Positions 1 through 64,000 of a DNA stretch of 64,000 nucleotides are shown piece after piece. The translations under genes and the position numbers were made by a program. Within the stretch, counting starts at the first letter, position 1. Every line of letters starts with the position of its first letter. The DNA is from Kaistia geumhonensis (lineage in GTDB: Bacteria; Pseudomonadota; Alphaproteobacteria; Rhizobiales; Kaistiaceae). The DNA lies in NCBI RefSeq assembly GCF_030815145.1, contig NZ_JAUSWJ010000001.1, positions 4,454,501-4,518,500 of the forward strand, in the 5' to 3' direction. The notes under the pieces were generated by a model. That model was given only the letters and a program-made list of their open reading frames with translations, was not told the origin of the DNA and searched no databases.

Positions 1-381
1 CCAGAGCGCCAGCTCGTCGGCCGCTTCGACCACCGCGACGCCGAAATCTGCTACGCCCGCCGCTAGCGCCGCCGTCGGCGGCAGCCAGAGCCAGTCGGCG
101 TCGAAGATCGGTTGGAGACCGATGTCAGAGAGGTCGAGCCTGGAGAAGCTGTCCTTGATGCCGATCCCGCGCCCGGGTTGCTCGGCCAGTAGCTCGATCG
201 CCGTCAGCTGCTGGTCGGTGGCGTCGGGATCGGTCGTGACGAGATTGGGATAGAAGGGCGGCGCGTCGCCGCCATTGATCCAGAACCCCGGCTCGAACCG
301 GCACGCGGCCCCATGTGCGCGCGAGACGGCGTCGCACCAATCCGCATTGTTCCAGGCTGCGAGCACGACGGGGTCTGACAT
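1..381 (-). CDS. Hypothetical protein, 3' end outside window
   Basis: An open frame starts at the ATG read from 381 down to 379 and runs without a stop to the window edge, giving the first 127 residues. It opens MSDPVVLAAWNNADWCDAV and is rich in W and D, with a WINGGDAPPFYPNLVT stretch near residue 40. The pattern (short N-terminal domain mentioning a 'placed' FYPNLVT segment) recalls hypothetical proteins sometimes fused to GNAT acetyltransferase domains, but the part that would decide this lies outside the window. It lies on the same strand as icd and downstream of the icd terminator, so it is probably transcribed separately. Function is not assigned. Confidence 0.6.
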   Translation of the reverse strand, partial: MSDPVVLAAWNNADWCDAVSRAHGAACRFEPGFWINGGDAPPFYPNLVTTDPDATDQQLTAIELLAEQPGRGIGIKDSFSRLDLSDIGLQPIFDADWLWLPPTAALAAGVADFGVAVVEAADELALW

Positions 382-402
382 CGTTCCATCCGCATAAGCA
401 AA

Positions 403-427
403 ACGGCGCGGGGGACACCCGCGCCGT
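403..427 (-). terminator. Rho-independent terminator of icd
   Basis: A perfect 10 bp stem (ACGGCGCGGG / CCCGCGCCGT) with a 5-base loop lies 24 bases past the icd stop. On the minus strand the stem is followed by TTTTGCTT, a fair T-tract. Confidence 0.8.
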
Positions 428-450
428 CGTGACATCGTGATCGGCGGCTC

Positions 451-1665
451 TCAGCCGGCCATGGCCTTGGTCAGGTTGTCGCTGACCTTGTCGAGGAAGC
501 CGGTTGTCGAGAGCCATTTCTGGTCGGGGCCGACCAGGAGGGCGAGGTCCTTGGTCATGTAGCCGGCTTCGACCGTGTCGACGCAGACCTTCTCCAGCGT
601 CGCAGCGAACTTCGCGAGCTCGGCATTGTCGTCGAGCTTCGCACGGTGGGCGAGGCCGCGGGTCCAGGCGAAGATCGACGCGATCGAGTTGGTCGAGGTT
701 TCCTTGCCCTTCTGGTGCTCGCGATAATGGCGGGTGACGGTGCCGTGCGCCGCCTCGGCCTCGACGGTCTTGCCGTCGGGCGTCAGCAGGACCGAGGTCA
801 TCAGGCCGAGCGAGCCGAAGCCCTGCGCGACGGTGTCGGACTGAACGTCGCCGTCATAGTTCTTGCACGCCCAGACATAGCCGCCGGACCACTTCAGCGC
901 CGAGGCGACCATGTCGTCGATCAGGCGATGCTCATAGGTGAGGCCGGCGGCCTTGAAGTCGGCGGCGAACTCGTTGTCGAACACCTCCTGGAAGAGGTCC
1001 TTGAAGCGGCCGTCATAGGCCTTGAGGATCGTGTTCTTCGTCGAGAGATAGACCGGATACTTGCGCATCAGGCCGTAATTCAGCGAGGCGCGGGCGAATT
1101 CGCGGATCGACTCGTCGAGATTGTACATCGCCATGGCGACGCCGGCGCCCGGGAACTTGAACACTTCCTTTTCGATGACGGTGCCGTCTTCGCCCTCGAA
1201 CTTGATCGTCATGCGGCCCTTGCCGGGCACCTTGAAGTCGGTCGCGCGATACTGGTCGCCAAAGGCGTGGCGGCCGACGATGATCGGCTGCGTCCAGCCG
1301 GGAACGAGGCGCGGCACGTTCTTGCAGATGATCGGCTCGCGGAAGATCACGCCGCCGAGGATGTTGCGGATCGTGCCGTTCGGCGACTTCCACATCTCCT
1401 TGAGGTTGAACTCCTTCACGCGTGCTTCGTCGGGCGTGATCGTCGCGCATTTGACGCCGACGCCGACCTTCTTGATCGCTTCAGCCGCCTCGACCGTGAC
1501 CTTGTCGTTCGTCGCGTCGCGATGCTCGATGCCGAGGTCGAAATACTGCAGGTCGATGTCGAGATAGGGGTGGATCAGCTTGTCCTTGATGGCCTGCCAG
1601 ATGATGCGGGTCATCTCGTCGCCGTCGAGCTCGACGACCGGATTCGCTACCTTGATCTTCGCCAT
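451..1665 (-). CDS. icd: NADP-dependent isocitrate dehydrogenase
   Basis: TCA-cycle enzyme that oxidises and decarboxylates isocitrate to 2-oxoglutarate in the cytoplasm, making NADPH. The 404-residue product begins [20 protein letters not shown] and has the eukaryote-like (type II) homodimeric IDH length. The substrate loop [13 protein letters not shown] (about residue 95) and the metal-binding segment LIDDMVA...YDGDVQSD (about residues 250-280) are intact. The open frame extends 5' to 2037, but the family start is the ATG at 1665, preceded by a purine-rich AGGCGAGG. It is monocistronic, with its own terminator at 403-427. Confidence 0.97.
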
Positions 1666-1912
1666 GGACTGTTCGCCTCGCCTTCGTTCGGAAGCCCTCG
1701 CGGCGGTGGAGGCCGGCGCGATCGGGCATGAGAAACCCGGCCTGCTATAGCATCGCCGCCCGGGAGCGCCAATGCGCGGCGGCGCAGCGCCGGTTAAGGA
1801 ACAGGGCGATTTTGTGGCTCCGTGCGGGAACGGCGGGCCGGCCTTGCCGTTGCAATGCATCGGCCGGGATGCGCTGCGATCCGGGCCGCTACCGACAGCC
1901 CCGGAGTCCACC

Positions 1913-2152
1913 ATGTCCGATCTGCACGAGTTGATCGAAACGCTCATGCTGAAGGCGGCGCTGACCCTGATGCTCGGCCTGGTCGGCTGGGCGGGCGCCG
2001 TGGTCTTCATCGGCCTCGCCACGGCCGCCGCGCGCAACGTCGTCGCGTCCCCCGCCGTTACCTGGGCGGACGAGAACGCAGCGATCCTGGCGCTGTTCCT
2101 GACGACGCTCGGTTATGTCTGGCTGAAGCTCCGGCCCGCGACGTCGAACTGA
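1913..2152 (+). CDS. Small membrane protein of unknown function
   Basis: A 79-residue protein starting [20 protein letters not shown]. It has two hydrophobic segments, roughly residues 14-40 and 58-73, and ends in a short basic tail, so it is probably a two-pass inner-membrane protein. I chose the ATG at 1913 because the upstream part of the frame has no protein-like composition. It is divergent from icd and convergent with the hdeD-like gene. No known family was recognised. Confidence 0.6.
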
Positions 2153-2180
2153 CCGTTCGACGTCGTCGCCGTTGCGCTGC

Positions 2181-2201
2181 CGGATCGCCTCAGGCGATCC
2201 G
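2181..2201. terminator. Hairpin at the convergent gene ends, stop codon in loop
   Basis: A perfect 9 bp stem (CGGATCGCC / GGCGATCCG) whose 3-base loop is the TGA stop of the hdeD-like gene read on the minus strand. It sits between two convergent genes. There is no T-tract, so it is either a bidirectional terminator or an RNA 3' end stabiliser. Confidence 0.45.
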
Positions 2202-2744
2202 CTTCGCGGCGAGGCCGAGCGCGATATAGCTCCAGCCGGTGAAGATCAGCGAGATGCCGGCCAGAGTTCCGGGGACCCAGAGACCCGAGAACGGGTAGTT
2301 GGTGAGGATCATCACGCCGGCGATCAGCGCGATGACGCCGGCGGCGGCGATCCAGCCCCAGCCGTCATGCGGGCGGATGCGCAAGCCGAGAATGATCTGG
2401 AAGATGCCCTTGGCGATGAACACGGCGGCGATGACGAGCGTCAACGCAAAGGAGCCGGTCGCGGGCGACATGTAGATGGCGATGCCGCCGAGCAGCATCA
2501 CGACGCCGATCACAAGCTGCCACAGGAAGCCGGTCCAGCTCTGGACGCTGAAGCTCTGCCAGATCTGCACCACGCCGGCGACCACCAGCACGGCTGCGAG
2601 GAAGATCCCCACCGCGAGCGACGAAACCAGCGGCATCGCGATGGCGAAGAACCCGCCGATCAGAAACACGATCCCGAGGGCGACGAACCAGCCCCATTTC
2701 TGCTGGACCGTCGTGGAAATGTTGCGGACCGTGACGTTCGACAT
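2190..2744 (-). CDS. HdeD-family membrane protein (DUF308)
   Basis: The 184-residue protein has six predicted membrane helices in three short-loop pairs, the DUF308 arrangement seen in E. coli HdeD, which is linked to acid stress. The GGFFAIAMP and GGIAIYMSP segments after the first and third helices are typical. HdeD proteins are inner-membrane proteins of unknown mechanism, so only the family is assigned. It stands alone on the minus strand, divergent from the methyltransferase gene at 2888. Confidence 0.85.
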   Translation of the reverse strand: MSNVTVRNISTTVQQKWGWFVALGIVFLIGGFFAIAMPLVSSLAVGIFLAAVLVVAGVVQIWQSFSVQSWTGFLWQLVIGVVMLLGGIAIYMSPATGSFALTLVIAAVFIAKGIFQIILGLRIRPHDGWGWIAAAGVIALIAGVMILTNYPFSGLWVPGTLAGISLIFTGWSYIALGLAAKRIA

Positions 2745-2887
2745 GGCGTTGTGCTCCCAAGCTCCGACGCCGATTTTGAACCAAGCCGCGCTTCAGCACA
2801 ATGACGGCGGACGCTGCTCGTCGGGCCGTGACTGGAACGGCGCCGAGCGATGCGGTAGGGAACGGGAAAACCGAGCCGCTCCTGCCG

Positions 2888-3715
2888 ATGACCCATAACG
2901 CCGACCGTCTTCTCGCCGATGGCCCCGCCATCATCCTCGTCGAGCCGCAACTCGGCGAGAATATCGGCACGGCGGCGCGCGCCATGGCCAATTTCGGTCT
3001 CGGCGATCTCCGGATCGTCAATCCGCGCGACGGCTGGCCGAACGAGAGCGCGCGCCGCGCCGCGAGCCGCGCCGATCATGTCTTCGACCGCATCCGCGTC
3101 TTCGACAGCCTCGCCGATGCCGTCGCCGATCTCGGCTTCCTGATCGCGACGACGGCGCGTTCGCGCGAGGTCGTGAAGACGGTGCGCGGTCCGGCCTCGG
3201 CGGCGGCGATCCTGCGCGGCCATGCCGCGGCCGGCACCGGCACCGGCATTCTCTTCGGGCGCGAGCGCGTTGGGCTCTTCAACGAGGAGATCTCGCTCTG
3301 CGACGAGATCGTGACGCTGCCCGTCGACCCGCGCTTCGCTTCGCTCAACATCGCGCAGGCCGTGCTGATCCTCGGCTATGAATGGCGGCGCAGTGGACTT
3401 GCCGAGGAAGAGGGCGGGCTGCCCTTCCAGACGCCCAACCCCAGCCGTCCCGCCACCAAGGAGGAACTCACCGGCCTCTTCGAGCATCTCGAACGGGCGC
3501 TCGACGCGGTGACCTTCTTCCGGCCGGCCGAGAAGAAGCCTGTCGTCGTGCAGACGCTGCGCGCGATGCTGACCAAGGCCTCGTTCACGGAGCAGGACAT
3601 CCGCACGATGCGCGGCGTCATCGCGGCGCTCGAGAATCGCCCGACCCGGCCGCGACGCCGCAGCGATGGATCGCTGACGACCAGCCGCGAGGCGGACGAG
3701 GAGGAGGCGCTATGA
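2888..3715 (+). CDS. TrmJ/LasT-type SPOUT RNA methyltransferase
   Basis: Probable SAM-dependent 2'-O-methyltransferase acting on tRNA (TrmJ-like). The 275-residue protein has the SPOUT signature motifs in order: [20 protein letters not shown] (about residues 17-36), [13 protein letters not shown], the [11 protein letters not shown] knot motif (about 120), and [14 protein letters not shown] (about 155). A C-terminal helical extension of about 80 residues follows. The ATG at 2888 is chosen because homology starts directly after it; upstream in-frame codons from 2801 look non-coding. Its stop overlaps the murI start (ATGA), so the two are translationally coupled. The exact substrate cannot be told from sequence. 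Confidence 0.88.
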
Positions 3716-4512
3716 GCGCCCGTCTGCTGGTGTTCGATTCGGGCATCGGCGGTCTCTCGGTGCTCGCCGAGATCAGGCGGCGCGTGCCGCGGGCGGGCAT
3801 CGTCTACGTTGCCGACGACAAGGCCTTTCCCTATGGCGACTGGGAAGAGGGGCCGCTGGGAGCGCATGTCGTGGACCTCGTCGGGCGGCTGATCGCCCGC
3901 TATTCGCCCGATGCGGTCGTCATCGCCTGCAACACTGCCTCGACGCTCGTTCTGCCGGCCCTGCGCGCGGCGCACACCATCCCGTTCGTCGGCACGGTCC
4001 CGGCGGTCAAGCCTGCGGCGGAGCGCACGAAGAGCGGCGTCATCGGCGTGCTCGCGACGCCCGGCACCATGCGACGCGACTACACGCGCGCGCTCATCCG
4101 GGACTTCGCGCAGGCCTGCCACGTCCGCCTCGTCGGATCCTTCGAGCTGGCTCCCCTTGCCGAAAGCGCCATGCGCGGCGATGCCGTGGACGACGCGGCA
4201 ATCCTCGCCGAGATCGAGCCCGCCTTCATCGACGTTGGCGGGAAGCGCACGGATGCGGTGGTGCTCGCCTGTACGCATTACCCGTTCCTCGTCGATCGCT
4301 TCCGCCGTATCGCGCCCTGGCCCGTCGCCTGGATCGACCCGGCCGATGCGATCGCGCGACGGGTCGTGTCGCTGCTCGGGCTCGACGAGACGCCGAGCAT
4401 GATGAGGGTTCCGGGCAGCGCGCGGCTTTCGTCGGGGAAGGCGTGGTCGCCTGCGCTCGTGCCGCTCCTCGAGACCTACGGCCTCACGCCCGAGACGGGC
4501 GATCCCTTGTGA
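3712..4512 (+). CDS. murI: Glutamate racemase
   Basis: Interconverts L- and D-glutamate to supply D-Glu for peptidoglycan. The 266-residue protein starts [18 protein letters not shown]. It has both catalytic cysteines in their family contexts, ACNTAST near residue 70 and ACTHYPF near residue 185, and the FPYGDWEEG loop near residue 40. The start overlaps the TGA of the methyltransferase gene by the ATGA arrangement, so the pair is probably one operon. Confidence 0.95.
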
Positions 4513-4577
4513 GCCGCGAAGGGCCGGCCTAGTTTGCCGGCCCGCGAGGGCGGGACAGCAACAGACAGAACACGATC

Positions 4578-5774
4578 ATGACAACCTACGACAGCGCCCA
4601 TGTCCGCCGTCCTGTCGCGCCTCCCGCGCCATGGACCCTTCATCTCGGCGGCGTCGGGCTGGCCCTCTTCGCCATCCTCAACCTCGTCGTCTTCGTGATG
4701 GTCGCCATCAATCCCGAAGCACGCAGCGTCGTGCCGATCTACCGGGTCGGCTCGCTCGGCTGGTGGGCGGGGCAGGACATTTTCGGCGAGGGTACGGCCG
4801 GCTTCATCTATCTGCCCAGCTTCGCCGTCCTTTACACGCCCTTCGCGTTGCTCGGGCCGCAGCTCGGCGACATCGCCTGGCGCGCGGTCTCGGCGGGGCT
4901 TCTCGCCTTCGGCGTCGCCGAAACGCTGCGCGTCGCACTGCCGCGTTTCGACCGGCGAACGGTCTGGCTGTCGGCCGGCGTCGCGCTGCTGGTCGCGCTG
5001 CCGGGCGCCGCCAATTCGCTGCGCAACGGCCAGGCGACGACGATTCTCTATGCGCTGATGCTCATCGCCACCGTCGCGGTGATCGAGCGGCGCTGGTGGT
5101 CGGCCGGCATCCTGCTGGCGCTCGCCTTCGCGCTGAAGCCGCTCGCGATCGTCTATATCCTGCTCGTCGCCGCGCTGCAGCCCGCTGTCATCGGGCGGTT
5201 CGTCGTGGCTCTCGTCGTCCTGATGGCCCTGCCGCTCGTCCATCCCGACCCCTCGCGCGCCCTGGAGCTCTACGGTCTCGGCATCCACAAGGTGCTGATC
5301 GCCGGTGCGCCGGATCTCGGCCGCTGGTCCGACATCACCGGCCTTCTCGGCAAGCTCGGCATCGTCGCGCCGGAGAGCGTGCTCACCGCGATGCGCATCG
5401 TCGCGGCGCTGGCGACGCTCGCGCTCGGCGCCGTCGCCTTGCGTCGGAACGGCCGCGTGCGCGGCATGATCAATCTCTACGCGCTGTCGGTCGTCTATCT
5501 CATGCTGATGAGCCCGCGAACCGAGGCGCAGACCTATCTCATGCTCGGCGCGACGCTCGGCATCGCGACCGTGCTCGGCTGGAGCGCCGACGGCGAACGC
5601 AAGCGGCCGATCCTCTATTCCGCGCTCGCGGTGATGCTGGCCGCCGGCGGCCTCGGCACCGCCATGCTGCGCGCGACGGATCTTTGGTGGGACCCGCTGC
5701 TCTGCCTCGTCTACCTGCCGTTCCTCGTCGCCGACTGCCTCAGGCGGACGGCTTCGGACGATGGCGGAAGGTGA
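4578..5774 (+). CDS. GT87-like (DUF2029) integral-membrane glycosyltransferase
   Basis: A 398-residue polytopic protein with about ten hydrophobic segments. It has the GT-C-type plan: a first helix (about 25-45), a periplasmic loop with YRVGSLGWWAGQDIF, then a FIYLPSFAVLYTPFALLG segment typical of DUF2029/GT87 proteins, and an ALKPLA motif near residue 188. Such enzymes transfer sugars from polyprenyl-phosphate carriers on the periplasmic face. Its 3' end overlaps the convergent gtrA-like gene by 35 bases. The neighbouring minus-strand trio (GT2, deacetylase, GtrA) suggests that it uses the lipid-linked sugar they make; that link is inference. Confidence 0.75.
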   Translation: MTTYDSAHVRRPVAPPAPWTLHLGGVGLALFAILNLVVFVMVAINPEARSVVPIYRVGSLGWWAGQDIFGEGTAGFIYLPSFAVLYTPFALLGPQLGDIAWRAVSAGLLAFGVAETLRVALPRFDRRTVWLSAGVALLVALPGAANSLRNGQATTILYALMLIATVAVIERRWWSAGILLALAFALKPLAIVYILLVAALQPAVIGRFVVALVVLMALPLVHPDPSRALELYGLGIHKVLIAGAPDLGRWSDITGLLGKLGIVAPESVLTAMRIVAALATLALGAVALRRNGRVRGMINLYALSVVYLMLMSPRTEAQTYLMLGATLGIATVLGWSADGERKRPILYSALAVMLAAGGLGTAMLRATDLWWDPLLCLVYLPFLVADCLRRTASDDGGR

Positions 5775-6159
5775 AGAAGCGGTAGCCCGAATAGGACGCG
5801 ACGGTGGAGATCGCCGTCGCGATCACCAGCGCGACGAACGGGATCGTCGCCGGCCGAAGGATCAGGATCGCGGCATAGACGCCGTAATTGATCACCGCCG
5901 AGAGCGAGGCGACGGCCGCGTAGCGCATGAATTCGCGCAGCCGTGGCCGGCCGGGCATCGGGAAGGTCCAGGTGCGGTTGATCAGCCAGCCGACGACCAT
6001 CGCCGTCAGGATCGCGAAGGGGCGCGCCACCAGCGGCCCGAGCCCGGCGGCCAGCAGCAGCTGCAGCATCGCGGCGTCGACGAAGAAGGCGCTGAACCCG
6101 GCGATCGCAAAATGCACGATGTGGCGGAGCCGCGGGTTGGAGAGCGTTCGCCTGATCAT
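5740..6159 (-). CDS. GtrA-family membrane protein (putative sugar-lipid flippase)
   Basis: The 139-residue, four-helix protein begins MIRRTLSNPRLRHIVHFAIA and carries the GtrA signature LINRTWTFP near residue 63 and YRFFTF near the C-terminus. GtrA proteins are thought to flip undecaprenyl-phosphate-linked sugars across the inner membrane. The ATG at 6159 overlaps the stop of the upstream deacetylase gene (ATGA). A longer open frame to 6318 exists, but it runs through the deacetylase gene and reads as arginine-rich shadow sequence. Confidence 0.88.
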   Translation of the reverse strand: MIRRTLSNPRLRHIVHFAIAGFSAFFVDAAMLQLLLAAGLGPLVARPFAILTAMVVGWLINRTWTFPMPGRPRLREFMRYAAVASLSAVINYGVYAAILILRPATIPFVALVIATAISTVASYSGYRFFTFRHRPKPSA

Positions 6160-7004
6160 CACTGCCACCACAGGACACGCCCGTCGCCATCGCGGCGGCA
6201 GCGCCAGAGCCAGGCGCCGAGATCGCGCCGCGCCAAAAGGGTCTCCAGCTCCTGCATGCGGCGTGCGGTGATCGTGTCGCGTGCGCCGAGCGTCGCATCG
6301 ACGCGGCCGGGATGACACATCATCAGCGGCCGCTCGCCGCGCGCGACGAGCGCGATGTCGATCTCGCGGTCATAGGGCGTCGCCCCGGAGAAGGCGGAAA
6401 AGCCCGAGAATCCGTCATTGCTCGGAAGGCCGGCTTCCGCCAGCGCCTGCGCAAGGCCCCGGGCGTGCCAGGCGACGCCGGCCGCCTTCACCAGAAAGTG
6501 GCGGCGGGCGAGGATGCGGGAGAGCCGGTCTCCGGGATTGCGGACAAGCGGCGGCCGGCCGGGATAGCGGGCGCGGAGCGCGGCGATCAGCGCCCGGCGG
6601 ACCGGCGGGAAGATATGCACATGGTGATGGCCGTCGACGAAATCCGGCGCCATGCCCGCCGCATCCTCGAAGCGGTCCAGCTGGCGGTCGACCTCGGCGG
6701 CGATCTCCGCGTCCGCGCCGCGTGCGCCGCCCTTCAGGAACAGTGACGGCGAGGGCAGGGCGCCCGAAGGCGCGAGACGCGGCATCGGCCCGAGCGGCGC
6801 GCCTGCCGTGAGGTTCAGATGCAGGCCGATCGCGACGCGGTTCTTCTGCGCAACGAGCGGCGGCGCCTCGCGCGGCCAGTCGGGCCAGGTCACCATGGCG
6901 GCCGTTGCCGAAAGCCGGTCGGCGCCGACGAGTTCGAGGATTCCGTCCGAGACCGCCGGCGAGATGGCGTAGTCGTCGGCCGAAAGCACGACACGCCGGC
7001 TCAC
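6159..7004 (-). CDS. YdjC/ChbG/HpnK-family carbohydrate deacetylase
   Basis: Predicted metal-dependent de-N-acetylase of an amino sugar. The 281-residue protein has the family metal and catalytic motifs: SADDY (residues 8-12), GLHLNLT (about 60), DGHHHVH (about 123) and MCHPG (about 236). Members include ChbG (chitooligosaccharides), NaxD (undecaprenyl-phosphate-GalNAc in lipid A modification) and hopanoid-locus HpnK. It overlaps both neighbours by ATGA (GT2 upstream, GtrA downstream), so a lipid-linked substrate as for NaxD is the best guess from context. Sequence alone does not separate the subfamilies. Confidence 0.88.
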   Translation of the reverse strand: MSRRVVLSADDYAISPAVSDGILELVGADRLSATAAMVTWPDWPREAPPLVAQKNRVAIGLHLNLTAGAPLGPMPRLAPSGALPSPSLFLKGGARGADAEIAAEVDRQLDRFEDAAGMAPDFVDGHHHVHIFPPVRRALIAALRARYPGRPPLVRNPGDRLSRILARRHFLVKAAGVAWHARGLAQALAEAGLPSNDGFSGFSAFSGATPYDREIDIALVARGERPLMMCHPGRVDATLGARDTITARRMQELETLLARRDLGAWLWRCRRDGDGRVLWWQ

Positions 7005-7972
7005 GAAGGCATGTCGCCGACGCGGCGCCCCTGCTTGGGCTCGCTGACGCCGATCTCCTCGCCGATCAGGAAGAGCGGGCGGCGCTTCACCTCCTCATAG
7101 ATGCGCGCGACATATTCGCCGAGCACGCCGAGGGAGATGAGCTGCACGCCCGAGAAGAACATGATCGAGACGATCAGCGAGGGAAAACCGGGCTGGTCGG
7201 TACCCGAAACGAGGGTACGGATCAGGAACAGCACCGCGTAGACCATGGCGAAGGCCGAGACCACCAGGCCGAGATAGGACCAGACCTTGAGCGGCACGGT
7301 CGAGAAGGACACGATTCCGTCGACAGCGAAATGCAGCAGGCGGCGGAAGTTGAAGCTGGAATGGCCCGCCGCCCGGCCGCCGACCGCGAAGGGAAGCGTG
7401 GTCTGGCGGAAGCCGATCCAGGCATAGAGGCCCTTGGAGAAGCGGGACCGCTCGCCGAGACGGTTCATCGCGTCCACGGCCCTGCGGTCGAGCAGCAGGA
7501 AGTCGACCGCCCCGCGCGGAAGCCGCGTCGCGGCGATGAGGCGGAACAGCGCGTGGAATCCGCGCGAATAGAAGCGGCGCAGTGCCCCTTCCTCCGCCAT
7601 GCCCTCGCGCGAGCCGAGGACGACTTCGTACCCGGCCCGCCAGCGCTCGACAAAGGCCGGGATCATTTCCGGCGGATGCTGCGTATCGCCGTCCATGAGG
7701 ATGACGGCATCGGCGGCGGCATAGTGGAGACCGGCGGCGATCGCCGTCTCCTTGCCGAAATTGCGGCTGAGCGAGATGGCGGTGAAGCGCGGGTCTTCTT
7801 CGTTCAGCCGCTTGAGACGCTCCAGCGTCCCGTCGGACGAACCGTCATTGACGAACAGCACGCTCCAGTCGACGCCGAGCCCCTCCATGACGGGCGTCAG
7901 GCGCTGCACGAAAAGCGGCAGTCCCACCGCTTCGTTAAAGACCGGCACGACGACCGTGATCCGCTCCGCCAT
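7001..7972 (-). CDS. Family 2 glycosyltransferase, ArnC/GtrB type
   Basis: Predicted polyprenyl-phosphate glycosyltransferase on the cytoplasmic face of the inner membrane. The 323-residue protein has a GT-A domain with VNDGSSDGT (about residue 41) and the ILMDGDTQHPPE metal-binding motif (about 95), then two C-terminal membrane helices (about 230-255 and 265-290) as in GtrB and ArnC. It ends with the family-typical GEYVARIYEEVKRRP. It is the first gene of a three-gene unit in which successive genes overlap by ATGA, so it should supply the sugar lipid for the downstream deacetylase and flippase. Confidence 0.92.
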   Translation of the reverse strand: MAERITVVVPVFNEAVGLPLFVQRLTPVMEGLGVDWSVLFVNDGSSDGTLERLKRLNEEDPRFTAISLSRNFGKETAIAAGLHYAAADAVILMDGDTQHPPEMIPAFVERWRAGYEVVLGSREGMAEEGALRRFYSRGFHALFRLIAATRLPRGAVDFLLLDRRAVDAMNRLGERSRFSKGLYAWIGFRQTTLPFAVGGRAAGHSSFNFRRLLHFAVDGIVSFSTVPLKVWSYLGLVVSAFAMVYAVLFLIRTLVSGTDQPGFPSLIVSIMFFSGVQLISLGVLGEYVARIYEEVKRRPLFLIGEEIGVSEPKQGRRVGDMPS

Positions 7973-8044
7973 TCACTCCGGCTCCGGCGGCGGGACGCCA
8001 TGCCCCGCCGAAACGAGCGCAACCTAGCAGGATCGATCCGAATG

Positions 8045-9079
8045 TCATCCCGCCGCGCGGACGGGCTCCACGGCCTGGTCGGCTGCCTTGAGCTCGGCCA
8101 GGATCTCGAACGAACGGAGCCGGTCGGCATGGTCGTAGAAGTCGGAGGTGACGATGAGCTCGTCGGCGCCCGTCTCGGCCAGCATCCGCTCGAGATGACG
8201 GCGGACGGTGTCGGGGCCGCCGATCGCCGCGACGCCGAGATGCGAGCGCACATAGGCCTCCTCGCGCTCGTCCCAGAGCCCGTCCATGCTCTCGACCGGC
8301 GGCAGGAGCACGGTCGGCTTGCCGCGCACGAGATTGACGAGACGCTGGTGCTGCGTCGTCGCGAGATACTGCGCGCGCTCGTCGGTGTCGGCGGCGGTAA
8401 CCGGCAGGCCGACCATGATGTAGGGCTTGTCGAGATATTCGGACGGCCGGAAATAGTGCCGGTGCACCTCGATCGCTTCCATCAGGCGCTGCGGCGCGAA
8501 ATGGCTGGCGAAGGCAAAGGGGAGGCCGAGCAGCGCCGAAAGCTGGGCGCTGAAGGTCGACGAGCCGAGCAGCCAGACCGGAACGTTGGAGCCGGCGCCC
8601 GGCACGGCCCGCACCTTCTGGTTCTCGCCGGCCGGCGCGAGCAGCGCGAGCAGCTCCTGCACATTCTGCGGGAAGGCGTTGTCGTCGTCGGCGAGATCGC
8701 GCCGGAGCGCGCGCGTCGTCAGCGGATCGGTGCCCGGCGCGCGGCCGAGGCCGAGATCGATACGGCCGGGATACAGCGCTTCCAGCGTGCCGAACTGCTC
8801 GGCGATGACGATCGGCGCATGGTTGGGCAGCATCACGCCGCCGGAGCCGACGCGGATGCGGCTGGTGGCGCCGGCGACATGGCCGATCAGCACCGCCGTC
8901 GCGGAAGAGGCGATGCCGGGCATGTTGTGATGCTCGGCCAGCCAGAAGCGGTTGAAACCGAGGCGCTCGACGTGGCGGGCGAGGTCGACCGTGCGGGCGA
9001 AGGCGTCGGCGATTGTGCCGCCGGCGCGGATGGACGAAAGGTCGAGGACGGAGAGCGGCGTCTGGCCGAGTTTCGGCAT
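8045..9079 (-). CDS. LLM-class flavin-dependent oxidoreductase
   Basis: A luciferase-like monooxygenase-fold protein of 344 residues that should use FMNH2. Homology begins at the ATG at 9079 ([18 protein letters not shown]), which has GGAG seven to eight bases upstream; the frame stays open further 5' without protein-like content. Typical segments are [20 protein letters not shown] (about 43-62), [20 protein letters not shown] (about 80-100) and [15 protein letters not shown] (about 108-122). This is the MsnO8/alkanal-monooxygenase-like branch, whose substrates are mostly unknown. It is transcribed alone, divergent from the transglycosylase gene. Confidence 0.88.
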
Positions 9080-9291
9080 GGATATGCTCCGCTGGGAGTT
9101 CGGGGGTGCCTTGAGATAGGCATCGCGGCGCCCCGGCGTCAGGGGCAAGGCCTTGATTTTCCTGCCTTGCAGCGCTGCCACACCCAAGAGGATTCGCGGG
9201 GGACTTCGCAGAGCGTAATTATCCGGTAATATGTGCGTCGATGAGGGCCGGCCAAACGAGCCCTCGCGACACCGGAGACGACCCGATTCCG

Positions 9292-10509
9292 ATGCCGTCA
9301 TCGCATGAAGAAGCCTCCCGAAAAGGGAGCATCCGACGCCTCGCCGGCCGGTCCGGCATCGTTGGCCTCGCATTGACCGTTGCGGTCATCGCCGGCCTTG
9401 GCGCCGTTCCTGCCGCTGCCCGCTCCTCGGCGCCATATCCCACCGCGGAGGAGAAGGCGAAGATCGATGCGCTGATCGTCTATTATGCGAAGCGCTACAA
9501 TGTCCCGGTCGCCCTCGCCCGCAAGGTGGTGCAGACCGAGAGCGAGTACAGGCCTCTGGCTCGCAACGGTCCCTACTGGGGCCTGATGCAGATCCGTTAC
9601 GACACTGCCAAGGGCATGGGATACAAGGGGCCGCCATCGGGCCTCCTCGACGCCGAGACCAATCTCGCCTTCGGCATCGCCTATCTCTCGAATTCGCTGA
9701 CGGCCGCCAAGGGCAACATGTCCCGCGGCCACATGCTCTACCGCACCGGCTATTATTACGAGGCCAAGCGGCGGCGCGTTCTGGACGAGATGATTACCGT
9801 CGACAATTTCAGGCCGATCGGCCAGGCGCCGACCGTCCTCGCCATGGTCGAGAGCGCCGGCGAGACCGGCGGGCTGTGGAGCGGCGAGGAGGATGCCAGA
9901 CCGGCGGATGCCTTCGCCGCGGTTCTGGCGCCGACGCCGCGGCCGAAGCCGGGCGAGCCGGAGCCGGCCGTTGCCTCGCCGACGGTCGTGCAGGCCTCCG
10001 TCGCATCGGTGGAGACGGCAAAGCCCGTGGCAGCGTCTGCGGCCGCGAAGGCCGAGGCTCCGGCGGCGATCGCCGCGGCGCCGGCCGTGGCCAAGCCGCA
10101 GGTGGTCTATGCCTCCGTGCTGCCGTTCTCGCGCTCGACCGGGCTGACCGCGCCGGCATCGACCGCGCCCGCCGTCCTCGCGGCGGCAATCGAGCCGCCG
10201 GTGATGTCGCCGGTCGCCGATCCTACGGCCCCGATTCCCCGTCCGAAGCCCGGCGCCCTTGCCAGCGTCGACGCGGAAACGGTGGATGCGTCCGCCGCCG
10301 ATGTCGCGGTTGCCGCGGTCGACATGCCGGTGCCGCGTTCGCGCCCCGATGTGGCGATCGAGTCGGGTGTCGCCATGGCCGTTGCGCCGACGGCCGTCGC
10401 GCCGACCGCCGCCGAACCTGCCGCTGCCGCTGCCGCGCCGGTCGTGGTTGCCCAGTCCTCCGTGCCGGTGCCGCGTTCGCGCCCGGTCGTGACCGGGGCG
10501 CTCCAGTAG
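9292..10509 (+). CDS. Secreted lytic transglycosylase (SLT domain) with Pro-Ala-rich tail
   Basis: Predicted peptidoglycan-cleaving enzyme, about 405 residues. After a basic N-terminus, a hydrophobic signal or anchor segment ends at AVPAAARS. The SLT domain follows (about residues 45-165), with the catalytic Glu in [14 protein letters not shown] and the [15 protein letters not shown] motif. The last 240 residues are an Ala/Pro/Val-rich, low-complexity tail with four PRPKPG or PRSRP repeats, likely extended and periplasmic. The start is uncertain: the ATG at 9292 fits the signal peptide, while an in-frame ATG at 9241 would add 17 residues. A terminator follows at 10560-10586. Confidence 0.88.
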
Positions 10510-10559
10510 ATGTCAGTCGTTTGACAGGGCGGCTCCTCTTCGATAGATAGCCGCTTGTC

Positions 10560-10586
10560 GCGCGGGCCTTCGGGCCCGCGCAGCGT
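10560..10586 (+). terminator. Rho-independent terminator after the transglycosylase gene
   Basis: A 9 bp GC-only stem (GCGCGGGCC / GGCCCGCGC) closed by a stable TTCG tetraloop, followed by AGCGTTTTT. It separates the transglycosylase gene from rpsD. Confidence 0.8.
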
Positions 10587-10690
10587 TTTTCACGCACCCG
10601 TGGAAGGGACTTCACCGTCCTTTCCTGTCGGTCCGCTCCGGCGGGCAGAGGAGGGCGCGTGTCCCTGAACTCTTTTGCATGGGATATGCG

Positions 10691-11308
10691 ATGTCGAAGC
10701 GTGCTTCGTCCAAACACAAGATCGACCGGCGCCTTGGCGAGAACCTCTGGGGCCGCCCGAAGAGCCCGGTCAACAAGCGCGAATACGGCCCGGGCCAGCA
10801 TGGCCAGCGCCGCAAGGGCAAGGTTTCCGACTATGGCACGCAGCTGCGTGCCAAGCAGAAGCTGAAGGGCTATTACGGCAACATCTCCGAGAAGCAGTTC
10901 CGGAAGATCTATGCCGAGGCGACGCGCCGCAAGGGCGACTCGTCGGAAAGCCTGATCGGCCTGCTCGAGAGCCGTCTCGACGCCGTGGTCTATCGCGCCA
11001 AGTTCGCTCCGACCCCGTTCGCCGCGCGCCAGTTCATTTCGCACGGCCATATCAAGGTCAACGGCCGCCGCGTGAACATCGCCAGCTACAGCGTCAAGGT
11101 CGGCGACCTCATCGAGGTCAAGGAATCCTCGAAGCAGCTCGCGATCCTGATCGAGGCCACGCAGCTCGCCGAGCGCGACGTGCCCGATTACATCGAGGTC
11201 GACCACAACAAGATGACCGCGCGCTTCGCCCGTGCTCCGGGCCTCGCCGACGTTCCCTATCCGGTCCAGATGGAACCGAACCTCGTCGTCGAGTTCTACT
11301 CGCGCTGA
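10691..11308 (+). CDS. rpsD: 30S ribosomal protein S4
   Basis: Primary 16S rRNA-binding protein that nucleates assembly of the 30S body. The product is 205 residues, the normal bacterial length, from the ATG at 10691 ([20 protein letters not shown]). An ATG four codons upstream is in frame but would add MGYA, which is not usual. The S4 RNA-binding fold (about residues 95-160, [14 protein letters not shown] to [15 protein letters not shown]) is complete. Alphaproteobacterial rpsD is commonly monocistronic as here, and it has its own terminator. Confidence 0.97.
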
Positions 11309-11330
11309 TTTCGGATCCTTCGATCTCTGC

Positions 11331-11360
11331 AAAGGCCGCCTCCGGGCGGCCTTTGTGTTT
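11331..11360 (+). terminator. Rho-independent terminator of rpsD
   Basis: A perfect 10 bp stem (AAAGGCCGCC / GGCGGCCTTT) with loop TCCG, followed by GTGTTT, lies 22 bases past the rpsD stop. Confidence 0.85.
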
Positions 11361-11447
11361 GTGGGCCTCCGGCCGATGCCGGTTTCGGGTCGCGCCGGGC
11401 CGCCGAACGGCTTATCACGATGGCCTTGCCGCCAGGGAGAATCGCGG

Positions 11448-12344
11448 ATGGCGACCACGGCAGCGGCCCCTGGCCCGACCGGCCGCAACGACCTTCTCGC
11501 CTATCTGGCGGTGATCGTCACGATCGTCACCTGGGCCTCGGCCTTCGCGGCGATCCGGGTCGGGCTCCGGCATCTCTCGCCGATCGAACTCGCGGCGGCG
11601 CGCTACTGCGCGGCCGCCGTGCCGGCCGGGCTCTATCTCCTGATCGCGCGGCCGACGCTTCCCTCGAAGCGTGACCTGCTGCGCCTCGCCATTGTCGGGC
11701 CGCTGTTCATCTCGGTTTATGCCGTGTTGCTCAACACCGGCGAGCGGACGGTCCCCGCGGGACCCGCCTCGTTCATCCTTCAGGTCAATCCGGTCATCGT
11801 GGCGCTGATCGCCGCGCCGCTGCTCGGCGAGCGGTTCGGGCTCGCGGGCTGGCTCGGCACGCTCGTCTCGTTCAGCGGCGTCGGACTCATCGCTTTCGGG
11901 CGAGGGGAACATTTCGAGCTCGATCCCGGCGCGCTGCTGATCGTCGGATCGGCCTTCTGCACCTCGATCTCGACGATCCTGCAGAAGCCGCTGCTGGGGC
12001 GCATGCCCGCGCTGACGGTGACGGCCTGGATCCTGCTGATCGGTGCGCTTCCGGTGGCGCCGGCGCTGCCGTCGGCGTTCGGCGCGCTGTCGGCGGCGCC
12101 CGCAGAGACCGTGCTCTCGGTCGCCTATCTCGCCATCCTGCCGACCGTCGTCGGTTATCTCACCTGGGCGATCGCGCTGAAGCGCTTCTCGGCGGGCAGG
12201 GCGTCCAATTTCCTTTATCTGATCGCGCCCACGGCGACGATCATCGGCATCGTCTGGCTCGGCGAGGTGCCGACGCTGCTCTCGCTCGTCGGCGGCGCGA
12301 TGGCGATCGGCGGCGTCCTCATCGTCAATCTGGGCCGCCGCTGA
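11448..12344 (+). CDS. DMT-superfamily (EamA) transporter
   Basis: A 298-residue inner-membrane protein with ten hydrophobic segments arranged as two EamA repeats. The first repeat has [20 protein letters not shown] (about residues 25-45), and the second ends with [19 protein letters not shown]. EamA proteins export amino acids, nucleosides or other metabolites; the cargo is unknown here. The start at 11448 is supported by AGGGAGA seven bases upstream. It lies between rpsD and purB but has a gap of about 150 bases before purB. Confidence 0.88.
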
Positions 12345-12497
12345 GAGCGTCTGCGTGGCGGGGCGCCGGCCGCACCGTCCCCGCCCGGCGATGCCGGCGC
12401 GCGCCGTTGACCTCTCCCGGCCCGCTGAGCTCGTCGCGGGATTGTCGCTCTCGCCCCGCGATGCTAGACCGCCCTCGAAAACGAGAGGACGCCGCCG

Positions 12498-13805
12498 ATG
12501 ATCCCGCGCTATTCGCGCCCCGAGATGACGACGATCTGGTCGCCCGAGACACGTTTCCGGATCTGGTTCGAGATCGAGGCGCATGCGCTCGATGCGCTGG
12601 CGGAACTCGGCACGATACCGAAATCGGCGGCCGAGACCGTGTGGGCGAGGGGGAAGGCCGCCGAGTTCGATGTCGCCCGCATCGACGAGATCGAGCGCGT
12701 CACCAAGCATGACGTGATCGCCTTCCTGACGCATCTCGCGGAGATCGTCGGCGAGGATGCCCGCTTCGTGCATCAGGGCATGACGTCCTCCGACGTGCTC
12801 GACACCTGCTTCAACATCCAGCTGGTCCGGGCCGCCGACATCCTGATCGCCGATCTCGACCGCGTGCTGGCGGCGCTGAAGACGCGCGCCTTCGAGCACA
12901 AGGATACGGTCACCATCGGCCGCAGCCACGGCATCCATGCCGAGCCGACGACCTTCGGCGTCAAGCTGGCGCAGGCCTATGCCGAGTTCGACCGTGCCCG
13001 CCAGCGCCTCATCGCGGCGCGCGAGGAGGTTGCCACCTGCGCCATCTCCGGCGCCGTCGGCTCCTTCGCCAACATCGATCCGCGCGTCGAGGAACATGTG
13101 GCAGAGGCGCTCGGCCTCAAGGTCGAGCCGGTTTCGACGCAGGTGATTCCCCGCGACCGGCACGCGATGTATTTCGCGACCCTCGGTGTGGTGGCCTCGT
13201 CGATCGAGCGCATCGCGACCGAGATCCGCCATCTGCAACGCACCGAGGTTCTGGAGGCGGAGGAGTATTTCTCGCCCGGCCAGAAGGGTTCCTCGGCGAT
13301 GCCGCACAAGCGCAATCCCGTGCTGACCGAGAACCTGACGGGCCTCGCGCGGCTGGTGCGGGGCATGGTCGTTCCGGCGATGGAGAATGTCGCGCTCTGG
13401 CACGAGCGGGACATCTCGCATTCCTCGGTCGAGCGGATGATCGGCCCCGATGCGACGGTGACGCTCGACTTCGCGCTGCATCGCCTTGCCGGCGTCATCG
13501 AGAAGCTCGTCGTCTATCCCGAGAACATGCGCAGGAATCTCGACCGCCTCGGTGGCCTCGTGCATTCGCAGCGGGTCCTGCTCGCGCTGACGCAGAAGGG
13601 CGTATCGCGCGAGGACGCCTATGCGCTGGTGCAGCGCAACGCCATGAAGGTCTGGGAACAGGGCGCCGACTTCCTGACGGAGCTCAAGGCCGACGGCGAC
13701 GTGACCGCGGTGCTGTCGCCGGCCGAGATCGAGGAGAAGTTCGACCTCGGCTACCACACCAAGCATGTCGACACGATCTTCCGCCGCGTCTTCGGCGAAA
13801 TCTGA
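12498..13805 (+). CDS. purB: Adenylosuccinate lyase
   Basis: Cleaves fumarate from SAICAR and from adenylosuccinate, two steps of purine synthesis. The 435-residue protein starts MIPRYSRPEMTTIWSPETRF. It contains the superfamily signature GSSAMPHKRNP (about residue 263, with the catalytic Ser loop) and the GRSHGIHAEPTTFG and TSSDVLDTCFN active-site segments. It lies 2.9 kb upstream of purC, on the same strand but not in the same operon. Confidence 0.96.
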   Translation: MIPRYSRPEMTTIWSPETRFRIWFEIEAHALDALAELGTIPKSAAETVWARGKAAEFDVARIDEIERVTKHDVIAFLTHLAEIVGEDARFVHQGMTSSDVLDTCFNIQLVRAADILIADLDRVLAALKTRAFEHKDTVTIGRSHGIHAEPTTFGVKLAQAYAEFDRARQRLIAAREEVATCAISGAVGSFANIDPRVEEHVAEALGLKVEPVSTQVIPRDRHAMYFATLGVVASSIERIATEIRHLQRTEVLEAEEYFSPGQKGSSAMPHKRNPVLTENLTGLARLVRGMVVPAMENVALWHERDISHSSVERMIGPDATVTLDFALHRLAGVIEKLVVYPENMRRNLDRLGGLVHSQRVLLALTQKGVSREDAYALVQRNAMKVWEQGADFLTELKADGDVTAVLSPAEIEEKFDLGYHTKHVDTIFRRVFGEI

Positions 13806-13925
13806 GGGGCTGGCGTTCTCGGCCGGCGAGTGGAAAAAACCTCTCGACGGGCCCGCTCCGGCCATTGTCGCGGCCATTTCCGACGCTATTTCGGAGCGGC
13901 CTTCTTCATCGTGCCGAGGTCAACG

Positions 13926-14402
13926 ATGCCCGCTCCGCTCTACCAGATCCCGCTTCGCCGTATCGACGGAAGCGAGGCCAGCCTCGGCGATCATGCCGGC
14001 GAGGTCCTGCTCATCGTGAACGTCGCCTCGCAATGCGGGCTGACGCCGCAATATGACGGTCTGGAGGCGCTCTACCGGCGCTATCGCGGCCGCGGGCTTG
14101 CCGTGCTCGGCTTCCCGGCGAACGACTTTGCCGGCCAGGAGCCGGGGACGAACGAGGAGATCGCGAGCTTCTGCCGCTCCGCCTACGGCGTCGATTTCCC
14201 GATGTTCGCCAAGATTGCCGTCACCGGAGCGGACCGCCATCCGCTCTATGCGGCGCTGGCGGGCGAGGAGCCGATCAGCTGGAATTTCGAGAAGTTCCTG
14301 ATCGCCCGCGACGGCAGCGTTGCGGCCCGCTTCTCGCCGAAGACGACACCGGAAGATCCGGCGGTGATCGCCGCCGTCGAGCGCGAACTGGCGAAGACCT
14401 GA
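13926..14402 (+). CDS. Glutathione peroxidase family protein
   Basis: Thiol peroxidase of the GPx family, probably reducing hydroperoxides with thioredoxin or glutathione. The 158-residue protein has the catalytic tetrad: Cys in VNVASQCGLT (about residue 37, not selenocysteine), Gln in FAGQEPG (about 71), and Trp/Asn in ISWNFEKFL (about 120). The ATG at 13926 is taken because the frame upstream (from 13830) is not protein-like. It is convergent with the aquaporin gene. Confidence 0.92.
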   Translation: MPAPLYQIPLRRIDGSEASLGDHAGEVLLIVNVASQCGLTPQYDGLEALYRRYRGRGLAVLGFPANDFAGQEPGTNEEIASFCRSAYGVDFPMFAKIAVTGADRHPLYAALAGEEPISWNFEKFLIARDGSVAARFSPKTTPEDPAVIAAVERELAKT

Positions 14403-14438
14403 CACGCCTGCGGCCCTCGAGAGGCCGTCGGCGGTGTC

Positions 14439-14460
14439 GGGAGGCGGCGCGCCGCCTCCC
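14439..14460. terminator. Perfect GC palindrome between convergent genes
   Basis: A 22 bp perfect palindrome (GGGAGGCGGCG / CGCCGCCTCCC) lies between the glutathione peroxidase and aquaporin stops. It would form a strong hairpin in both transcripts, but there is no T-tract, so a terminator role is likely yet not proven. Confidence 0.5.
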
Positions 14461-14471
14461 GCGCCCAGGCT

Positions 14472-15170
14472 TCAGGTGTCCTCGCCATAGAGAATGCCGG
14501 CCTTGAAGACGAAGCCCGCCAGCGCGGCGCCGATGAACGGCGCGACGATGAACAGCCAGAGCTGCGAAAGCGCCTGACCGCCCGCGAAGAGAGCCGGGCC
14601 GATGCTGCGCGCCGGGTTGACCGAGACGCCGGTGACGTTGATGCCGACGATATGGATCATCACCAGCGTCAGGCCGATGGCGAGGCCGGCGAAATGGCCG
14701 AGCGCCAGCTTGTGCGTCACGCCGAGGATCACCACGACGAAGATGAAGGTCGCGACGATCTCGAAGATCAGCGCCGAAGCGGTGTTGTACTCGCCGAGAT
14801 AGCCGGCGCCCCAGCCATTGGCGCCCATGCCGCCGGTCCAGCCGGAAGCCTTGCCGGTCATGATGACATAGAGCACCAGCGCGCCGATGATGGCGCCCGC
14901 GACCTGCGCGATCACATAGGTGATGAAGTCGCCCGCGCTCATCCGGCCCGCGATCAGCGCGCCGAGGCTGACCGCCGGATTGACGTGACAGCCGGAGATC
15001 GGGCCGATCGCATAGGCCATCGCGACGATGGCAAGGCCGAAGGCAAAGGCGATGCCGAGCACGCCGACCGTCGTCGCGCCGGCGATCGCAGGCCCGGCGA
15101 TGACTGCCGATCCGCAGCCGAAGAAGACGAGCGTAAAGGTGCCGAGAAACTCGGCCACTGCTTTTCTCAT
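14472..15170 (-). CDS. aqpZ: Aquaporin Z-type water channel
   Basis: MIP-family inner-membrane channel of 232 residues with six helices. The first pore motif is NPAVS (about residue 63, in SGCHVNPAVSLG) and the second is NPARS (about 183, in GVSVNPARSIGPA). Both NPA motifs and the aromatic/Arg filter Arg are intact, and the length fits AqpZ rather than glycerol facilitators. The start is the ATG at 15170 (MRKAVAEFLGTF). The longer frame to 15584 runs into the next gene and is a shadow. Confidence 0.93.
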   Translation of the reverse strand: MRKAVAEFLGTFTLVFFGCGSAVIAGPAIAGATTVGVLGIAFAFGLAIVAMAYAIGPISGCHVNPAVSLGALIAGRMSAGDFITYVIAQVAGAIIGALVLYVIMTGKASGWTGGMGANGWGAGYLGEYNTASALIFEIVATFIFVVVILGVTHKLALGHFAGLAIGLTLVMIHIVGINVTGVSVNPARSIGPALFAGGQALSQLWLFIVAPFIGAALAGFVFKAGILYGEDT

Positions 15171-15279
15171 GATGATAGTCCCCCGGTAGCGGCTTGAACT
15201 GCCGCCGCCTCGAAGCATAGCCGAGCTCGGGGAAACTGTACAAAAGTGTACGCAGCGGCGTCGGGCGCCGCTATGCGGC

Positions 15280-16035
15280 TCAGTCGGCGCGCGCTTCTGC
15301 GAGCATGGCGCCGGCGCCGAGCGCGAAATAGGCCGTATCGGCGCCCACGGCGATGAAATCATAGCCCTGGCTGCGATAGAGCTTCGCCTGCGCGCCGGTG
15401 AGCGCGAAGATGCCGACGCGCTTGCCGAGTCGCTGCGCGGCCTCGCGAACGCGCGTCGCCGCCGCCTGGTTGTCGGCGCGCATCGGATCGACGCTGGCCC
15501 CGTTCGCGAGTGCGATCGAGAGATCGGACGGTCCGATGAAGACGGCGTCGAGGCCCGGCACCGCGAGGATGGCGTCGAGCGCATCGAGCGCCGCGACCGT
15601 CTCGATCATCGCGAAGACAACCGTCTCGCCGTTGGCGGAGGCGAGGTAGCTGGCTGCATCGGTCCGCTTCAGCTGGATGGCGCGCGTCGCGCCCCAGCTG
15701 CGCTCGCCGACGGGCGGGTATTTCGTGGCCGCGACCAATGCCTCGGCGTCGGCGGCGGAATTGATCATCGGCGCGATGATGGCGGCCGCGCCCATATCGA
15801 GCGCGCGGCTCGCCATCGCGAAATCGCCGACCGGAACCCGCACCACCGCCGGCTTGCCGGCCATGACGACGCTGCCGATCGCGCGCATCACGCTGACCGG
15901 GTCGTGGGCACCGTGCTGCATGTCGAGCGTGACGCTGTCGAAGCCGGCGCGCGCGGCGCTTTCGGCAACGATGGCATCAGGCATCGTAACCCAGGCGGTC
16001 AGCGACGCGCCGGTGTCGAATGAAAGTGCCACCAT
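15280..16035 (-). CDS. HpcH/HpaI aldolase family protein
   Basis: Class II, metal-dependent pyruvate aldolase family (2-keto-3-deoxyglucarate or 4-hydroxy-2-oxo-heptanedioate aldolase-like), 251 residues. Visible are DMQHGAHDPVSV (about 38), RVPVGD (about 68), the metal-ligand Glu in FAMIETVAALDALD (about 143) and FIGPSDLSIALA (about 168). No catabolic partner genes sit nearby, so the physiological substrate is open. It lies just downstream of the zeta-protein gene on the same strand (24-base gap) and may share its transcript. Confidence 0.88.
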   Translation of the reverse strand: MVALSFDTGASLTAWVTMPDAIVAESAARAGFDSVTLDMQHGAHDPVSVMRAIGSVVMAGKPAVVRVPVGDFAMASRALDMGAAAIIAPMINSAADAEALVAATKYPPVGERSWGATRAIQLKRTDAASYLASANGETVVFAMIETVAALDALDAILAVPGLDAVFIGPSDLSIALANGASVDPMRADNQAAATRVREAAQRLGKRVGIFALTGAQAKLYRSQGYDFIAVGADTAYFALGAGAMLAEARAD

Positions 16036-16059
16036 GGAAGCTCCGCCGGTCGGGGCGGT

Positions 16060-16383
16060 TCAGCCCGCCGACCTGATCTCGGCGACCGACTCGGCCATCA
16101 ACTCGTCCATCGTGCGGCGAATCTGATGGTCGGACTGTGCGACGCCGGCGGCGTCGAAATCCGCGCGGATCTTGCGGAAGACGTCGTCGTCGCCCGCTTC
16201 CTCGAAATCGGCCGCAACCACCTCGGTCGCATAGGCGGCGGCGTCCTCGCCGCTCTTGCCGAGCAGGCCAGCCGCCCAGATGCCGAGCTTCCTGTTGCGG
16301 CGGGCGGTCGCCTTGAAGCGCAGTTCCTCGTCGTGAGCGAACTTGTTCTCGAAAGCGTCCTTGCGCTGGTCGAACGTCGTCAT
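16060..16383 (-). CDS. F1-ATPase inhibitor zeta protein (DUF1476)
   Basis: The 107-residue protein starts MTTFDQRKDAFENKFAHDEE, the hallmark N-terminus of the alphaproteobacterial zeta subunit that inhibits the F1Fo-ATPase in Paracoccus. In free-living alphaproteobacteria its inhibitory strength varies. The rest is a helical bundle with KLGIWAAGLLGKSGEDAAAY (about residues 31-50). The ATG at 16383 is chosen from this homology. The neighbouring aldolase gives no further clue. Confidence 0.9.
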   Translation of the reverse strand: MTTFDQRKDAFENKFAHDEELRFKATARRNRKLGIWAAGLLGKSGEDAAAYATEVVAADFEEAGDDDVFRKIRADFDAAGVAQSDHQIRRTMDELMAESVAEIRSAG

Positions 16384-16665
16384 CGGGTTCTCCGCTTGAT
16401 CGTCGGTGGCCTTTGCCGTGTGCGGCCTTGCATATCGCGGAGGATACCCCAAATCAACGTCAACCCCTTGATCCATGCCAACGAGAGGCCGCCAGACCGG
16501 CAAAAGGGCCGCATGGATCGCTCATTGTGAATCCGGGAACGATCGGGTAGGTTCCAGCCGCTCGAACGGCTCGCCTGGAAGCCGTACGGCTGAGCTTCGC
16601 CGCGGCGAATCCCCCTACGATGGAACCCCGGCTATATGGATTTCCTCAAACCACGGTATGTGCCC

Positions 16666-17430
16666 ATGAATCGCCGTCGGCGCATCTATGAGGGCAAGGG
16701 CAAGATCCTCTTCGAAGGACCTGAGCCCGGCACGCTGATACAGTTCTTCAAGGACGACGCCACCGCCTTCAACAAGAAGAAGCACGAGGTCGTCGACGGG
16801 AAGGGCGTGCTCAACAACCGCATCTCGGAACACATCTTCACCCATCTCAACAAGATGGGCATCCCGACGCATTTCATCCGCCGCCTCAACATGCGCGAGC
16901 AGCTGATCCGCGAAGTGGAGATCATTCCGCTCGAGATCGTCGTGCGCAACATTGCCGCCGGTTCGCTGGCGAAGCGCCTCGGCCTCGAGGAAGGCACCGT
17001 CCTTCCGCGCTCGATCATCGAGTTCTACTACAAGGCCGACCAGCTCGACGATCCGATGGTCTCGGAAGAGCACATCACCGCCTTCGGCTGGGCGACGCCG
17101 CAGGAAATCGACGACATCATGGCGCTCGCCATCCGCGTCAACGATTTCCTCTCCGGCCTCTTCCTCGGCGCCGGCATCCAGCTCGTCGATTTCAAGATCG
17201 AGTGTGGACGTCTTTGGGAAGGTGACATGATGCGGATCGTCGTTGCCGACGAGATCTCGCCCGATTCGTGCCGCCTCTGGGACGTGCAGACGCAGAACAA
17301 GCTGGACAAGGACCGCTTCCGCCGCGATATGGGCGGTCTCGTCGAAGCCTATCAGGAAGTCGCGCGCCGTCTCGGCATCCTGATCGAGCCCGAGCGCCCG
17401 TCCGGCGGTGGGCCGGTTCTGGTGCAGTAA
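16666..17430 (+). CDS. purC: Phosphoribosylaminoimidazole-succinocarboxamide synthase
   Basis: Purine synthesis: ligates aspartate to CAIR, giving SAICAR, with ATP. The 254-residue form starting [20 protein letters not shown] matches the usual rhizobial start, so I use the ATG at 16666 rather than the in-frame ATG at 16636. The nucleotide-binding YEGKGK motif, VRNIAAGS (about 95) and the [10 protein letters not shown] motif (about 180) are intact. First gene of the purC-purS-purQ-(antisense gene)-purL run. Confidence 0.96.
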
Positions 17431-17439
17431 GCCACTTCG

Positions 17440-17468
17440 ACGGCCGCCTCCGGGCGGCCGTTGTCATT
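17440..17468 (+). terminator. Hairpin between purC and purS
   Basis: A 9 bp stem (ACGGCCGCC / GGCGGCCGT) with TCCG loop directly after purC, followed by TGTCATTT. The T-tract is weak, so it may be a partial terminator that tunes purC relative to purSQ rather than a full stop. Confidence 0.55.
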
Positions 17469-17495
17469 TGATGTCGCAGCGCAACCGGAGATGAC

Positions 17496-17738
17496 ATGAA
17501 GGCCCGCGTCACCGTCACCTTGAAGAACGGCGTCCTCGATCCGCAGGGCAAGGCCATCGAAGGCGCGCTCGGATCGCTGGGCTTTTCCGGCGTCAACGGC
17601 GTGCGCCAGGGCAAGGTGTTCGACATCGAGCTGACGGCGACCGACGCCGACGCGGCGAAGACCGAGCTGGAGGCCATGGCCGCCAGGCTCCTCGCCAACA
17701 CGGTGATCGAGAATTATCGTGTAGAGATCGTGGGCTGA
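17496..17738 (+). CDS. purS: Phosphoribosylformylglycinamidine synthase subunit PurS
   Basis: Small structural subunit that bridges PurL and PurQ and helps channel ammonia in FGAM synthase. The 80-residue protein has the typical [20 protein letters not shown] opening and ends in a [11 protein letters not shown] strand. It is followed 65 bases later by purQ. Confidence 0.95.
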
Positions 17739-17803
17739 GGCACGCGTCTCCAAGTGCCGAGCCGGTTTTCCGACCCTCACCACGTTCGTCCGAGAGCTTT
17801 CGC

Positions 17804-18466
17804 ATGAAATCCGCCGTCGTCGTCTTCCCCGGGTCCAATCGCGAGCGCGACATGATCGCGGCGCTGGAGAAGATCGGCGGCGCGAGGCCGGCCGTTGTCT
17901 GGCATGCGGAGGCCGAACTGCCGAAGGTCGATCTGATCGTCGTGCCCGGCGGCTTCTCCTATGGCGACTATTTGCGCTCCGGCGCGATCGCGGCCCGTGC
18001 GCCGATCATGGCGGCGATCGCCCGCGAGGCGGAGCGCGGCGTCGCCGTGCTCGGCGTCTGCAACGGCTTCCAGATCCTGTGCGAGGCCGGGCTTCTGCCG
18101 GGCGTGCTGATGCGCAATGCCGGGCTCAAGTTCATCTGTCGCGAGGTCGAGCTTCGGGTCGAGACGACCGCCTCGCAGTTCACGAGCGGCTATGCCGAGG
18201 GCCAGGTGATCCGCAGCCCCGTGGCGCATGGCGACGGCAATTATCGCGCCGACGAGGAGACGCTGAAGCGCCTCCAGGGCGAGGACCGGATCGCGTTCCG
18301 CTATGTCGGCAATCCGAACGGCTCGATCGACGACATCGCCGGCATCCTGTCCGAGAAGCGCAACATCCTCGGCATGATGCCGCATCCTGAAAATCTCATC
18401 GAGCCGCTGAATGGCGGCACGGACGGCCGCCCGCTTTTCGAGAGCGCGCTCCGCGCCGTCGCCTGA
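17804..18466 (+). CDS. purQ: Phosphoribosylformylglycinamidine synthase subunit PurQ
   Basis: Class I glutamine amidotransferase subunit that delivers ammonia to PurL. The 220-residue protein has the oxyanion/strand motif [13 protein letters not shown] (about 46-58), the nucleophile Cys in [11 protein letters not shown] (about residue 86) and the His of MMPHPEN (about 194). Its stop lies almost against the stop of an antisense VOC-like gene, which separates it from purL. Confidence 0.96.
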
Positions 18467-18469
18467 TCC

Positions 18470-18865
18470 TCAGACGCTGACGGGATAGTCGGCAAGTTCC
18501 GGCAGCATCGCCTCGATGACGAAGCCGACCAGCGCCTCGGGAATGTCGAGATAGAACTCGCGCTCCGAATAGGCGCCGACGCTGGAGGCGAGGCCGCGGC
18601 AGGCAAGCCAGTCGCGGAGCGCTTCGAGATCGGCGCGGGGGGTATCCGAGAGGAACGAGACCTGCCCGCGGGCGCGGTCGGCGTCATCGGCACGCGCTTC
18701 GGCGACGCGGGAAAACTGGAGATCGATATTGGCACCGCGCTGCCGCAGCCAGATCGCCCGTTCGGTGCGCCGGAGCTCGATGAAGTCGAGCCGCTCGGTG
18801 AAGAGCGACACGACGATCTCGAACCGATCGGCGGCGACGCGGTGGGCGACGTGGTTGAAGCGCAT
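18470..18865 (-). CDS. VOC-superfamily-like hypothetical protein
   Basis: A 131-residue protein starting [20 protein letters not shown]. The opening F-N-H-V-x-H-R-V strand, the following amphipathic helix and the late [16 protein letters not shown] strand resemble one glyoxalase/VOC module. Only one clear possible metal ligand set (His and Glu) is visible, so enzymatic function is unclear. It lies on the opposite strand inside the purQ-purL interval and ends 3 bases from purQ. The frame is open further 5' to 18967, but that part reads as non-coding. Confidence 0.7.
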
Positions 18866-19002
18866 GCGAACTCGGCTCCCGGAGTGTGATCCCGCCCGAC
18901 CATCGCCGATTCCGTCACGCCGCGCAGCATTTTCGCCGGCGCCATTTACATGCGCGCGCTGCCGCACTATCCGACGCTGACGCCCTGAGAGCGAGGTTTT
19001 CC

Positions 19003-21216
19003 GTGCTGCCCAACGATACGCCGATCACGCCCGAGCTCGTCGCCAGCCATGGCCTGAAGCCCGACGAGTACCAGCGCATCCTCGACCTGATCGGCCGCAC
19101 GCCGACCCTCACCGAGCTCGGCATCTTCTCGGCGATGTGGAACGAGCACTGCTCGTACAAATCCTCGAAGAAGTGGCTGCGCACGCTGCCGACCACGGGG
19201 CCGCGCGTCATCTGCGGACCGGGCGAGAATGCCGGCGTCGTCGATATCGACGATGGCGAGGCGATCATCTTCAAGATGGAAAGCCACAACCACCCCTCCT
19301 TCATCGAGCCCTATCAGGGCGCGGCGACCGGCGTCGGCGGCATCCTGCGCGATGTCTTCACCATGGGCGCGCGGCCGGTGGCGGCGATGAACGCGCTGCG
19401 CTTCGGCGCGCCGGAGCATCCGAAGACGCGCCATCTCGTCTCCGGAGTCGTCGCCGGCGTCGGCGGCTATGGCAACTCCTTCGGCGTGCCGACCGTCGGC
19501 GGCGAGGTCAATTTCCACCCGCGCTACAACGGCAACATCCTCGTCAACGCCTTCGCCGCCGGCCTCGCACGTGCCGATCGCATCTTCTACTCGAAGGCCG
19601 AAGGCGTCGGCCTGCCGGTCGTCTATCTCGGCTCCAAGACCGGACGCGACGGCGTCGGCGGCGCGACCATGGCCTCGGCCGAATTCGACGAGAGCATCGA
19701 GGAGAAGCGCCCGACGGTTCAGGTCGGCGACCCCTTTTCGGAGAAGCTGCTGCTTGAGGCCTGTCTCGAACTCATGCAGACGGGCGCCGTCATCGCCATC
19801 CAGGACATGGGCGCTGCCGGCCTCACCTGCTCGGCCGTCGAGATGGGCGCCAAGGGCGATCTCGGCATCGAGCTCGACCTCGACAAGGTGCCCTGCCGCG
19901 AGGAGGGCATGAGCGCCTATGAGATGATGCTCTCCGAGAGCCAGGAGCGCATGCTCATGGTGCTCAACCCGGCGCAGGAGGCCGAGGCCGAGGCGATCTT
20001 CCGCAAATGGGGCCTCGACTTCGCAGTTGTCGGCCGCACGACGGACGATCTCCGCTTCCGCATCCTCCGCCATGGCGACGTCGTGGCCGACCTGCCGATC
20101 AAGGATCTCGGCGACCAGGCGCCGGAATATGACCGGCCCTTCACCCGCAAGGCGCCGCCCGCGCCGATCGCCGCCGCCGACATTCCCGAGCCGAACGACT
20201 ACGCCGCCGCGCTCGTGAAGATCGTCGGCGCGCCCGACATGGCCTCGCGCCGCTGGGTCTGGGAGCAGTATGACCATCTGATCCAGGGCAACACCGCGCT
20301 GAAGCCAGGCGGCGACGCCGGCGTCATCCGCGTCGAGGGCCATGAAAAGAAGGCCCTCGCCTTCTCGCTCGACGTGACGCCCCGCTATTGCGAGGCCGAT
20401 CCCTTCGAGGGCGGCAAGCAGGCGATCGCCGAATGCTGGCGGAACCTCACCGCCGTCGGCGCCGAGCCGCTGGCCGCGACCGACAATCTCAACTTCGGCA
20501 ATCCCGAGAAGCCGGAGATCATGGGACAGTTCGTGGGCGCCATCGAGGGCATCGGCACCGCCTGCCGCGCGCTCGATTTCCCGATCGTGTCCGGCAATGT
20601 CTCGCTCTACAACGAGACGAGCGGCGTCGGCATCCTGCCGACCCCGGCCATCGGCGGCGTCGGCCTCTTGCCCGATCTCTCGGTGATGGCGCGCATCGCC
20701 TTCGCGAAGGCCGGGGATGCGATCCTGCTGATCGGCAAGCCCGGCAACCATCTCGGACAGTCGATCTATCTGCGCGAGGTTCTCGGTCGCGAGGAGGGGG
20801 CTCCGCCCCCGGTCGATCTCGGCGAGGAGCGGCGGGTCGGCGATTTCGTGCGTGGTCTCATTCGCGGCGGCGGCGTCACCGCCTGCCACGATATCTCCGA
20901 TGGCGGACTCGCCGTCGCGCTCGCCGAAATGGCCATGGCCGGCCGCATCGGTGCCGTGATTCGCCTGCCGGCCGATGTCGCGACGCCGCATGCGTGGCTC
21001 TTCGGCGAGGATCAGGCGCGTTATGTCGTGACCCTGGCAGCCGGGGATGTCGCCGCCGTGCTGGCGAGCGCGGCTTCGGCCGGCGTCGCGGCCTCGCAAA
21101 TCGGCTCCGTCGGCGGCGACGGCTTGGATGTCGAGGGCCTGGCCACCATATCCGTTGCAAATCTGGCCGAGGCCCACGAGAATTGGTTCCCGGCTTTCAT
21201 GGCGGGCGAAATCTGA
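19003..21216 (+). CDS. purL: Phosphoribosylformylglycinamidine synthase subunit PurL
   Basis: ATP-dependent synthetase subunit of FGAM synthase. The small-form PurL is 737 residues, which agrees with the presence of separate purS and purQ. The start is judged to be GTG at 19003 (protein [20 protein letters not shown]): homology begins there and GAGG lies six bases upstream. An upstream ATG at 18886 would add a non-homologous Arg/His-rich stretch. Key segments are [11 protein letters not shown] (about 46), [20 protein letters not shown] (about 92-111) and GNVSLYNET (about 535). Confidence 0.95.
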
Positions 21217-21257
21217 TCGGCCCTCCGTGACGCAGCGGCAACCGGCGGGGACTGACC

Positions 21258-21491
21258 ATGGCGATGGATGCGCGCGAAATCGAAGGCCTGATCAAGGCGG
21301 CGCTGCCCGATGCGCGGATCGTGATCCGCGATCTCGCAGGCGACGGTGATCATTATGCGGCCGAGGTCGTATCGGAGAGCTTCCGCGGCAAGAACCGCGT
21401 GCAGCAGCACCAGATGGTCTATGCGGCCCTCAAGGGCAATATGGGCGGCGCGCTGCACGCTCTGGCGCTGCAGACGAGCGCGCCGGAATGA
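21258..21491 (+). CDS. BolA-family protein
   Basis: A 77-residue BolA/IbaG-like protein, expected to bind a monothiol glutaredoxin with a bridging [2Fe-2S] cluster and act in iron-sulfur or iron homeostasis. It has the VVSESFRGKNRVQQHQMVYAAL helix-turn region, with the family His (QQH). The monothiol glutaredoxin gene follows at 21617, the usual pairing, on the same strand. Confidence 0.92.
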   Translation: MAMDAREIEGLIKAALPDARIVIRDLAGDGDHYAAEVVSESFRGKNRVQQHQMVYAALKGNMGGALHALALQTSAPE

Positions 21492-21616
21492 ACATCGCGC
21501 CGTTCGGCCGTTCCGGAGGCGGGCTTTGCTTGCTTCCGGCCGGCGGACGAGCCTAGAGAAGTCCATCTCAGCGACGCGCCTTCCCCTCTGCCGTGTCGCC
21601 TCGAAAGGTGAAGTCA

Positions 21617-21952
21617 ATGTCCGATATCCAGACCCTCATCGACAATGAAGTGAAGTCCAACGACGTCGTGCTGTTCATGAAGGGCACGCCGGCCTTTCCG
21701 CAGTGCGGCTTCTCTGGCCAGGTCGTGCAGATCCTCGATTACCTCGGCGTCGACTACAAGGGCATCAACGTGCTCGCCGATGCGGACATCCGCCAGGGCA
21801 TCAAGGACTATTCCAACTGGCCCACCATCCCGCAGCTCTATGTGAAGGGCGAGTTCGTGGGCGGCTGCGATATCGTGCGCGAGATGTTCCAGGCCGGCGA
21901 AATCCAGGCCTATCTGACCGAGAAGGGCATCGCGGTCGCGCAGTCGGCCTGA
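21617..21952 (+). CDS. grxD: Grx4-family monothiol glutaredoxin
   Basis: Monothiol glutaredoxin that carries or transfers [2Fe-2S] clusters, partner of BolA. The 111-residue protein has the motif [12 protein letters not shown] (family CGFS, with Cys about residue 34), [19 protein letters not shown] (about 70-88) and an intact C-terminal helix. The ATG at 21617 ([12 protein letters not shown]) is the family start. A strong terminator follows. Confidence 0.96.
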
Positions 21953-21986
21953 TCCGGCCCTTCGTCTCGTACGGCCTTCTGTTCTC

Positions 21987-22016
21987 AAAAGAGCCGCGGC
22001 ATGCCGCGGCTCTTTT
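21987..22016 (+). terminator. Rho-independent terminator of grxD
   Basis: A 30 bp perfect palindrome (AAAAGAGCCGCGGC then AT, then the mirror arm ending CTCTTTT) with a T-run on the plus strand and an A-run on the other, so it can act in both directions. It closes the pur-bolA-grxD run. Confidence 0.9.
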
Positions 22017-22164
22017 TGTCTTCGCACTCTTTTCCATCCGGACAACAATCGGAACCGGAACCGGCGTCGGCCGTTCTCCCCGCAAGCAGGCGGCTAGAAC
22101 GACCGACCTCGGCTCCACCCTTGGGAAGGTGAAGGCCGGGTCGAAGAAACCAAGGAGGTTTGCC

Positions 22165-22695
22165 ATGCTCAGAGCCATGAAGACCGTTGTCGCAACCGGC
22201 CTTTCGGCGGCGATGCTCATCGGCAGCGCCCTCGCGGGCGCCTCGACGGCCAGCGCCCAGTCCACGACGCGCAGCGCTGGTTCCTATGACGTGGCGCAGA
22301 ATTGGAACAACGGCCGGCATCATCGCGGCCCCGGCTGGCAGGGCGGGCCCCGCGGCCCGGGCTGGCAGGGTGGACCGCCGCGCGGGCCGGGCTGGAATCG
22401 CCCGCCGCCGCCCCGCTATGGCTATCGTCATCCGGGCTGGCGCGGGCCGGGCTACTATTATCGCCCCGGCTATCAGGGCCGCTACTATTACAACAACTAT
22501 AACGCCGCCCTCGCGGCGGGCGTTTTCGGGCTCGCGGCCGGCGCGATCATAGGCGGCGCTGCTGCCAACGCTCAGGCCAACAACAACACGAATGCCTACA
22601 TCGCCTACTGCTCGCAGCGCTATCGCTCGTTCAACCCGGCGACCGGCACCTATACCGGCTATGACGGACTTCAGCATCGCTGCGTGATGCGCTGA
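22165..22695 (+). CDS. BA14K-family secreted protein
   Basis: A 176-residue protein with a signal peptide (about residues 1-32, cleavage near ASAQ). A Gly/Pro/Arg/Trp/Tyr-rich region follows with repeats of the RGPGWQGGP type and clusters of Tyr (about 50-110). A hydrophobic glycine-rich stretch (about 117-138) precedes the BA14K C-terminal domain, YCSQRYRSFNPATGTYTGYD. BA14K proteins are rhizobial/Brucella envelope proteins with lectin-like or immunoreactive properties; the role here is unknown. A strong AAGGAGGT site lies five bases before the ATG at 22165. Confidence 0.88.
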   Translation: MLRAMKTVVATGLSAAMLIGSALAGASTASAQSTTRSAGSYDVAQNWNNGRHHRGPGWQGGPRGPGWQGGPPRGPGWNRPPPPRYGYRHPGWRGPGYYYRPGYQGRYYYNNYNAALAAGVFGLAAGAIIGGAAANAQANNNTNAYIAYCSQRYRSFNPATGTYTGYDGLQHRCVMR

Positions 22696-22717
22696 TCGAA
22701 CGCCGACACCTCCGATG

Positions 22718-22747
22718 CGCCGCGACCCGCAAGGGCCGCGGCGTTTT
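22718..22747 (+). terminator. Terminator of the BA14K gene
   Basis: An 11 bp stem (CGCCGCGACCC / GGGCCGCGGCG, one mismatch) with a GCAA loop followed by TTTT, lying 22 bases past the BA14K stop, just before the convergent ttcA stop. Confidence 0.75.
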
Positions 22748-22751
22748 CGCG

Positions 22752-23621
22752 TCAGCGGCCGAGGTCCAGTCCTGCGAAATCGAACAGGCCGCGGTCGAGC
22801 AGATGCGATGGGTTGGCGTTGCCGAGCGCCTTCAGCATCACGTCCTTGCGGCCGGGCGACTTCCGCTCCCAGTCGGCGAGCATCGCCTTCACCTGGTTGC
22901 GTTGCAGCCCTTCCTGCGAACCGCAGAGATCGCAGGGGATGATCGGGAACTCCATCAGTTGCGAGAAGCGCGCGATGTCGTCCTCGGCGGCATAGGCGAG
23001 GGGGCGGAGCACGAAGAGGTCGCCCTCGTCGTTGACGAGCTTCGGCGGCATGGCGGCGAGCTTGCCGCCGTGGAAGAGGTTCATGAAGAAGGTCTCCAGG
23101 ATATCCTCGCGGTGATGGCCGAGCACCACTGCCTGGCACCCTTCCTCGCGCGCGACGCGATAGAGATGGCCGCGCCGAAGCCGCGAGCAGAGCGCGCAAT
23201 AGGTACGCCCGGCCGGTACCTTCGAGACGACGACGGAATAGGTGTCCTGCCGTTCGATGCGATAGGGCATGCCGATGCCGTCGAAAAAGCTGGGCAGTAC
23301 GTCCTGCGGAAAGCCCGGCTGCGCCTGGTCGAGATTGCAGGCGAGGAGGTCGACCGGCAGCAGCCCGCGCCATTTGAGGTCGAGCAGCATGGCGAGCAGC
23401 GCGTAGGAATCCTTGCCCCCGGACAGGCAGACCAGCCAGCGATCGCCCGGTCGCACCATGCCGAAATCGTCGAGCGCCGCACGGGTCTGGCGAACGAGCC
23501 GCTTGCGAAGCTTGGCGAAGGCGACGCTCTTCGGCGCATCATGAAAGAGCGGATGCGCGACGCCCGCTTCGTCGTCGTCCCCGTCGAGATCGATCGGCTC
23601 GGTCGTCATGGTGACGGTCAT
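22752..23621 (-). CDS. ttcA: tRNA 2-thiocytidine(32) synthetase TtcA
   Basis: PP-loop ATPase that thiolates cytidine 32 of certain tRNAs using an Fe-S cluster. The 289-residue protein has the PP-loop [10 protein letters not shown] (about residue 68), the first Cys pair in [11 protein letters not shown] (about 143) and the second in [13 protein letters not shown] (about 233), the ligand set expected for TtcA. The start is the ATG at 23621 ([13 protein letters not shown]), with GGAG about seven bases upstream; the ATG at 23609 is an alternative. Confidence 0.92.
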
Positions 23622-23822
23622 GGGGAACTCCGGGTCTCGCGAAGGCTCATGGCGTCTTCTTGCCCGCTGGCGCGGCCCGGCGCAACCACGCCGCCGCCGT
23701 CCGTCCGCCGCGCGGCCTTGCCCGGCCATCGAAGTCCTTCTATCCTGCAACGACCAGCGCGTTGCCTATGCTACGCCGCGCTTGGATCGATACAAGTTTC
23801 CTGCATCGCCATGGAGCCACGT

Positions 23823-24875
23823 ATGTTCATCTGCACCGGCTATGCCGCGCAGTCGGCCTCCTCGCCGCTCGCGTTCACCACCTTCGAGCGCCGCGATCCC
23901 GGTCCGAAGGATGTCGAGATCGAGATTCTCTATTGCGGCGTCTGCCATTCCGACCTGCACACCGCTCGCAACGAATGGCACAACACCGTCTATCCCAACA
24001 TTCCCGGCCATGAAGTCGTCGGGCGCGTCCGCCGCGTCGGCAGCGAGGTCACGAAGTTCAAGGAAGGCGACCTCGCCGGCGTCGGCTGCCTCGTCGATTC
24101 CTGCCGCACCTGCGAGAACTGCGTCGAGGGGCTGCAGCAGTACTGCATTCCGGGCGCGACGGGCACCTACAACAGCCCGGACAAGTTCACCGGCAAGATG
24201 ACCTATGGCGGCTATTCCAAGGCCATCGTCGTCGACGAGGACTTCACGCTCCGGATGCCGGCCAATCTCGATCTGGCCGCCTCGGCGCCGCTGCTCTGCG
24301 CCGGCATCACGACCTATTCGCCGCTGCGCCACTGGAAGGTCGGTCCCGGCCAGACGGTCGGCGTGATCGGCCTCGGCGGCCTCGGCCATATGGGCGTCAA
24401 GTTCGCCCGTGCCTTCGGCGCCCATGTCGTGCTCTTCACGACCTCGGAGAGCAAGCGCGCCGATGCCGAGCGCCTCGGCGCCCATGAGGTGGTGGTGACC
24501 CGCGATCCCGAGGCGCTGAAGCCCTGGATCGGCAAGTTCCACTTCATCCTCGACTGCGTCTCGGCCGACCACGATATCAACAGCTACCTGACGCTGCTCA
24601 AGCGCGACGGCACCCTCTGCCTCGTCGGCGCGCCCGAGAACCCGCAGCCGATCGCGGCCTTCAGCCTGCTCGGCGGCCGTCACAGCTTCGCCGGCTCCGG
24701 CATCGGCGGCCTGCCGGAGACGCAGGAGATGCTCGACTTCTGCGCCGAACACGGCATCACCTCGGATATCGAGATGATCCCGATCGACGGTGTGAACGCG
24801 GCTTACGAGCGGATGCTGAAGAGCGACGTGAAGTATCGCTTCGTCATCGACATGGCGACCCTGCCCGCCGCCTGA
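23823..24875 (+). CDS. Zinc-dependent NAD(P) alcohol dehydrogenase, YahK/CAD type
   Basis: Medium-chain dehydrogenase/reductase of 350 residues that should reduce aldehydes with NADPH. Catalytic zinc ligands are Cys in GVCHSD (about 40) and His/Glu in PGHEVVG (about 62). The four structural-zinc cysteines lie in GCLVDSCRTCENCVEGLQQY and the next Cys (about 93-113), and the Rossmann motif is GLGGLGHMGVK (about 182). I take the ATG at 23823 (MFICTGYAAQ) because GGAG lies six bases upstream; an in-frame ATG at 23811 is possible. It stands alone, convergent with rpe. Confidence 0.93.
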   Translation: MFICTGYAAQSASSPLAFTTFERRDPGPKDVEIEILYCGVCHSDLHTARNEWHNTVYPNIPGHEVVGRVRRVGSEVTKFKEGDLAGVGCLVDSCRTCENCVEGLQQYCIPGATGTYNSPDKFTGKMTYGGYSKAIVVDEDFTLRMPANLDLAASAPLLCAGITTYSPLRHWKVGPGQTVGVIGLGGLGHMGVKFARAFGAHVVLFTTSESKRADAERLGAHEVVVTRDPEALKPWIGKFHFILDCVSADHDINSYLTLLKRDGTLCLVGAPENPQPIAAFSLLGGRHSFAGSGIGGLPETQEMLDFCAEHGITSDIEMIPIDGVNAAYERMLKSDVKYRFVIDMATLPAA

Positions 24876-24887
24876 TCCGACGATGGA

Positions 24888-24916
24888 GAGGCGGGCGCCG
24901 TCCAGGCGTCCGCCTC
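24888..24916. terminator. Hairpin between convergent adh and rpe
   Basis: A 12 bp stem (GAGGCGGGCGCC / GGCGTCCGCCTC, one G-T pair) with a five-base loop between two convergent genes. It lacks a T-tract, so bidirectional termination is likely but uncertain. Confidence 0.5.
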
Positions 24917-24981
24917 TGCGCCCTTCCTCAAGGGTGGCGCGAAGCGAGCTGCCGACGCCGGCGACGCTCCCAACGGTGGCT

Positions 24982-25650
24982 TCAGACGGAGCCGCGCACG
25001 CCCCGGACCGCGGCGATGTTCGCGGCATAGCCTGCCGGGTCGCCCTTGAAGACGGCCGAGCCGGCGACGAGCACTTCCGCCCCGGCGCGCACGAGTGCCG
25101 GCGCCGTTTCGGCGGAGACGCCGCCGTCGACCTCGATGCGGATGGGGCGCATGCCGATCATCTTGCGCACGCGCTCCACCTTTTCGACCGAGGCGGGGAT
25201 GAAGCTCTGGCCGCCGAAGCCGGGATTGACGGTCATCACCAGGACGAGGTCGACGAGGTCGAGCACATATTCGATCGCGCTTTCCGGCGTCGCCGGGTTG
25301 ATCGCGACACCGGCCTTCTTGCCGAGCTTCTTGATGTGCTGCAGCGAGCGATGAAGATGCGGCCCCGCCTCGGCATGCACGGTCATCACGTCGGCGCCGG
25401 CTTCGGCGAAGGCCTCGAGATAGGGATCGGCCGGCGCGATCATGAGATGCACGTCGAAGATCTTGGTGGTGACGTGGCGGACCGCCTTCACGATCTCCGG
25501 GCCGAACGTGATGTTGGGCACGAAATGCCCGTCCATGATGTCGAGATGGATCCAGTCGGCCCCGGCGGCGTCGATGGCTTTGATCTCCTCGCCGAGACGC
25601 GAGAAATCCGACGACAGGACGGAGGGGGCGACGAGGGGCAGATGGGCCAT
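24982..25650 (-). CDS. rpe: Ribulose-phosphate 3-epimerase
   Basis: Pentose-phosphate/Calvin enzyme that interconverts ribulose 5-phosphate and xylulose 5-phosphate. The 222-residue TIM barrel has [12 protein letters not shown] (Ser/Asp near residues 14-16), [16 protein letters not shown] (metal His/Asp, about 36-51), DVHLMI (about 69), and [13 protein letters not shown] with the downstream VDGGV Asp (about 178). Stand-alone gene; no Calvin-cycle neighbours are seen. Confidence 0.95.
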
Positions 25651-25846
25651 GGCGGTCTCTCGAGCCTTTCGATCGCTTGGGATGAACTAGGCCGTACCAT
25701 GGGCCTTGTGCGCCAGCAATTGCCGCGCGCTCCCCGCGCGGGCAAAGTCGCGCTGATCGGGAATCTCCGCATTCCCCGGCGTGATGCGAACCCCCAGGGC
25801 GCCGCGTCCGGGGCGGGCGGGGGCCGTCAGCGTGGAAGGGAATAGC

Positions 25847-26617
25847 GTGATCGAACTCGAACGTGGCCGCGCCGGCCAGATTCTCCTGCGCGGGGACGCG
25901 GTCGTTCGGCCGGCCGGCGCATGGACGCCGACGGTCCATCGCTTCCTTAGCCATCTTCGCGACCGCGGCTTTGCCGCCGCTCCGGTTCCCCTCGCGATCG
26001 AAGGCGATCAGGAGGTCGTGAGCTATGTGGCGGGACGCGTTTCGGAAGACCTCGCCGATCCGCTCACCGGCTCTCCGGCCATGCTGATCTCGGCGGCGAG
26101 GCTGCTCAGGCGTTTCCACGACGCGTCCCGCGGGTTTCTCGAAAGTGACGGCGCCGCGCAGCACTGGATGCTCCCGGCGCAGGAGCCGCGGGAGCTGGTC
26201 TGCCACGGTGACTTCGCGCCCTACAATGTCGTGACCGAGGGCGAGGCCGCCGTCGGACTGATCGATTTCGACGCCGCGCATCCGGCGCCGGCCGCCTGGG
26301 ACATCGCCTATGCGCTCTATCGCTGGGCGCCGCTCACCGACCCGGCGCAAGCCGGCGCTGTCCATGACAGCGAGGAGCAGCTTCGCCGGGCGCGACTTTT
26401 CTGCGATGCCTATGGCGCGGACGAGGCCGGGAGGTGGCAACTGCCGCATATGATCGGGCGGCGCGTGAGAGCGCTGGTCGATTTCATGCTCGCGCGGGCC
26501 GAGGCCGGCGACGTATCCTTCGCGGAGGCGGTCGCGCGAGGAGATTCCGACATCTATATCAGGGACTTGGACTACCTCGCGCGGATCGGCGAGCGGTTGC
26601 GTCTCGCCCTGATCTGA
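25847..26617 (+). CDS. Aminoglycoside phosphotransferase (APH)-fold protein
   Basis: A small-molecule kinase-like protein of about 256 residues. The catalytic loop is VCHGDFAPYNVV (HGDxxxxN, about residues 125-134) and the metal Asp motif is GLIDFDAAH (about 144). The N-lobe is short, as in APH/choline-kinase-like proteins. The start is uncertain: GTG at 25847 has GGAAGGGAA upstream and fits the domain, while an ATG at 25781 would add 22 residues. The name of the fold does not imply antibiotic resistance; the substrate is unknown. Confidence 0.75.
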   Translation: MIELERGRAGQILLRGDAVVRPAGAWTPTVHRFLSHLRDRGFAAAPVPLAIEGDQEVVSYVAGRVSEDLADPLTGSPAMLISAARLLRRFHDASRGFLESDGAAQHWMLPAQEPRELVCHGDFAPYNVVTEGEAAVGLIDFDAAHPAPAAWDIAYALYRWAPLTDPAQAGAVHDSEEQLRRARLFCDAYGADEAGRWQLPHMIGRRVRALVDFMLARAEAGDVSFAEAVARGDSDIYIRDLDYLARIGERLRLALI

Positions 26618-26673
26618 CTAGAGTCGCGCAGCATGGCCCCGTGCGGTGCCCGTTTGCTGAACAGGGGCTGGTG

Positions 26674-27927
26674 ATGGACAAATTCGACGCGATCGTGCTC
26701 GGGGCGGGGATCGTCGGCGTTTCCGCCGCGATCCATCTGCTGCGGCGCAACCGCACGGTCCTCATCCTCGACAGGGCCGCGCCGGGGGAGGGCACCTCCT
26801 ACGGCAATGCCGGGGTGATCGAGCGCGAAGGCTTCTACCCGATCGTCTTTCCGCGCAACCTGTTCGAGCTTTATCGCATCGCCCGCAACACCGAGGCGCG
26901 GCTGCACTACAACCGCCGCTTCCTGCCGCGCATCGCCCCATGGCTGCTGAAGCTGCGCCGCGAAACGGGCCGCCGCGGGGTCGAGACCTATGCCGAGGCG
27001 ATGAACCCGCTGCTCGCGCATGCGGCGGCCGAGCATGGCTCGCTGGCGGGCAAGAGCCGCGCGGTCGAGTTCTTCCGGGGGACCGGATGGCTGAAGGGCT
27101 ATCGCAGCGCCGCGAGCTTCGAGGCGGGCACGCGCGCCCATCTCGCGCTCGCCGAGGAATTCGGCGTGCGGTACCAGGTCCTCGATGCGCATGAGATCGT
27201 CGATCTCGAGCCCGACATCGCCCCCGTCTTCGCCCGCGCCGTGCTCTGGCCGGACAGCGTCTCCGTATCGAGCCCCGGCGGCGTCACCAAGGCGCATGCG
27301 CGGCTGTTCGAATCGATGGGCGGCAGCATCGCGCAGGGCGACGCGCGCTCGCTGCGGCGGGAGAACGATCTGTGGGTGGTCGATCGCGCGACCGGCCCGG
27401 CGCGTGCGCCCGATGTCGTGGTGGCGCTCGGCCCTTGGGCGATGGACCTGCTCTCCCCCATGGGCTACCGCCTGCCCTTCGCCGTGAAACGCGGCTACCA
27501 CCAGCATTTCAAGCCGCGCGGCGATGCCGGGCTCGACCGGCCGGTCGTCGATGTCGATCATGGCTATGTGCTGACGCCGATGCGGCAGGGCTATCGCATC
27601 ACGACGGGCATCGAGTTCGACGAGCGCGACGCACCGGCGACGCCGGTCCAGATGGAACGCGTGCTGCCGCAGGCGAGGGCGCTGTTTCCGCTCGGCGAAC
27701 CGGTCGAGCGCGAGCCCTGGCTCGGAGCGCGGCCCTGCTTTCCGGATTCGATGCCGATCGTCGGCCCGGCCCCGAAGCATCCCGGCCTCTGGCTCGATAT
27801 CGGCCATGGCCATCTCGGCTTCACGCTCGGCCCGGCGACGGGACGGCTCATCGCCGAGCAGATCACGCGCGAGATGCCCTTCATCGACCCGGCGCCGTTC
27901 AGCGCGCTGCGCTTCAAGGGGCGCTGA
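26674..27927 (+). CDS. FAD-dependent D-amino-acid dehydrogenase-like oxidoreductase
   Basis: DadA/DAAO-family flavoenzyme of 417 residues that should deaminate a D-amino acid or related amine. The FAD motif is VLGAGIVGVSAA (about residues 8-19), the motif GEGTSYGNAGVI (about 40-51) is DadA-typical, and the C-terminal FAD contact is GHGHLGFTLGPATG (about 380). The ATG at 26674 fits the Rossmann motif; the upstream open frame lies in the kinase-like gene. It is 56 bases downstream of that gene on the same strand, possibly co-transcribed. Confidence 0.9.
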   Translation: MDKFDAIVLGAGIVGVSAAIHLLRRNRTVLILDRAAPGEGTSYGNAGVIEREGFYPIVFPRNLFELYRIARNTEARLHYNRRFLPRIAPWLLKLRRETGRRGVETYAEAMNPLLAHAAAEHGSLAGKSRAVEFFRGTGWLKGYRSAASFEAGTRAHLALAEEFGVRYQVLDAHEIVDLEPDIAPVFARAVLWPDSVSVSSPGGVTKAHARLFESMGGSIAQGDARSLRRENDLWVVDRATGPARAPDVVVALGPWAMDLLSPMGYRLPFAVKRGYHQHFKPRGDAGLDRPVVDVDHGYVLTPMRQGYRITTGIEFDERDAPATPVQMERVLPQARALFPLGEPVEREPWLGARPCFPDSMPIVGPAPKHPGLWLDIGHGHLGFTLGPATGRLIAEQITREMPFIDPAPFSALRFKGR

Positions 27928-27946
27928 CCCCGGATACGTCGCCGGC

Positions 27947-29068
27947 TCAGCTTTCGGGCAGCGGCGCGAAGGTTTCGCCATCCCAGCGATAGACCGTGAA
28001 GCCGGGCAGCCTGGCATCGCCCTTCGGATCGAAGGCGACCGGCCCGATCACGGTATCGACGCTGTGGCTGCCGAGCCAGGCGGCGAGGTCGCCGCCCTTG
28101 TCCGATCCGGTCGCGGCACGGGCCGCCGCGAAGAGCTGGACCGCGGCATAGGACGGCAGCACGAAGTTGCGCGGCTCGATGCCCGCCGCGGACAGCTTCG
28201 CCGCCACCTCGGCGGCGGCGGGGGAGGCGCGCCAGTCGGTGAAGCCGGTGAACAGCGTTCCGGTCGCGGCATCGCCGGCCGCGGCGGCGAACTCGCCGGT
28301 GCCGAGCGCGTCGCCGCCCATCAGCACGATGCGAGCCTTGCGCGCCTTGATCGCGGTGGCAATCAGCGCCGCGTCGGCATCATAGCCGGCGACGAACAGC
28401 ACGCCGATACCGTCGTCGATCATCACGTCGACGAGCCCGCCATAGTCCTTGGCGCCGGGCGCGAAGCTGTCGAAGCGGGCTTCCTTGACGCCGGCCGCGT
28501 TCAGTCCAGCCTGGACCGCGTCGGCGAGCGCGCGGCCATAGGGCGACCCGTCGCTGAGGATGGCGATGCGCTCCTTGCCGTGGGCCCTGGCGAGAAAGGC
28601 GCCCGCGACCGCGCCCTGCGCATCGTCTCGGGCGGCAAGGCGCAGGATCGCCGGGCCGGGACGGTGATCGGTGAAGCCGTCGGCGGTGACGGCGGGCGTG
28701 ACGGCGAGGATGCCCTTGTCGGCATAGATGTCCGCGGCCGCCTCGGCGGCGGCGGCGCAGACATGGCCGACGACAAAGACGGTGCCGCGCGCGGCGGCCT
28801 TGGTGGCGTCGCCGGCCGCGTTGTCGGGCCGGCAGCCGTCGTCGGCGGTATCGAGCCGCAGCTTCTCGCCGCCGATGCCGCCGGCCGCGTTGATGTCCTC
28901 CACGGCCCTGGCGGCGCCGGCCTTGATCTCCTCGCCGAGCGGCTGGTACGGCCCCGAAAGCGGCGCGATCACCGCGATGCGGATATCGGCCAGCGCGGCG
29001 GCGGGGATCGCGAGGGCGATGAAGACGGCGGTGGCAATCGGGGCGATCGGCAGTCTCGGCATGGGCAT
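27947..29068 (-). CDS. Periplasmic branched-chain amino acid-type binding protein (orphan)
   Basis: Type I periplasmic binding protein of 373 residues, with a signal peptide (about 1-26, ending ALA before DIRIAV). The LivJ/LivK-like pattern is IAPLSGPYQPLGEEIKAGAA (about residues 34-53). A Cys pair (DDGC... and GHVC) may form the usual disulfide. It follows the livK-type gene but lies beyond that gene's terminator, so it is at least partly separate from the liv operon. The two ATGs at 29068 and 29062 are both possible starts. Confidence 0.85.
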   Translation of the reverse strand: MPMPRLPIAPIATAVFIALAIPAAALADIRIAVIAPLSGPYQPLGEEIKAGAARAVEDINAAGGIGGEKLRLDTADDGCRPDNAAGDATKAAARGTVFVVGHVCAAAAEAAADIYADKGILAVTPAVTADGFTDHRPGPAILRLAARDDAQGAVAGAFLARAHGKERIAILSDGSPYGRALADAVQAGLNAAGVKEARFDSFAPGAKDYGGLVDVMIDDGIGVLFVAGYDADAALIATAIKARKARIVLMGGDALGTGEFAAAAGDAATGTLFTGFTDWRASPAAAEVAAKLSAAGIEPRNFVLPSYAAVQLFAAARAATGSDKGGDLAAWLGSHSVDTVIGPVAFDPKGDARLPGFTVYRWDGETFAPLPES

Positions 29069-29112
29069 CGTCCGTGGTCCGGGATGGCGATCATGCACGC
29101 TGGTTCTGCAAA

Positions 29113-29143
29113 TGAAAACGCCCGCCCCGTTGCCGGGGCGGGC
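29113..29143 (-). terminator. Rho-independent terminator after the livK-type gene
   Basis: A perfect 10 bp stem (GCCCGCCCCG / CGGGGCGGGC) with a TTGC loop. On the minus strand it is followed by TTTTCATTT. It ends the liv operon transcript 26 bases past the binding-protein stop. Confidence 0.85.
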
Positions 29144-29169
29144 GCCATCAGACGATCGAGAGGATCGGC

Positions 29170-30285
29170 TTAGAGCGGCACGTTGGTGATCTTGCCGTCG
29201 TCGCCCTTCTTCCAGATCCACATGACATAGTCGGCGGTGGTGCGGTCACCCTTCGAGTCGAAGGAGAGCGGACCGATGACGGTCTCGAACGGGCCGCCCG
29301 ACTTCAGCGTCTCGGCGACCTTCTGCGGGTCGGTCGAGTTGGCCTTGGTGATGGCCTCGGCGATCAGCTGGACCGACGAATAGGAGTAGAGCGTGTAGGA
29401 CTCGGGCTCGAAGCCGGCCTTGCGGAACTCGTCCACGACGGCGACCGCGGCCGGGTTGGCGCGCGGATCCGGCGAGAAGGTGTTCAGCGTGCCTTCGGCC
29501 GAGGGGCCGGCGATCGAGGCGAACTCGTTGGAGACGATGCCGTCGCCCGAGAACAGCGTGGCCTTGAGGCCCTGCTCGGCCGACTGGCGGACGATCAGGC
29601 CGCCCTCGGTGTGCAGGCCGCCCCAGTAGATGACGCCCACATTCGCGGCCTTCATCTTGGAGATCAGCGCCGAGAAGTCCTTGTCGCCAACATTGACGCC
29701 TTCATAGATGACTTCCTGGACGCCGGCGGCGTTCAGGGCCTTCTTGGTCTCGTCGGCGAGACCCTGGCCGTAGGTCGTCTTGTCGTGGATGACCGCGACC
29801 GGGACATTCTTGAAGTTCTCGGCGATGTACTTGCCGGCGACGGCGCCCTGCTGGTCGTCACGGCCGCAGGTACGGAACGTGTTCCAGAGGCCGCGTTCCG
29901 TGAAGGTCGGGTTCGTGGAGGCCGGGGTGATCTGCAGGATGTTGTTTTCGGCATAGACCTCGGAGGCCGGGATCGACACCGAAGAGTTGAAGTGGCCGAC
30001 CACGAACTGCACGCCGTCGCCGACGAACTTGTTCGCGACCGAGACGCCCTGCTTGGCGTCGGAGACGTCGTCGCCGAGCACGACGACCAGCTTCTGGCCG
30101 AGAACGCCGCCCTTGGCGTTGATATCGGCGACGGCCTGCTCAGCACCCTTCTGGAGCTGCGCGCCGAAAGCGGCATTGGGACCTGTCAGCGGGCCGGCAA
30201 CGCCGATCTTGATGTCGGCATGAGCTGCGCCGGCGAATGCCAGGCCCGCTGCAAGCACGAGACCGGACATAAGGGACTTCTTCAT
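29170..30285 (-). CDS. livK: Branched-chain amino acid ABC transporter, substrate-binding protein
   Basis: A 371-residue periplasmic binding protein with a clear signal peptide ([20 protein letters not shown], cleavage after AHA). The family pattern [20 protein letters not shown] (about residues 27-46) and the [14 protein letters not shown] segment (about 140) are typical of Leu/Ile/Val binding proteins. It is the last gene of the livHMGF-DUF6867-livK run and has its own terminator. Ligand specificity (Leu, Ile, Val or broader) cannot be read from sequence. Confidence 0.92.
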
Positions 30286-30406
30286 CGATGTCTCCCGTTT
30301 CTACTGGAAGGTTCGCTCTGGAGCGAGTTCACCGGATTTGAGCGCGCCTTGACTGGCATTGTGCCGATTTCGCCGCAGCTGTCATCCGGATTCTGTGTCC
30401 GAACGG

Positions 30407-30787
30407 TCAAAGTTCCACCTTGGCAGACCCCGCCGGAAATCCTTGCTTGGTCCGCCAGGAAAACGCGCCGGTCCGTTCGTAAAGCCAGTAATATTGCCAC
30501 ACCATCTGGTTGGCCAAAGTATAGCGATAGGCGGTGATGCCGATCACGAGCAGCACCACGAGATCGACCAGCCAGAAGTGCAGCGAAAGCAACGTGCCGC
30601 CAAACAGCGAGAAATGGATGAAGCGGACGCCGAAGGACAGGATCAGCAGATAGACCAGAAGCGGCCTGAGCGGCTTCCATGTCCGCGCGCAGGCACGGCC
30701 GGTCATCCAGGCGCCGGCGCCGCCGAGGATCAAGGTCACGAAGAGGAAGACGAACAGCGACTGTTCTTCGTAGAGGATGCCCTGCAT
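30407..30787 (-). CDS. DUF6867-type small membrane protein of the liv operon
   Basis: A 126-residue protein with three hydrophobic helices (about 10-30, 42-63 and 70-90) and the aromatic motif MVWQYYWLYERTGAFSWRTK near the C-terminus. Genes of this kind sit between livF and livK in many Hyphomicrobiales. Its role in transport is unknown. It is 53 bases downstream of livF and on the same strand. Confidence 0.8.
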   Translation of the reverse strand: MQGILYEEQSLFVFLFVTLILGGAGAWMTGRACARTWKPLRPLLVYLLILSFGVRFIHFSLFGGTLLSLHFWLVDLVVLLVIGITAYRYTLANQMVWQYYWLYERTGAFSWRTKQGFPAGSAKVEL

Positions 30788-30840
30788 GGCTCAAGCTCCG
30801 GCTGCGGCGACACACGGCGGATGAAAGGCGAGGAGCACGG

Positions 30841-31574
30841 TCAATGCGCCCCTCCCTCGAGATAGGCGGCGCGGATCTCGGGCTTCTCGAGCAATTCGCG
30901 CCCGCCGCCCGACATCGTGACGGAGCCGTTCACCAGCACATAGCCGCGATGGGCCAGCTTCAGCGCGTGATAGGCGTTCTGTTCCACGAGGCAGACCGTC
31001 AGCCCCTCCGTTCGGTTCAGCTCGGCAATCGCATCGAAGATCTGCTTGACGATCAGCGGCGCCAGACCGAGCGAGGGCTCGTCGAGCATCAGGAGCTTCG
31101 GCCGCGCCATCAGTGCGCGGGCGATGGCCAGCATCTGCTGCTCGCCGCCAGAAAGCGTGCCGCCGCGCTGGGCGATGCGCTCCTTGAGGCGCGGGAAGAG
31201 GACGAACATCCGCTCCACGTCCTGGTCGAAATAGGCGAGGTTGTCGAGCGCTGCGCCCATCTGGAGGTTTTCCAGAACCGTCATGCGCGGGAAGATGCGC
31301 CGGCCCTCGGGCGACTGCGCGATCCTGAGCCGGGCGATCTCATGCGTCGGCATGCCGGTGATGTCGCGCCCGTCGAAGGTGATCGTGCCTTCGCGGGCCC
31401 GCGGATTGCCGCAGATCGTCATCATCAGCGTCGACTTGCCGGCGCCGTTGGCGCCGATGATGGTCACGATCTCGCCCCGGTTGACGTCAATGTCGACGCC
31501 CTTGAGGGCGATGATCTTGCCGTAATAGGTCTTGACGCCGCGCACCTGGAGCAGCGGCGTGCCGTTCGCGCCGC

Positions 31575-31578
<4 letters not shown>
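30841..31578 (-). CDS. livF: Branched-chain amino acid ABC transporter ATP-binding protein LivF
   Basis: One of two ATPases driving branched-chain amino acid uptake. The 245-residue protein has Walker A GANGAGKST (about residue 38), the signature LSGGEQQMLAIAR (about 144) and Walker B LLMLDEPSLGL (about 165). The start overlaps the livG stop by ATGA. Confidence 0.95.
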
Positions 31579-32479
<901 letters not shown>

Positions 32480-32480
<1 letters not shown>

Positions 32481-33868
32481 CAGCCATGGCCCTCCTTCAC
32501 GAGCGAACCGGAGATGGATTTTCGCTCGGTGAGGAACACGGTCGGCTCGCGGGCCGAGACGAAGCCACGCGGCTTCCAGATCATGACCAGCACCATCGCG
32601 AGCCCGAAGAACAGCATGCGGTACTGGTCGGGATCGAAGCCTTCGCCGAAGACCGCCTTCAGGAAATCGAGCTCGCGCAGGATCTCCGTGCCGCCGATCA
32701 TGGCGACGGCGGCGAGCGCGACGCCGATCATGGAGCCCATGCCGCCGAGCACCACGATGGCGACGATGACCGCCGATTCCATGAAGGTGAAGCTCTCCGG
32801 GCTGACGAAGCCCTGACGCGCGGCGAAGAACGAGCCGGCGAAGCCGCCGAACATCGCGCCGAGCGCGAAGGCGGTCAGCTTGGTGTTGGTCGTGTTGATG
32901 CCGAGCGAGCGGCAGGCGATCTCGTCCTCGCGCAGTGCCTCCCAGGCGCGGCCGACCGGGAGCTTGCGCAGCCGCATGGTGACGAAGGCGGTGAGCAGCG
33001 CGAGCAGCAGGATCAGGTAGTAGAGGAAGATCTTGTAATAGGCGCTCGACATCGGCAGCTCGAACACCTTCGCGAAGTTGTTCGGGGCCGAAACGTCGAA
33101 GGAATAGATGCCGAAGAAGGTGATCTTCGGGATCGAGGAGATGCCGGCCGAGCCGTTGGTCAGCTCGCGGAAATTGATGAGCACCAGCCGTATGATCTCG
33201 CCGAAGGCGAGGGTCACGATGGCCAGGTAGTCACCCCTGAGCCGCAGCACGGGGAAGCCGAGCATGATGCCCCAGAGCGCGGCGAGGATGCCGGCGAGGG
33301 GCAGCAGGATCCAGAACGAGAAGCCGAAATGGGTGGCGAGCAGCGCGTAGGAATAGGCGCCGACCGCATAGAACGCGACATAGCCGAGATCGAGCAGGCC
33401 CGCGAGGCCGACCACGATGTTGAGGCCCCAGCCGAGCATCACATAGATGAGGATCTGGATGCCGAAATTGTCGACCCATTTCAGCGAGCCCTGGAAGCCG
33501 AGCAGGCCCACCACGATCGCCGGATAGAGGAACAGGAAGACGAGGCCGACCGGCGGGAACCAGCGCGTGATGCCGGCTCGCACGGCGAGCGAGGCGGGCG
33601 AGGGGCCGGTATCGCTCGCCTTGCGGCGCGCGATCGCCGGCCAGATCGTGGTCGTCAGCAGGAAGCGGCCGAAGATCACGATCGCCACGATGATCGCCAC
33701 CGTTCCCCAGCGGGTGGTGATGACGAGCTCGTTCTGCATGTTCTGCTCGGTCTTCAGGCCGACCAGCGGTCCGAAGATGCCGAGGGCGATGACGCCGGCG
33801 AGGATGGCGTCCCTGATGGCGGCGCCGGGCGAGGAGCCCGGGCCGTTCGTTGCGATGCCGGGCGCCAT
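32480..33868 (-). CDS. livM: Branched-chain amino acid ABC transporter permease LivM
   Basis: Inner-membrane permease of 462 residues. The N-terminal 120 residues add two to three extra helices before the conserved permease core, which begins [20 protein letters not shown] (about 130). The core has [20 protein letters not shown] (about 157-176), the EAA-like region [20 protein letters not shown] (about 310) and [14 protein letters not shown] near the C-terminus. It lies between livH and livG. Confidence 0.94.
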
Positions 33869-33869
33869 G

Positions 33870-34787
33870 TCAGACCTTCTCGACTTCGGGTCGGCCCAGC
33901 AGGCCCTGCGGCATGAAGATGAGCACGATCGCCAGGATCGAGAAGGCGGCGACGTCCTTGTAGTCGATCGAGAAATAGCCGGACCAGAAGGTCTCGATCA
34001 GTCCGATCAGGAGCCCGCCGAGAACCGCGCCGGGCAGCGAGCCGATGCCGCCGAGCACTGCTGCCGTGAAGGCCTTCACGCCCGGCGTGAAGCCGTCCGA
34101 GAAATTCACGACGCCGTAATAGGTGAGGTAGAGCGTGCCGGCGACCGCGGCGAGCGCGGCGCCCATCACGAAGGTCAGCGAGATGGTACGGTCGACATTG
34201 ACGCCGAGCAGCGCCGCCATCTTGCGATCCTGCTCGCAGGCGCGCTGGGCGCGGCCGAGCGGCGTCTTCTGCACGACATACCAGAAGCCGGCCAGAAGCA
34301 CCGCCGTCACGACCCAGATCAGGATCTGCTTGTAGGAGATGGTCGCGGCGAAATTGTTCCGCTCCATCAGCGTGATCGTGCCGGAAAGGACCGGCGGCAG
34401 CGGCTTGTTGCGGGGGCCCTGCGCAACCTGGATGAAGTTCGAGAGCACGATCGACATGCCGATCGCGGAAATCAGCGGCGCCAGCCGGAACGAGCCGCGC
34501 AGCGGCCGGTACGCGACGCGCTCGATGGCCCAGTTCAGCAGTCCCGTGAGGAACATGGCGATGAGCATCACGAGAATCAGCGCGACGATGACCGATGAAA
34601 TGCCAAGCACGGTCGTGAACAGTAGAAAGAAGATCATCGCGATGAAAGCTGACACCATGAAGACGTCGCCATGCGCGAAGTTCACCATGCCGATGATGCC
34701 GAACACCATCGTATAGCCGATCGCGATCAACCCATAAATCGAGCCGAGCGTGATCCCATTGATCAATTGCTGTAGGAAGATTTCCAT
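33870..34787 (-). CDS. livH: Branched-chain amino acid ABC transporter permease LivH
   Basis: First gene of the liv operon, a 305-residue permease starting [20 protein letters not shown]. It has the family [18 protein letters not shown] segment (about residues 32-50), the ATPase-contact loop [20 protein letters not shown] (about 180) and [13 protein letters not shown] near residue 250. The start at 34787 is set by the conserved N-terminus; the open frame continues to 34892. The roughly 240 bases upstream, before the MFS gene end, should contain the operon promoter, but I could not pick a convincing -35/-10 pair. Confidence 0.95.
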
Positions 34788-35025
34788 CTGCCGTGGGTCC
34801 CCGGTGCAGCGCGTTCTTTTCGGGGGCTTGATTCGGGGCATTTGCCCGGCCGGCCCCTCTTTGATCCTTTGGCTTACCAATTCGGCACGCACAAAACAAC
34901 AGCAGCCGCGGGGAAGCGGTCACGCCTGTGGGCGGAGGGGTGTCGGCCCGTCTTGCCGACAAACTGCATGCTGAAACCGGTGCGAAGCGTCGGCGCCCAA
35001 GTGGCTGATCCTGCTGGTCGAGCGG

Positions 35026-36279
35026 TCAGGCGGCGGCGGGCTTGCTGTCCGAGGCGCGCGGGTCGAGCGCGATGGTCTGCGGCGTCGCTTCGCGGAGAGG
35101 CGGCACGGGCTGGAAGGCGTCGCGCGGCACGTCCGAGACGCCCGGCCTGCGGCGCAGGCGATAGAAGATGTAGACGATCAGCATCGCATGCATGACGCTG
35201 GCGAAGGTGAAGAGCCCCTGCGGGCCGACCCACTCCATCGCCAAGGCTGCGATGATCGGCCCGATCATGGTGCCGATGCCGGACATCAGCAGCAATCCGC
35301 TGGCGATCTTCACGAAATCGTCCGGCGCGGCATAGTCGTTGGCATGGGCGACGGCGAGGCCGTACATCGGATAGACCATGCCGCCGAAGCCCGCGACGAG
35401 CGCGATCACCATCCAGGCCTCGGTCGGCTTCAGGACGGTGATGGTGCCGCTGATCAGGATGGCCGCGATCGAGACGCCGATCAGCACATAGCGGCGGTCG
35501 ATCCGGTCGGACAGGCGTCCGAGCGGCACCTGTGTCAGCGCGCCGCCCAGCACCGCGCCGCTCATGAGCAGCGCGATGGCGCTTGTCGGCAGGCCGATCT
35601 GCTGGCCGTAGACGGCGCCGAGCGTGCCGAAGGCGCCGTTGACCATGCCGACGGTGAAGCAGCCGACCGCCGCGACGGGCGAATTGACGAACAGGATGCG
35701 CAGATCGAGCTTGGTCGTCTTCAGCGGGCGCGGCGTCTGCGCCGTCGAAAGCGCCGATGGAAGGATGGCGAGCGAGTAGAAGATCGCGCCCAGCACGAAG
35801 AAATGATAGTTGTTCGTCGTTCCGGTGGTGATCAGCAGCTGGCCGGCGGTCGAGGCCGCGAAGTTCACCATCTGATAGACGGAGAAGATCGTGCCGCGGT
35901 TTTCCTTGGTCGCGCGCTCGTTCAGCCAGCTCTCGACGATCATCGCCGCGCCGGCGAAGCAGAAGCCGGAAAAGGCGCGCAGCGTGATCCAGGCATAGGG
36001 CGAGATGTAGAGCAGGTTGAGCAGGATCACGACGCTGGCGATCGAGGCCATGACGCCATAGGCGCGCACATGACCGACGCGGCGCACGATGCGCGGCACG
36101 ACGAGACAGCCGGCCACGAAGCCGACAGCCCAGCCGGTGCCGATCAGGCCGAGTTCGGCGGTCGTGAAGCCTTCCATCGCGCCGCGGATGGGCAGGAGCA
36201 GGCCATGCAGGCCGCCGGCGATCAGGAGAAGGGCCGATCCGATCAGGAGCGCGGCGACGGGGACGAGCTGCGATGCCAT
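35026..36279 (-). CDS. MFS transporter, YcaD-like
   Basis: A 12-helix major facilitator of 417 residues. The N-half has the RIVRRVGHVRAYG loop after helix 2 (about 63-75) and SWLNERATKENRGTIFSVYQ (about 117-136), a pattern seen in the YcaD group. The middle loop is short and the second half begins near ILFVNSPVAAVG (about 195). The cytoplasmic C-terminal tail (about 380-417) is Pro-rich. Substrate unknown; single gene. Confidence 0.87.
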   Translation of the reverse strand: MASQLVPVAALLIGSALLLIAGGLHGLLLPIRGAMEGFTTAELGLIGTGWAVGFVAGCLVVPRIVRRVGHVRAYGVMASIASVVILLNLLYISPYAWITLRAFSGFCFAGAAMIVESWLNERATKENRGTIFSVYQMVNFAASTAGQLLITTGTTNNYHFFVLGAIFYSLAILPSALSTAQTPRPLKTTKLDLRILFVNSPVAAVGCFTVGMVNGAFGTLGAVYGQQIGLPTSAIALLMSGAVLGGALTQVPLGRLSDRIDRRYVLIGVSIAAILISGTITVLKPTEAWMVIALVAGFGGMVYPMYGLAVAHANDYAAPDDFVKIASGLLLMSGIGTMIGPIIAALAMEWVGPQGLFTFASVMHAMLIVYIFYRLRRRPGVSDVPRDAFQPVPPLREATPQTIALDPRASDSKPAAA

Positions 36280-36477
36280 GGGTCGTTCACGTCTGGTCGG
36301 TCAGGTCCGGGCGGTCGGGTTCGGTCGTGTCGTCGATCGGCCGGAGCGTGCGGCCAGGCCTATCGGGGAGCGGTGCGTCGACACGCCCCTTTTCCCCGCG
36401 GGCCATGTCGAAATGATGGCGCCCATTGATGAAGATCGGCCAAACGAACAGGCTTTTTCTCGGCCGCCGTAAAGACT

Positions 36478-37323
36478 TCAGTGAGTTTCTTGTGGCAGCG
36501 CCGCCTTCAGCGCCAGAAGATCGCGCCAGACGAGCCGCTTCTGCAGCGGCTGGCGCAGGAGATAGGCCGGATGCAGCGTCGCCATGGCCCGGATTTGCCG
36601 CCGGCCTGTGTCATAGCCGAGCCATTGGCCACGCAGGCGGAGAATGCCTTCGCGCGTGTCCAGCAGCTCCTTCGCCGCGGCCCCGCCGAGGCAGATCAGG
36701 ACGTCGGGGTCGACGAGCTCGATCTGGCGGCGGATGAACGGACGGCAGATCGCCGTTTCCTCCGGCGTCGGCGTCCGGTTTCCCGGCGGCCGCCACGGCA
36801 CGACATTGGCGATGTAGACGTCCTGTCGGCCGAGCCCGATGGCCGCCAGCATGCGGTCGAGGAGCTGGCCGGAGCGGCCGACGAAGGGAACCCCCTGCAG
36901 ATCCTCCTCGCGGCCGGGCGCCTCGCCGACCAGCATGATCCGCGCGTTCGGATTGCCGTCGGCAAAGACGAGCGAGCGGGCGGTGAGGCGGAGCGGGCAG
37001 CCCTCGAAGCGCGCGAGCGCCTCGCGCAGCGCGTCGAGCGTTTCGGCGGAAGCGGCCGCGATCCGGGCCGCCTCGGCCTCCGCCACCCCGATGGTCGGCG
37101 TTGCGCCGGGAACGGACGTTGCGAACTGGGGAAGGGCAGGCCGGGCGGCCGGCATCGCCTCTGCGGGCACCGGCGCGACGACCGGCGCCGCGGCGGCAGG
37201 CGCGGCGAAGCGGTCGATCGCGATCTCGTCGATCGCCATGTCGACGCCGGCGTCGCGATACCATTCCAGCAGTGCCGCGAGGGCCTCGGCCGAGGGGGGA
37301 GAAGGGTCGCTTCCGGTCAGCAT
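36478..37323 (-). CDS. Uracil-DNA glycosylase, family 4 type, lacking two Fe-S cysteines
   Basis: DNA repair enzyme removing uracil. The 281-residue protein has motif [19 protein letters not shown] (about 132-149), [17 protein letters not shown] (about 173-189) and motif [11 protein letters not shown] (about 250-259). A Pro/Ala-rich region of unknown role fills residues 40-80. Family 4 enzymes usually hold a [4Fe-4S] cluster with four Cys; here only Cys109 and Cys193 remain, with Phe106 and Trp177 at the other two expected positions. It is probably an alphaproteobacterial variant. Confidence 0.87.
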
Positions 37324-37402
37324 GGCTCATCCGCCGCGTCCGCCGCAGCCAAACCCCATCCTATCCGGCCTGCCGCCGGACGACAAACCGGATCGGTGGC
37401 GC

Positions 37403-38398
37403 TCAGCTCTGCGCCGAGTTCATGACGACGAAGTCGCTGCCGGTCGCATCGGGATGCAGCGGCCGGTCGGTCGTGACCAGAACGTTGCCGGGCTTCATCA
37501 TCGACTGGATGACCTTCGTCACGGCGGGGTCGGTGTGGATGCGGAACAGCGTGCCGGCCGCGTCGCCTGCCTCCGCCGGGTCGCGGTCGAAGCCGATCGC
37601 GTGCCAGCGCAGATCGCCGTTCGGGCCGCCGTCGCGACCGAGGACATAGGTGTAGGAGCCGAAGGGCTTGTCTGGGAAGTCGATCGTGACCGGGCCGCTC
37701 GCGACCGTCTCGCCGTTTACCAGCACCACGATGCGCCTGTCGGCGCTGGAGACGACGATCGATACCGCCTGCTCCGACTCGGCGGCGTCCGCGCCATGCG
37801 GCTCGGCCGCGGCCTCGGCGACATTGGCCTGCTCCGCGGCGACATTGGCGAGGACGAGCCCGGAATGCGCCACGTCGACCGGCTCGTCGTGGCTGCCCGC
37901 GATGATGACCGGCGTTCCGAGCGTCGTGATGCCATAGAGCAGCGACGAGAATTTCAGAGGCAGGTGGACGCAGCCATGCGAGGACGGATAGCCGGGCAGG
38001 CCTCCGGCATGCAGCGCGACGCCCGACCAGGTGAGCCGCTCCGTGTTGGGCATCGAGGCCTCGTCATAGAGGCTCGAGTGGTGGTCGCGATCCTTCTGCA
38101 GGATGGTGAAGACCCCGGTCGGCGTCTCATGGCCTGCCTTGCCGGTCGAGCAGGTCGAAACCGCGATGCGGATGCCGTTCCTGTAGACATAGACGAGTTG
38201 CTGGGGGATCGAGACGACGATCGCCACCGGTCCCGTCGGCGAGCGTTCGGGATGCCAAGTGTAGTCGCCCGGCTTCAGAGACGTGACCTCCACGAGGTCG
38301 TCGGCCAGCGCCAGGCTGGCTGCGGCAAATGGAAGGGCGATCAGTCCGGTCATCACGACGCGGCGGCTGGGATGGTGCGGAAGATGCCGTTTGCGCAT
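37403..38398 (-). CDS. L,D-transpeptidase (YkuD domain), exported
   Basis: A 331-residue periplasmic enzyme predicted to form 3-3 peptidoglycan cross-links or attach proteins to the wall. The N-terminus has a twin-arginine-like signal (SRRVVMTG then a hydrophobic stretch to LALA). The YkuD domain spans about residues 55-165 and has the catalytic motif HAGGLPGYPSSHGCVHLP with Cys in HGCVHL (about 142). A further domain of about 150 residues follows, beginning near the SEQAVSIVVSS segment, with no recognised fold. The ATG at 38398 is taken from the signal peptide. Confidence 0.88.
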   Translation of the reverse strand: MRKRHLPHHPSRRVVMTGLIALPFAAASLALADDLVEVTSLKPGDYTWHPERSPTGPVAIVVSIPQQLVYVYRNGIRIAVSTCSTGKAGHETPTGVFTILQKDRDHHSSLYDEASMPNTERLTWSGVALHAGGLPGYPSSHGCVHLPLKFSSLLYGITTLGTPVIIAGSHDEPVDVAHSGLVLANVAAEQANVAEAAAEPHGADAAESEQAVSIVVSSADRRIVVLVNGETVASGPVTIDFPDKPFGSYTYVLGRDGGPNGDLRWHAIGFDRDPAEAGDAAGTLFRIHTDPAVTKVIQSMMKPGNVLVTTDRPLHPDATGSDFVVMNSAQS

Positions 38399-38552
38399 TA
38401 TCGAATCGCCTGCGTCGCTTAGGGGAAGGGACGATTGGCAGGCGGCGATTCGCCCGTCAATCGAGCGCTCTACCGACCATAGTTCGGCCATTCTGTCAGG
38501 GCGCCGATAGAATCGCTCGCCTCGCGCGGCTGCCCGCGCTACATAGCCGGTC

Positions 38553-39218
38553 ATGAGGATCGAACAGCCCAAAGGCGTCCGAGGCAGCCTCAAATGGATC
38601 CAGCGCTCGGTTGCCGAGCGCTGGCCGACTCTCGAGGCCCCCATCCTCGCGGCGACCGGCGGCGCCGCGCTGCGGTGGCGTTCGCCGCTCGCCGCCGACT
38701 CCTTCGCCGAATATCGCGACGAGGCGGTGCTCGGCCTCGTCGGCGCGCTGCACCTCGCCGAATCGCTGCATGCCTTCTGGCCGGCGCGTGGACCGCAATG
38801 GGATGCGCTGGCCACGACCGATACCGGCGGCATCGTCCTCGTCGAAGCCAAGGCGCATGTGAGCGAGCTGCTGTCGCCCGGAACGGCCGCCGGGGATGCG
38901 TCGCGAAAGCGCATCGACGAAACGCTCGGCGCGCTGGCCGAGCGGCTCAACGCCTCGCCACGCCGCGCCGACTGGGCCGATCATTTCTACCAGCTCGCGA
39001 ACCGGCTCGCCTTTCTCGACTTCCTGCGCCGGAATGGCGCCCCTGCATGGCTGGTGCTCGTCGATTTCATCGGCGATTTGGAAATGGCCGGGCCCAGCGT
39101 TCCGGAAACCTGGGACGCCGCCTACCAGGTTGCCTGGCATGTGATGGGGCTGCCGCGGCGCCATGCGCTGACGCCGCACATCCTGCATGTGCGGCCGGAT
39201 GTCAGGCCCCATGCCTGA
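38553..39218 (+). CDS. PD-(D/E)XK nuclease-like hypothetical protein
   Basis: A 221-residue protein found as a stand-alone hypothetical in many bacteria. Its centre has the sequence order Glu (EYRDEAVLGL, about residue 53), Asp (QWDALATTDTGG, about 84) and VLVEAKAH (about 93-100), which reads like the E...D...ExK core of restriction-like nucleases. No DNA-binding domain or methylase is attached, and no defence partner is next to it. It ends five bases from the convergent hydrolase gene. The nuclease assignment is from motif reading only. Confidence 0.65.
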   Translation: MRIEQPKGVRGSLKWIQRSVAERWPTLEAPILAATGGAALRWRSPLAADSFAEYRDEAVLGLVGALHLAESLHAFWPARGPQWDALATTDTGGIVLVEAKAHVSELLSPGTAAGDASRKRIDETLGALAERLNASPRRADWADHFYQLANRLAFLDFLRRNGAPAWLVLVDFIGDLEMAGPSVPETWDAAYQVAWHVMGLPRRHALTPHILHVRPDVRPHA

Positions 39219-39236
39219 TCGCCTCAGGCGGTCAGG
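39214..39236. terminator. Hairpin over convergent stop codons
   Basis: A 10 bp stem (CCTGATCGCC / GGCGGTCAGG, one G-T pair) whose three-base loop is the TGA stop of the minus-strand hydrolase. It spans the ends of both convergent genes. There is no T-tract. Confidence 0.45.
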
Positions 39237-40009
39237 AAATCGAGAACAAGCCTGTTGAACGCGTCCTGCTGCTCGACATTGGCGAGGTGGGCGGCCTTTC
39301 GGATGACCTCGAGGCGGGCCCCCTCGATCGTCGCGACCCATTCGCGCGTCTTGGCGACCGGAGTGCCCGGGTCCGAATCGCCGCAGATGGCGAGCACGGG
39401 GACCGGAATGAGCTCGAGGTCGTCGCGCAGGTCCATCTCCGCCAGCGCCTCGCAGCAGGCGGCATAGCCCTCGTTGGAGCAGCCGAGCAGCATGGCGCGG
39501 ATTCGCGCTACCGTCTCCGGCTGGTGCGTGCGGAAGTCCTCGGTGAACCAGCGGCCGATCACGGCGTCGACGAGGGCGCCGATGCCCTCGTTGCGCGCGG
39601 TCTTGGCGCGCCCTTCCCACATCTCGCGCGGGGCGAGATGCGGCGATGACGAGACGATCACGAGCTTCTCGACATGTTCCGGGCAGTTGATGCCGAGCCA
39701 TGCGGCGGTCATGCCGCCCTTCGAAAGTCCCACGACATGGGCCGAGTCGATGTCGAAAGCCTCGAGCACGCCGCGCGCGTCGCGGCCGAGCCGGTCGATG
39801 GTGTAGGGCGCCTCGGAGGGGGCGGACCTGCCATGGCCGCGATCATCGAAGCGCAGCACGCGGAACTGCTCGGAGAAGAAGGCGGCCTGGCCGTCCCACA
39901 TCGTGTGGTCGGCCCCGAGTGCGTTGAGAAAGAGAAGCGGCGGCTTGCCGTTGTCCGGACCGACCTCGACATGGAGCTCGACCCCGTCGTCCATAGCGAT
40001 GCGTGGCAT
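39224..40009 (-). CDS. Alpha/beta hydrolase, 3-oxoadipate enol-lactonase-like
   Basis: A 261-residue alpha/beta hydrolase close to PcaD-type enol-lactonases. The oxyanion region is LNALGADHTMW (about residue 28), RFDDRGHGRS (about 52) precedes the nucleophile elbow GLSKGGM (Ser about residue 95), the acid lies in ICGDSDPGTP (about 212) and the His in AAHLANVEQQ (about 240). No other protocatechuate genes are present in the window, so the PcaD reaction is unproven. Confidence 0.82.
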   Translation of the reverse strand: MPRIAMDDGVELHVEVGPDNGKPPLLFLNALGADHTMWDGQAAFFSEQFRVLRFDDRGHGRSAPSEAPYTIDRLGRDARGVLEAFDIDSAHVVGLSKGGMTAAWLGINCPEHVEKLVIVSSSPHLAPREMWEGRAKTARNEGIGALVDAVIGRWFTEDFRTHQPETVARIRAMLLGCSNEGYAACCEALAEMDLRDDLELIPVPVLAICGDSDPGTPVAKTREWVATIEGARLEVIRKAAHLANVEQQDAFNRLVLDFLTA

Positions 40010-40324
40010 TACCCTGTCCCTGCCGCAGCCCCTGATCCCTTCCGGCTCTTCGCCTGGCCGCCGATGATCGCATCATGAGCCCGCCGCCCGTCAACGTCTA
40101 TAACGCTTCGACCAGCCATTCGGATGGGGATACCGCCGCGCGCCGCCCTCGCATGGGCGTTTGGATGTCTGTGCGGCAAAGCCTGGCAGCACTCAGCCGA
40201 CTTTGCTGCTAATCTATTGATTCAACGGCACAATCGTCGATATCGGCGTTGAAATCAAGAGTCGCCTGCGAGACGATTTTAGCGTCCCGCGCGGACTCGC
40301 GAGAACCGACCAGACGAGGTGCCC
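40010..40324. other. Divergent intergenic region, 315 bases
   Basis: Lies between the start of the hydrolase gene (minus) and the usg-like gene (plus), so it should carry two promoters. The only structure I see is an imperfect inverted repeat, TTGATTCAACG at 40217 and CGTTGAAATCAA ending at 40258. No ORF in it looks real. Confidence 0.5.
40217..40258. promoter_or_regulatory. Imperfect inverted repeat upstream of the usg-like gene
   Basis: Arms TTGATTCAACG and CGTTGAAATCAA (one extra A) are separated by 19 bases in the otherwise quiet divergent region. It could be a regulator site or a weak hairpin; it is not followed by a T-run. Confidence 0.35.
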
Positions 40325-40591
40325 ATGCCGTCATCGCTGTTGCGTCAGTTGTCCGGATATGGCCTGACCACCGCCCATATCCTCTACCGCCTTCCCGATC
40401 ATCCGGCCCTGCTGCAAACATTCGTCTGGCAGGAATATGACCTGGCGCCGGACTTTCCCGAGCTCAACCGGTTTCTCGATTTCTGGAAGCGCGAGATCGA
40501 GGGTCCGCTGCACTCGGTGAAGGTGGCGCATCACGGCGTCATCAGCGCAGCGGAGATGCGCGTCGCCTCGACGCTCTATGCCTTGAACTGA
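40325..40591 (+). CDS. Usg-family protein
   Basis: An 88-residue protein with the conserved YGLTTAHILYRLPDHP (about 12-27) and WQEYDLAPDFPELNRFLDFW (about 35-54) blocks of the alphaproteobacterial Usg-type proteins. The name comes from an ORF near a tRNA-modification/aspartate-semialdehyde locus in other bacteria; the biochemical role is unknown. The ATG at 40325 has ACGAGG five bases upstream. Confidence 0.85.
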   Translation: MPSSLLRQLSGYGLTTAHILYRLPDHPALLQTFVWQEYDLAPDFPELNRFLDFWKREIEGPLHSVKVAHHGVISAAEMRVASTLYALN

Positions 40592-40600
40592 CGCTGACGA

Positions 40601-41344
40601 TCAGTCCCGACCGTAAGGCGGGGCGGGGATCGCCTGGTGCGCCGCGCGCAACGCGGCGGACCAGCGCTCCCGAAGGTCGGCGAAATAGGCGTCGTTGCGG
40701 TCGATGCGGTGCGAGATGTCGACCGCTATGGCGTCGCGGCGAATCGTGCAGACATCGACGGGCATGCCCACGCCGAGATTGGAGCGGATCGTCGAATCCA
40801 TCGAGACGAGGCCGAGCTTCAGTGCCTCGTCGAGCCCCGTCTCGCTCGTCACGGCGCGGTCGAGGATCGGCTTGCCGTATTTGTGCTCGCCGATCTGGAG
40901 ATAGGGCGTATCCGCGGTCGCCTCGATGAAGTTGCCCGCCGAATAGACCATGAAGAGGCGCAGCCTTCCGCCCGCGACCTGGCCGCCCAGCAGCATGGTC
41001 ACGTCGAAGCTCGCCGCCTGCTGCTCCATGGACTTGCCATGGATGCGGTAGACCTCGCGGATCGCCCGGCCGACGAACTGCGCCACCTTGAACATGCTCG
41101 GCAGGCTGTAGATCGTCTCGATCTCGCCGCTCTCGGGATTCTTGATCCCTTCGCTCAGGAGGTTCAGCACCGACTGGCTGACAGCGAGGTTTCCCGCCGT
41201 CGCGATGGCGATGGCGCGGTCGCCGTCCTTCTGGAAGAGATGCAGCTTGCGGAAGGTCGCGATGTTGTCGAGGCCCGCATTGGTGCGCGTGTCGGCGATC
41301 ATCACCAACCCGTCCCGCACAAGAATTCCAACGCAGTAAGTCAT
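40601..41344 (-). CDS. Anbu-type proteasome-like peptidase (ancestral beta subunit)
   Basis: Ntn-hydrolase of 247 residues related to proteasome beta subunits and HslV. It begins MTYCVGILVRDGLVMIADTR, so removal of Met1 would expose Thr2 as the nucleophile, as in other Anbu proteins, and TRTNAGLDNIATFRKLHLF (about 19-37) is the family block with the Lys. Anbu forms ring or lock-washer oligomers, but no substrate is known. It lies at the end of a four-gene minus-strand set with ATP-grasp, alpha-E and transglutaminase-fold genes, the classic Anbu neighbourhood, which suggests that it degrades or matures a peptide made by the ATP-grasp enzyme (inference). The gap to the transglutaminase gene is 83 bases. 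Confidence 0.93.
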   Translation of the reverse strand: MTYCVGILVRDGLVMIADTRTNAGLDNIATFRKLHLFQKDGDRAIAIATAGNLAVSQSVLNLLSEGIKNPESGEIETIYSLPSMFKVAQFVGRAIREVYRIHGKSMEQQAASFDVTMLLGGQVAGGRLRLFMVYSAGNFIEATADTPYLQIGEHKYGKPILDRAVTSETGLDEALKLGLVSMDSTIRSNLGVGMPVDVCTIRRDAIAVDISHRIDRNDAYFADLRERWSAALRAAHQAIPAPPYGRD

Positions 41345-41427
41345 GACCGCCGTCCGTTCCGCCAGCGGCGGATCATCGGGGCTCCTGCTTCGAGTCGCAA
41401 GCGCGGAGCGGAAACATCCACGCCTGT

Positions 41428-42246
41428 TTACGCCTGCTTAACCGGTCTCGCCTCGCTGATGCGGATGGCCACCTTCGGCACGGCGCTCCAGTCGCCATAG
41501 GCGGCGCCACGCACCGGCGCCGCTCCCACGCGGTCGAGGCCGATCGCGAGGCGGACATAGGCGTCGGTCGGGCAGATATTGCAGGACGCGTCGAATCCGA
41601 TCCAGCCGACGCCCTCGATGAACGCCTCGGCCCAGCCATGCTCGGTGTGATCCGGCTCCTTCGAATCGGGCCGGAAGAGATATCCGCTGGCATAGCGGGA
41701 CGGGATGCCGAGGTGACGCGCCGCGGCGATGAAGACATGGGCGAGCGCCCGCGCGTCGCCCTTCCTGCCCGCGAAGGTGGCGATGGCGCGGTCGTCCTCG
41801 ACGTCGCCGAGCTCCATCGCATCATGAAGCCCGTCCATCAGCGCATGCAGGGTCGAGAGACGATCGGGCGGCGAGGCGGCGTCTATTTCGGCGGCGAAGG
41901 ACCGGATCGCATGATCGGATTCGGTGAGCGAGGTGTCGCGCAGGAAGACGGGAACCGGAAAGCGCTCCGACTGGCCGCGGACCATGCCGGCCATGTCGTG
42001 CGTTTCCACTTCGCCGAGCGCGGTGATCGCGAGGCCGTCGAGCTTGCCGTCGGTGTTGAAGGACTGGACGATGTTGCCGAACGGGTCGAGCGCGCTCGAC
42101 AGGCGGCAGTCATGGTCGACCTCGATGCGCCAGTCGACGACGAACTGGCCGTCATGGCCGCGCGGCGTCAGCCGCAGGGTCTGGATGGCGCCGTTGGCGG
42201 GCGGGTCGAAGGCGTAGACGATCTCGTGGACGATCCTGAGGCGCAT
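41428..42246 (-). CDS. Transglutaminase-fold protein, catalytic Cys replaced by Ala
   Basis: A 272-residue protein with the bacterial transglutaminase N-terminal beta domain (about residues 1-80, MRLRIVHEIVYAF) and the papain-like core (about 150-250). The core has GDARALAHVFIAAARHLGIP (about 163-182), HGWAEAF with the catalytic His, and GFDASCNICPTDAYVRLAIG with the catalytic Asp. In active homologues the first block reads G-x-C-x-D-x-A-H; here the Cys position (codon 165, 41752-41754) is GCG, Ala. His and Asp are kept. It may be a pseudoenzyme that binds peptides rather than cleaves them. Start 15 bases after the alpha-E stop. Confidence 0.88.
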   Translation of the reverse strand: MRLRIVHEIVYAFDPPANGAIQTLRLTPRGHDGQFVVDWRIEVDHDCRLSSALDPFGNIVQSFNTDGKLDGLAITALGEVETHDMAGMVRGQSERFPVPVFLRDTSLTESDHAIRSFAAEIDAASPPDRLSTLHALMDGLHDAMELGDVEDDRAIATFAGRKGDARALAHVFIAAARHLGIPSRYASGYLFRPDSKEPDHTEHGWAEAFIEGVGWIGFDASCNICPTDAYVRLAIGLDRVGAAPVRGAAYGDWSAVPKVAIRISEARPVKQA

Positions 42247-42261
42247 GGCGGCGAGGGTTCC

Positions 42262-43200
42262 TCAGGCGAGATACTGGTCGGTGATCGCCTGGCCGAGGCG
42301 GCTGTTCTCGCCGATGAACTCGGTGAGGAACTCGTGCAAGCCGCCCTGGAAGACGTCCTCGAGCGTCGCGTTCTGCAGGCGGTTGCGCGTCGAGCGGGCC
42401 ACGCGCTGCGCAGGCCCCTGGCGGCCATAGGCGAGCGAAAGCTCGTCGAGGAACTCGCAGATGCGCCCGTAGCAGGCCGAGAGCGAGCGCGGCAGCTGTT
42501 CGTTGAGCACGAGCAGGTCGGCGACCAGCCAGGGCTTCACGCTCTCGCGATAGACCCAGTGATAGGCGGTGTTGGCCGAGACCGAGCGCAGGATCGACGA
42601 CCACTGGAAGAAGTCGAGGCCGCCGCCGACGCTCTCCTGCTCGGGCAGCAACAGGTGATACTTCACGTCGAGAATGCGGGCCGTGTTGTCGGCGCGCTCG
42701 ATGAACGAGCCGAGCCCCGAGAAGAAATAGGCGTCGTTGCGCAGCATCGTGCGATAGGCCGAGCCGTCGAAGCGCAGCGAGGCTTCCTTCACATAGGTGA
42801 GGAAGGCGTTGAGGCGCACGCGGTCGCCGAGGCGGTTGAAGTCGCGCAGGCCGAGCCAGGCGCCGTTGATCGCCTCCCACATCTCCGAGGTCAGCGCGGT
42901 GCGGACCGTCCGCGCGTTGACGCGCGCCCGCTCGAGGCAGGAGCGGATCGAGGAGGGGTTGTCGGCGGAGAAGGCGAGGAAGTCGACGACGCTCTCGCCC
43001 GTCGCTTCGCGGCCGAGCGACTTGAAGAGGCCGAGCGTGCCCGTCGCCGCAACGGCCGATTCCCACTCGTTCGATTCGCCGGCATAGGCGATCGGCATGG
43101 CGGCGAGGCGGTTGGCGGCGTCGAGGATGCGCGCGGTGTTCTCGGCGCGCTCCACATAGCGGGCGAGCCAGAAGAGATTGTCGGCGGTACGGCTCAGCAC
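42262..43200 (-). CDS. Alpha-E domain protein
   Basis: A 312-residue all-helical protein of the alpha-E superfamily (DUF403), starting MLSRTADNLFWLARYVERAE with a second, similar FIERADNTARILD block near residue 155, which suggests an internal duplication. The domain is of unknown biochemical function and almost always accompanies the circularly permuted ATP-grasp and transglutaminase genes. It lies between them here, 141 bases after the ATP-grasp gene and 15 bases before the transglutaminase-fold gene. Confidence 0.9.
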   Translation of the reverse strand: MLSRTADNLFWLARYVERAENTARILDAANRLAAMPIAYAGESNEWESAVAATGTLGLFKSLGREATGESVVDFLAFSADNPSSIRSCLERARVNARTVRTALTSEMWEAINGAWLGLRDFNRLGDRVRLNAFLTYVKEASLRFDGSAYRTMLRNDAYFFSGLGSFIERADNTARILDVKYHLLLPEQESVGGGLDFFQWSSILRSVSANTAYHWVYRESVKPWLVADLLVLNEQLPRSLSACYGRICEFLDELSLAYGRQGPAQRVARSTRNRLQNATLEDVFQGGLHEFLTEFIGENSRLGQAITDQYLA

Positions 43201-43341
43201 GGCGTGGAACTCCGCAAGCTGGAGCCCTTGCCCCGGCCCTCTACCGCAAAGGGGAGAGGGGGCGCCGGCTCCGAAGATCGATGACAGCCGAAGGACCGGA
43301 ATGCACGGCCGGCTGCGAGGGTGGTCGGGGTGAGCGAGCCG
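43201..43341 (-). other. Gap inside the ATP-grasp/alpha-E/Anbu gene set
   Basis: A 141-base interval between the ATP-grasp stop and the alpha-E start, unusual in an otherwise tight set. It has a CCCC...GGGG-type inverted repeat (CCCCGGCCCTCTACC... GGGGAGAGGGGG region, 43230-43265). This may allow an internal promoter or a processing/attenuation site; no ORF is supported. Confidence 0.35.
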
Positions 43342-44760
43342 CTACGCATCGAGCACCCATGTGTCCTTGGTGCCGCCGCCCTGGCTTGAATTGACCACCA
43401 GCGAGCCGGCCTTGAGCGCGACGCGGGTGAGCCCGCCCGGCACGATGCGGACCTTGTCGCCACCCGTCAGCACGAAGGGCCGGAGATCGACATGGCGCGG
43501 CGCGACGCCGGAATCGACGAAGGTCGGCGAGGTGGACAGCGCCAGTGTCGGCTGGGCGATGAAGTCGTCAGGGTTGGCGGCGAGCTTGGCGGCGAACTCG
43601 GCGATGGTCTTCTTGTCGGCGGTCGGACCGATCAGCATGCCGTAGCCGCCCGATCCGGCCACCTCCTTGACCACCATCTCGGGCAGGTGATCGAGCACAT
43701 ATTTGAGCGCGTCGGGCTCGCGGCAGCGCCAGGTCGGCACGTTCTGGAGCAGCGGCTCCTCGCCGAGATAGAAGCGGACGATCTCGGGCATGTAGGAATA
43801 GACCGCCTTGTCGTCGGCGACTCCCGTCCCCACGGCGTTGGAGAGCGTGATGTTGCCGGCGCGGTAGGCGCTCATCAGGCCGGGCACGCCGAGCGCGGAA
43901 TCCGGGCGGAAGGTCAGCGGGTCGAGGAAATCGTCGTCGAGGCGGCGATAGAGCACGTCGACCCGCTTCGGTCCCTCGGTGGTGCGCATGTAGACGACAT
44001 TGTCGCGCACCAGCAGGTCACGGCCCTCGACGAGCTCGATGCCGAGCTTGTCGGCGAGGAACGAGTGTTCGTAGAAGGCGCTGTTGTAGGGACCGGGCGT
44101 CAGGAGCGCGACGGTCGGGTCGGAGGACGCCGAGCGTGGCGCCACTGATTTCAGCGTCGCGAGAAGGGCGTCCGGATAGTTCTCGACCGGCGCGATCCGC
44201 TGCTCGGCGAAGAGATCCGGGAAGAGGCGCATCATCACCTCCCGGTTCTCCAGCATGTAGGAGACGCCGGACGGCGTGCGCGCATTGTCCTCGAGCACGT
44301 AGAACGTGTCGGGATCGACGCGGACGATGTCGATGCCGGCGATCATCACATAGATGTCGTGCGCGAGCTTCAGGCCCGCCATCTCCGGCCGGTAGTAGGG
44401 GTTGCGATAGATGAGGTCTTCCGGCACGTGGCCGGCACGCAGGATCTCGCCCTTCGAATAGATGTCGGCGAGGAAGGCGTTCAGCGCCTTGACGCGCTGC
44501 TCCAGCCCGCGCGCGAGCACCGCCCATTCCTTCTTGGTCAGGATGCGCGGGATGATGTCGAACGGGATCAGCCGCTCCTCGCCCGCCTCGTCGCCGTAGA
44601 CGTTGAAGGTGATGCCGATGCGGCGGAACAGAAGTTCCGCCTCGGCACGGCGCGTTGTGAGAAGATCGGGAGGTGTCGACTCCAGCCAACGTTTGAGGAC
44701 TTCGTAACCGGGACGGCAGCTGTCGCCGCTCGACCCCATCTCATCGAAGGCTACGACCAT
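43342..44760 (-). CDS. Circularly permuted ATP-grasp protein (DUF404/407)
   Basis: A 472-residue ATP-grasp enzyme with the permuted type-2 layout. Its N-terminal block includes FNVYGDEAGEERLIPFDIIP (about residues 51-70). Next come RNPYYRPEMAGL, the ATP-binding ENARTPSGVSYMLENREVM stretch (about 167-185), RVDVLYRRLDDDFLDPL (about 270) and the SNAVGTGVADDKAVYSYMPE loop (about 310). Enzymes of this class are predicted COOH-NH2 ligases that make peptides from amino acids. It is the first gene of the set with alpha-E, transglutaminase-fold and Anbu genes. The substrate is unknown. Confidence 0.92.
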   Translation of the reverse strand: MVVAFDEMGSSGDSCRPGYEVLKRWLESTPPDLLTTRRAEAELLFRRIGITFNVYGDEAGEERLIPFDIIPRILTKKEWAVLARGLEQRVKALNAFLADIYSKGEILRAGHVPEDLIYRNPYYRPEMAGLKLAHDIYVMIAGIDIVRVDPDTFYVLEDNARTPSGVSYMLENREVMMRLFPDLFAEQRIAPVENYPDALLATLKSVAPRSASSDPTVALLTPGPYNSAFYEHSFLADKLGIELVEGRDLLVRDNVVYMRTTEGPKRVDVLYRRLDDDFLDPLTFRPDSALGVPGLMSAYRAGNITLSNAVGTGVADDKAVYSYMPEIVRFYLGEEPLLQNVPTWRCREPDALKYVLDHLPEMVVKEVAGSGGYGMLIGPTADKKTIAEFAAKLAANPDDFIAQPTLALSTSPTFVDSGVAPRHVDLRPFVLTGGDKVRIVPGGLTRVALKAGSLVVNSSQGGGTKDTWVLDA

Positions 44761-45084
44761 GCCCGCAGTGACTCCCCTTCCGCTGTCGATGGATGTACCG
44801 GCAAGCGGCGTGCCAGTCTCGTCGACCGCGATCCCCCTGTTTCGCTCCCGCGAAACGCTTCTCCACTATTGCACACAACGCGCTCAGTCTTGGCTAGTGC
44901 CAATCGACCGTCGTGGGTGGCGCAGATGACGCGGCCGAGAAGGCAGCAGACTGGCGCGAAATGAGGCAATGGTCGCGGGCCGCCCCGTCCATGATTGCCT
45001 CCACCGGAGCTTCGGGTCCATGATGGCCGCGGGATCGCCGCGCCGCCGCAGAGAGGCCGGCGACCAGGGAATGGAGGAGTTTGC

Positions 45085-45978
45085 ATGAGCGAGTTCGATG
45101 CGCGGCGGGACGCGGTTCCGCACGAGAGCGGTGTGATCGTCGTCGATTACCGGGACCCCAACGCGCCGGCGCTGTTCACCGAGTCGCTGCGCCGGACGGG
45201 CTTCGGCGTGCTCACCAATCATCCGATCCCCCAGCCGCTGGTCGAGCAGATCTACAAGGAATGGCTCGGTTTCTTCGACGGCGAGGACAAGCACAAATAT
45301 CTCGTCGGCGAGAAGCATGACGGCTATTTCCCGCCCTCGCAGGCCGAGACCGCGAAGACCGGCAAGAAGCGCGACCTCAAGGAATATTATCACCTCTACT
45401 CCTGGGGCCGTTACCCCGACGAGGTGTCCGACGCCGCGCGGCGCTATTTCGACATCGCCAAGGGCCTCGCCGACGAACTGCTGCAATGGGTCGACTACAA
45501 TTCGCCGGAAGAGGTGCGGGCCAAGTTCTCGGTGCCGCTGCCGGAGATGATGAAGGACAGCGAGGGGACGCTGTTCCGCATCCTCCGCTATCCACCGCTG
45601 ACCGGCGACGAGGATCCGGACGCGCTGCGCGCCGCCGCGCATGAGGACATCAACCTCCTGACCATCCTGCCGGCCGCCAACGAGCGCGGCCTGCAACTTC
45701 TGAACGGGGAGGGCGAATGGGTCGACGTGCCGTTCGATTTCGGCATGCTGGTCATCAATGTCGGCGACATGCTCCAGGAAGCGTCGGGCGGCTATTACAG
45801 CTCGACGACGCACCGCGTGATCAACCCGATCGGCGAGTCGCGCTTCCGCTCGCGCGTGTCGATCCCGCTGTTCCTGCAGCCGCGCCCGGATGTCGTTCTC
45901 TCCGACCGCTACACGGCCGGCAGCTATCTCGGCGAACGGCTTCGCGAACTCGCCCGCAACGACAAGAAGGGCATGTGA
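45085..45978 (+). CDS. 2-oxoglutarate/Fe(II)-dependent oxygenase, IPNS-like
   Basis: A 297-residue double-stranded beta-helix dioxygenase. Fe ligands are His and Asp in AAHEDINLLTIL (about 190) and the distal His in STTHRVINP (about 246); the 2OG-binding Arg and Ser are in RSRVSIPLF (about 258-266). The ATG at 45085 is preceded by GGAGG at proper spacing. It belongs to the isopenicillin N synthase superfamily, whose bacterial members often act on small molecules; the substrate is unknown. Monocistronic and divergent from the ATP-grasp gene. Confidence 0.9.
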   Translation: MSEFDARRDAVPHESGVIVVDYRDPNAPALFTESLRRTGFGVLTNHPIPQPLVEQIYKEWLGFFDGEDKHKYLVGEKHDGYFPPSQAETAKTGKKRDLKEYYHLYSWGRYPDEVSDAARRYFDIAKGLADELLQWVDYNSPEEVRAKFSVPLPEMMKDSEGTLFRILRYPPLTGDEDPDALRAAAHEDINLLTILPAANERGLQLLNGEGEWVDVPFDFGMLVINVGDMLQEASGGYYSSTTHRVINPIGESRFRSRVSIPLFLQPRPDVVLSDRYTAGSYLGERLRELARNDKKGM

Positions 45979-45985
45979 TCCCGGC

Positions 45986-46012
45986 AGGCCGGCCGCGACG
46001 CCTGGCCGGCCT
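45986..46012. terminator. Hairpin between convergent oxygenase and radC
   Basis: A perfect 9 bp stem (AGGCCGGCC / GGCCGGCCT) with a nine-base loop, placed between two convergent stop codons. No T-tract on either side, so it is a probable but not certain bidirectional terminator. Confidence 0.5.
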
Positions 46013-46710
46013 CAGATCAGCTTGAGACCCTTGAAGCTCACATTGCCGTGGCGGCCGACGATGATGTGGTCGTGCACGGCGATGCCGAGCGGCGCGGCGA
46101 CGTCGACGATCGTCTTCGTCATCTGGATGTCGGCGCGCGAGGGCGTCGGGTCGCCGGAGGGGTGATTGTGCACGAGCACGATCGCCGTCGCCGAAAGCTC
46201 CAGCGCGCGCTTCACCACCTCGCGCGGATAGACGGGCGTGTGGTCGACGGTGCCGGTCTGCTGCACCTCGTCGGCGATGAGGGCGTTCTTCTTGTCGAGG
46301 AAGAGGATGCGGAACTGCTCCTTCTCCTCATAGGCCATGGCGACGCGGCAATAGTCGATCACCGCGCTCCAGGAGCCGAGCAGCGGCCGTTCGCGCGCCG
46401 CGCCGCGCGCCTGCCGCTTCGCGGCCGCATGAACGATCTTGAGATGCAGCGCCACCGAGGCGCCCACGCCCGGCACCTCCATGAGCCGCGCTTCGGGCGC
46501 GGCGAGGACCTCGGTGAAGGTGCCGAAGCGGGTGATCAGCGCCTTGGCGATCGGCTTCGTGTCGCGCCGCGGCACGGCCGCGAAGAGGATCAGTTCAAGG
46601 AGTTCGTAATCGGCCAGCCCGTCGCCGCCATTCTCGCGAAAGCGCCCCTTGAGGCGCTCGCGATGGCCGACGAAGTGCGGAACGTCGGATCCGTCCCCGA
46701 AGCCGGTCAT
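46012..46710 (-). CDS. radC: RadC family JAB-domain protein
   Basis: A 232-residue protein with an N-terminal helix-hairpin-helix region (about residues 20-105, [17 protein letters not shown] to [11 protein letters not shown]). The C-terminal JAB1/MPN metal domain carries [16 protein letters not shown] (about 180-195). RadC is widespread, but its link to DNA repair has been questioned. The start at 46710 overlaps the map stop by ATGA. Confidence 0.93.
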
Positions 46711-47540
46711 GCCGCAGTCGGGTAGGGCGGACAGGTATGGCCGCGCGGCGAGAGCGTGAAGATCTCGCAGCCCGTCTCCGTCACGCCGACCGTGTGCTCG
46801 AACTGCGCCGAGAGCGAGCGGTCGCGCGTCACGGCCGTCCAGCCGTCGGAGAGCACCTTCACATGCGGCCGGCCGAGATTGATCATCGGCTCGATGGTGA
46901 AGATCATCCCGGGACGCAGCTCGATGCCCTCGCCGGGATTGCCGTAATGCAGGATGTTCGGCGTGTCGTGGAACAGCCGCCCGACGCCATGGCCGCAGAA
47001 ATCGCGCACGACGCTGCAGCGTTCGCCCTCGGCGAAGGACTGGATCGCATGGCCGATATCGCCGGTCGTGGCGCCCGGCTTCACCGCCGCGATGCCGCGC
47101 ATCAGCGACTCGTAGGTGACCTCGACCAGCCTTTCGGCCGCGCGCTTCACCTCGCCGACATTGTACATGCGGCTCGAGTCGCCATACCAGCCGTCGAGAA
47201 TGAAGGTCACGTCGACATTGACGATGTCGCCATCGCGCAGCGGCTTCTCGTTGGGAATGCCGTGGCAGACGACATGGTTGATCGAGGTGCAGGTCGAGCG
47301 CGTGTAGCCGCGATAGCCGAGCGTCGCCGGCAGCGCGCCGTGATCGGCGCCGAACTCGTAGACATAGCGGTCGATGACGTCGGTCGGGACGCCCGGCTTC
47401 ACGATGTCGGCGAGGCCGTCGAGGCATTCGGCGGCGAGCCGTCCGGCCCGGTGCATCGCCGCGAAGGCTTCCGGTCCGTAGAGGCGGATCTGGCCGGTGT
47501 TCTTCAGCGGGGCGGCATCGGCATCGACATAGCTGACCAT
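46707..47540 (-). CDS. map: Type I methionine aminopeptidase
   Basis: Removes N-terminal Met from nascent proteins. The 277-residue protein has a short N-terminal extension and all metal ligands: the first Asp in [15 protein letters not shown] (about 110), the next Asp, His in [10 protein letters not shown] (about 189), Glu in FTIEPMIN (about 225) and the late Glu in [11 protein letters not shown] (about 255). The ATG at 47540 is the family start. It is the first gene of the map-radC pair, divergent from the CinA-like gene. Confidence 0.95.
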
Positions 47541-47765
47541 GGGTGGCTCCGGCTGCGGCGAGCCGGGCAGGGTCCGGCCGGCGGCACAAGCAAGGGTCGT
47601 CGGGATTGTTAACCCCGATTTGGCGCATCGGACCGGGCGTTGCAAGGCTCTTCTGGCCACACATGTCCTTGAGGGGGCTCGACTCTGGCGCCGGAGCCCT
47701 TCCAGCCGCCCCTGAAACGCTCTAGATCCTTGCCGGCCCGAGCCCGGGCGCGACGGAGTGAACGA

Positions 47766-48524
47766 ATGACCGCGAGCGGCGCTGCAACGCATCGGATCGT
47801 CACCGCTGCCATCCTGGTGATCGGCGACGAGATCCTGTCCGGCCGGACCAAGGACAAGAATATCGGCTACATCGCCGAATACTGCACGGCGATCGGCATC
47901 GACATCCGCGAAGTCCGCATCGTTCCGGACATCGAGGAGGAGATCGTCGCCGCCGTCCGCGCCCTCTCCGCGCGCTATGATCACGTCTTCTCCACGGGCG
48001 GCATCGGCCCGACCCATGACGACATCACCGCCGATGCAATGGCGCGCGCCTTCGGCGTCACCATCGACCACGATCCGCGCGCGGTCGCGATCCTGACCGG
48101 GCACTACGGCGCCGAAAACCTCAACGAGGCGCGGCTGCGCATGGCGCGCATCCCGGCCGGCGCCGCGCTCATCGACAATCCCGTTTCCAAGGCGCCCGGC
48201 TTCACCATCCGCAACGTGCATGTCATGGCCGGCGTCCCGGTCATCATGCAGGCGATGCTCGACGCCGTGACGGCGACGATCCCCACGGGCGCGAAGATGT
48301 TGTCGGCGACCGTCCCCGCCTCGATGGGCGAGGGACGGATCGCGGCCGGGCTCGGCGCGATCCAGAAGGATTTTCCGGACGTTTCGATCGGCAGCTATCC
48401 GAAGATGCTCGACGGCGGCTTCGCGACCGACATCGTGCTGCGCTCGCGCGATGCCGACCGTCTCGCCGAGGGCGTCCGCGCGGTCGAGCAGCTGATCGCC
48501 TCGCTCCTGACCGCCCCGCGCTAG
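47766..48524 (+). CDS. CinA-family (competence/damage-inducible type, MoaB-like) protein
   Basis: A 252-residue protein with the molybdopterin-binding-like domain of Cin[20 protein letters not shown] (about 12-30), [18 protein letters not shown] (about 76-93) and [13 protein letters not shown] (about 158). The C-terminal nicotinamide-nucleotide deamidase half of full-length CinA is missing, as in many alphaproteobacterial homologues. The ATG at 47766 is preferred over 47730, since homology starts just inside it. Confidence 0.88.
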
Positions 48525-48708
48525 CGCCGGATCTCCGCCAGATCGCTTCCTCACGCTGCGCGAAATCGGAGAATCGCGCTACGGGCAAAGCAGTTTGGCC
48601 GCAAAAGGGGCGCCGGCCCACTTTCCTGTGGAGCGCCACCTCTGGCAGATTGCACCTCGCGGCGGCGCGCTCCATGGCTCGTCGGAAAGATCAGGCGGGA
48701 GACGGGCT

Positions 48709-49206
48709 ATGGCAGATGCGCGCAGCGACAAGGCGTTTCCGGTTTCCTGGGACCAGTTCCACCGCGATGCGCGCGCGCTGACCTGGCGCCTCTCCGGCGA
48801 CAAGAAATGGGAAGCGATCGTCTGCGTGACGCGCGGCGGCCTCGTGCCGGCCGCGGTGGTCGCCCGCGAGCTCGGCATCCGCGTCGTCGAGACTGTCTGC
48901 GTCGCCTCCTATCACGATTATCAGGAGCAGGGTTCGCTCAAGGTCCTGAAGGGCGTCAGCCAGGCGGTGATCGACCTCGCCGGCGGCGAGGGGAACGGCA
49001 TCCTGGTCATCGACGACCTCGTCGATACCGGCAAGACGGCGCGGCTCGTGCGCGACATGCTGCCGAAGGCGCATTACGCGACGCTCTACGCAAAGCCGAT
49101 GGGCCGCCCCGTCGTGGACACATTCATCACGGAAGTGTCGCAGGATACGTGGATCTATTTCCCGTGGGACATGGGACTGACGTTTCAACCGCCGATCGTC
49201 GGCTGA
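48709..49206 (+). CDS. gpt: Xanthine phosphoribosyltransferase
   Basis: Purine salvage enzyme converting xanthine or guanine to the nucleotide with PRPP. The 165-residue product ([20 protein letters not shown]) matches the family length. It has the N-terminal VTRGGLVPA loop (about 41), the PRPP motif [11 protein letters not shown] (about 97-107) and the YFPWDMG ending common to Gpt. The ATG at 48709 has GGGAG upstream. Confidence 0.94.
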
Positions 49207-49216
49207 GGAGAACAGC

Positions 49217-49549
49217 ATGAGCGACCCGAACCAGCCGTCCGAGGATGCCGAATTCGAGGCCTTCGCCGAGGAATATGAGGAGCATCGCAGCGCGCTGTTC
49301 GAGATCGTCTCGGACTATGCGGACGAACAGGAGCTGGACGACGGTCTCCTGGTCGCGCTGCTGCTCGACCTCGCCGTCACCGCGCGCATGATCTCCTATG
49401 CCGACGGCACCGAGAAGCCCTCCGCCACCGGCCTCAAGCTCGAGCTTGACCGCTTCCTCAAGGATGCGGGCGATCATGTGCGCGAGGTGAAGCAGGGCGC
49501 CGAGGAATTCATCGCCGACATCAAGCAGGCGCGCGAAGAAGAGAACTGA
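49217..49549 (+). CDS. Acidic hypothetical protein downstream of gpt
   Basis: A 110-residue, strongly acidic, helical protein (MSDPNQPSEDAEFEAFAEEY, then many Glu/Asp) with no membrane segment. Two amphipathic helices fill residues 30-100. It starts 10 bases after gpt, so it is probably co-transcribed, and a terminator follows. No family was recognised. Confidence 0.7.
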   Translation: MSDPNQPSEDAEFEAFAEEYEEHRSALFEIVSDYADEQELDDGLLVALLLDLAVTARMISYADGTEKPSATGLKLELDRFLKDAGDHVREVKQGAEEFIADIKQAREEEN

Positions 49550-49579
49550 TCGCCGCGCGCGAGCAAGACAGCCATGGAG

Positions 49580-49614
49580 CGGCGCCGGCGTCACAGCCGG
49601 CGCCGTTTTCGTTT
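49580..49614 (+). terminator. Terminator of the gpt operon
   Basis: A perfect 10 bp stem (CGGCGCCGGC / GCCGGCGCCG) with a six-base loop, followed by TTTTCGTTT, about 30 bases after the acidic protein's stop. Confidence 0.85.
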
Positions 49615-49620
49615 CCGCCC

Positions 49621-50364
49621 TCAGGCGGGAATGCGGGCATCCGCGAAGGCCGTCGCCGGACCGGACACCGTGAGGCCGATCGACCGCCCCTCGGCGTCCT
49701 CAGCCGCGAGCGTGACGCGCGTGCCCTCGGCCTTCCGCCGCCAGGCCGCGACCGCGCCGGCGGAGAGATGCAGGTGCATGTCGCTCTGGATGAGGTTCAC
49801 ATAAGAGTGGCCGAGCCGGACGGCTTCGACGACGCCGGTGTGGCTCTGCTCGGCGCCGGGCCGTACCGCGACAAGCGTCACGGCCTCGCCGCTCGCCACC
49901 GCGCCATGGAAGGGCAGGGCGCCCGGATCGCTCTGGTCGACGGGAATGGTCGTGCGCGGCAGCGGCGGCACATAAGGGAGCGGCGCGCGCGGCAGGCCTT
50001 CCAGCGCCGCCTCGAGCAGCTCGGGCCCGTCCAGCGCCGTCACCTTGACGATCGAGGCGCCGTCCGCATCCAGGAAATCGACATAGGTCAGCAGCGTGTC
50101 GTGCGGCGTCTCGCTGACATCGGTGACGATGGACGCGACGGCTGTGGGATCGATGGCCGTGTATCCGCTGGCATTTTCCGAGACCAGCCAGCCATCGGCC
50201 CGCTCGGCGACAGGATCGAGCGGCCCGATCCGCTCCAGCAGCGCGCCGGGCGCGCGCACGCCGACGAGCACGCGGCCCATGCGGGAGGCGCGCAGGAGGA
50301 TGCCGCGCGGATCGAGCGGCAGGGCGAAGCGGCGGGAGGCGGGCGTCGAGTCGGGGCTGGTCAT
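49621..50364 (-). CDS. HemS/ChuX-like heme-utilisation family protein
   Basis: A 247-residue protein with the two-half pattern of HemS/ChuX heme-handling proteins. The late block reads EQSHTGVVEAVRLGHSYVNL (about 169-188), then DMHLHLSAGAVAAWRRKAEG; this parallels the IHTG...NLHL...AWxxRK heme-pocket region of HemS. The similarity is judged by eye and is weak in the first half. No heme transporter genes are near. The frame is open to 50580, but the ATG at 50364 fits the domain start. Confidence 0.6.
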   Translation of the reverse strand: MTSPDSTPASRRFALPLDPRGILLRASRMGRVLVGVRAPGALLERIGPLDPVAERADGWLVSENASGYTAIDPTAVASIVTDVSETPHDTLLTYVDFLDADGASIVKVTALDGPELLEAALEGLPRAPLPYVPPLPRTTIPVDQSDPGALPFHGAVASGEAVTLVAVRPGAEQSHTGVVEAVRLGHSYVNLIQSDMHLHLSAGAVAAWRRKAEGTRVTLAAEDAEGRSIGLTVSGPATAFADARIPA

Positions 50365-50923
50365 TGCTGTGGCTCCACAAGGCGGATCGCGGGCGGCTTC
50401 GGAGCATTGTCGAGCGAAGCGGGGTCCGCTCGCGTCGGCAAAATGCGCCGGATGCCGGATCCGGGACGGGTCGATGAGCAAGCCGCCGTGGTGCCACGAT
50501 TCACTCGCGCCCCGTCTAGCAGCCTTTGCCGGCGCGAGGAAAGCCTCTCCTCCCCCCCGTGCGCGACCCGCGAGCAGCAATCTGCAACGGGGTCCACAGT
50601 TTCGCTGTTTGCTTGGGCCCCTGCGAGCAGTCGGCGCAGGGCGCGGCCGCCTTATCTGCGGCTCCTGATCCGCTCTCTGCTGCCGGGGCGCGATTGGTGC
50701 AGAGAAGCGTCAACCCCGCTCGCGGCTGGCTCATCTGCCGTCTGCCCGCCTGCGCGTGATCGCGCAGAAGGCGCGTCAGCTACCGTGCGTGACTTCTTGA
50801 CCTGCCGTCTGCCGCTGGGGGCGAGTTCCGCGGATAGATTGAAGTCGAATTGTCGGGATCATGTTGCGCCGAGGCGCACCAGCCCTATCGCAACCCCACG
50901 GAAAATGGCAGAAAGCCGCCGTC
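50365..50923. other. Long intergenic region, 559 bases, no supported ORF
   Basis: Lies between the HemS-like gene (minus) and tRNA-Leu. ORFs here are Arg/Pro-rich shadows. I see small hairpins (for example ACAG-TTTCG-CTGT near 50598) and several GC-rich inverted repeats, so a noncoding RNA is conceivable, but no family (6S, tmRNA or others) is recognisable. Confidence 0.4.
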
Positions 50924-51008
50924 GCGGGCGTGGCGAAACTGGTAGACGCAAGGGACTTAAAATCCCTCGGCCTCGGCCATGCGGGTTCGATCCCCGCCGC
51001 CCGCACCA
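50924..51008 (+). tRNA. tRNA-Leu (UAA)
   Basis: A complete 85-base class II tRNA including the encoded CCA. The acceptor stem GCGGGCG pairs with CGCCCGC; the discriminator is A. The D-arm (GGCGAAACTGGTAGACGC), anticodon loop CTTAAAA (anticodon TAA), a long variable arm and the T-loop GTTCGATCC are all present. An AT-rich islet follows immediately. Confidence 0.95.
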
Positions 51009-51171
51009 AGAGACGCCTTTGCTTGTATCATGAATATTGTTCCAGCATGCAATCTGCCACGAAGAGCCATGATTCGATATCAGAGTGAATTAGCGGCTCG
51101 GATATATATTAAGATTTTGAAGCATGGATAAGAATCGAAATCCGCAGATTCATTGTAACGGGGTTAGGGAG

Positions 51172-51960
51172 ATGACTATAAATAGATTCCGTTTTATTTT
51201 GTTTGTCGCGATCCTGGCCGTTGTAATATTCTTTTGTTGGGCTGCGATACCGCTTATAATTATACAGAATGGCTTGATTTGGCCTTTCGCGGAAGCAGCG
51301 CAGTTTGGAGACTATTTTGGAGTCCTAAACACGCTTTTCTCAGCTTTTGCGTTCCTGGGGCTTCTATATACCATAAAATCACAAAGCGACGATCAGCACA
51401 GGCAGAGATTCGAAAGTTCCTTCTTTCAGCTTTTGGATCTGATGAGAAGACTGCGAGCTGAAATTGCTTTTGGCAGAGCCGAACCGTTTGGCAACCCCCA
51501 AGGAGATAGCCGGCCTCGTGACTTCCACGCGATTGATCAAGCAGTTCTTATGATTGAAGAGCACATTGATAGGAACGGGTTGGGTCGGAAGGGTGGCAAT
51601 CCGGCGGAGATTCTAGATGCCATTAAGCTGGTATTCACCGTAGACTTTGATTTACAGAGTCAGTTGAATGCAGGCCCCTATGTAAGGGTTATTATAAATA
51701 TGCTTGGCCGGATTCGTGATGACAGTGTCTTAAGCGAAGAAGAGAAATTTCAGTATGCTCGCCTTCTCCGTGGGCAGCTGACTGGCAGCGAGGCAGCGTT
51801 CTTGGGGACTACGGCGATCATACCAGCGTCAAGCGAGCTGAAACCGCTTCTCGAGCAGTTCAGGATGCTTAAGTATACGCCAAATCCTATCCGTGGCATG
51901 TTGTTGAGGCAGTACAATGAAACGGCCTTTTCCAGCAGTAGAAAGCGGCCCGCTCGCTAG
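51172..51960 (+). CDS. Putative phage abortive-infection membrane protein
   Basis: A protein of about 262 residues with two N-terminal membrane helices (about 5-30 and 45-65), then a cytoplasmic helical domain. The segments FGDYFGVLNTLFSAFAFLGL (about 45-64), FESSFFQLLDLMRRL (about 80) and YVRVIINMLGRIRDD (about 170) then KFQYARLLRGQL match the PF16872 'phage abortive infection' pattern. An ATG at 51124 would add 16 residues; neither start has a strong Shine-Dalgarno sequence. Codon use is AT-rich, unlike all neighbours, which suggests horizontal gain next to the tRNA. Defence activity is inferred. Confidence 0.75.
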   Translation: MTINRFRFILFVAILAVVIFFCWAAIPLIIIQNGLIWPFAEAAQFGDYFGVLNTLFSAFAFLGLLYTIKSQSDDQHRQRFESSFFQLLDLMRRLRAEIAFGRAEPFGNPQGDSRPRDFHAIDQAVLMIEEHIDRNGLGRKGGNPAEILDAIKLVFTVDFDLQSQLNAGPYVRVIINMLGRIRDDSVLSEEEKFQYARLLRGQLTGSEAAFLGTTAIIPASSELKPLLEQFRMLKYTPNPIRGMLLRQYNETAFSSSRKRPAR

Positions 51961-52095
51961 GGAGCGGCCTCTCGGCTCCTGACGGCGCCTGCTGAGAGCG
52001 GATTTGGCCTCAGCGCAATCGCACTGGCAGTTGACAAGTGGGATCGCCCCTGTTGCGGACTGTCGCGCCGCAAACCGGCACCCCGCCTCGGCTCC

Positions 52096-52276
52096 GGCCA
52101 CTCGCGCAGCCTGAGCCAAGGCCGCAATCCGCTCAAAGATCCACCGGATCCTCGCCCTTCGTCGTGACGCTTTTCGCGACTTCGAGGAGGATGGCGGCGA
52201 TGCGGCGCTGTTCGTCCTCGCCGGCGTGGAGCGCGGACTTGATGGCGTGCTTCAGCGCCTGCAACGCTCCGTTCAG
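52096..52276. repeat. Remnant duplicate of the SDR-end/PadR-end segment
   Basis: This stretch resembles 53885-54070. The shared parts are GCAGCCTGAGCC (the SDR stop region), then the PadR 3' coding part with GATGGCGGCGATGCGGCGCT and neighbouring sequence nearly identical. It is the first of two direct copies flanking the TetR-SDR pair. Confidence 0.75.
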
Positions 52277-52336
52277 GCCTGCGGCTCCGCACTCTTGCCG
52301 ACCCGCGGCGTGACTCTGCCATTCATGTCTCGACAC
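52133..52336 (-). pseudogene. Truncated copy of a PadR-family C-terminal tail
   Basis: The last 46 codons (ALKHAIKSALHAGEDEQRRI to VDL) are about 80 percent identical to the C-terminus of the PadR protein encoded at 53921-54673. The rest of the PadR gene, including its winged helix, is missing; the first 20 codons are unrelated. An ATG at 52336 keeps the frame open, so a 67-residue peptide is possible, but it is most simply a decayed fragment left by duplication or recombination. Confidence 0.75.
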
Positions 52337-52352
52337 GCCGCCTTAGCCTTTG

Positions 52353-52374
52353 ATGATCGTGATCATATATGATC
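52353..52374. promoter_or_regulatory. Palindromic operator candidate upstream of tetR
   Basis: Overlapping palindromes: ATGATC-GT-GATCAT (52353-52366) and the perfect 14-mer GATCATATATGATC (52361-52374), starting 42 bases before the tetR ATG. The half-site ATGATC recurs in the larger palindrome at 53015-53034. Confidence 0.6.
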
Positions 52375-52394
52375 CGGCGAAGGAGGGCCGGGCC

Positions 52395-53009
52395 ATGCCG
52401 CGTGCATCGAAGAAGGACGCCGAGCGTCATCGTCGCGAGATCGTTGCCGCCGCGGCGCGGCTGTTCCGGGAGCGTGGCATCGGCGGTGTCAGCGTGCCGG
52501 AAGTGACGGCCGCCGCCGGGCTGACGCATGGCGGCTTCTATGGCCAGTTCGCGTCCAAGTCGGCGCTGGCGGCGGAGGCGATCGGCGCGGCGTCGTCCGA
52601 GCTCGCAGACCTGCTGGCCCCGACGCTCGCCGAGGCCGCGCATGATCGCGGCAAGGCCTTCGACGATCTCGTGTCGGCCTATGTCTCGGCCGCCCACCGG
52701 GACGATCCGGGACATGGCTGCCCGGTTGCGGCGCTCGTCGATCACGCACGCGGGGCCGATGCGCCCGAGGTCGACGATGCCTATCGCGCCAGCGTCGAGC
52801 GCATGGTCGGCGCGATCGCGACGGTGCTGCCGCCGGACGCCACGCGCGCCGAGGCGTTGTCGACACTGGCGAGCATGGTCGGCGGCGTCCTGCTCGCCCG
52901 CGCCTCCGCCGGCTCGCCGCTCTCCGACGAGATCCTGTCGGCGACCCGCGATGCGCTCATCGCTGCCCGTGCGCCGGACGATCCAGAAAGCTCGCCCAAA
53001 CCGTCTTGA
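52395..53009 (+). CDS. TetR/AcrR-family transcriptional regulator
   Basis: A 204-residue repressor with an N-terminal helix-turn-helix (about residues 13-58: REIVAAAARLFRERGIGGVS then GLTHGGFYGQFASKSALA) and a helical ligand domain. The ATG at 52395 has AGGAGGG eight bases upstream; the frame is open to 52350. It lies upstream of an SDR gene on the same strand, with ATGATC-type palindromes before both genes, so it probably represses itself and the SDR. Inducer unknown. Confidence 0.9.
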   Translation: MPRASKKDAERHRREIVAAAARLFRERGIGGVSVPEVTAAAGLTHGGFYGQFASKSALAAEAIGAASSELADLLAPTLAEAAHDRGKAFDDLVSAYVSAAHRDDPGHGCPVAALVDHARGADAPEVDDAYRASVERMVGAIATVLPPDATRAEALSTLASMVGGVLLARASAGSPLSDEILSATRDALIAARAPDDPESSPKPS

Positions 53010-53014
53010 CCTTA

Positions 53015-53034
53015 TAGATGATGATCATCATCTA
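53015..53034. promoter_or_regulatory. 20 bp perfect palindrome between tetR and SDR
   Basis: TAGATGATGA/TCATCATCTA, perfect over 20 bases, starts 6 bases after the tetR stop and about 55 bases before the SDR start. A TTGACC hexamer at 53006-53011 could serve as a -35 element, which would place the palindrome over the promoter spacer and -10. Confidence 0.7.
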
Positions 53035-53089
53035 AAATGCGGCAGCGGCCGATGGTCGGCTTCGGGCTGCATGGGTGATGGAGATCGTG

Positions 53090-53902
53090 ATGAGCAAGGT
53101 GGAAGGGCGCGGCGTCGCGGTGGTGACGGGGGCGTCGGCGGGGATCGGCGCGGCCTATGCGGAGCGCCTTGCGGCGCGGGGCTTCGACCTCGTTGTCGTC
53201 GCTCGCGATGCGGCGAAGCTCTCGGCGCTGGCCGAGAAGGTGAGAGGCGGAACCGGTCGCTCGGTCGAGGTGCTGGCGGCGGACCTGACCCGCAAGGCAG
53301 ATCTCGCGGTGGTCGAGGAGCGCCTGAGAAGCGATCCTGCGATCACGCTTCTCCTCAACAATGCCGGCATCGCCGGCGGCGGTCCGCTGGTCTCGGCCGA
53401 TCCCGACCAGATGGAGGCGATGCTCGATCTCAACATCGTCGCGCCGATGCGGCTCGCGCTGGCGGCGGCGCCCGGCTTCGCGGCGCGCGGCGGCACGATC
53501 ATCAACGTGGCTTCGATCGTTCCGCTGATCGTGGAGCGCTTCCCCGGCGTCTACGGCTCGACCAAGGCGTTCCTGCTGCATTTCAGCCAGTCGCTGCATG
53601 CGGAACTGGGCAGCAAGGGTGTTCGCGTTCAGGCCGTCCTGCCCGGCGCGACGGCGACCGATCTCTGGGACAAGTCCGGGCTGCCGCTCGCGAACCTGCC
53701 GCCCGAGATCGTGATGGAGACGGGCGCCATGGTCGACGCGGCGCTTGCCGGCCTCGACCAGGGCGAACTGGTCACCATCCCCTCGCTGCCCGATGTCGCG
53801 GACTGGGAGGCCTTCGAGGCCGCGCGCCATGCGCTTGGTCCCAACCTGTCGCGGCGCGTCCCGGCGGCGCGGCTTTCGGCCCAGGCCGCCTCCGCAGCCT
53901 GA
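53090..53902 (+). CDS. SDR-family short-chain dehydrogenase, TetR-linked
   Basis: A 270-residue classical short-chain dehydrogenase/reductase. The cofactor motif is TGASAGIGAAYAERLA (about 15-30), NNAGIAGGG (about 89) follows, and the catalytic Ser and YxxxK are in NVASIVPLIV and YGSTKAFLLHFSQ (about 140-160). The Arg at the end of strand 2 (VVARD) suggests NADP. The start at 53090 has GGAG six bases upstream. It is convergent with the PadR gene. Confidence 0.9.
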   Translation: MSKVEGRGVAVVTGASAGIGAAYAERLAARGFDLVVVARDAAKLSALAEKVRGGTGRSVEVLAADLTRKADLAVVEERLRSDPAITLLLNNAGIAGGGPLVSADPDQMEAMLDLNIVAPMRLALAAAPGFAARGGTIINVASIVPLIVERFPGVYGSTKAFLLHFSQSLHAELGSKGVRVQAVLPGATATDLWDKSGLPLANLPPEIVMETGAMVDAALAGLDQGELVTIPSLPDVADWEAFEAARHALGPNLSRRVPAARLSAQAASAA

Positions 53903-54070
53903 GCCGTTCGCAGTCGCGCCTCAGATATCGACCGGGTCGTCGCCCTTCGGCTGCACGCTTTTCGCGGCTTCGAGGAGGATGGCGGCGATGCGGCGCTGTT
54001 CGTCCTCGGAGGCGTGGAGGGCGGACTTGATGGCGTGCTTCAGGGCGCGGCGCGCCTCGTTCAGCTCCGG
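53885..54070. repeat. Second copy of the duplicated SDR-end/PadR-end segment
   Basis: Direct-repeat partner of 52096-52276; here it forms the intact 3' ends of the SDR and PadR genes, so this copy is the functional parent. Confidence 0.7.
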
Positions 54071-54673
54071 CACCGCGCCTTCGAGGTCGCGGTCCGGGCC
54101 GCGGCGGTCGCCGTCCTCGCGGCCGAGCCAGGCGCGCGCCTCCGCCATGCGGCGGCCGATACGCTCCAGATGCTCCATCACCGCGTCGACGCCGGCGCGG
54201 TTGGCTTCGAGATGCGCCTTGCCGGCCTCAGTGATCGAATAGACCTTCTTGTTGCCCTCGCTGGCGGAGGAGACGTGGCCGCCTTCCTCGAGGAAGGTGA
54301 GGGTCGGGTAGATGACGCCGGGGCTCGGGCTGTAGCTGCCGCTGGTCAGCTCCTCGATCGCCTTGATGACGTCGTAGCCGTGGCGCGGCTGCGTTTCGAG
54401 AAGGGCGAGGACGATCAGGCGCAGGTCGCCGTCGGCGACCATGCGGCCGATGCGGAAGCCGTCGCCGCCGCGGCCGCCCATCGGGCCCTTGCCGCCGAAG
54501 GGGCCGCCGCCGAATGGCCCGCCGCGCCGCGACATGAAGGCGAGGAAGCCGGCGAAGTCCTCCGGTCCGCGCTCGTGGCCGCGGGGGCCGGCGCCATGGG
54601 TGCCTCCGCCATGGGAGCCATGGCGGCCGAAGCCGTGATGGCGGGAATGATGGTCGTGGTGACAATGTCTCAT
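53921..54673 (-). CDS. PadR-family regulator with His/Gly-rich N-terminus (YqjI-like)
   Basis: A 250-residue regulator. Residues 1-75 are rich in His and Gly (MRHCHHDHHSRHHGFGRHGS), as in E. coli YqjI, a nickel-responsive PadR protein. The PadR winged helix follows (about 78-150, ALLETQPRHGYDVIKAIEEL then SPGVIYPTLTFLEEGGHVSS). The C-terminal third is helical and charged. Metal sensing is inferred from the His cluster. Two GATATATC palindromes lie just upstream at 54691-54739, probably its own operators. Confidence 0.9.
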   Translation of the reverse strand: MRHCHHDHHSRHHGFGRHGSHGGGTHGAGPRGHERGPEDFAGFLAFMSRRGGPFGGGPFGGKGPMGGRGGDGFRIGRMVADGDLRLIVLALLETQPRHGYDVIKAIEELTSGSYSPSPGVIYPTLTFLEEGGHVSSASEGNKKVYSITEAGKAHLEANRAGVDAVMEHLERIGRRMAEARAWLGREDGDRRGPDRDLEGAVPELNEARRALKHAIKSALHASEDEQRRIAAILLEAAKSVQPKGDDPVDI

Positions 54674-54690
54674 AGGTATGTTCCTCGTTG

Positions 54691-54739
54691 CGATATATCG
54701 TAAGTACGATCGAAATCAGCGAGCGTCAAGATATATCTT
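54691..54739. promoter_or_regulatory. PadR operator candidates (GATATATC palindromes)
   Basis: CGATATATCG at 54691-54700 and AAGATATATCTT at 54728-54739 are perfect palindromes with the same GATATATC core, 38 bases centre to centre. Between them lies ATCGTA-AG-TACGAT (54697-54710), a third perfect inverted repeat. They sit 18 to 66 bases upstream of the padR start, also upstream of the ligase gene on the other strand. Confidence 0.6.
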
Positions 54740-54879
54740 ACGAGCTATCTGGATCGGAATCTGAGAGGTCGCGCCTGTGACCGCCGTCATAGTAGAGTGG
54801 CCTTTGGTGGCGATGATCCGCCGCCGGCTGCGATAGGGAGGTCGCGGCCGGCCCACCCGATCCCGCGCGAGGCCGCATC

Positions 54880-56466
54880 ATGGACATGCCGACCGACACG
54901 CCCAGCCCTGCGACGGCCGCCATCCCGCTCGATCCGCGTCGCTGGAAGAAGACTCTGTTCGGGATGCTGCTCGATTCGCGCGCCCGCTTCGGCGGCAGCC
55001 GGCCGGTGATCGAGGATACGCAGAGAAAGCCGCTCACCTATGATCGCGTCGTGCTCGGCGCGATGGTGCTCGGCCGCGCCTTCGCCAGGCTGACGAAGCC
55101 GCGCGAGCGGGTCGGCATCCTGCTCCCGAATGTCGCGACGGTCGCGCCGGTGTTCTTCGGGCTGTCCGCCTTCGGCCGCGTGCCGGCCATGCTCAATTTC
55201 ACGGCCGGACCGAAGAACATCGCCTCGGCCTGCGTGACCGGCGAGATCCGCGTCGTCGTTACCTCGCGCCGCTTCGTTGCCGAGGGCAAGCTCGAGGAGC
55301 TCGTCGCGGCGCTGGAAAAGACGGTGACGATCGTCTGGCTTGAGGATGTCGGCAAGCGCCTATCGCGCTTCGACAAGCTCGCCGGCGTGGTCTCGTCCTG
55401 GTTCGCCCGCTCCATCCATGCGCGGACGGGGGCGAAGTCCGACGATGTCGGCGTGCTGCTCTTCACCTCGGGCTCGGAAGGCGTGCCGAAGGGCGTCGCG
55501 CTCAGCCACGAGAACATCCTCTGCAATGTCGAGCAGTTCCTGCGCACGCTGGCGCTGTCGCCGGAGGATTCGCTGTTCAATCCGCTGCCGGTCTTCCATT
55601 CCTACGGCATGACCGTCGGCCTGGTGGCGCCGTTCTCGATCGGCATGCGCGTCTTCTTCTATCCGACGCCGCTGCACTACAAGCAGATCCCGGCGCTCAT
55701 CAAGGAATCGCAGTCGACGATCCTGATCGGCACCGACACCTTCGCCGCCGGCTGGGGCCGGCAGGCGGAGGACGATCATTTCGCCAGCCTCCGCCTCGTC
55801 GTGCTCGGCGCCGAGCGCATCAAGCCGGCGACGCGCACGCTCTGGCGCGACCGCTTCGGCATCGAGCTGTTCGAGGGTTACGGCGCCACGGAAGCGGCCC
55901 CCGTCATCGCGGCCAACACGCCGCTCTATCATCGCGACGGCACGGTCGGGCGGCTGCTGCCGGGCATGTCCTATCGCCTCGAGCCGGTGCCGGGGCTTGA
56001 CGAGGGCGGGCGGCTCTGGATCACGGGGCCGAATGTCATGATGGGCTATATCCGGGTCGAGAAGCCCGGCGTGCTCGAAGCGACGGCCGACGGCTGGCAC
56101 GATACGGGCGATATCGTCGAGGTCGATGCCGAGGGTTACATCACCATCCGCGGCCGCGCCAAGCGCTTCGCCAAGATCGGCGGCGAGATGATCTCGCTCG
56201 CCGCGGCCGAGGCCTATGTCGCGCAGGTCTGGCCCGACGAGGCGCATGCCATGGTCGCGGTCCCGGACGAGAAGAAGGGCGAGCAGCTCGTGCTCGTGAC
56301 CGAGCGGGCAGGGGCGAGCCGCGATGCGCTGGTCGAGGCGGCGCGCCTCCACGGCGTCGCGGAGATCATGCTGCCGCGGCGCATCGTCCACGTCGAGGCG
56401 CTGCCGATGCTCGGAACCGGCAAGACGGACTATCCGGCGATCGCGGAGATCGCGAAGGCGCGGTGA
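54880..56466 (+). CDS. AMP-binding acyl-CoA synthetase-like ligase
   Basis: ANL-superfamily enzyme of 528 residues that should activate a carboxylate as acyl-AMP. The AMP-binding P-loop is LLFTSGSEGVPKGVALSHEN (about 193-212), GYGATEAAPVI (about 332-342) follows, and WHDTGDIVEVDAEGYITIRGR (about 406) and the catalytic-Lys region LGTGKTDY near the C-terminus are present. It resembles the synthetase half of Aas-type lysophospholipid acyl enzymes, but no acyltransferase domain is attached. Separate from the PadR gene by about 200 bases. Substrate unknown. Confidence 0.85.
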   Translation: MDMPTDTPSPATAAIPLDPRRWKKTLFGMLLDSRARFGGSRPVIEDTQRKPLTYDRVVLGAMVLGRAFARLTKPRERVGILLPNVATVAPVFFGLSAFGRVPAMLNFTAGPKNIASACVTGEIRVVVTSRRFVAEGKLEELVAALEKTVTIVWLEDVGKRLSRFDKLAGVVSSWFARSIHARTGAKSDDVGVLLFTSGSEGVPKGVALSHENILCNVEQFLRTLALSPEDSLFNPLPVFHSYGMTVGLVAPFSIGMRVFFYPTPLHYKQIPALIKESQSTILIGTDTFAAGWGRQAEDDHFASLRLVVLGAERIKPATRTLWRDRFGIELFEGYGATEAAPVIAANTPLYHRDGTVGRLLPGMSYRLEPVPGLDEGGRLWITGPNVMMGYIRVEKPGVLEATADGWHDTGDIVEVDAEGYITIRGRAKRFAKIGGEMISLAAAEAYVAQVWPDEAHAMVAVPDEKKGEQLVLVTERAGASRDALVEAARLHGVAEIMLPRRIVHVEALPMLGTGKTDYPAIAEIAKAR

Positions 56467-56478
56467 GGCGCGGCGGCG

Positions 56479-57060
56479 CTAACGCAGCACCTTCTCGAAC
56501 AGGATGGTCTTGAAGCGATCGACCGGGGCGGGGTCGCGGCGGATCTTCGCCAGAAGATTGGCCCCCTGGACCGAGGCGACGATATAGGCGGCGGTGCCCT
56601 CGACATCGAGGTCTCGCGGCACCTCGCCCGCCTCGACGGCCGCCTTCAGGCAATAGGCGATCGAGCCGGCGATGTCGGCGAAGGCGGCGTCGAGCTTTTC
56701 GCGCATCGGCTCGCTGTCGTGGCTCGCCTCCGCCGCGAGATTGCCGAGCAGGCAGCCGTCGCGCATCTCGTTGCAGGCGAGCTTTTCCTTGCCGCGATCG
56801 ATGAACTCCGCCAGCCGCGCCAGCGGCGAGCGCGTGTCGTCGAGCAGCGTTTCGGCCACGATGTCCCGCCCGCTCTCGCAATAGCGGTCGATGATCTCGA
56901 GGCCGAAAGCCTCCTTCGAGCCGAAATGGTTGGTGAAGGAGCCCTGTGGAACGCCGGCCGCCTGCACGATGTCGCGCACGCTCGCTCCCGCGAAGCCGTG
57001 CGCATGCACGACCTCGAGGCCGCTGGCCAAAATCTTCTCGCGGTTCGATGGTCTCGCCAT
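56479..57060 (-). CDS. TetR-family regulator, divergent from an SDR gene
   Basis: A 193-residue TetR repressor with the HTH RPSNREKILASGLEVVHAHG to ASVRDIVQAAGVPQGSFTNH then FGSKEAFG (about residues 3-50) and a Cys-containing ligand domain (NEMRDGCLLGNLAAE). An ATG at 57081 would add seven residues. It ends 12 bases from the ligase gene and is transcribed away from the SDR at 57218, so it most likely controls that SDR. Confidence 0.9.
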   Translation of the reverse strand: MARPSNREKILASGLEVVHAHGFAGASVRDIVQAAGVPQGSFTNHFGSKEAFGLEIIDRYCESGRDIVAETLLDDTRSPLARLAEFIDRGKEKLACNEMRDGCLLGNLAAEASHDSEPMREKLDAAFADIAGSIAYCLKAAVEAGEVPRDLDVEGTAAYIVASVQGANLLAKIRRDPAPVDRFKTILFEKVLR

Positions 57061-57070
57061 GCGCGCAATA

Positions 57071-57168
57071 TGTGCGTCCATCGTGCGCCGTCAAGCCCGG
57101 CCGCGGTCTTCCGGAGAAAAATGTACGTACGTCCATATTTCATCTTGCAGTGCAATACGGTCGTCCAT
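57071..57168. promoter_or_regulatory. CGTCCA repeats in the TetR/SDR divergent region
   Basis: The hexamer CGTCCA occurs three times (near 57075, 57131 and 57162). The second lies in a near-palindrome TGTACGTACGTCCA (57122-57135, one mismatched pair), and the second and third share CGTCCATATT. Plausible operators of the divergent TetR protein. Confidence 0.5.
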
Positions 57169-57217
57169 ATTCAATGGCGACCCGGCGCCTCAGCCGGAGA
57201 GATCGCAGGAGTTCAAC

Positions 57218-57967
57218 ATGAGCCAACAGGTCGTCGTCATCACGGGTGCTCTCGCCGGCATCGGCCGCGCGACCGCGCTCGCCTTCGCGGACGAGGGTGC
57301 GCAGGTCGTCGTCTCGGGACGCCGCGAGGAGGCGGGCAGCGCGCTTGCCGAGGAGCTGCGCAATCGTGGCGCCGAGGCGGAATTCGTCCGCGCCGATGTC
57401 CGACGCGACGAGGAGATGCGCAACCTCATCGACGTCGCCGTGCAGCGCTTCGGCCATGTCGATGTCGTCGTGAACAATGCCGGCACGGAAGGGCGCCCGG
57501 GTCCGCTCACCGACCAGACGGACGAGAGTGTCGCCGAGGTGTTCGACGCGAATGTTCTCGGCACCATCTTCGGCATGAAGCATGCGCTGCGCGTGATGCT
57601 TCCTCGCGGCAAGGGCAGCATCGTCAATGTTTCGTCGCTGCTCGGTCACCGCGGCATGGGCGGCGTCTCGATCTATACGGCGAGCAAGCACGCGGTCGAA
57701 GGCCTCACCAAGGCGGGCGCGCTGGAGGCGGCGGGCTCGGGCGTACGCGTCAACGCGGTTGCGCCCGGACCGGTCGAGACCGACATGATGAACCGGGTGG
57801 TCGGCAGCGATGCCGCCGCCAAATCGGCCTTCATTTCGGCCGTCCCCCTGCAGCGCGCCGGCACGCCGGAGGAAATCGCTCAGGCCATCGTGTTCCTCGG
57901 TTCGGAGAAGTCGTCTTATGTCACCGGCGCCGTGCTCGACGCTGACGGCGGCTTCGGCGCGCGCTGA
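57218..57967 (+). CDS. SDR-family oxidoreductase (3-oxoacyl-ACP reductase-like)
   Basis: Classical short-chain dehydrogenase of 249 residues with TGALAGIGRATALAFADEG (about 9-27), NNAGTEGRPG (about 86), the catalytic Ser in NVSSLLGHRG and YTASKHAVEGLTK (about 151-163), and the C-terminal SYVTGAVLDADGGF. The Arg pair in SGRREEAGS favours NADP. AGGAG precedes the ATG at 57218. Divergent TetR control is likely. Confidence 0.92.
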   Translation: MSQQVVVITGALAGIGRATALAFADEGAQVVVSGRREEAGSALAEELRNRGAEAEFVRADVRRDEEMRNLIDVAVQRFGHVDVVVNNAGTEGRPGPLTDQTDESVAEVFDANVLGTIFGMKHALRVMLPRGKGSIVNVSSLLGHRGMGGVSIYTASKHAVEGLTKAGALEAAGSGVRVNAVAPGPVETDMMNRVVGSDAAAKSAFISAVPLQRAGTPEEIAQAIVFLGSEKSSYVTGAVLDADGGFGAR

Positions 57968-57979
57968 AGCCGGCTACTC

Positions 57980-59182
57980 TCAAGCCAGGGCGCCGGGCGG
58001 CGACTTGATGACCTGCATGGTCCTGACCAGCCGGTCGGGCCGGCCGAGGAAATAGCCCTGGCCCTTGCCGACGCCGAGCTCGACCAGTGTCTCGAACTCG
58101 CCGCGCGTCTCGATACCCTCGGCGATCAGGATCGCCTGCGTTTCGCGCGCGAACAGCACCATCGCCGACACGAGCGCCCGGCGGGCCGGGTCGGTATCCA
58201 CCGATCGCGTCAGGCTCATGTCGAGCTTGATGCGGTCGGGGGCGAGCCGCAGGATGTGCTGCAGTGTCGAATAGCCGGCGCCGGCATCGTCGATGGCGAC
58301 CCGGATTCCGGACTTGCGCAACGGCGCCAGCGCGTCCGCGAGTTCGTCGTAATTGTCGATGATCGCGTGCTCGGTGATCTCGAGGAGGATCCGTTCGGGC
58401 TGTGCCGGCGCCAGAAGCTCGGCGAGGCGGCCGCTCAGCACGAGGGCCGGCGAGGCGTTGAGCGAGAGATAGAGGTCCTGCGGCATGACCTCGAGTGCAT
58501 TCATCTCGCGTCGCAATACCTCCACTTCGAGATCGACCGAGATCCCGGCAGCTTCGGCGTCGGCGAACCATTCGTTGGGGGGTCTGTAGGGGCTGGGCAG
58601 AAAGCGCACCAGCGCCTCGAGGCCGACAGGCTTGAACGTGCGCAGGTCCCAGATCGGCTGATAGACGCAGGAGAACGCACGATCCTCCAGCGCTTGTCTC
58701 ACCTGGTCGGTCCGCTCGCTGCGCTCCCATTCCTCGCGTGCGTTGTCCGCGACCTGATGGCCGATGACATCCGCGAAAATGCGGATGAAGCCGAGGTCGC
58801 GATCCGAAAGGTCGGTCCTCGGCCGGACGCCCAGGCAGCAGAGCATGCCGATGGCGGTCCCGTCTTCGTCGCGGATCGGGACGCTCAGATGCGACCCGAT
58901 CGGGACCGCGCTGGTGATCGGCATGGCGCGGGCCAGCGGCAGCGCGCTCGTGTCGGGGATGAGTTCAGGCAGGCGGCCTTCCAGGATGTGTCGGCAATAC
59001 ACGTCGTCGAGCGAGCGAATGTCGCCGGGCCTGATCAAATGCTCGAGACCGGGCGCGTCGACTTTCTTGAAAATCGTAAGGTCACCTTTCATTTGCGAGA
59101 TATAGGCGACATCCATCCCAAGATGCTGACGCATCGCCGACAATGCCCGATCGAGAAAGTCTTCGGGCAGGGTGTCCGTCAT
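57980..59182 (-). CDS. GAF-EAL c-di-GMP phosphodiesterase
   Basis: A 400-residue cytoplasmic protein with an N-terminal GAF domain (about 10-160, includes SVPIRDEDGTAIGMLCCLG) and a C-terminal EAL domain (about 170-395). EAL motifs are all kept: LEALVRF (about 198), LNASPA, LEITEH, AIDDAGAGYS, KLDMSL, AEGIET and GQGYFLGRP, so phosphodiesterase activity is likely. No GGDEF or membrane segment. The ATG at 59182 (MTDTLPEDFLDRAL) is used; the frame continues to 59215. Confidence 0.92.
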   Translation of the reverse strand: MTDTLPEDFLDRALSAMRQHLGMDVAYISQMKGDLTIFKKVDAPGLEHLIRPGDIRSLDDVYCRHILEGRLPELIPDTSALPLARAMPITSAVPIGSHLSVPIRDEDGTAIGMLCCLGVRPRTDLSDRDLGFIRIFADVIGHQVADNAREEWERSERTDQVRQALEDRAFSCVYQPIWDLRTFKPVGLEALVRFLPSPYRPPNEWFADAEAAGISVDLEVEVLRREMNALEVMPQDLYLSLNASPALVLSGRLAELLAPAQPERILLEITEHAIIDNYDELADALAPLRKSGIRVAIDDAGAGYSTLQHILRLAPDRIKLDMSLTRSVDTDPARRALVSAMVLFARETQAILIAEGIETRGEFETLVELGVGKGQGYFLGRPDRLVRTMQVIKSPPGALA

Positions 59183-59346
59183 GTTCTGTCGATTCCCGTC
59201 TATTACTCGCAACACGGCGATAGTCGATGGCCACTCCTAATGAATTATGCATCGGGAGAGTTTTTCAAGACTTCCATCTGAACGCGGCCGCATGCCATCC
59301 GTCCGGTCGCTGGCCTTGTCTGCCCGGAGCCTGCGCGGCTTCCGCC

Positions 59347-60513
59347 TCAGCCGTTCTGGCGCCAGCCGTAGAGCCAGTCATATCGGGCGAGCAGCCTTTC
59401 GCCGCCGAGCGCCTTCATCGTCGCGTCGCGGAACGGGGCGGCGAGGGGGCTCATGTGATAGATCGCGCCGCTCTGCCGGGCGGCATCGGCAACGCGCGCG
59501 GCGCGCGGCCGACGTTCCTCTACATAGCGCGCGAGCGCGACTTCGGCCGGCAGATCCGGCCGCAGCAGCATGCGCGTCAGCACCGCGGCATCCTCGATCG
59601 CCATGGCCGCGCCCTGGGCGAGGAAGGGCAGCATGGCATGCGCGGCATCGCCGATCAGCGCCACGCGCCCCTGTTGCCAGGGGCCGCGGGCATCGACGCC
59701 GGCGAGGCACCAGCGCGTCCAGGTGCCGGCCGTCGCGATGAGCGCCGCGAGACCGTCGGCCGCGCCGCGGAAATGGCCGGCGAGGATCCGTGCGTCGCCG
59801 GGCTCGCTCCAGCCTTCGCCTCGCCAGCCTTCCTCGATGATCGCGACGACGTTGATCTCCCTGCCCGCCCTGACGGGGTAGACCACGACATGCTGGCGGT
59901 CGCCGAGAAAGACCGTGACACGGTCGCGCGGGATGGCGGCGGGGGCCTCGTCGGCGGGAATCGTGATGCGCCAGGCGGTGCGTCCGGTCGGCTCGGCCGG
60001 GCCGCCGCCGATATGGGCCCGGATTCGCGAGCGCACGCCGTCGGCGCCGATCAGGACATCGAAGCGGCGCTCCCGGCCACCCGCGGCGATGCGGACCCCG
60101 TCCGCGTCCTCGCCGAGCGGCGCGACATCCGTCGCGGTCTCGATGGTGATGGCAGGATCGGCGCGCGCGGCATCGACGAGGATTGCCTGCAGGTCGGCCC
60201 TGTGCAGAAGCCGGTAGGGCGCGCCATGGCGCTGCGCCGCCGCCGCGAGCGGCAAGGCGACGATTGTCCGGCCGCTGTGCGCGCCGCGCATCTCGATCGC
60301 GAGCGGGCGCGTCGCGACGGCGTCGAGCGCGGGGCCGAGCCCGAGATTGTCGAGGATGCGCCCGGCATTCGGCGAGATCTGGAGCCCGGCGCCGACCTCG
60401 GAGAAGCCGGCGGCGCGCTCGAAGATCGTGACGGGAAAGCCAGCGCGTGCGAGAAGCAGCGCCGCCGTCAGTCCGGCGATGCCGCCTCCGGCGATCGCGA
60501 TGTCGGAAGGCAC
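59347..60513 (-). CDS. FAD-dependent monooxygenase (UbiH/salicylate hydroxylase-like)
   Basis: Class A flavoprotein monooxygenase of 388 residues. The Rossmann motif is IAGGGIAGLTAALLLARAGF (about 7-26), and IGADGVRSRIR (about 154) and LIGDAAHAMLPFLAQGAAMA (about 285-304) are the family fingerprints, the latter binding FAD and substrate-side residues. It starts nine bases after the zinc-finger gene, so they are co-transcribed. The aromatic substrate is not predictable. Confidence 0.9.
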   Translation of the reverse strand: MPSDIAIAGGGIAGLTAALLLARAGFPVTIFERAAGFSEVGAGLQISPNAGRILDNLGLGPALDAVATRPLAIEMRGAHSGRTIVALPLAAAAQRHGAPYRLLHRADLQAILVDAARADPAITIETATDVAPLGEDADGVRIAAGGRERRFDVLIGADGVRSRIRAHIGGGPAEPTGRTAWRITIPADEAPAAIPRDRVTVFLGDRQHVVVYPVRAGREINVVAIIEEGWRGEGWSEPGDARILAGHFRGAADGLAALIATAGTWTRWCLAGVDARGPWQQGRVALIGDAAHAMLPFLAQGAAMAIEDAAVLTRMLLRPDLPAEVALARYVEERRPRAARVADAARQSGAIYHMSPLAAPFRDATMKALGGERLLARYDWLYGWRQNG

Positions 60514-60522
60514 AGCCGCTCG

Positions 60523-60771
60523 TCAGGCCGCCATGGGCTCGACGAAAAGATGGCCGGGCGGAAGCGTGTCGGTGCCGTGCAGGCTCGGATTGTAGCGGTA
60601 GAGCGTCGAGCAATAGGGGCAGACACGCTCGTCGGCCGCGCCGAGATCGATGAAGATGTGCGGGTGGTCGAAGGGCGGCTTGGCGCCGACGCACATGAAT
60701 TCCTTCACGCCGATTTCGATCAGCGCAACGCCGGAATCGTTGTGGAAATGCGGGATGACGTGCTCGGCCAT
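60523..60771 (-). CDS. CHCC zinc-finger protein (NDUFS6-like)
   Basis: An 82-residue protein of the zf-CHCC family, related to the mitochondrial complex I subunit NDUFS6. Ligands are visible as Cys in KEFMCVGAKPP (about 27), the His in PFDHPHIFIDLG (about 38) and the CxxC in RVCPYCSTLYRYN (about 51-54). The ATG at 60771 (MAEHVIPHFHND) is the family start. In Alphaproteobacteria it is usually a small soluble protein of uncertain role. Confidence 0.9.
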   Translation of the reverse strand: MAEHVIPHFHNDSGVALIEIGVKEFMCVGAKPPFDHPHIFIDLGAADERVCPYCSTLYRYNPSLHGTDTLPPGHLFVEPMAA

Positions 60772-60924
60772 GGCGGATTCCGCTCGTTCGACGACAGTGG
60801 GCGCGACACTAGAGCCTCGCGCCGCCGATGAACAGACCGTGATGCCGCGCCGGATGGCGACACCTTGGCGCGGCGATCCGCTTCCGCCATAAGGGCGCAC
60901 CTCTCGCTGCCGCCGGTTTTCCCC

Positions 60925-61683
60925 ATGCTCTCCTTCACGTCCAACGGTCAACGCATCGCCTTTCTCGACGAGGGCGAGGGCAAGCCGATCCTGCTCATCC
61001 ACGGCTTTGCGTCGAACGCGCGGACCAACTGGGTCAATCCGGGCTGGGTCGACACGCTGGTGAAGGCCGGGCGCCGCGTGGTGGCGCTCGACAATCGCGG
61101 CCATGGCGCGAGCGACAAGCCGCATATGGTCGACGCCTATCGTCCCGCCGTGATGGCCGACGATGCGCGCAATCTCCTCGTTCATCTCGGCATCCAGCGC
61201 GCCGACGTGATGGGCTATTCGATGGGCGCGCGCATCGCCGCCTTCCTCGCCCTCGCTCATCCCGAGATGATCCGCACCCTCGTCTTCGGCGGCCTCGGCT
61301 ACGGCATCGTCACCGGCGTCGGCCCCTGGGGTCCCGTGGTGGACGCGCTCGAGACCGATCATCCCGAAGCGCTCACCGATCCCGTCGGCATCATGTTCCG
61401 CAAGTTCGCCGACCAGACGAAGAGCGACCGCGTGGCGCTCGCCGCCTGCATGCGCGCGACGCGCCAGCCGATCCCGGCCGACGACCTCGCCTCGCTGCGC
61501 GTGCCGCTGCTGATCGCGGTCGGCGAGAAGGACGATATCGCCGGCTCGGCGACCGCTCTCGCCGATCTCATTCCTGGCGCCGAGGTGCTCGATATCCCCA
61601 AGCGCGACCACATGCTCGCCGTCGGCGACAAGGTCTACAAGGCAGGCGTGCTCGATTTCCTCGCCCGCCGCGGCCGCGACTGA
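60925..61683 (+). CDS. Alpha/beta hydrolase
   Basis: A 252-residue hydrolase. The oxyanion region is LLIHGFASNARTNW (about 23-36), ALDNRGHGASDKP (about 54) follows, the nucleophile is in GYSMGARIAA (Ser about residue 95), the acid in VGEKDDIAG (about 200) and the His in KRDHMLAVGDK (about 230). The ATG at 60925 is preferred to 60865 by homology. The substrate is unknown. Confidence 0.88.
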   Translation: MLSFTSNGQRIAFLDEGEGKPILLIHGFASNARTNWVNPGWVDTLVKAGRRVVALDNRGHGASDKPHMVDAYRPAVMADDARNLLVHLGIQRADVMGYSMGARIAAFLALAHPEMIRTLVFGGLGYGIVTGVGPWGPVVDALETDHPEALTDPVGIMFRKFADQTKSDRVALAACMRATRQPIPADDLASLRVPLLIAVGEKDDIAGSATALADLIPGAEVLDIPKRDHMLAVGDKVYKAGVLDFLARRGRD

Positions 61684-61808
61684 GCGCCCGATCGCAACCG
61701 GGGCGCTCCGAACGGATTTACCCCCATCGCGCCATTTTGTGGCATCGACGCCTCATGATAAGGTCCCGCGCGAAAAGAGCCGGGACAGGAGCCCGGCAGG
61801 GAGACGCC

Positions 61809-62636
61809 ATGTCGTTCGTCACTTCTCGTCTCGGCAGCGAAGGCCTCGCGAGCTTCGATCCCCTCTGGTCGCGCATGCGCGCCGAGGCGGAGGAGATCAT
61901 GCGGGCCGAGCCGGCCCTGTCGACCTTCATCTATGGCTCGATCCTGTCGCATGACCGGCTCGAATCGGCCGTCGCCCATCGCATCGCGGGGCGTCTCGAT
62001 CATCCCGATCTCTCCGCCGACCTGATCGCGCAGGCCTTCGAGGAGGCCTATGGCGGCGATGTCGCGCTCGCCGCCGCCGTGCGCGTCGACATCCAGGCGG
62101 TGGTCGACCGCGACCCGGCCTGCAACCGCGCCATCGAGCCGGTGCTCTATTTCAAGGGCTTCCACGCCATCCAGACGCATCGCCTCGCCCATTATCTGTG
62201 GCGGCGCGGCCGGCGCGATTTCGCCTACTACCTGCAGAGCCGGTCGTCGGCGGTGTTCCAGGTGGACATCAATCCGGCCGTCCCCATGGGCAAGGGCATC
62301 TTCTTCGATCACGCCACCGACATCGTCATCGGCGAGACGGCGGTGATCGAGGACGACGTCTCGATCCTGCAGGGCGTCACGCTCGGCGGCACCGGCAAGG
62401 AGATCGGCGACCGTCATCCCAAGGTCCGCCACGGCGTCCTGATCGGCGCCGGCGCCAAGGTGCTCGGCAATATCGAGATCGGCCATTGCTCGCGCGTCGC
62501 CGCGGGTTCGGTCGTGCTGCATGCCGTTCCGCCCAACACGACGGTCGCCGGCGTGCCGGCCAAGGTGGTGGGCCGCGCGCCCTGCGCCGAACCGTCGCGC
62601 AGCATGGACCAACTTCTGTCCGGCCAGGGCGAGTAG
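61809..62636 (+). CDS. cysE: Serine O-acetyltransferase
   Basis: First committed enzyme of cysteine synthesis, acetylating serine with acetyl-CoA. The 275-residue protein has an N-terminal helical domain and the left-handed hexapeptide repeats, with DINPAVPMGKGIFFDHATDI (about 152-171, catalytic His), GGTGKEIGDRHPK (about 195) and IGAGAKVLGNIEIG (about 216). The ATG at 61809 is the family start. No cysK is in the window. Confidence 0.94.
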   Translation: MSFVTSRLGSEGLASFDPLWSRMRAEAEEIMRAEPALSTFIYGSILSHDRLESAVAHRIAGRLDHPDLSADLIAQAFEEAYGGDVALAAAVRVDIQAVVDRDPACNRAIEPVLYFKGFHAIQTHRLAHYLWRRGRRDFAYYLQSRSSAVFQVDINPAVPMGKGIFFDHATDIVIGETAVIEDDVSILQGVTLGGTGKEIGDRHPKVRHGVLIGAGAKVLGNIEIGHCSRVAAGSVVLHAVPPNTTVAGVPAKVVGRAPCAEPSRSMDQLLSGQGE

Positions 62637-62732
62637 AAGCAGTCCTTCATATGGTGCCGGAAGCGTCGCACGGGGCGGCGTACCGGGTCGACGTCGCGTT
62701 CTGCGCGGCGCAGCCGTTCCGTTTCCCCGATC

Positions 62733-62960
62733 ATGGAGATCATCGTGGATCGCAAGGAGATCCAGAAGCTCGAGGGCTTCTTCCGCCGCCGCTTCAACAT
62801 GAAGGACATCACCGTCCGCCAGCGTCCGCGCAAGGACGATTCCGCCGAGGTCTATTTCGGCGAGGAGTTCGTGGGCGTGCTGTTCCGCGACGACGAGGAG
62901 GGCGAGCTCTCCTACAACTTCACGATGGCGATCCTCGACATCGACCTCGAAGAGGTGTGA
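62733..62960 (+). CDS. DUF3126 family protein
   Basis: A 75-residue conserved alphaproteobacterial protein, MEIIVDRKEIQKLEGFFRRR, with DSAEVYFGEEFVGVLFRDDE in the middle and an acidic C-terminus (ILDIDLEEV). Often found next to cysE, as here (97 bases downstream). Function unknown. Confidence 0.9.
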   Translation: MEIIVDRKEIQKLEGFFRRRFNMKDITVRQRPRKDDSAEVYFGEEFVGVLFRDDEEGELSYNFTMAILDIDLEEV

Positions 62961-63159
62961 GCGGCGTCCCAAAGCCGGTCACATTTCGTTAACCCTGTCC
63001 CTTAACGGAACAGTAACCATAACGCCGCGGCGCCCTGTGCCGCGGCCGCGCGCGGGAACGGCGGAAACCCCCGCCTTTCCGCCCATCGGACGTCCCGGCA
63101 CGGGCCTTGCCTTGCCAGCCTCGATGTGACTACGGCCACGAGGCTTCGCAGGGGTGCCG

Positions 63160-63492
63160 ATGCCGCTTTCCGTGCAGTTCATGCTTCTCGGCTTCTGCAT
63201 CGCCACCGGCTTCGTCAGCGCGGGCCTCGCAGGCAGTCTCTACCAGCTGGTGACGTCCGAGCCGGCGCGCTTCAGGCTGCTCGGCCCCTCCGTGCCGGCG
63301 GTCTTCCTCACTTTCCTCTTCTGCGCGGTCTCCGGACCGTTCATCATCATGCGCAACGCGATCGCGATGGCGCGCAAGGAAGCCGACATGCTCGTCTGGC
63401 TGCTCGGCAGCGCGCTGATCGCGGGGATGTGGAGCGCCTGCTCCGGCCTGCTGCTGCTCGATTTCGTGCTGGCGGCCCGCGCAGGCCTTTGA
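63160..63492 (+). CDS. Small membrane protein (DUF6949-like)
   Basis: A 110-residue protein with three hydrophobic segments (about 5-27, 42-64, 75-103), starting [20 protein letters not shown]. The ATG at 63160 has GCAGGGG upstream; a GTG at 63154 is in frame. It overlaps the next gene's possible upstream start (ATGA at 63492), which suggests coupling. Function unknown. Confidence 0.75.
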
Positions 63493-63509
63493 TGAAGGAG
63501 ATCGCGGCC

Positions 63510-64000
63510 ATGGCCGTTCACACGCTCGATGGTGTCGCGCCGAGGCTGCCTGCCGAGGGCCGCTTCTGGATCGCCCCCGACGCCCGCGTCATCGGCAATG
63601 TCGAGATCGGCGAGGATGTCGGCATATGGTTCGGCGCCGTGCTGCGCGGCGACAACGAGCCGATCGTCGTCGGCGCCGCGACCAATATCCAGGAACATTC
63701 CGTCCTGCACACCGACATGGGCTTCCCGCTCACCATCGGCGCCGGCTGCACGATCGGCCACCGCGCGATCCTGCATGGCTGCACGGTCGGCGAGAACAGC
63801 CTCATCGGCATGGGGGCGATCGTGCTCAACGGAGCGCGGATCGGCGCCAATTCGCTGGTGGGGGCGGGCGCCCTGGTACCGGAAGGGAAGGAATATCCCG
63901 ACGGATCGCTGATCATCGGGACGCCCGGCCGTGTCGTGCGGACGCTGTCGGACGAGCAGATCGAGCGGCTCAGCCAATCGGCCCGCAGCTATGTCGAGAA
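63510..64000 (+). CDS. Gamma-class carbonic anhydrase family protein, 3' end outside window
   Basis: A left-handed beta-helix protein of the YrdA/CaiE/gamma-carbonic anhydrase group; 163 codons are visible. Family segments are [18 protein letters not shown] (about 20-37), [13 protein letters not shown] (about 41), [11 protein letters not shown] (His ligands, about 62-72) and [13 protein letters not shown] (about 81-93). The ATG at 63510 has GAAGGAG eight bases upstream; an ATG at 63492 is also in frame. The C-terminal helix is cut off by the window end. Confidence 0.92.

Follow-up and report, generated by a model that had tools for sequence, protein, structure and literature searches.

The Anbu operon of Kaistia geumhonensis may be one half of a two-part system linked to nitrogen starvation

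The window, a 64,000-nucleotide stretch of the Kaistia geumhonensis genome, carries on its minus strand an operon that could well be one half of a two-part nitrogen-starvation amide-bond system, with the active transglutaminase supplied in trans. Because the transglutaminase of this operon lacks its catalytic residue and the ligase of a second cluster is degraded instead, the comparison suggests a single system that is divided between the two clusters and turned on at nitrogen shortage.

Re-reading of the open reading frames placed four genes on the minus strand with gaps of 141, 15 and 83 bases, in agreement with the sequence-only reading. They encode a predicted stand-alone circularly permuted ATP-grasp ligase (43342..44760, minus strand; 472 aa), an alpha-E all-helical protein (42262..43200, minus strand; 312 aa, GTG start), a pseudo-transglutaminase (41428..42246, minus strand; 272 aa) and a predicted Anbu proteasome-like Ntn hydrolase (40601..41344, minus strand; 247 aa). 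The identities proposed in that reading were borne out by Pfam matches (CP_ATPgrasp_2, E=1.2e-167, families PF14403/PF04174; Alpha-E, E=3.4e-95, PF04168; Bact_transglu_N, 5.7e-18, with Transglut_core, 1.1e-15; Proteasome, E=4e-08) and by solved structures, the closest being 3n6x for the ATP-grasp (E=1.4e-201) and, for Anbu, 5loy (E=9.5e-81), 5nyj, 5nyf, 5lox and 5nyw, all of which are Anbu. The alpha-E protein carries one motif twice, as ERAENTARILDA at 17-28 and ERADNTARILDV at 168-179; an AlphaFold2 model of the protein had a mean pLDDT of 90.0, and a fold search of the PDB gave no match at E<=0.001. The four genes are the published Anbu operon, described as ATP-grasp, alpha-E, transglutaminase and Anbu in the available text of PMC6376114 and PMC5666114, which also agrees with the earlier statement that no substrate has been established.

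Residues E157, D158, N159, R161, K318, K365 and G371-G374 (GGYG) were invariant in 100/100 stand-alone ATP-grasps, as were H423 and D425, and all are intact here. From the ATP-grasp fold we infer that the invariant residues are the catalytic (ATP/Mg) ones. Thr1, Asp17 and Lys32 (Lys32/33) of Anbu were present in 86/86 copies, the window copy included.

The four genes kept the same order and strand in 25 of the 27 stretches fetched from the family, and the same order on one strand in 52 of 74 ATP-grasp-bearing stretches from other families of the order; the arrangement is therefore not chance, and the earlier claim that the combination recurs in bacteria holds. In one family exception, G001, about 6.4 kb separates the transglutaminase from Anbu, and in the other, G021, the ATP-grasp is absent from the stretch. 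Among 199 genomes of the order, Anbu was found in 128, the ATP-grasp and alpha-E in 147 each, and the transglutaminase in 148. Co-occurrence, which the sequence-only reading had proposed to check, was strong in one direction only: the ATP-grasp was present in 127 of the 128 Anbu genomes (the remaining match, in G183, is a 31-residue fragment), but 20 of the 147 ATP-grasp genomes had no Anbu match. These 20 include G114, whose sole ATP-grasp match is probably the fusion described below, and G050, whose operon runs off the contig. Promoter and terminator scans, whose counts stood at chance level, gave no sigma70-like hit across 40200-45200 and nothing resembling a terminator within the operon gaps. 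A single transcription unit for the four genes is plausible.

The set had been described as complete, and at the transglutaminase this description fails. The triad positions of the operon protein read Ala165-His203-Asp219, with His and Asp kept and Ala in the place of Cys, instead of the Cys-His-Asp of a competent transglutaminase. The gene list of the sequence-only reading does not mention the absent Cys. The catalytic Cys was absent from 14 of 15 operons covered in the genus and its sister, the exception being the divergent and possibly contaminated operon of G021, which was scored Cys-bearing, and from 39 of 151 genomes in all. These 151 are the family or order genomes, out of 168 with an ATP-grasp, in which the operon transglutaminase was read. 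In the other 17 (G005, G050, G056, G098, G103, G109, G114, G127, G143, G162, G167, G172, G189, G197, G208, G211 and G218) it was absent, truncated, not retrieved or, in G109, G189 and G197, replaced by a large transglutaminase; the G138 protein, cut by a contig end, was scored Cys-bearing. The pseudo-transglutaminase gene is under purifying selection and is not decaying, with dN/dS of 0.055-0.21 in six within-genus pairs, and among eight hand-chosen pairs the transglutaminase had the highest dN/dS of the four operon genes in seven. Since C225 occurs in 37/39 pseudo-transglutaminases versus 71/112 live ones, it may be a displaced nucleophile.

The operon had also been said to stand alone, but a second cluster built from these gene families lies 2.08 Mb away in the same genome, and its transglutaminases are intact. 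It consists of a large transglutaminase-DUF2126 gene, an ATP-grasp-alpha-E fusion and a small transglutaminase; DUF2126 is predicted to be a second ligase domain. Cys-His-Asp was found in 52/52 of the small and 23/23 of the large transglutaminases. The fused ATP-grasp, in turn, keeps E157, N159, R161, K318, K365, Y373, H423 and D425 in 0/53, and by its residues it appears to be a pseudo-ligase joined to alpha-E. It is not wholly degenerate, because D158 is still present in 46/53 and Gly at 372 in 7/53. A structure model of the fused protein (pLDDT 57 from 6 rows) was too poor for use. In G109 and G189, as well as in Burkholderia stagnalis, Sphaerotilus, Pelomonas and a Burkholderiales MAG, the two clusters run together as a single string of genes. 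A 2OG-Fe(II) oxygenase adjoins both clusters, the first copy being found in the window and five other family stretches; it was rejected as a part of the system, the oxygenases of the two clusters sharing 28% identity.

Of the 89 genomes with a fused gene among the matches listed, 38 had lost the transglutaminase Cys, as against 1 of 62 without it (Fisher p=7e-10, descent ignored), where presence of the fused gene was assigned by hand from match lists, one of which ends near E=1e-77. The Cys was kept in 51 of the 89 genomes with the fused gene among the matches listed, and a stand-alone ligase was present in 86 of 87 order genomes with the fused gene among those matches. The only Cys-less genome with no fused gene among the matches listed is G157, whose sequence is 78% complete and whose congeners, G047 and G092, carry the gene. 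On a midpoint-rooted tree of 92 of the 151 genomes, the Cys was lost in at least seven separate events in the order, every one of them on a lineage carrying the fused gene; the parsimony minimum was six changes, and losses without regain numbered seven. The branch-length-weighted p for losses falling on fused-gene lineages was 0.0009-0.0044. An independent-pairs test had four usable pairs and was not significant, and the association therefore depends on the loss counts.

These counts bear on two other explanations. On their own, the four proteins might both make a peptide or protein modification and take it off again, with the transglutaminase fold working without Cys as a peptide binder or through another residue. 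The gene order kept in the family, the ATP-grasp found with nearly every Anbu, the purifying selection on the pseudo-transglutaminase and its C225 all fit such a system; however, among genomes with no second cluster among the matches listed, the Cys was kept in 61/62. Transglutaminase activity therefore seems to be needed unless the second cluster is present, and we regard a self-contained system as unlikely. Alternatively, the clusters might be paralogous pathways with separate products, with the Cys loss a side effect of redundancy and the transglutaminase step dispensable. Cys loss confined almost entirely to genomes with second transglutaminases would fit plain redundancy, and so would the distance between the clusters here and the high relative dN/dS of the transglutaminase. 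Against this, the pseudo-transglutaminase gene is not decaying, degradation of the fused ligase runs in the opposite direction, and several lineages have the clusters joined; separate pathways seem improbable to us.

A sigma54-type -24/-12 promoter, TGGCACG-CCGC-TTGCC, lies at 44800..44815 on the minus strand, 55 bases before the ATP-grasp start, and is the only site in the window scoring at least 11/12. It is conserved in the family, and sites upstream of the ATP-grasp in the genus and its sister scored at least 10 in 14/14. The promoter is one of five exact matches in the genome, the other four preceding guanidine-riboswitch transporters, a pyroglutamyl peptidase and a dicarboxylate symporter. 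With a -24/-12 promoter at a plausible distance, its conservation in relatives and an rpoN gene in the genome, the operon has the sequence marks of a sigma54 regulon. The second cluster has a 10/12 sigma54-type site at -72. Among 23 genomes scanned upstream of the large transglutaminase (two further rows repeat G109 and G189), only the window genome and G007 reached 10/12, so the shared promoter type is seen here and not generally. Universal sigma54 control in the order was rejected, since 10 of 74 ATP-grasp upstream regions from other families scored at least 10. Further upstream, a conserved block, ATTGGCACTAGCCAAGACTGAGCGCGTTGTGTGCAAT (44868..44904, minus strand), is a candidate activator site, with the invariant letters.T.....CT..CCAA...TG..C...T..T.TGCAAT across 14 aligned loci. 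Neither the four other exact sigma54 loci nor the second-cluster stretch contained its core, CTAGCCAAG. An ntrC gene is present in the genome; the block is unlike what we take to be an NtrC site.

The promoter could also serve bulk proteolysis in nitrogen starvation, with Anbu as a general peptidase and the other three proteins as its activators or substrate selectors, and nitrogen-limitation regulation is described in the available text of PMC7801951 and PMC5491218. However, according to the available text of PMC6376114, standard proteasome substrates gave no peptidase activity and the operon has no AAA+ protein, and here 20 of 147 ATP-grasp genomes had no Anbu match. We consider this explanation very unlikely.

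The residue losses, the co-occurrence, the joined clusters and the promoter motif are read directly from sequence and fit best with a two-part system. Somewhat more tentatively, it might be a split machine of reciprocal pseudoenzymes, with a live ligase and a dead transglutaminase here and live transglutaminases and a dead ATP-grasp-alpha-E there, which, with both clusters behind sigma54-type sites in this genome, would together build and recycle an amide-linked compound in nitrogen-starved cells. When nitrogen is limiting, RNA polymerase carrying sigma54 and an enhancer-binding protein, most likely NtrC, would start at 44800-44815 and transcribe the four operon genes as one unit. The operon would supply the live ATP-grasp ligase, its alpha-E partner and the Anbu hydrolase, its transglutaminase-fold pseudoenzyme probably being a substrate-binding or docking part, and the second cluster would contribute a live transglutaminase and the predicted DUF2126 ligase domain. 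The ATP-grasp ligase would use ATP to activate a carboxylate, which would then be joined to an amine; the Cys transglutaminase of the second cluster would transfer or trim the product, and Anbu would hydrolyse it to return amino nitrogen. Structures of Anbu have been solved, and it has no known substrate. If the second cluster is needed, earlier studies of the four proteins by themselves were missing essential components, a possible reason why the operon proteins of a related system showed neither a complex nor peptidase activity. The possible missing partners are then the DUF2126 transglutaminase, the pseudo-ATP-grasp-alpha-E fusion and the small transglutaminase, the condition pointed to is nitrogen limitation, and the operon transglutaminase is the one to regard as a scaffold.

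The literature matches listed held nothing on loss of the Cys from the Anbu-operon transglutaminase or on a degraded ATP-grasp-alpha-E fusion; Iyer et al. 2009, reportedly the original prediction of the Anbu operon, may say more on both. The window operon shares the four families and their order with the Anbu operon as published in the available text, with the Anbu triad and ATP-grasp residues intact, but differs in the loss of the transglutaminase nucleophile in the genus (G021 apart) and in the reciprocal second cluster. The available text of PMC6376114 reports that the Y. bercovieri operon proteins formed no stable complex and, for the ATP-grasp, only phosphate release from ATP. Nitrogen/NtrC regulation of genes from these families is described for P. 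putida (PMC7801951) and B. cenocepacia (PMC5491218), as far as the available text of each goes; in one strain column of the former, the P. putida Anbu gene PP_2685 rose 1.12-fold, and three neighbour genes were up 11- to 15-fold. P. putida PP_2685-2688 and B. cenocepacia I35_5080-83 resemble the window operon in gene families, by annotation, and are themselves under NtrC/sigma54 control; in the B. cenocepacia table the large transglutaminase adjoins DUF404/407 and DUF403. Here, by contrast, control is read from promoter sequence alone, the host belongs to the Alphaproteobacteria and the two clusters lie apart. The rlo operon of P. aeruginosa, with the inactive transglutaminase RloB, the ATP-grasp RloC and the retropepsin RloA, has another ATP-grasp, another protease and a membrane-bound transglutaminase, and so belongs to a separate system family; according to the available text of PMC12239564, it nonetheless offers a precedent for how such a system works, with an inactive transglutaminase beside an ATP-grasp and a protease.

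The four minus-strand genes of the operon, encoding an ATP-grasp (43342-44760), an alpha-E protein (42262-43200), a transglutaminase (41428-42246) and Anbu (40601-41344), were found where the sequence-only reading had placed them, separated by gaps of 141, 15 and 83 bases. Each of its family assignments was borne out by Pfam and, alpha-E excepted, by matches to solved structures, and the recurrent gene set that it described equals the Anbu operon of the literature, as portrayed in excerpts of PMC6376114 and PMC5666114. When 40200-45200 was scanned, no sigma70-like site was detected, nor did any of the three intergenic gaps contain a terminator-like one; Rfam gave no match within 39000-46500. 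The 141-base gap (43201-43341) contains a GC-rich palindrome (CCCTCTCCCC..); the corresponding gap measures 18-147 bases among 13 stretches of the genus. A Usg-like gene (40319-40591), present in 11 of 13 genus stretches, converges with the 3' end of the operon. The alpha-E protein had no solved relative at E<=1, and a PDB fold search gave it no match at E<=0.001; its model is confident (pLDDT 90). The ER-N-AR-LD motif occurs twice in it, suggesting an internal duplication.

Comparison of gene order agreed with the expected recurrence, the four-gene order being kept in 25 of 27 stretches from the family Kaistiaceae and in 52 of 74 from other families. Exceptions include loci whose Anbu gene is divergent (L091, L126, L135, L138) or distant from the operon (G060, G202). 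Anbu was present in 27 of 28 family genomes, and among 199 genomes of the order Rhizobiales we found Anbu in 128, ATP-grasp in 147, transglutaminase in 148 and alpha-E in 147. The predicted co-occurrence was strong in one direction: by list comparison 127 of the 128 Anbu genomes had ATP-grasp (in G183, the remaining one, the Anbu match is a fragment of 31 residues), but 20 genomes had an ATP-grasp match without an Anbu match. ATP-grasp and alpha-E therefore seem to make up the core of the set, with Anbu as an add-on. In a Nitrosomonadales MAG (L340), two Anbu genes flank the ATP-grasp/alpha-E pair, and a large transglutaminase gene comes next.

The transglutaminase motif is usually GVC[QR]D; in the window it reads GDARA, with alanine at residue 165, and His203 and Asp219 are retained. 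Ala, Pro or Gly occupies the Cys position in 13 orthologous operons of the genus and one of the sister genus. The remaining genus member, G021, has a divergent operon whose transglutaminase retains the Cys; its assembly is fragmented, with 6% contamination. The Cys was absent in 39 of 151 genomes, His being kept in 34 of these and Asp in all 39. Among 67 transglutaminases read in genomes of named organisms, 57 had Cys-His-Asp, one was cut and 9 lacked Cys, including those of Bosea, Devosia, Uliginosibacterium and Burkholderia stagnalis. Judged from sequence, the window transglutaminase is probably a pseudoenzyme. The gene is nonetheless being kept, because dN/dS was 0.055-0.21 for the Cys-less form (six within-genus pairs) versus 0.19 and 0.36 for two Cys-bearing pairs. 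Anbu Thr1, Asp17 and Lys32 were retained in 86 of 86 copies. A second transglutaminase Cys at residue 225, past the catalytic Asp, was present in 37 of 39 pseudo-transglutaminases versus 71 of 112 live ones; this residue is Ser in 10 of 13 other family operons read.

A further CP-ATP-grasp locus lies 2.08 Mb from the operon in the same genome (G000:C1, about 2,408,050-2,414,780). It encodes a large transglutaminase with DUF2126 (Pfam "putative amidoligase"), an ATP-grasp-alphaE fusion of 835 aa and a small transglutaminase of 293 aa, an order found in 50 of 52 stretches; one exception is cut by a contig end and the other, G056, shows no large transglutaminase. Cys-His-Asp was present in all 52 small and all 23 large transglutaminases. 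We then compared, in the fused ATP-grasp, residues that all 100 stand-alone copies share (window numbering): E157, N159, R161, K318, K365, Y373, H423 and D425 were retained in none of 53 fusions, G371 in 1, G372 in 7 and D158 in 46. By eye, the alignment consensus of six named betaproteobacterial fusions still has a Lys about the K365 position. Because the window transglutaminase lacks its Cys whereas those of the second cluster are intact, and the fused ATP-grasp has lost residues that are invariant in the stand-alone enzyme, the two clusters are damaged in opposite senses. A 2OG-Fe(II) oxygenase gene adjoins each cluster in this genome (45085-45978 in the window; 12903-14093 in L057, the second-cluster stretch); the two proteins share only 28% identity, however, and just 5 other genomes carried the first one in their stretches.

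The fusion was present in at least 87 of the 199 order genomes and at least 19 of the 28 family genomes. All but one of these 87 (86) also carry the stand-alone ligase, the exception, G114, being 84% complete. With the fusion scored among the matches listed, the transglutaminase had lost its Cys in 38 of 89 fusion-bearing genomes versus 1 of 62 without the fusion (Fisher p=7e-10, ignoring descent). On a 92-row ATP-grasp tree, at least 7 Cys losses all fell on fusion-bearing lineages (probability 0.0009-0.0044, weighted by branch length); a stricter independent-pairs test (treekit) had 4 pairs only and no power, and was not significant. ATP-grasp, alpha-E, large transglutaminase, fusion and small transglutaminase are consecutive in G109, G189, Sphaerotilus and a Burkholderiales MAG, and in G197 as far as the cut end of the stretch. 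Burkholderia stagnalis has this row with a Cys-less transglutaminase in it, Pelomonas has it as far as the fusion, and two more of 80 named loci hold both clusters within about 10 kb. This physical linkage in several genomes supports the view that both clusters form one system.

A candidate sigma54-type promoter, TGGCACG-CCGC-TTGCC (44815-44800, minus strand), lies 55 bases before the ATP-grasp start and is the sole window site matching at least 11 of the 12 positions of the -24/-12 pattern. The pattern alone is weak, since 11 fixed positions with one mismatch allowed gave 3 matches versus 1.24 from shuffles; the evidence for the putative promoter is its conservation. Scores of at least 10 were found in 14 of 14 upstream regions of the genus and sister genus (control windows 3/1158), 4 of 12 in the rest of the family (6/912; at least 9 in 11 of 12, control 42/912), 10 of 74 elsewhere in the order (40/4596) and 32 of 79 named loci (87/10426), sets that share some taxa. 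An additional upstream block is conserved in 14 of 14 loci, and the second cluster has a 10/12 site at -72. The genome contains rpoN and ntrC and 5 exact matches to the promoter (3 with the pattern read backwards). Of the four outside this operon, one precedes a pyroglutamyl peptidase gene, and another a DctA-kind sodium:dicarboxylate symporter (Pfam SDF) with an adjacent histidine kinase and an NtrC-like regulator 2 kb off. Two others precede Guanidine-I riboswitches with transporter genes (G000:C1:674895, L353; 3373476, L355); the promoter stands directly ahead of the riboswitch, which would stack guanidine sensing on sigma54 control.

Excerpts of the literature report that P. putida PP_2685-2688 is induced by nitrogen limitation and likely NtrC-controlled, although in the first strain column of three PP_2685 itself rose just 1.12-fold (PMC7801951), that the B. 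cenocepacia cluster is under NtrC/sigma54 control (PMC5491218), and that COG3484, a proteasome-type protease, belongs to the predicted sigma54 targets that show enrichment in alpha-, beta- and gammaproteobacteria (PMC12316311). That Anbu is under nitrogen control is thus already known, and the conserved promoter here extends this. Alongside the observed residue losses, cluster linkage and promoter motif, we infer joint action of the two clusters and its chemistry. The reading that we hold most likely, at about even odds, is a two-part system for amide bonds that works in nitrogen starvation: the window operon would supply ligase and Anbu, and the active transglutaminases would come from the second cluster. 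A precedent is the rlo operon, as described in PMC12239564, where a transglutaminase that is inactive stands next to an ATP-grasp and a protease.
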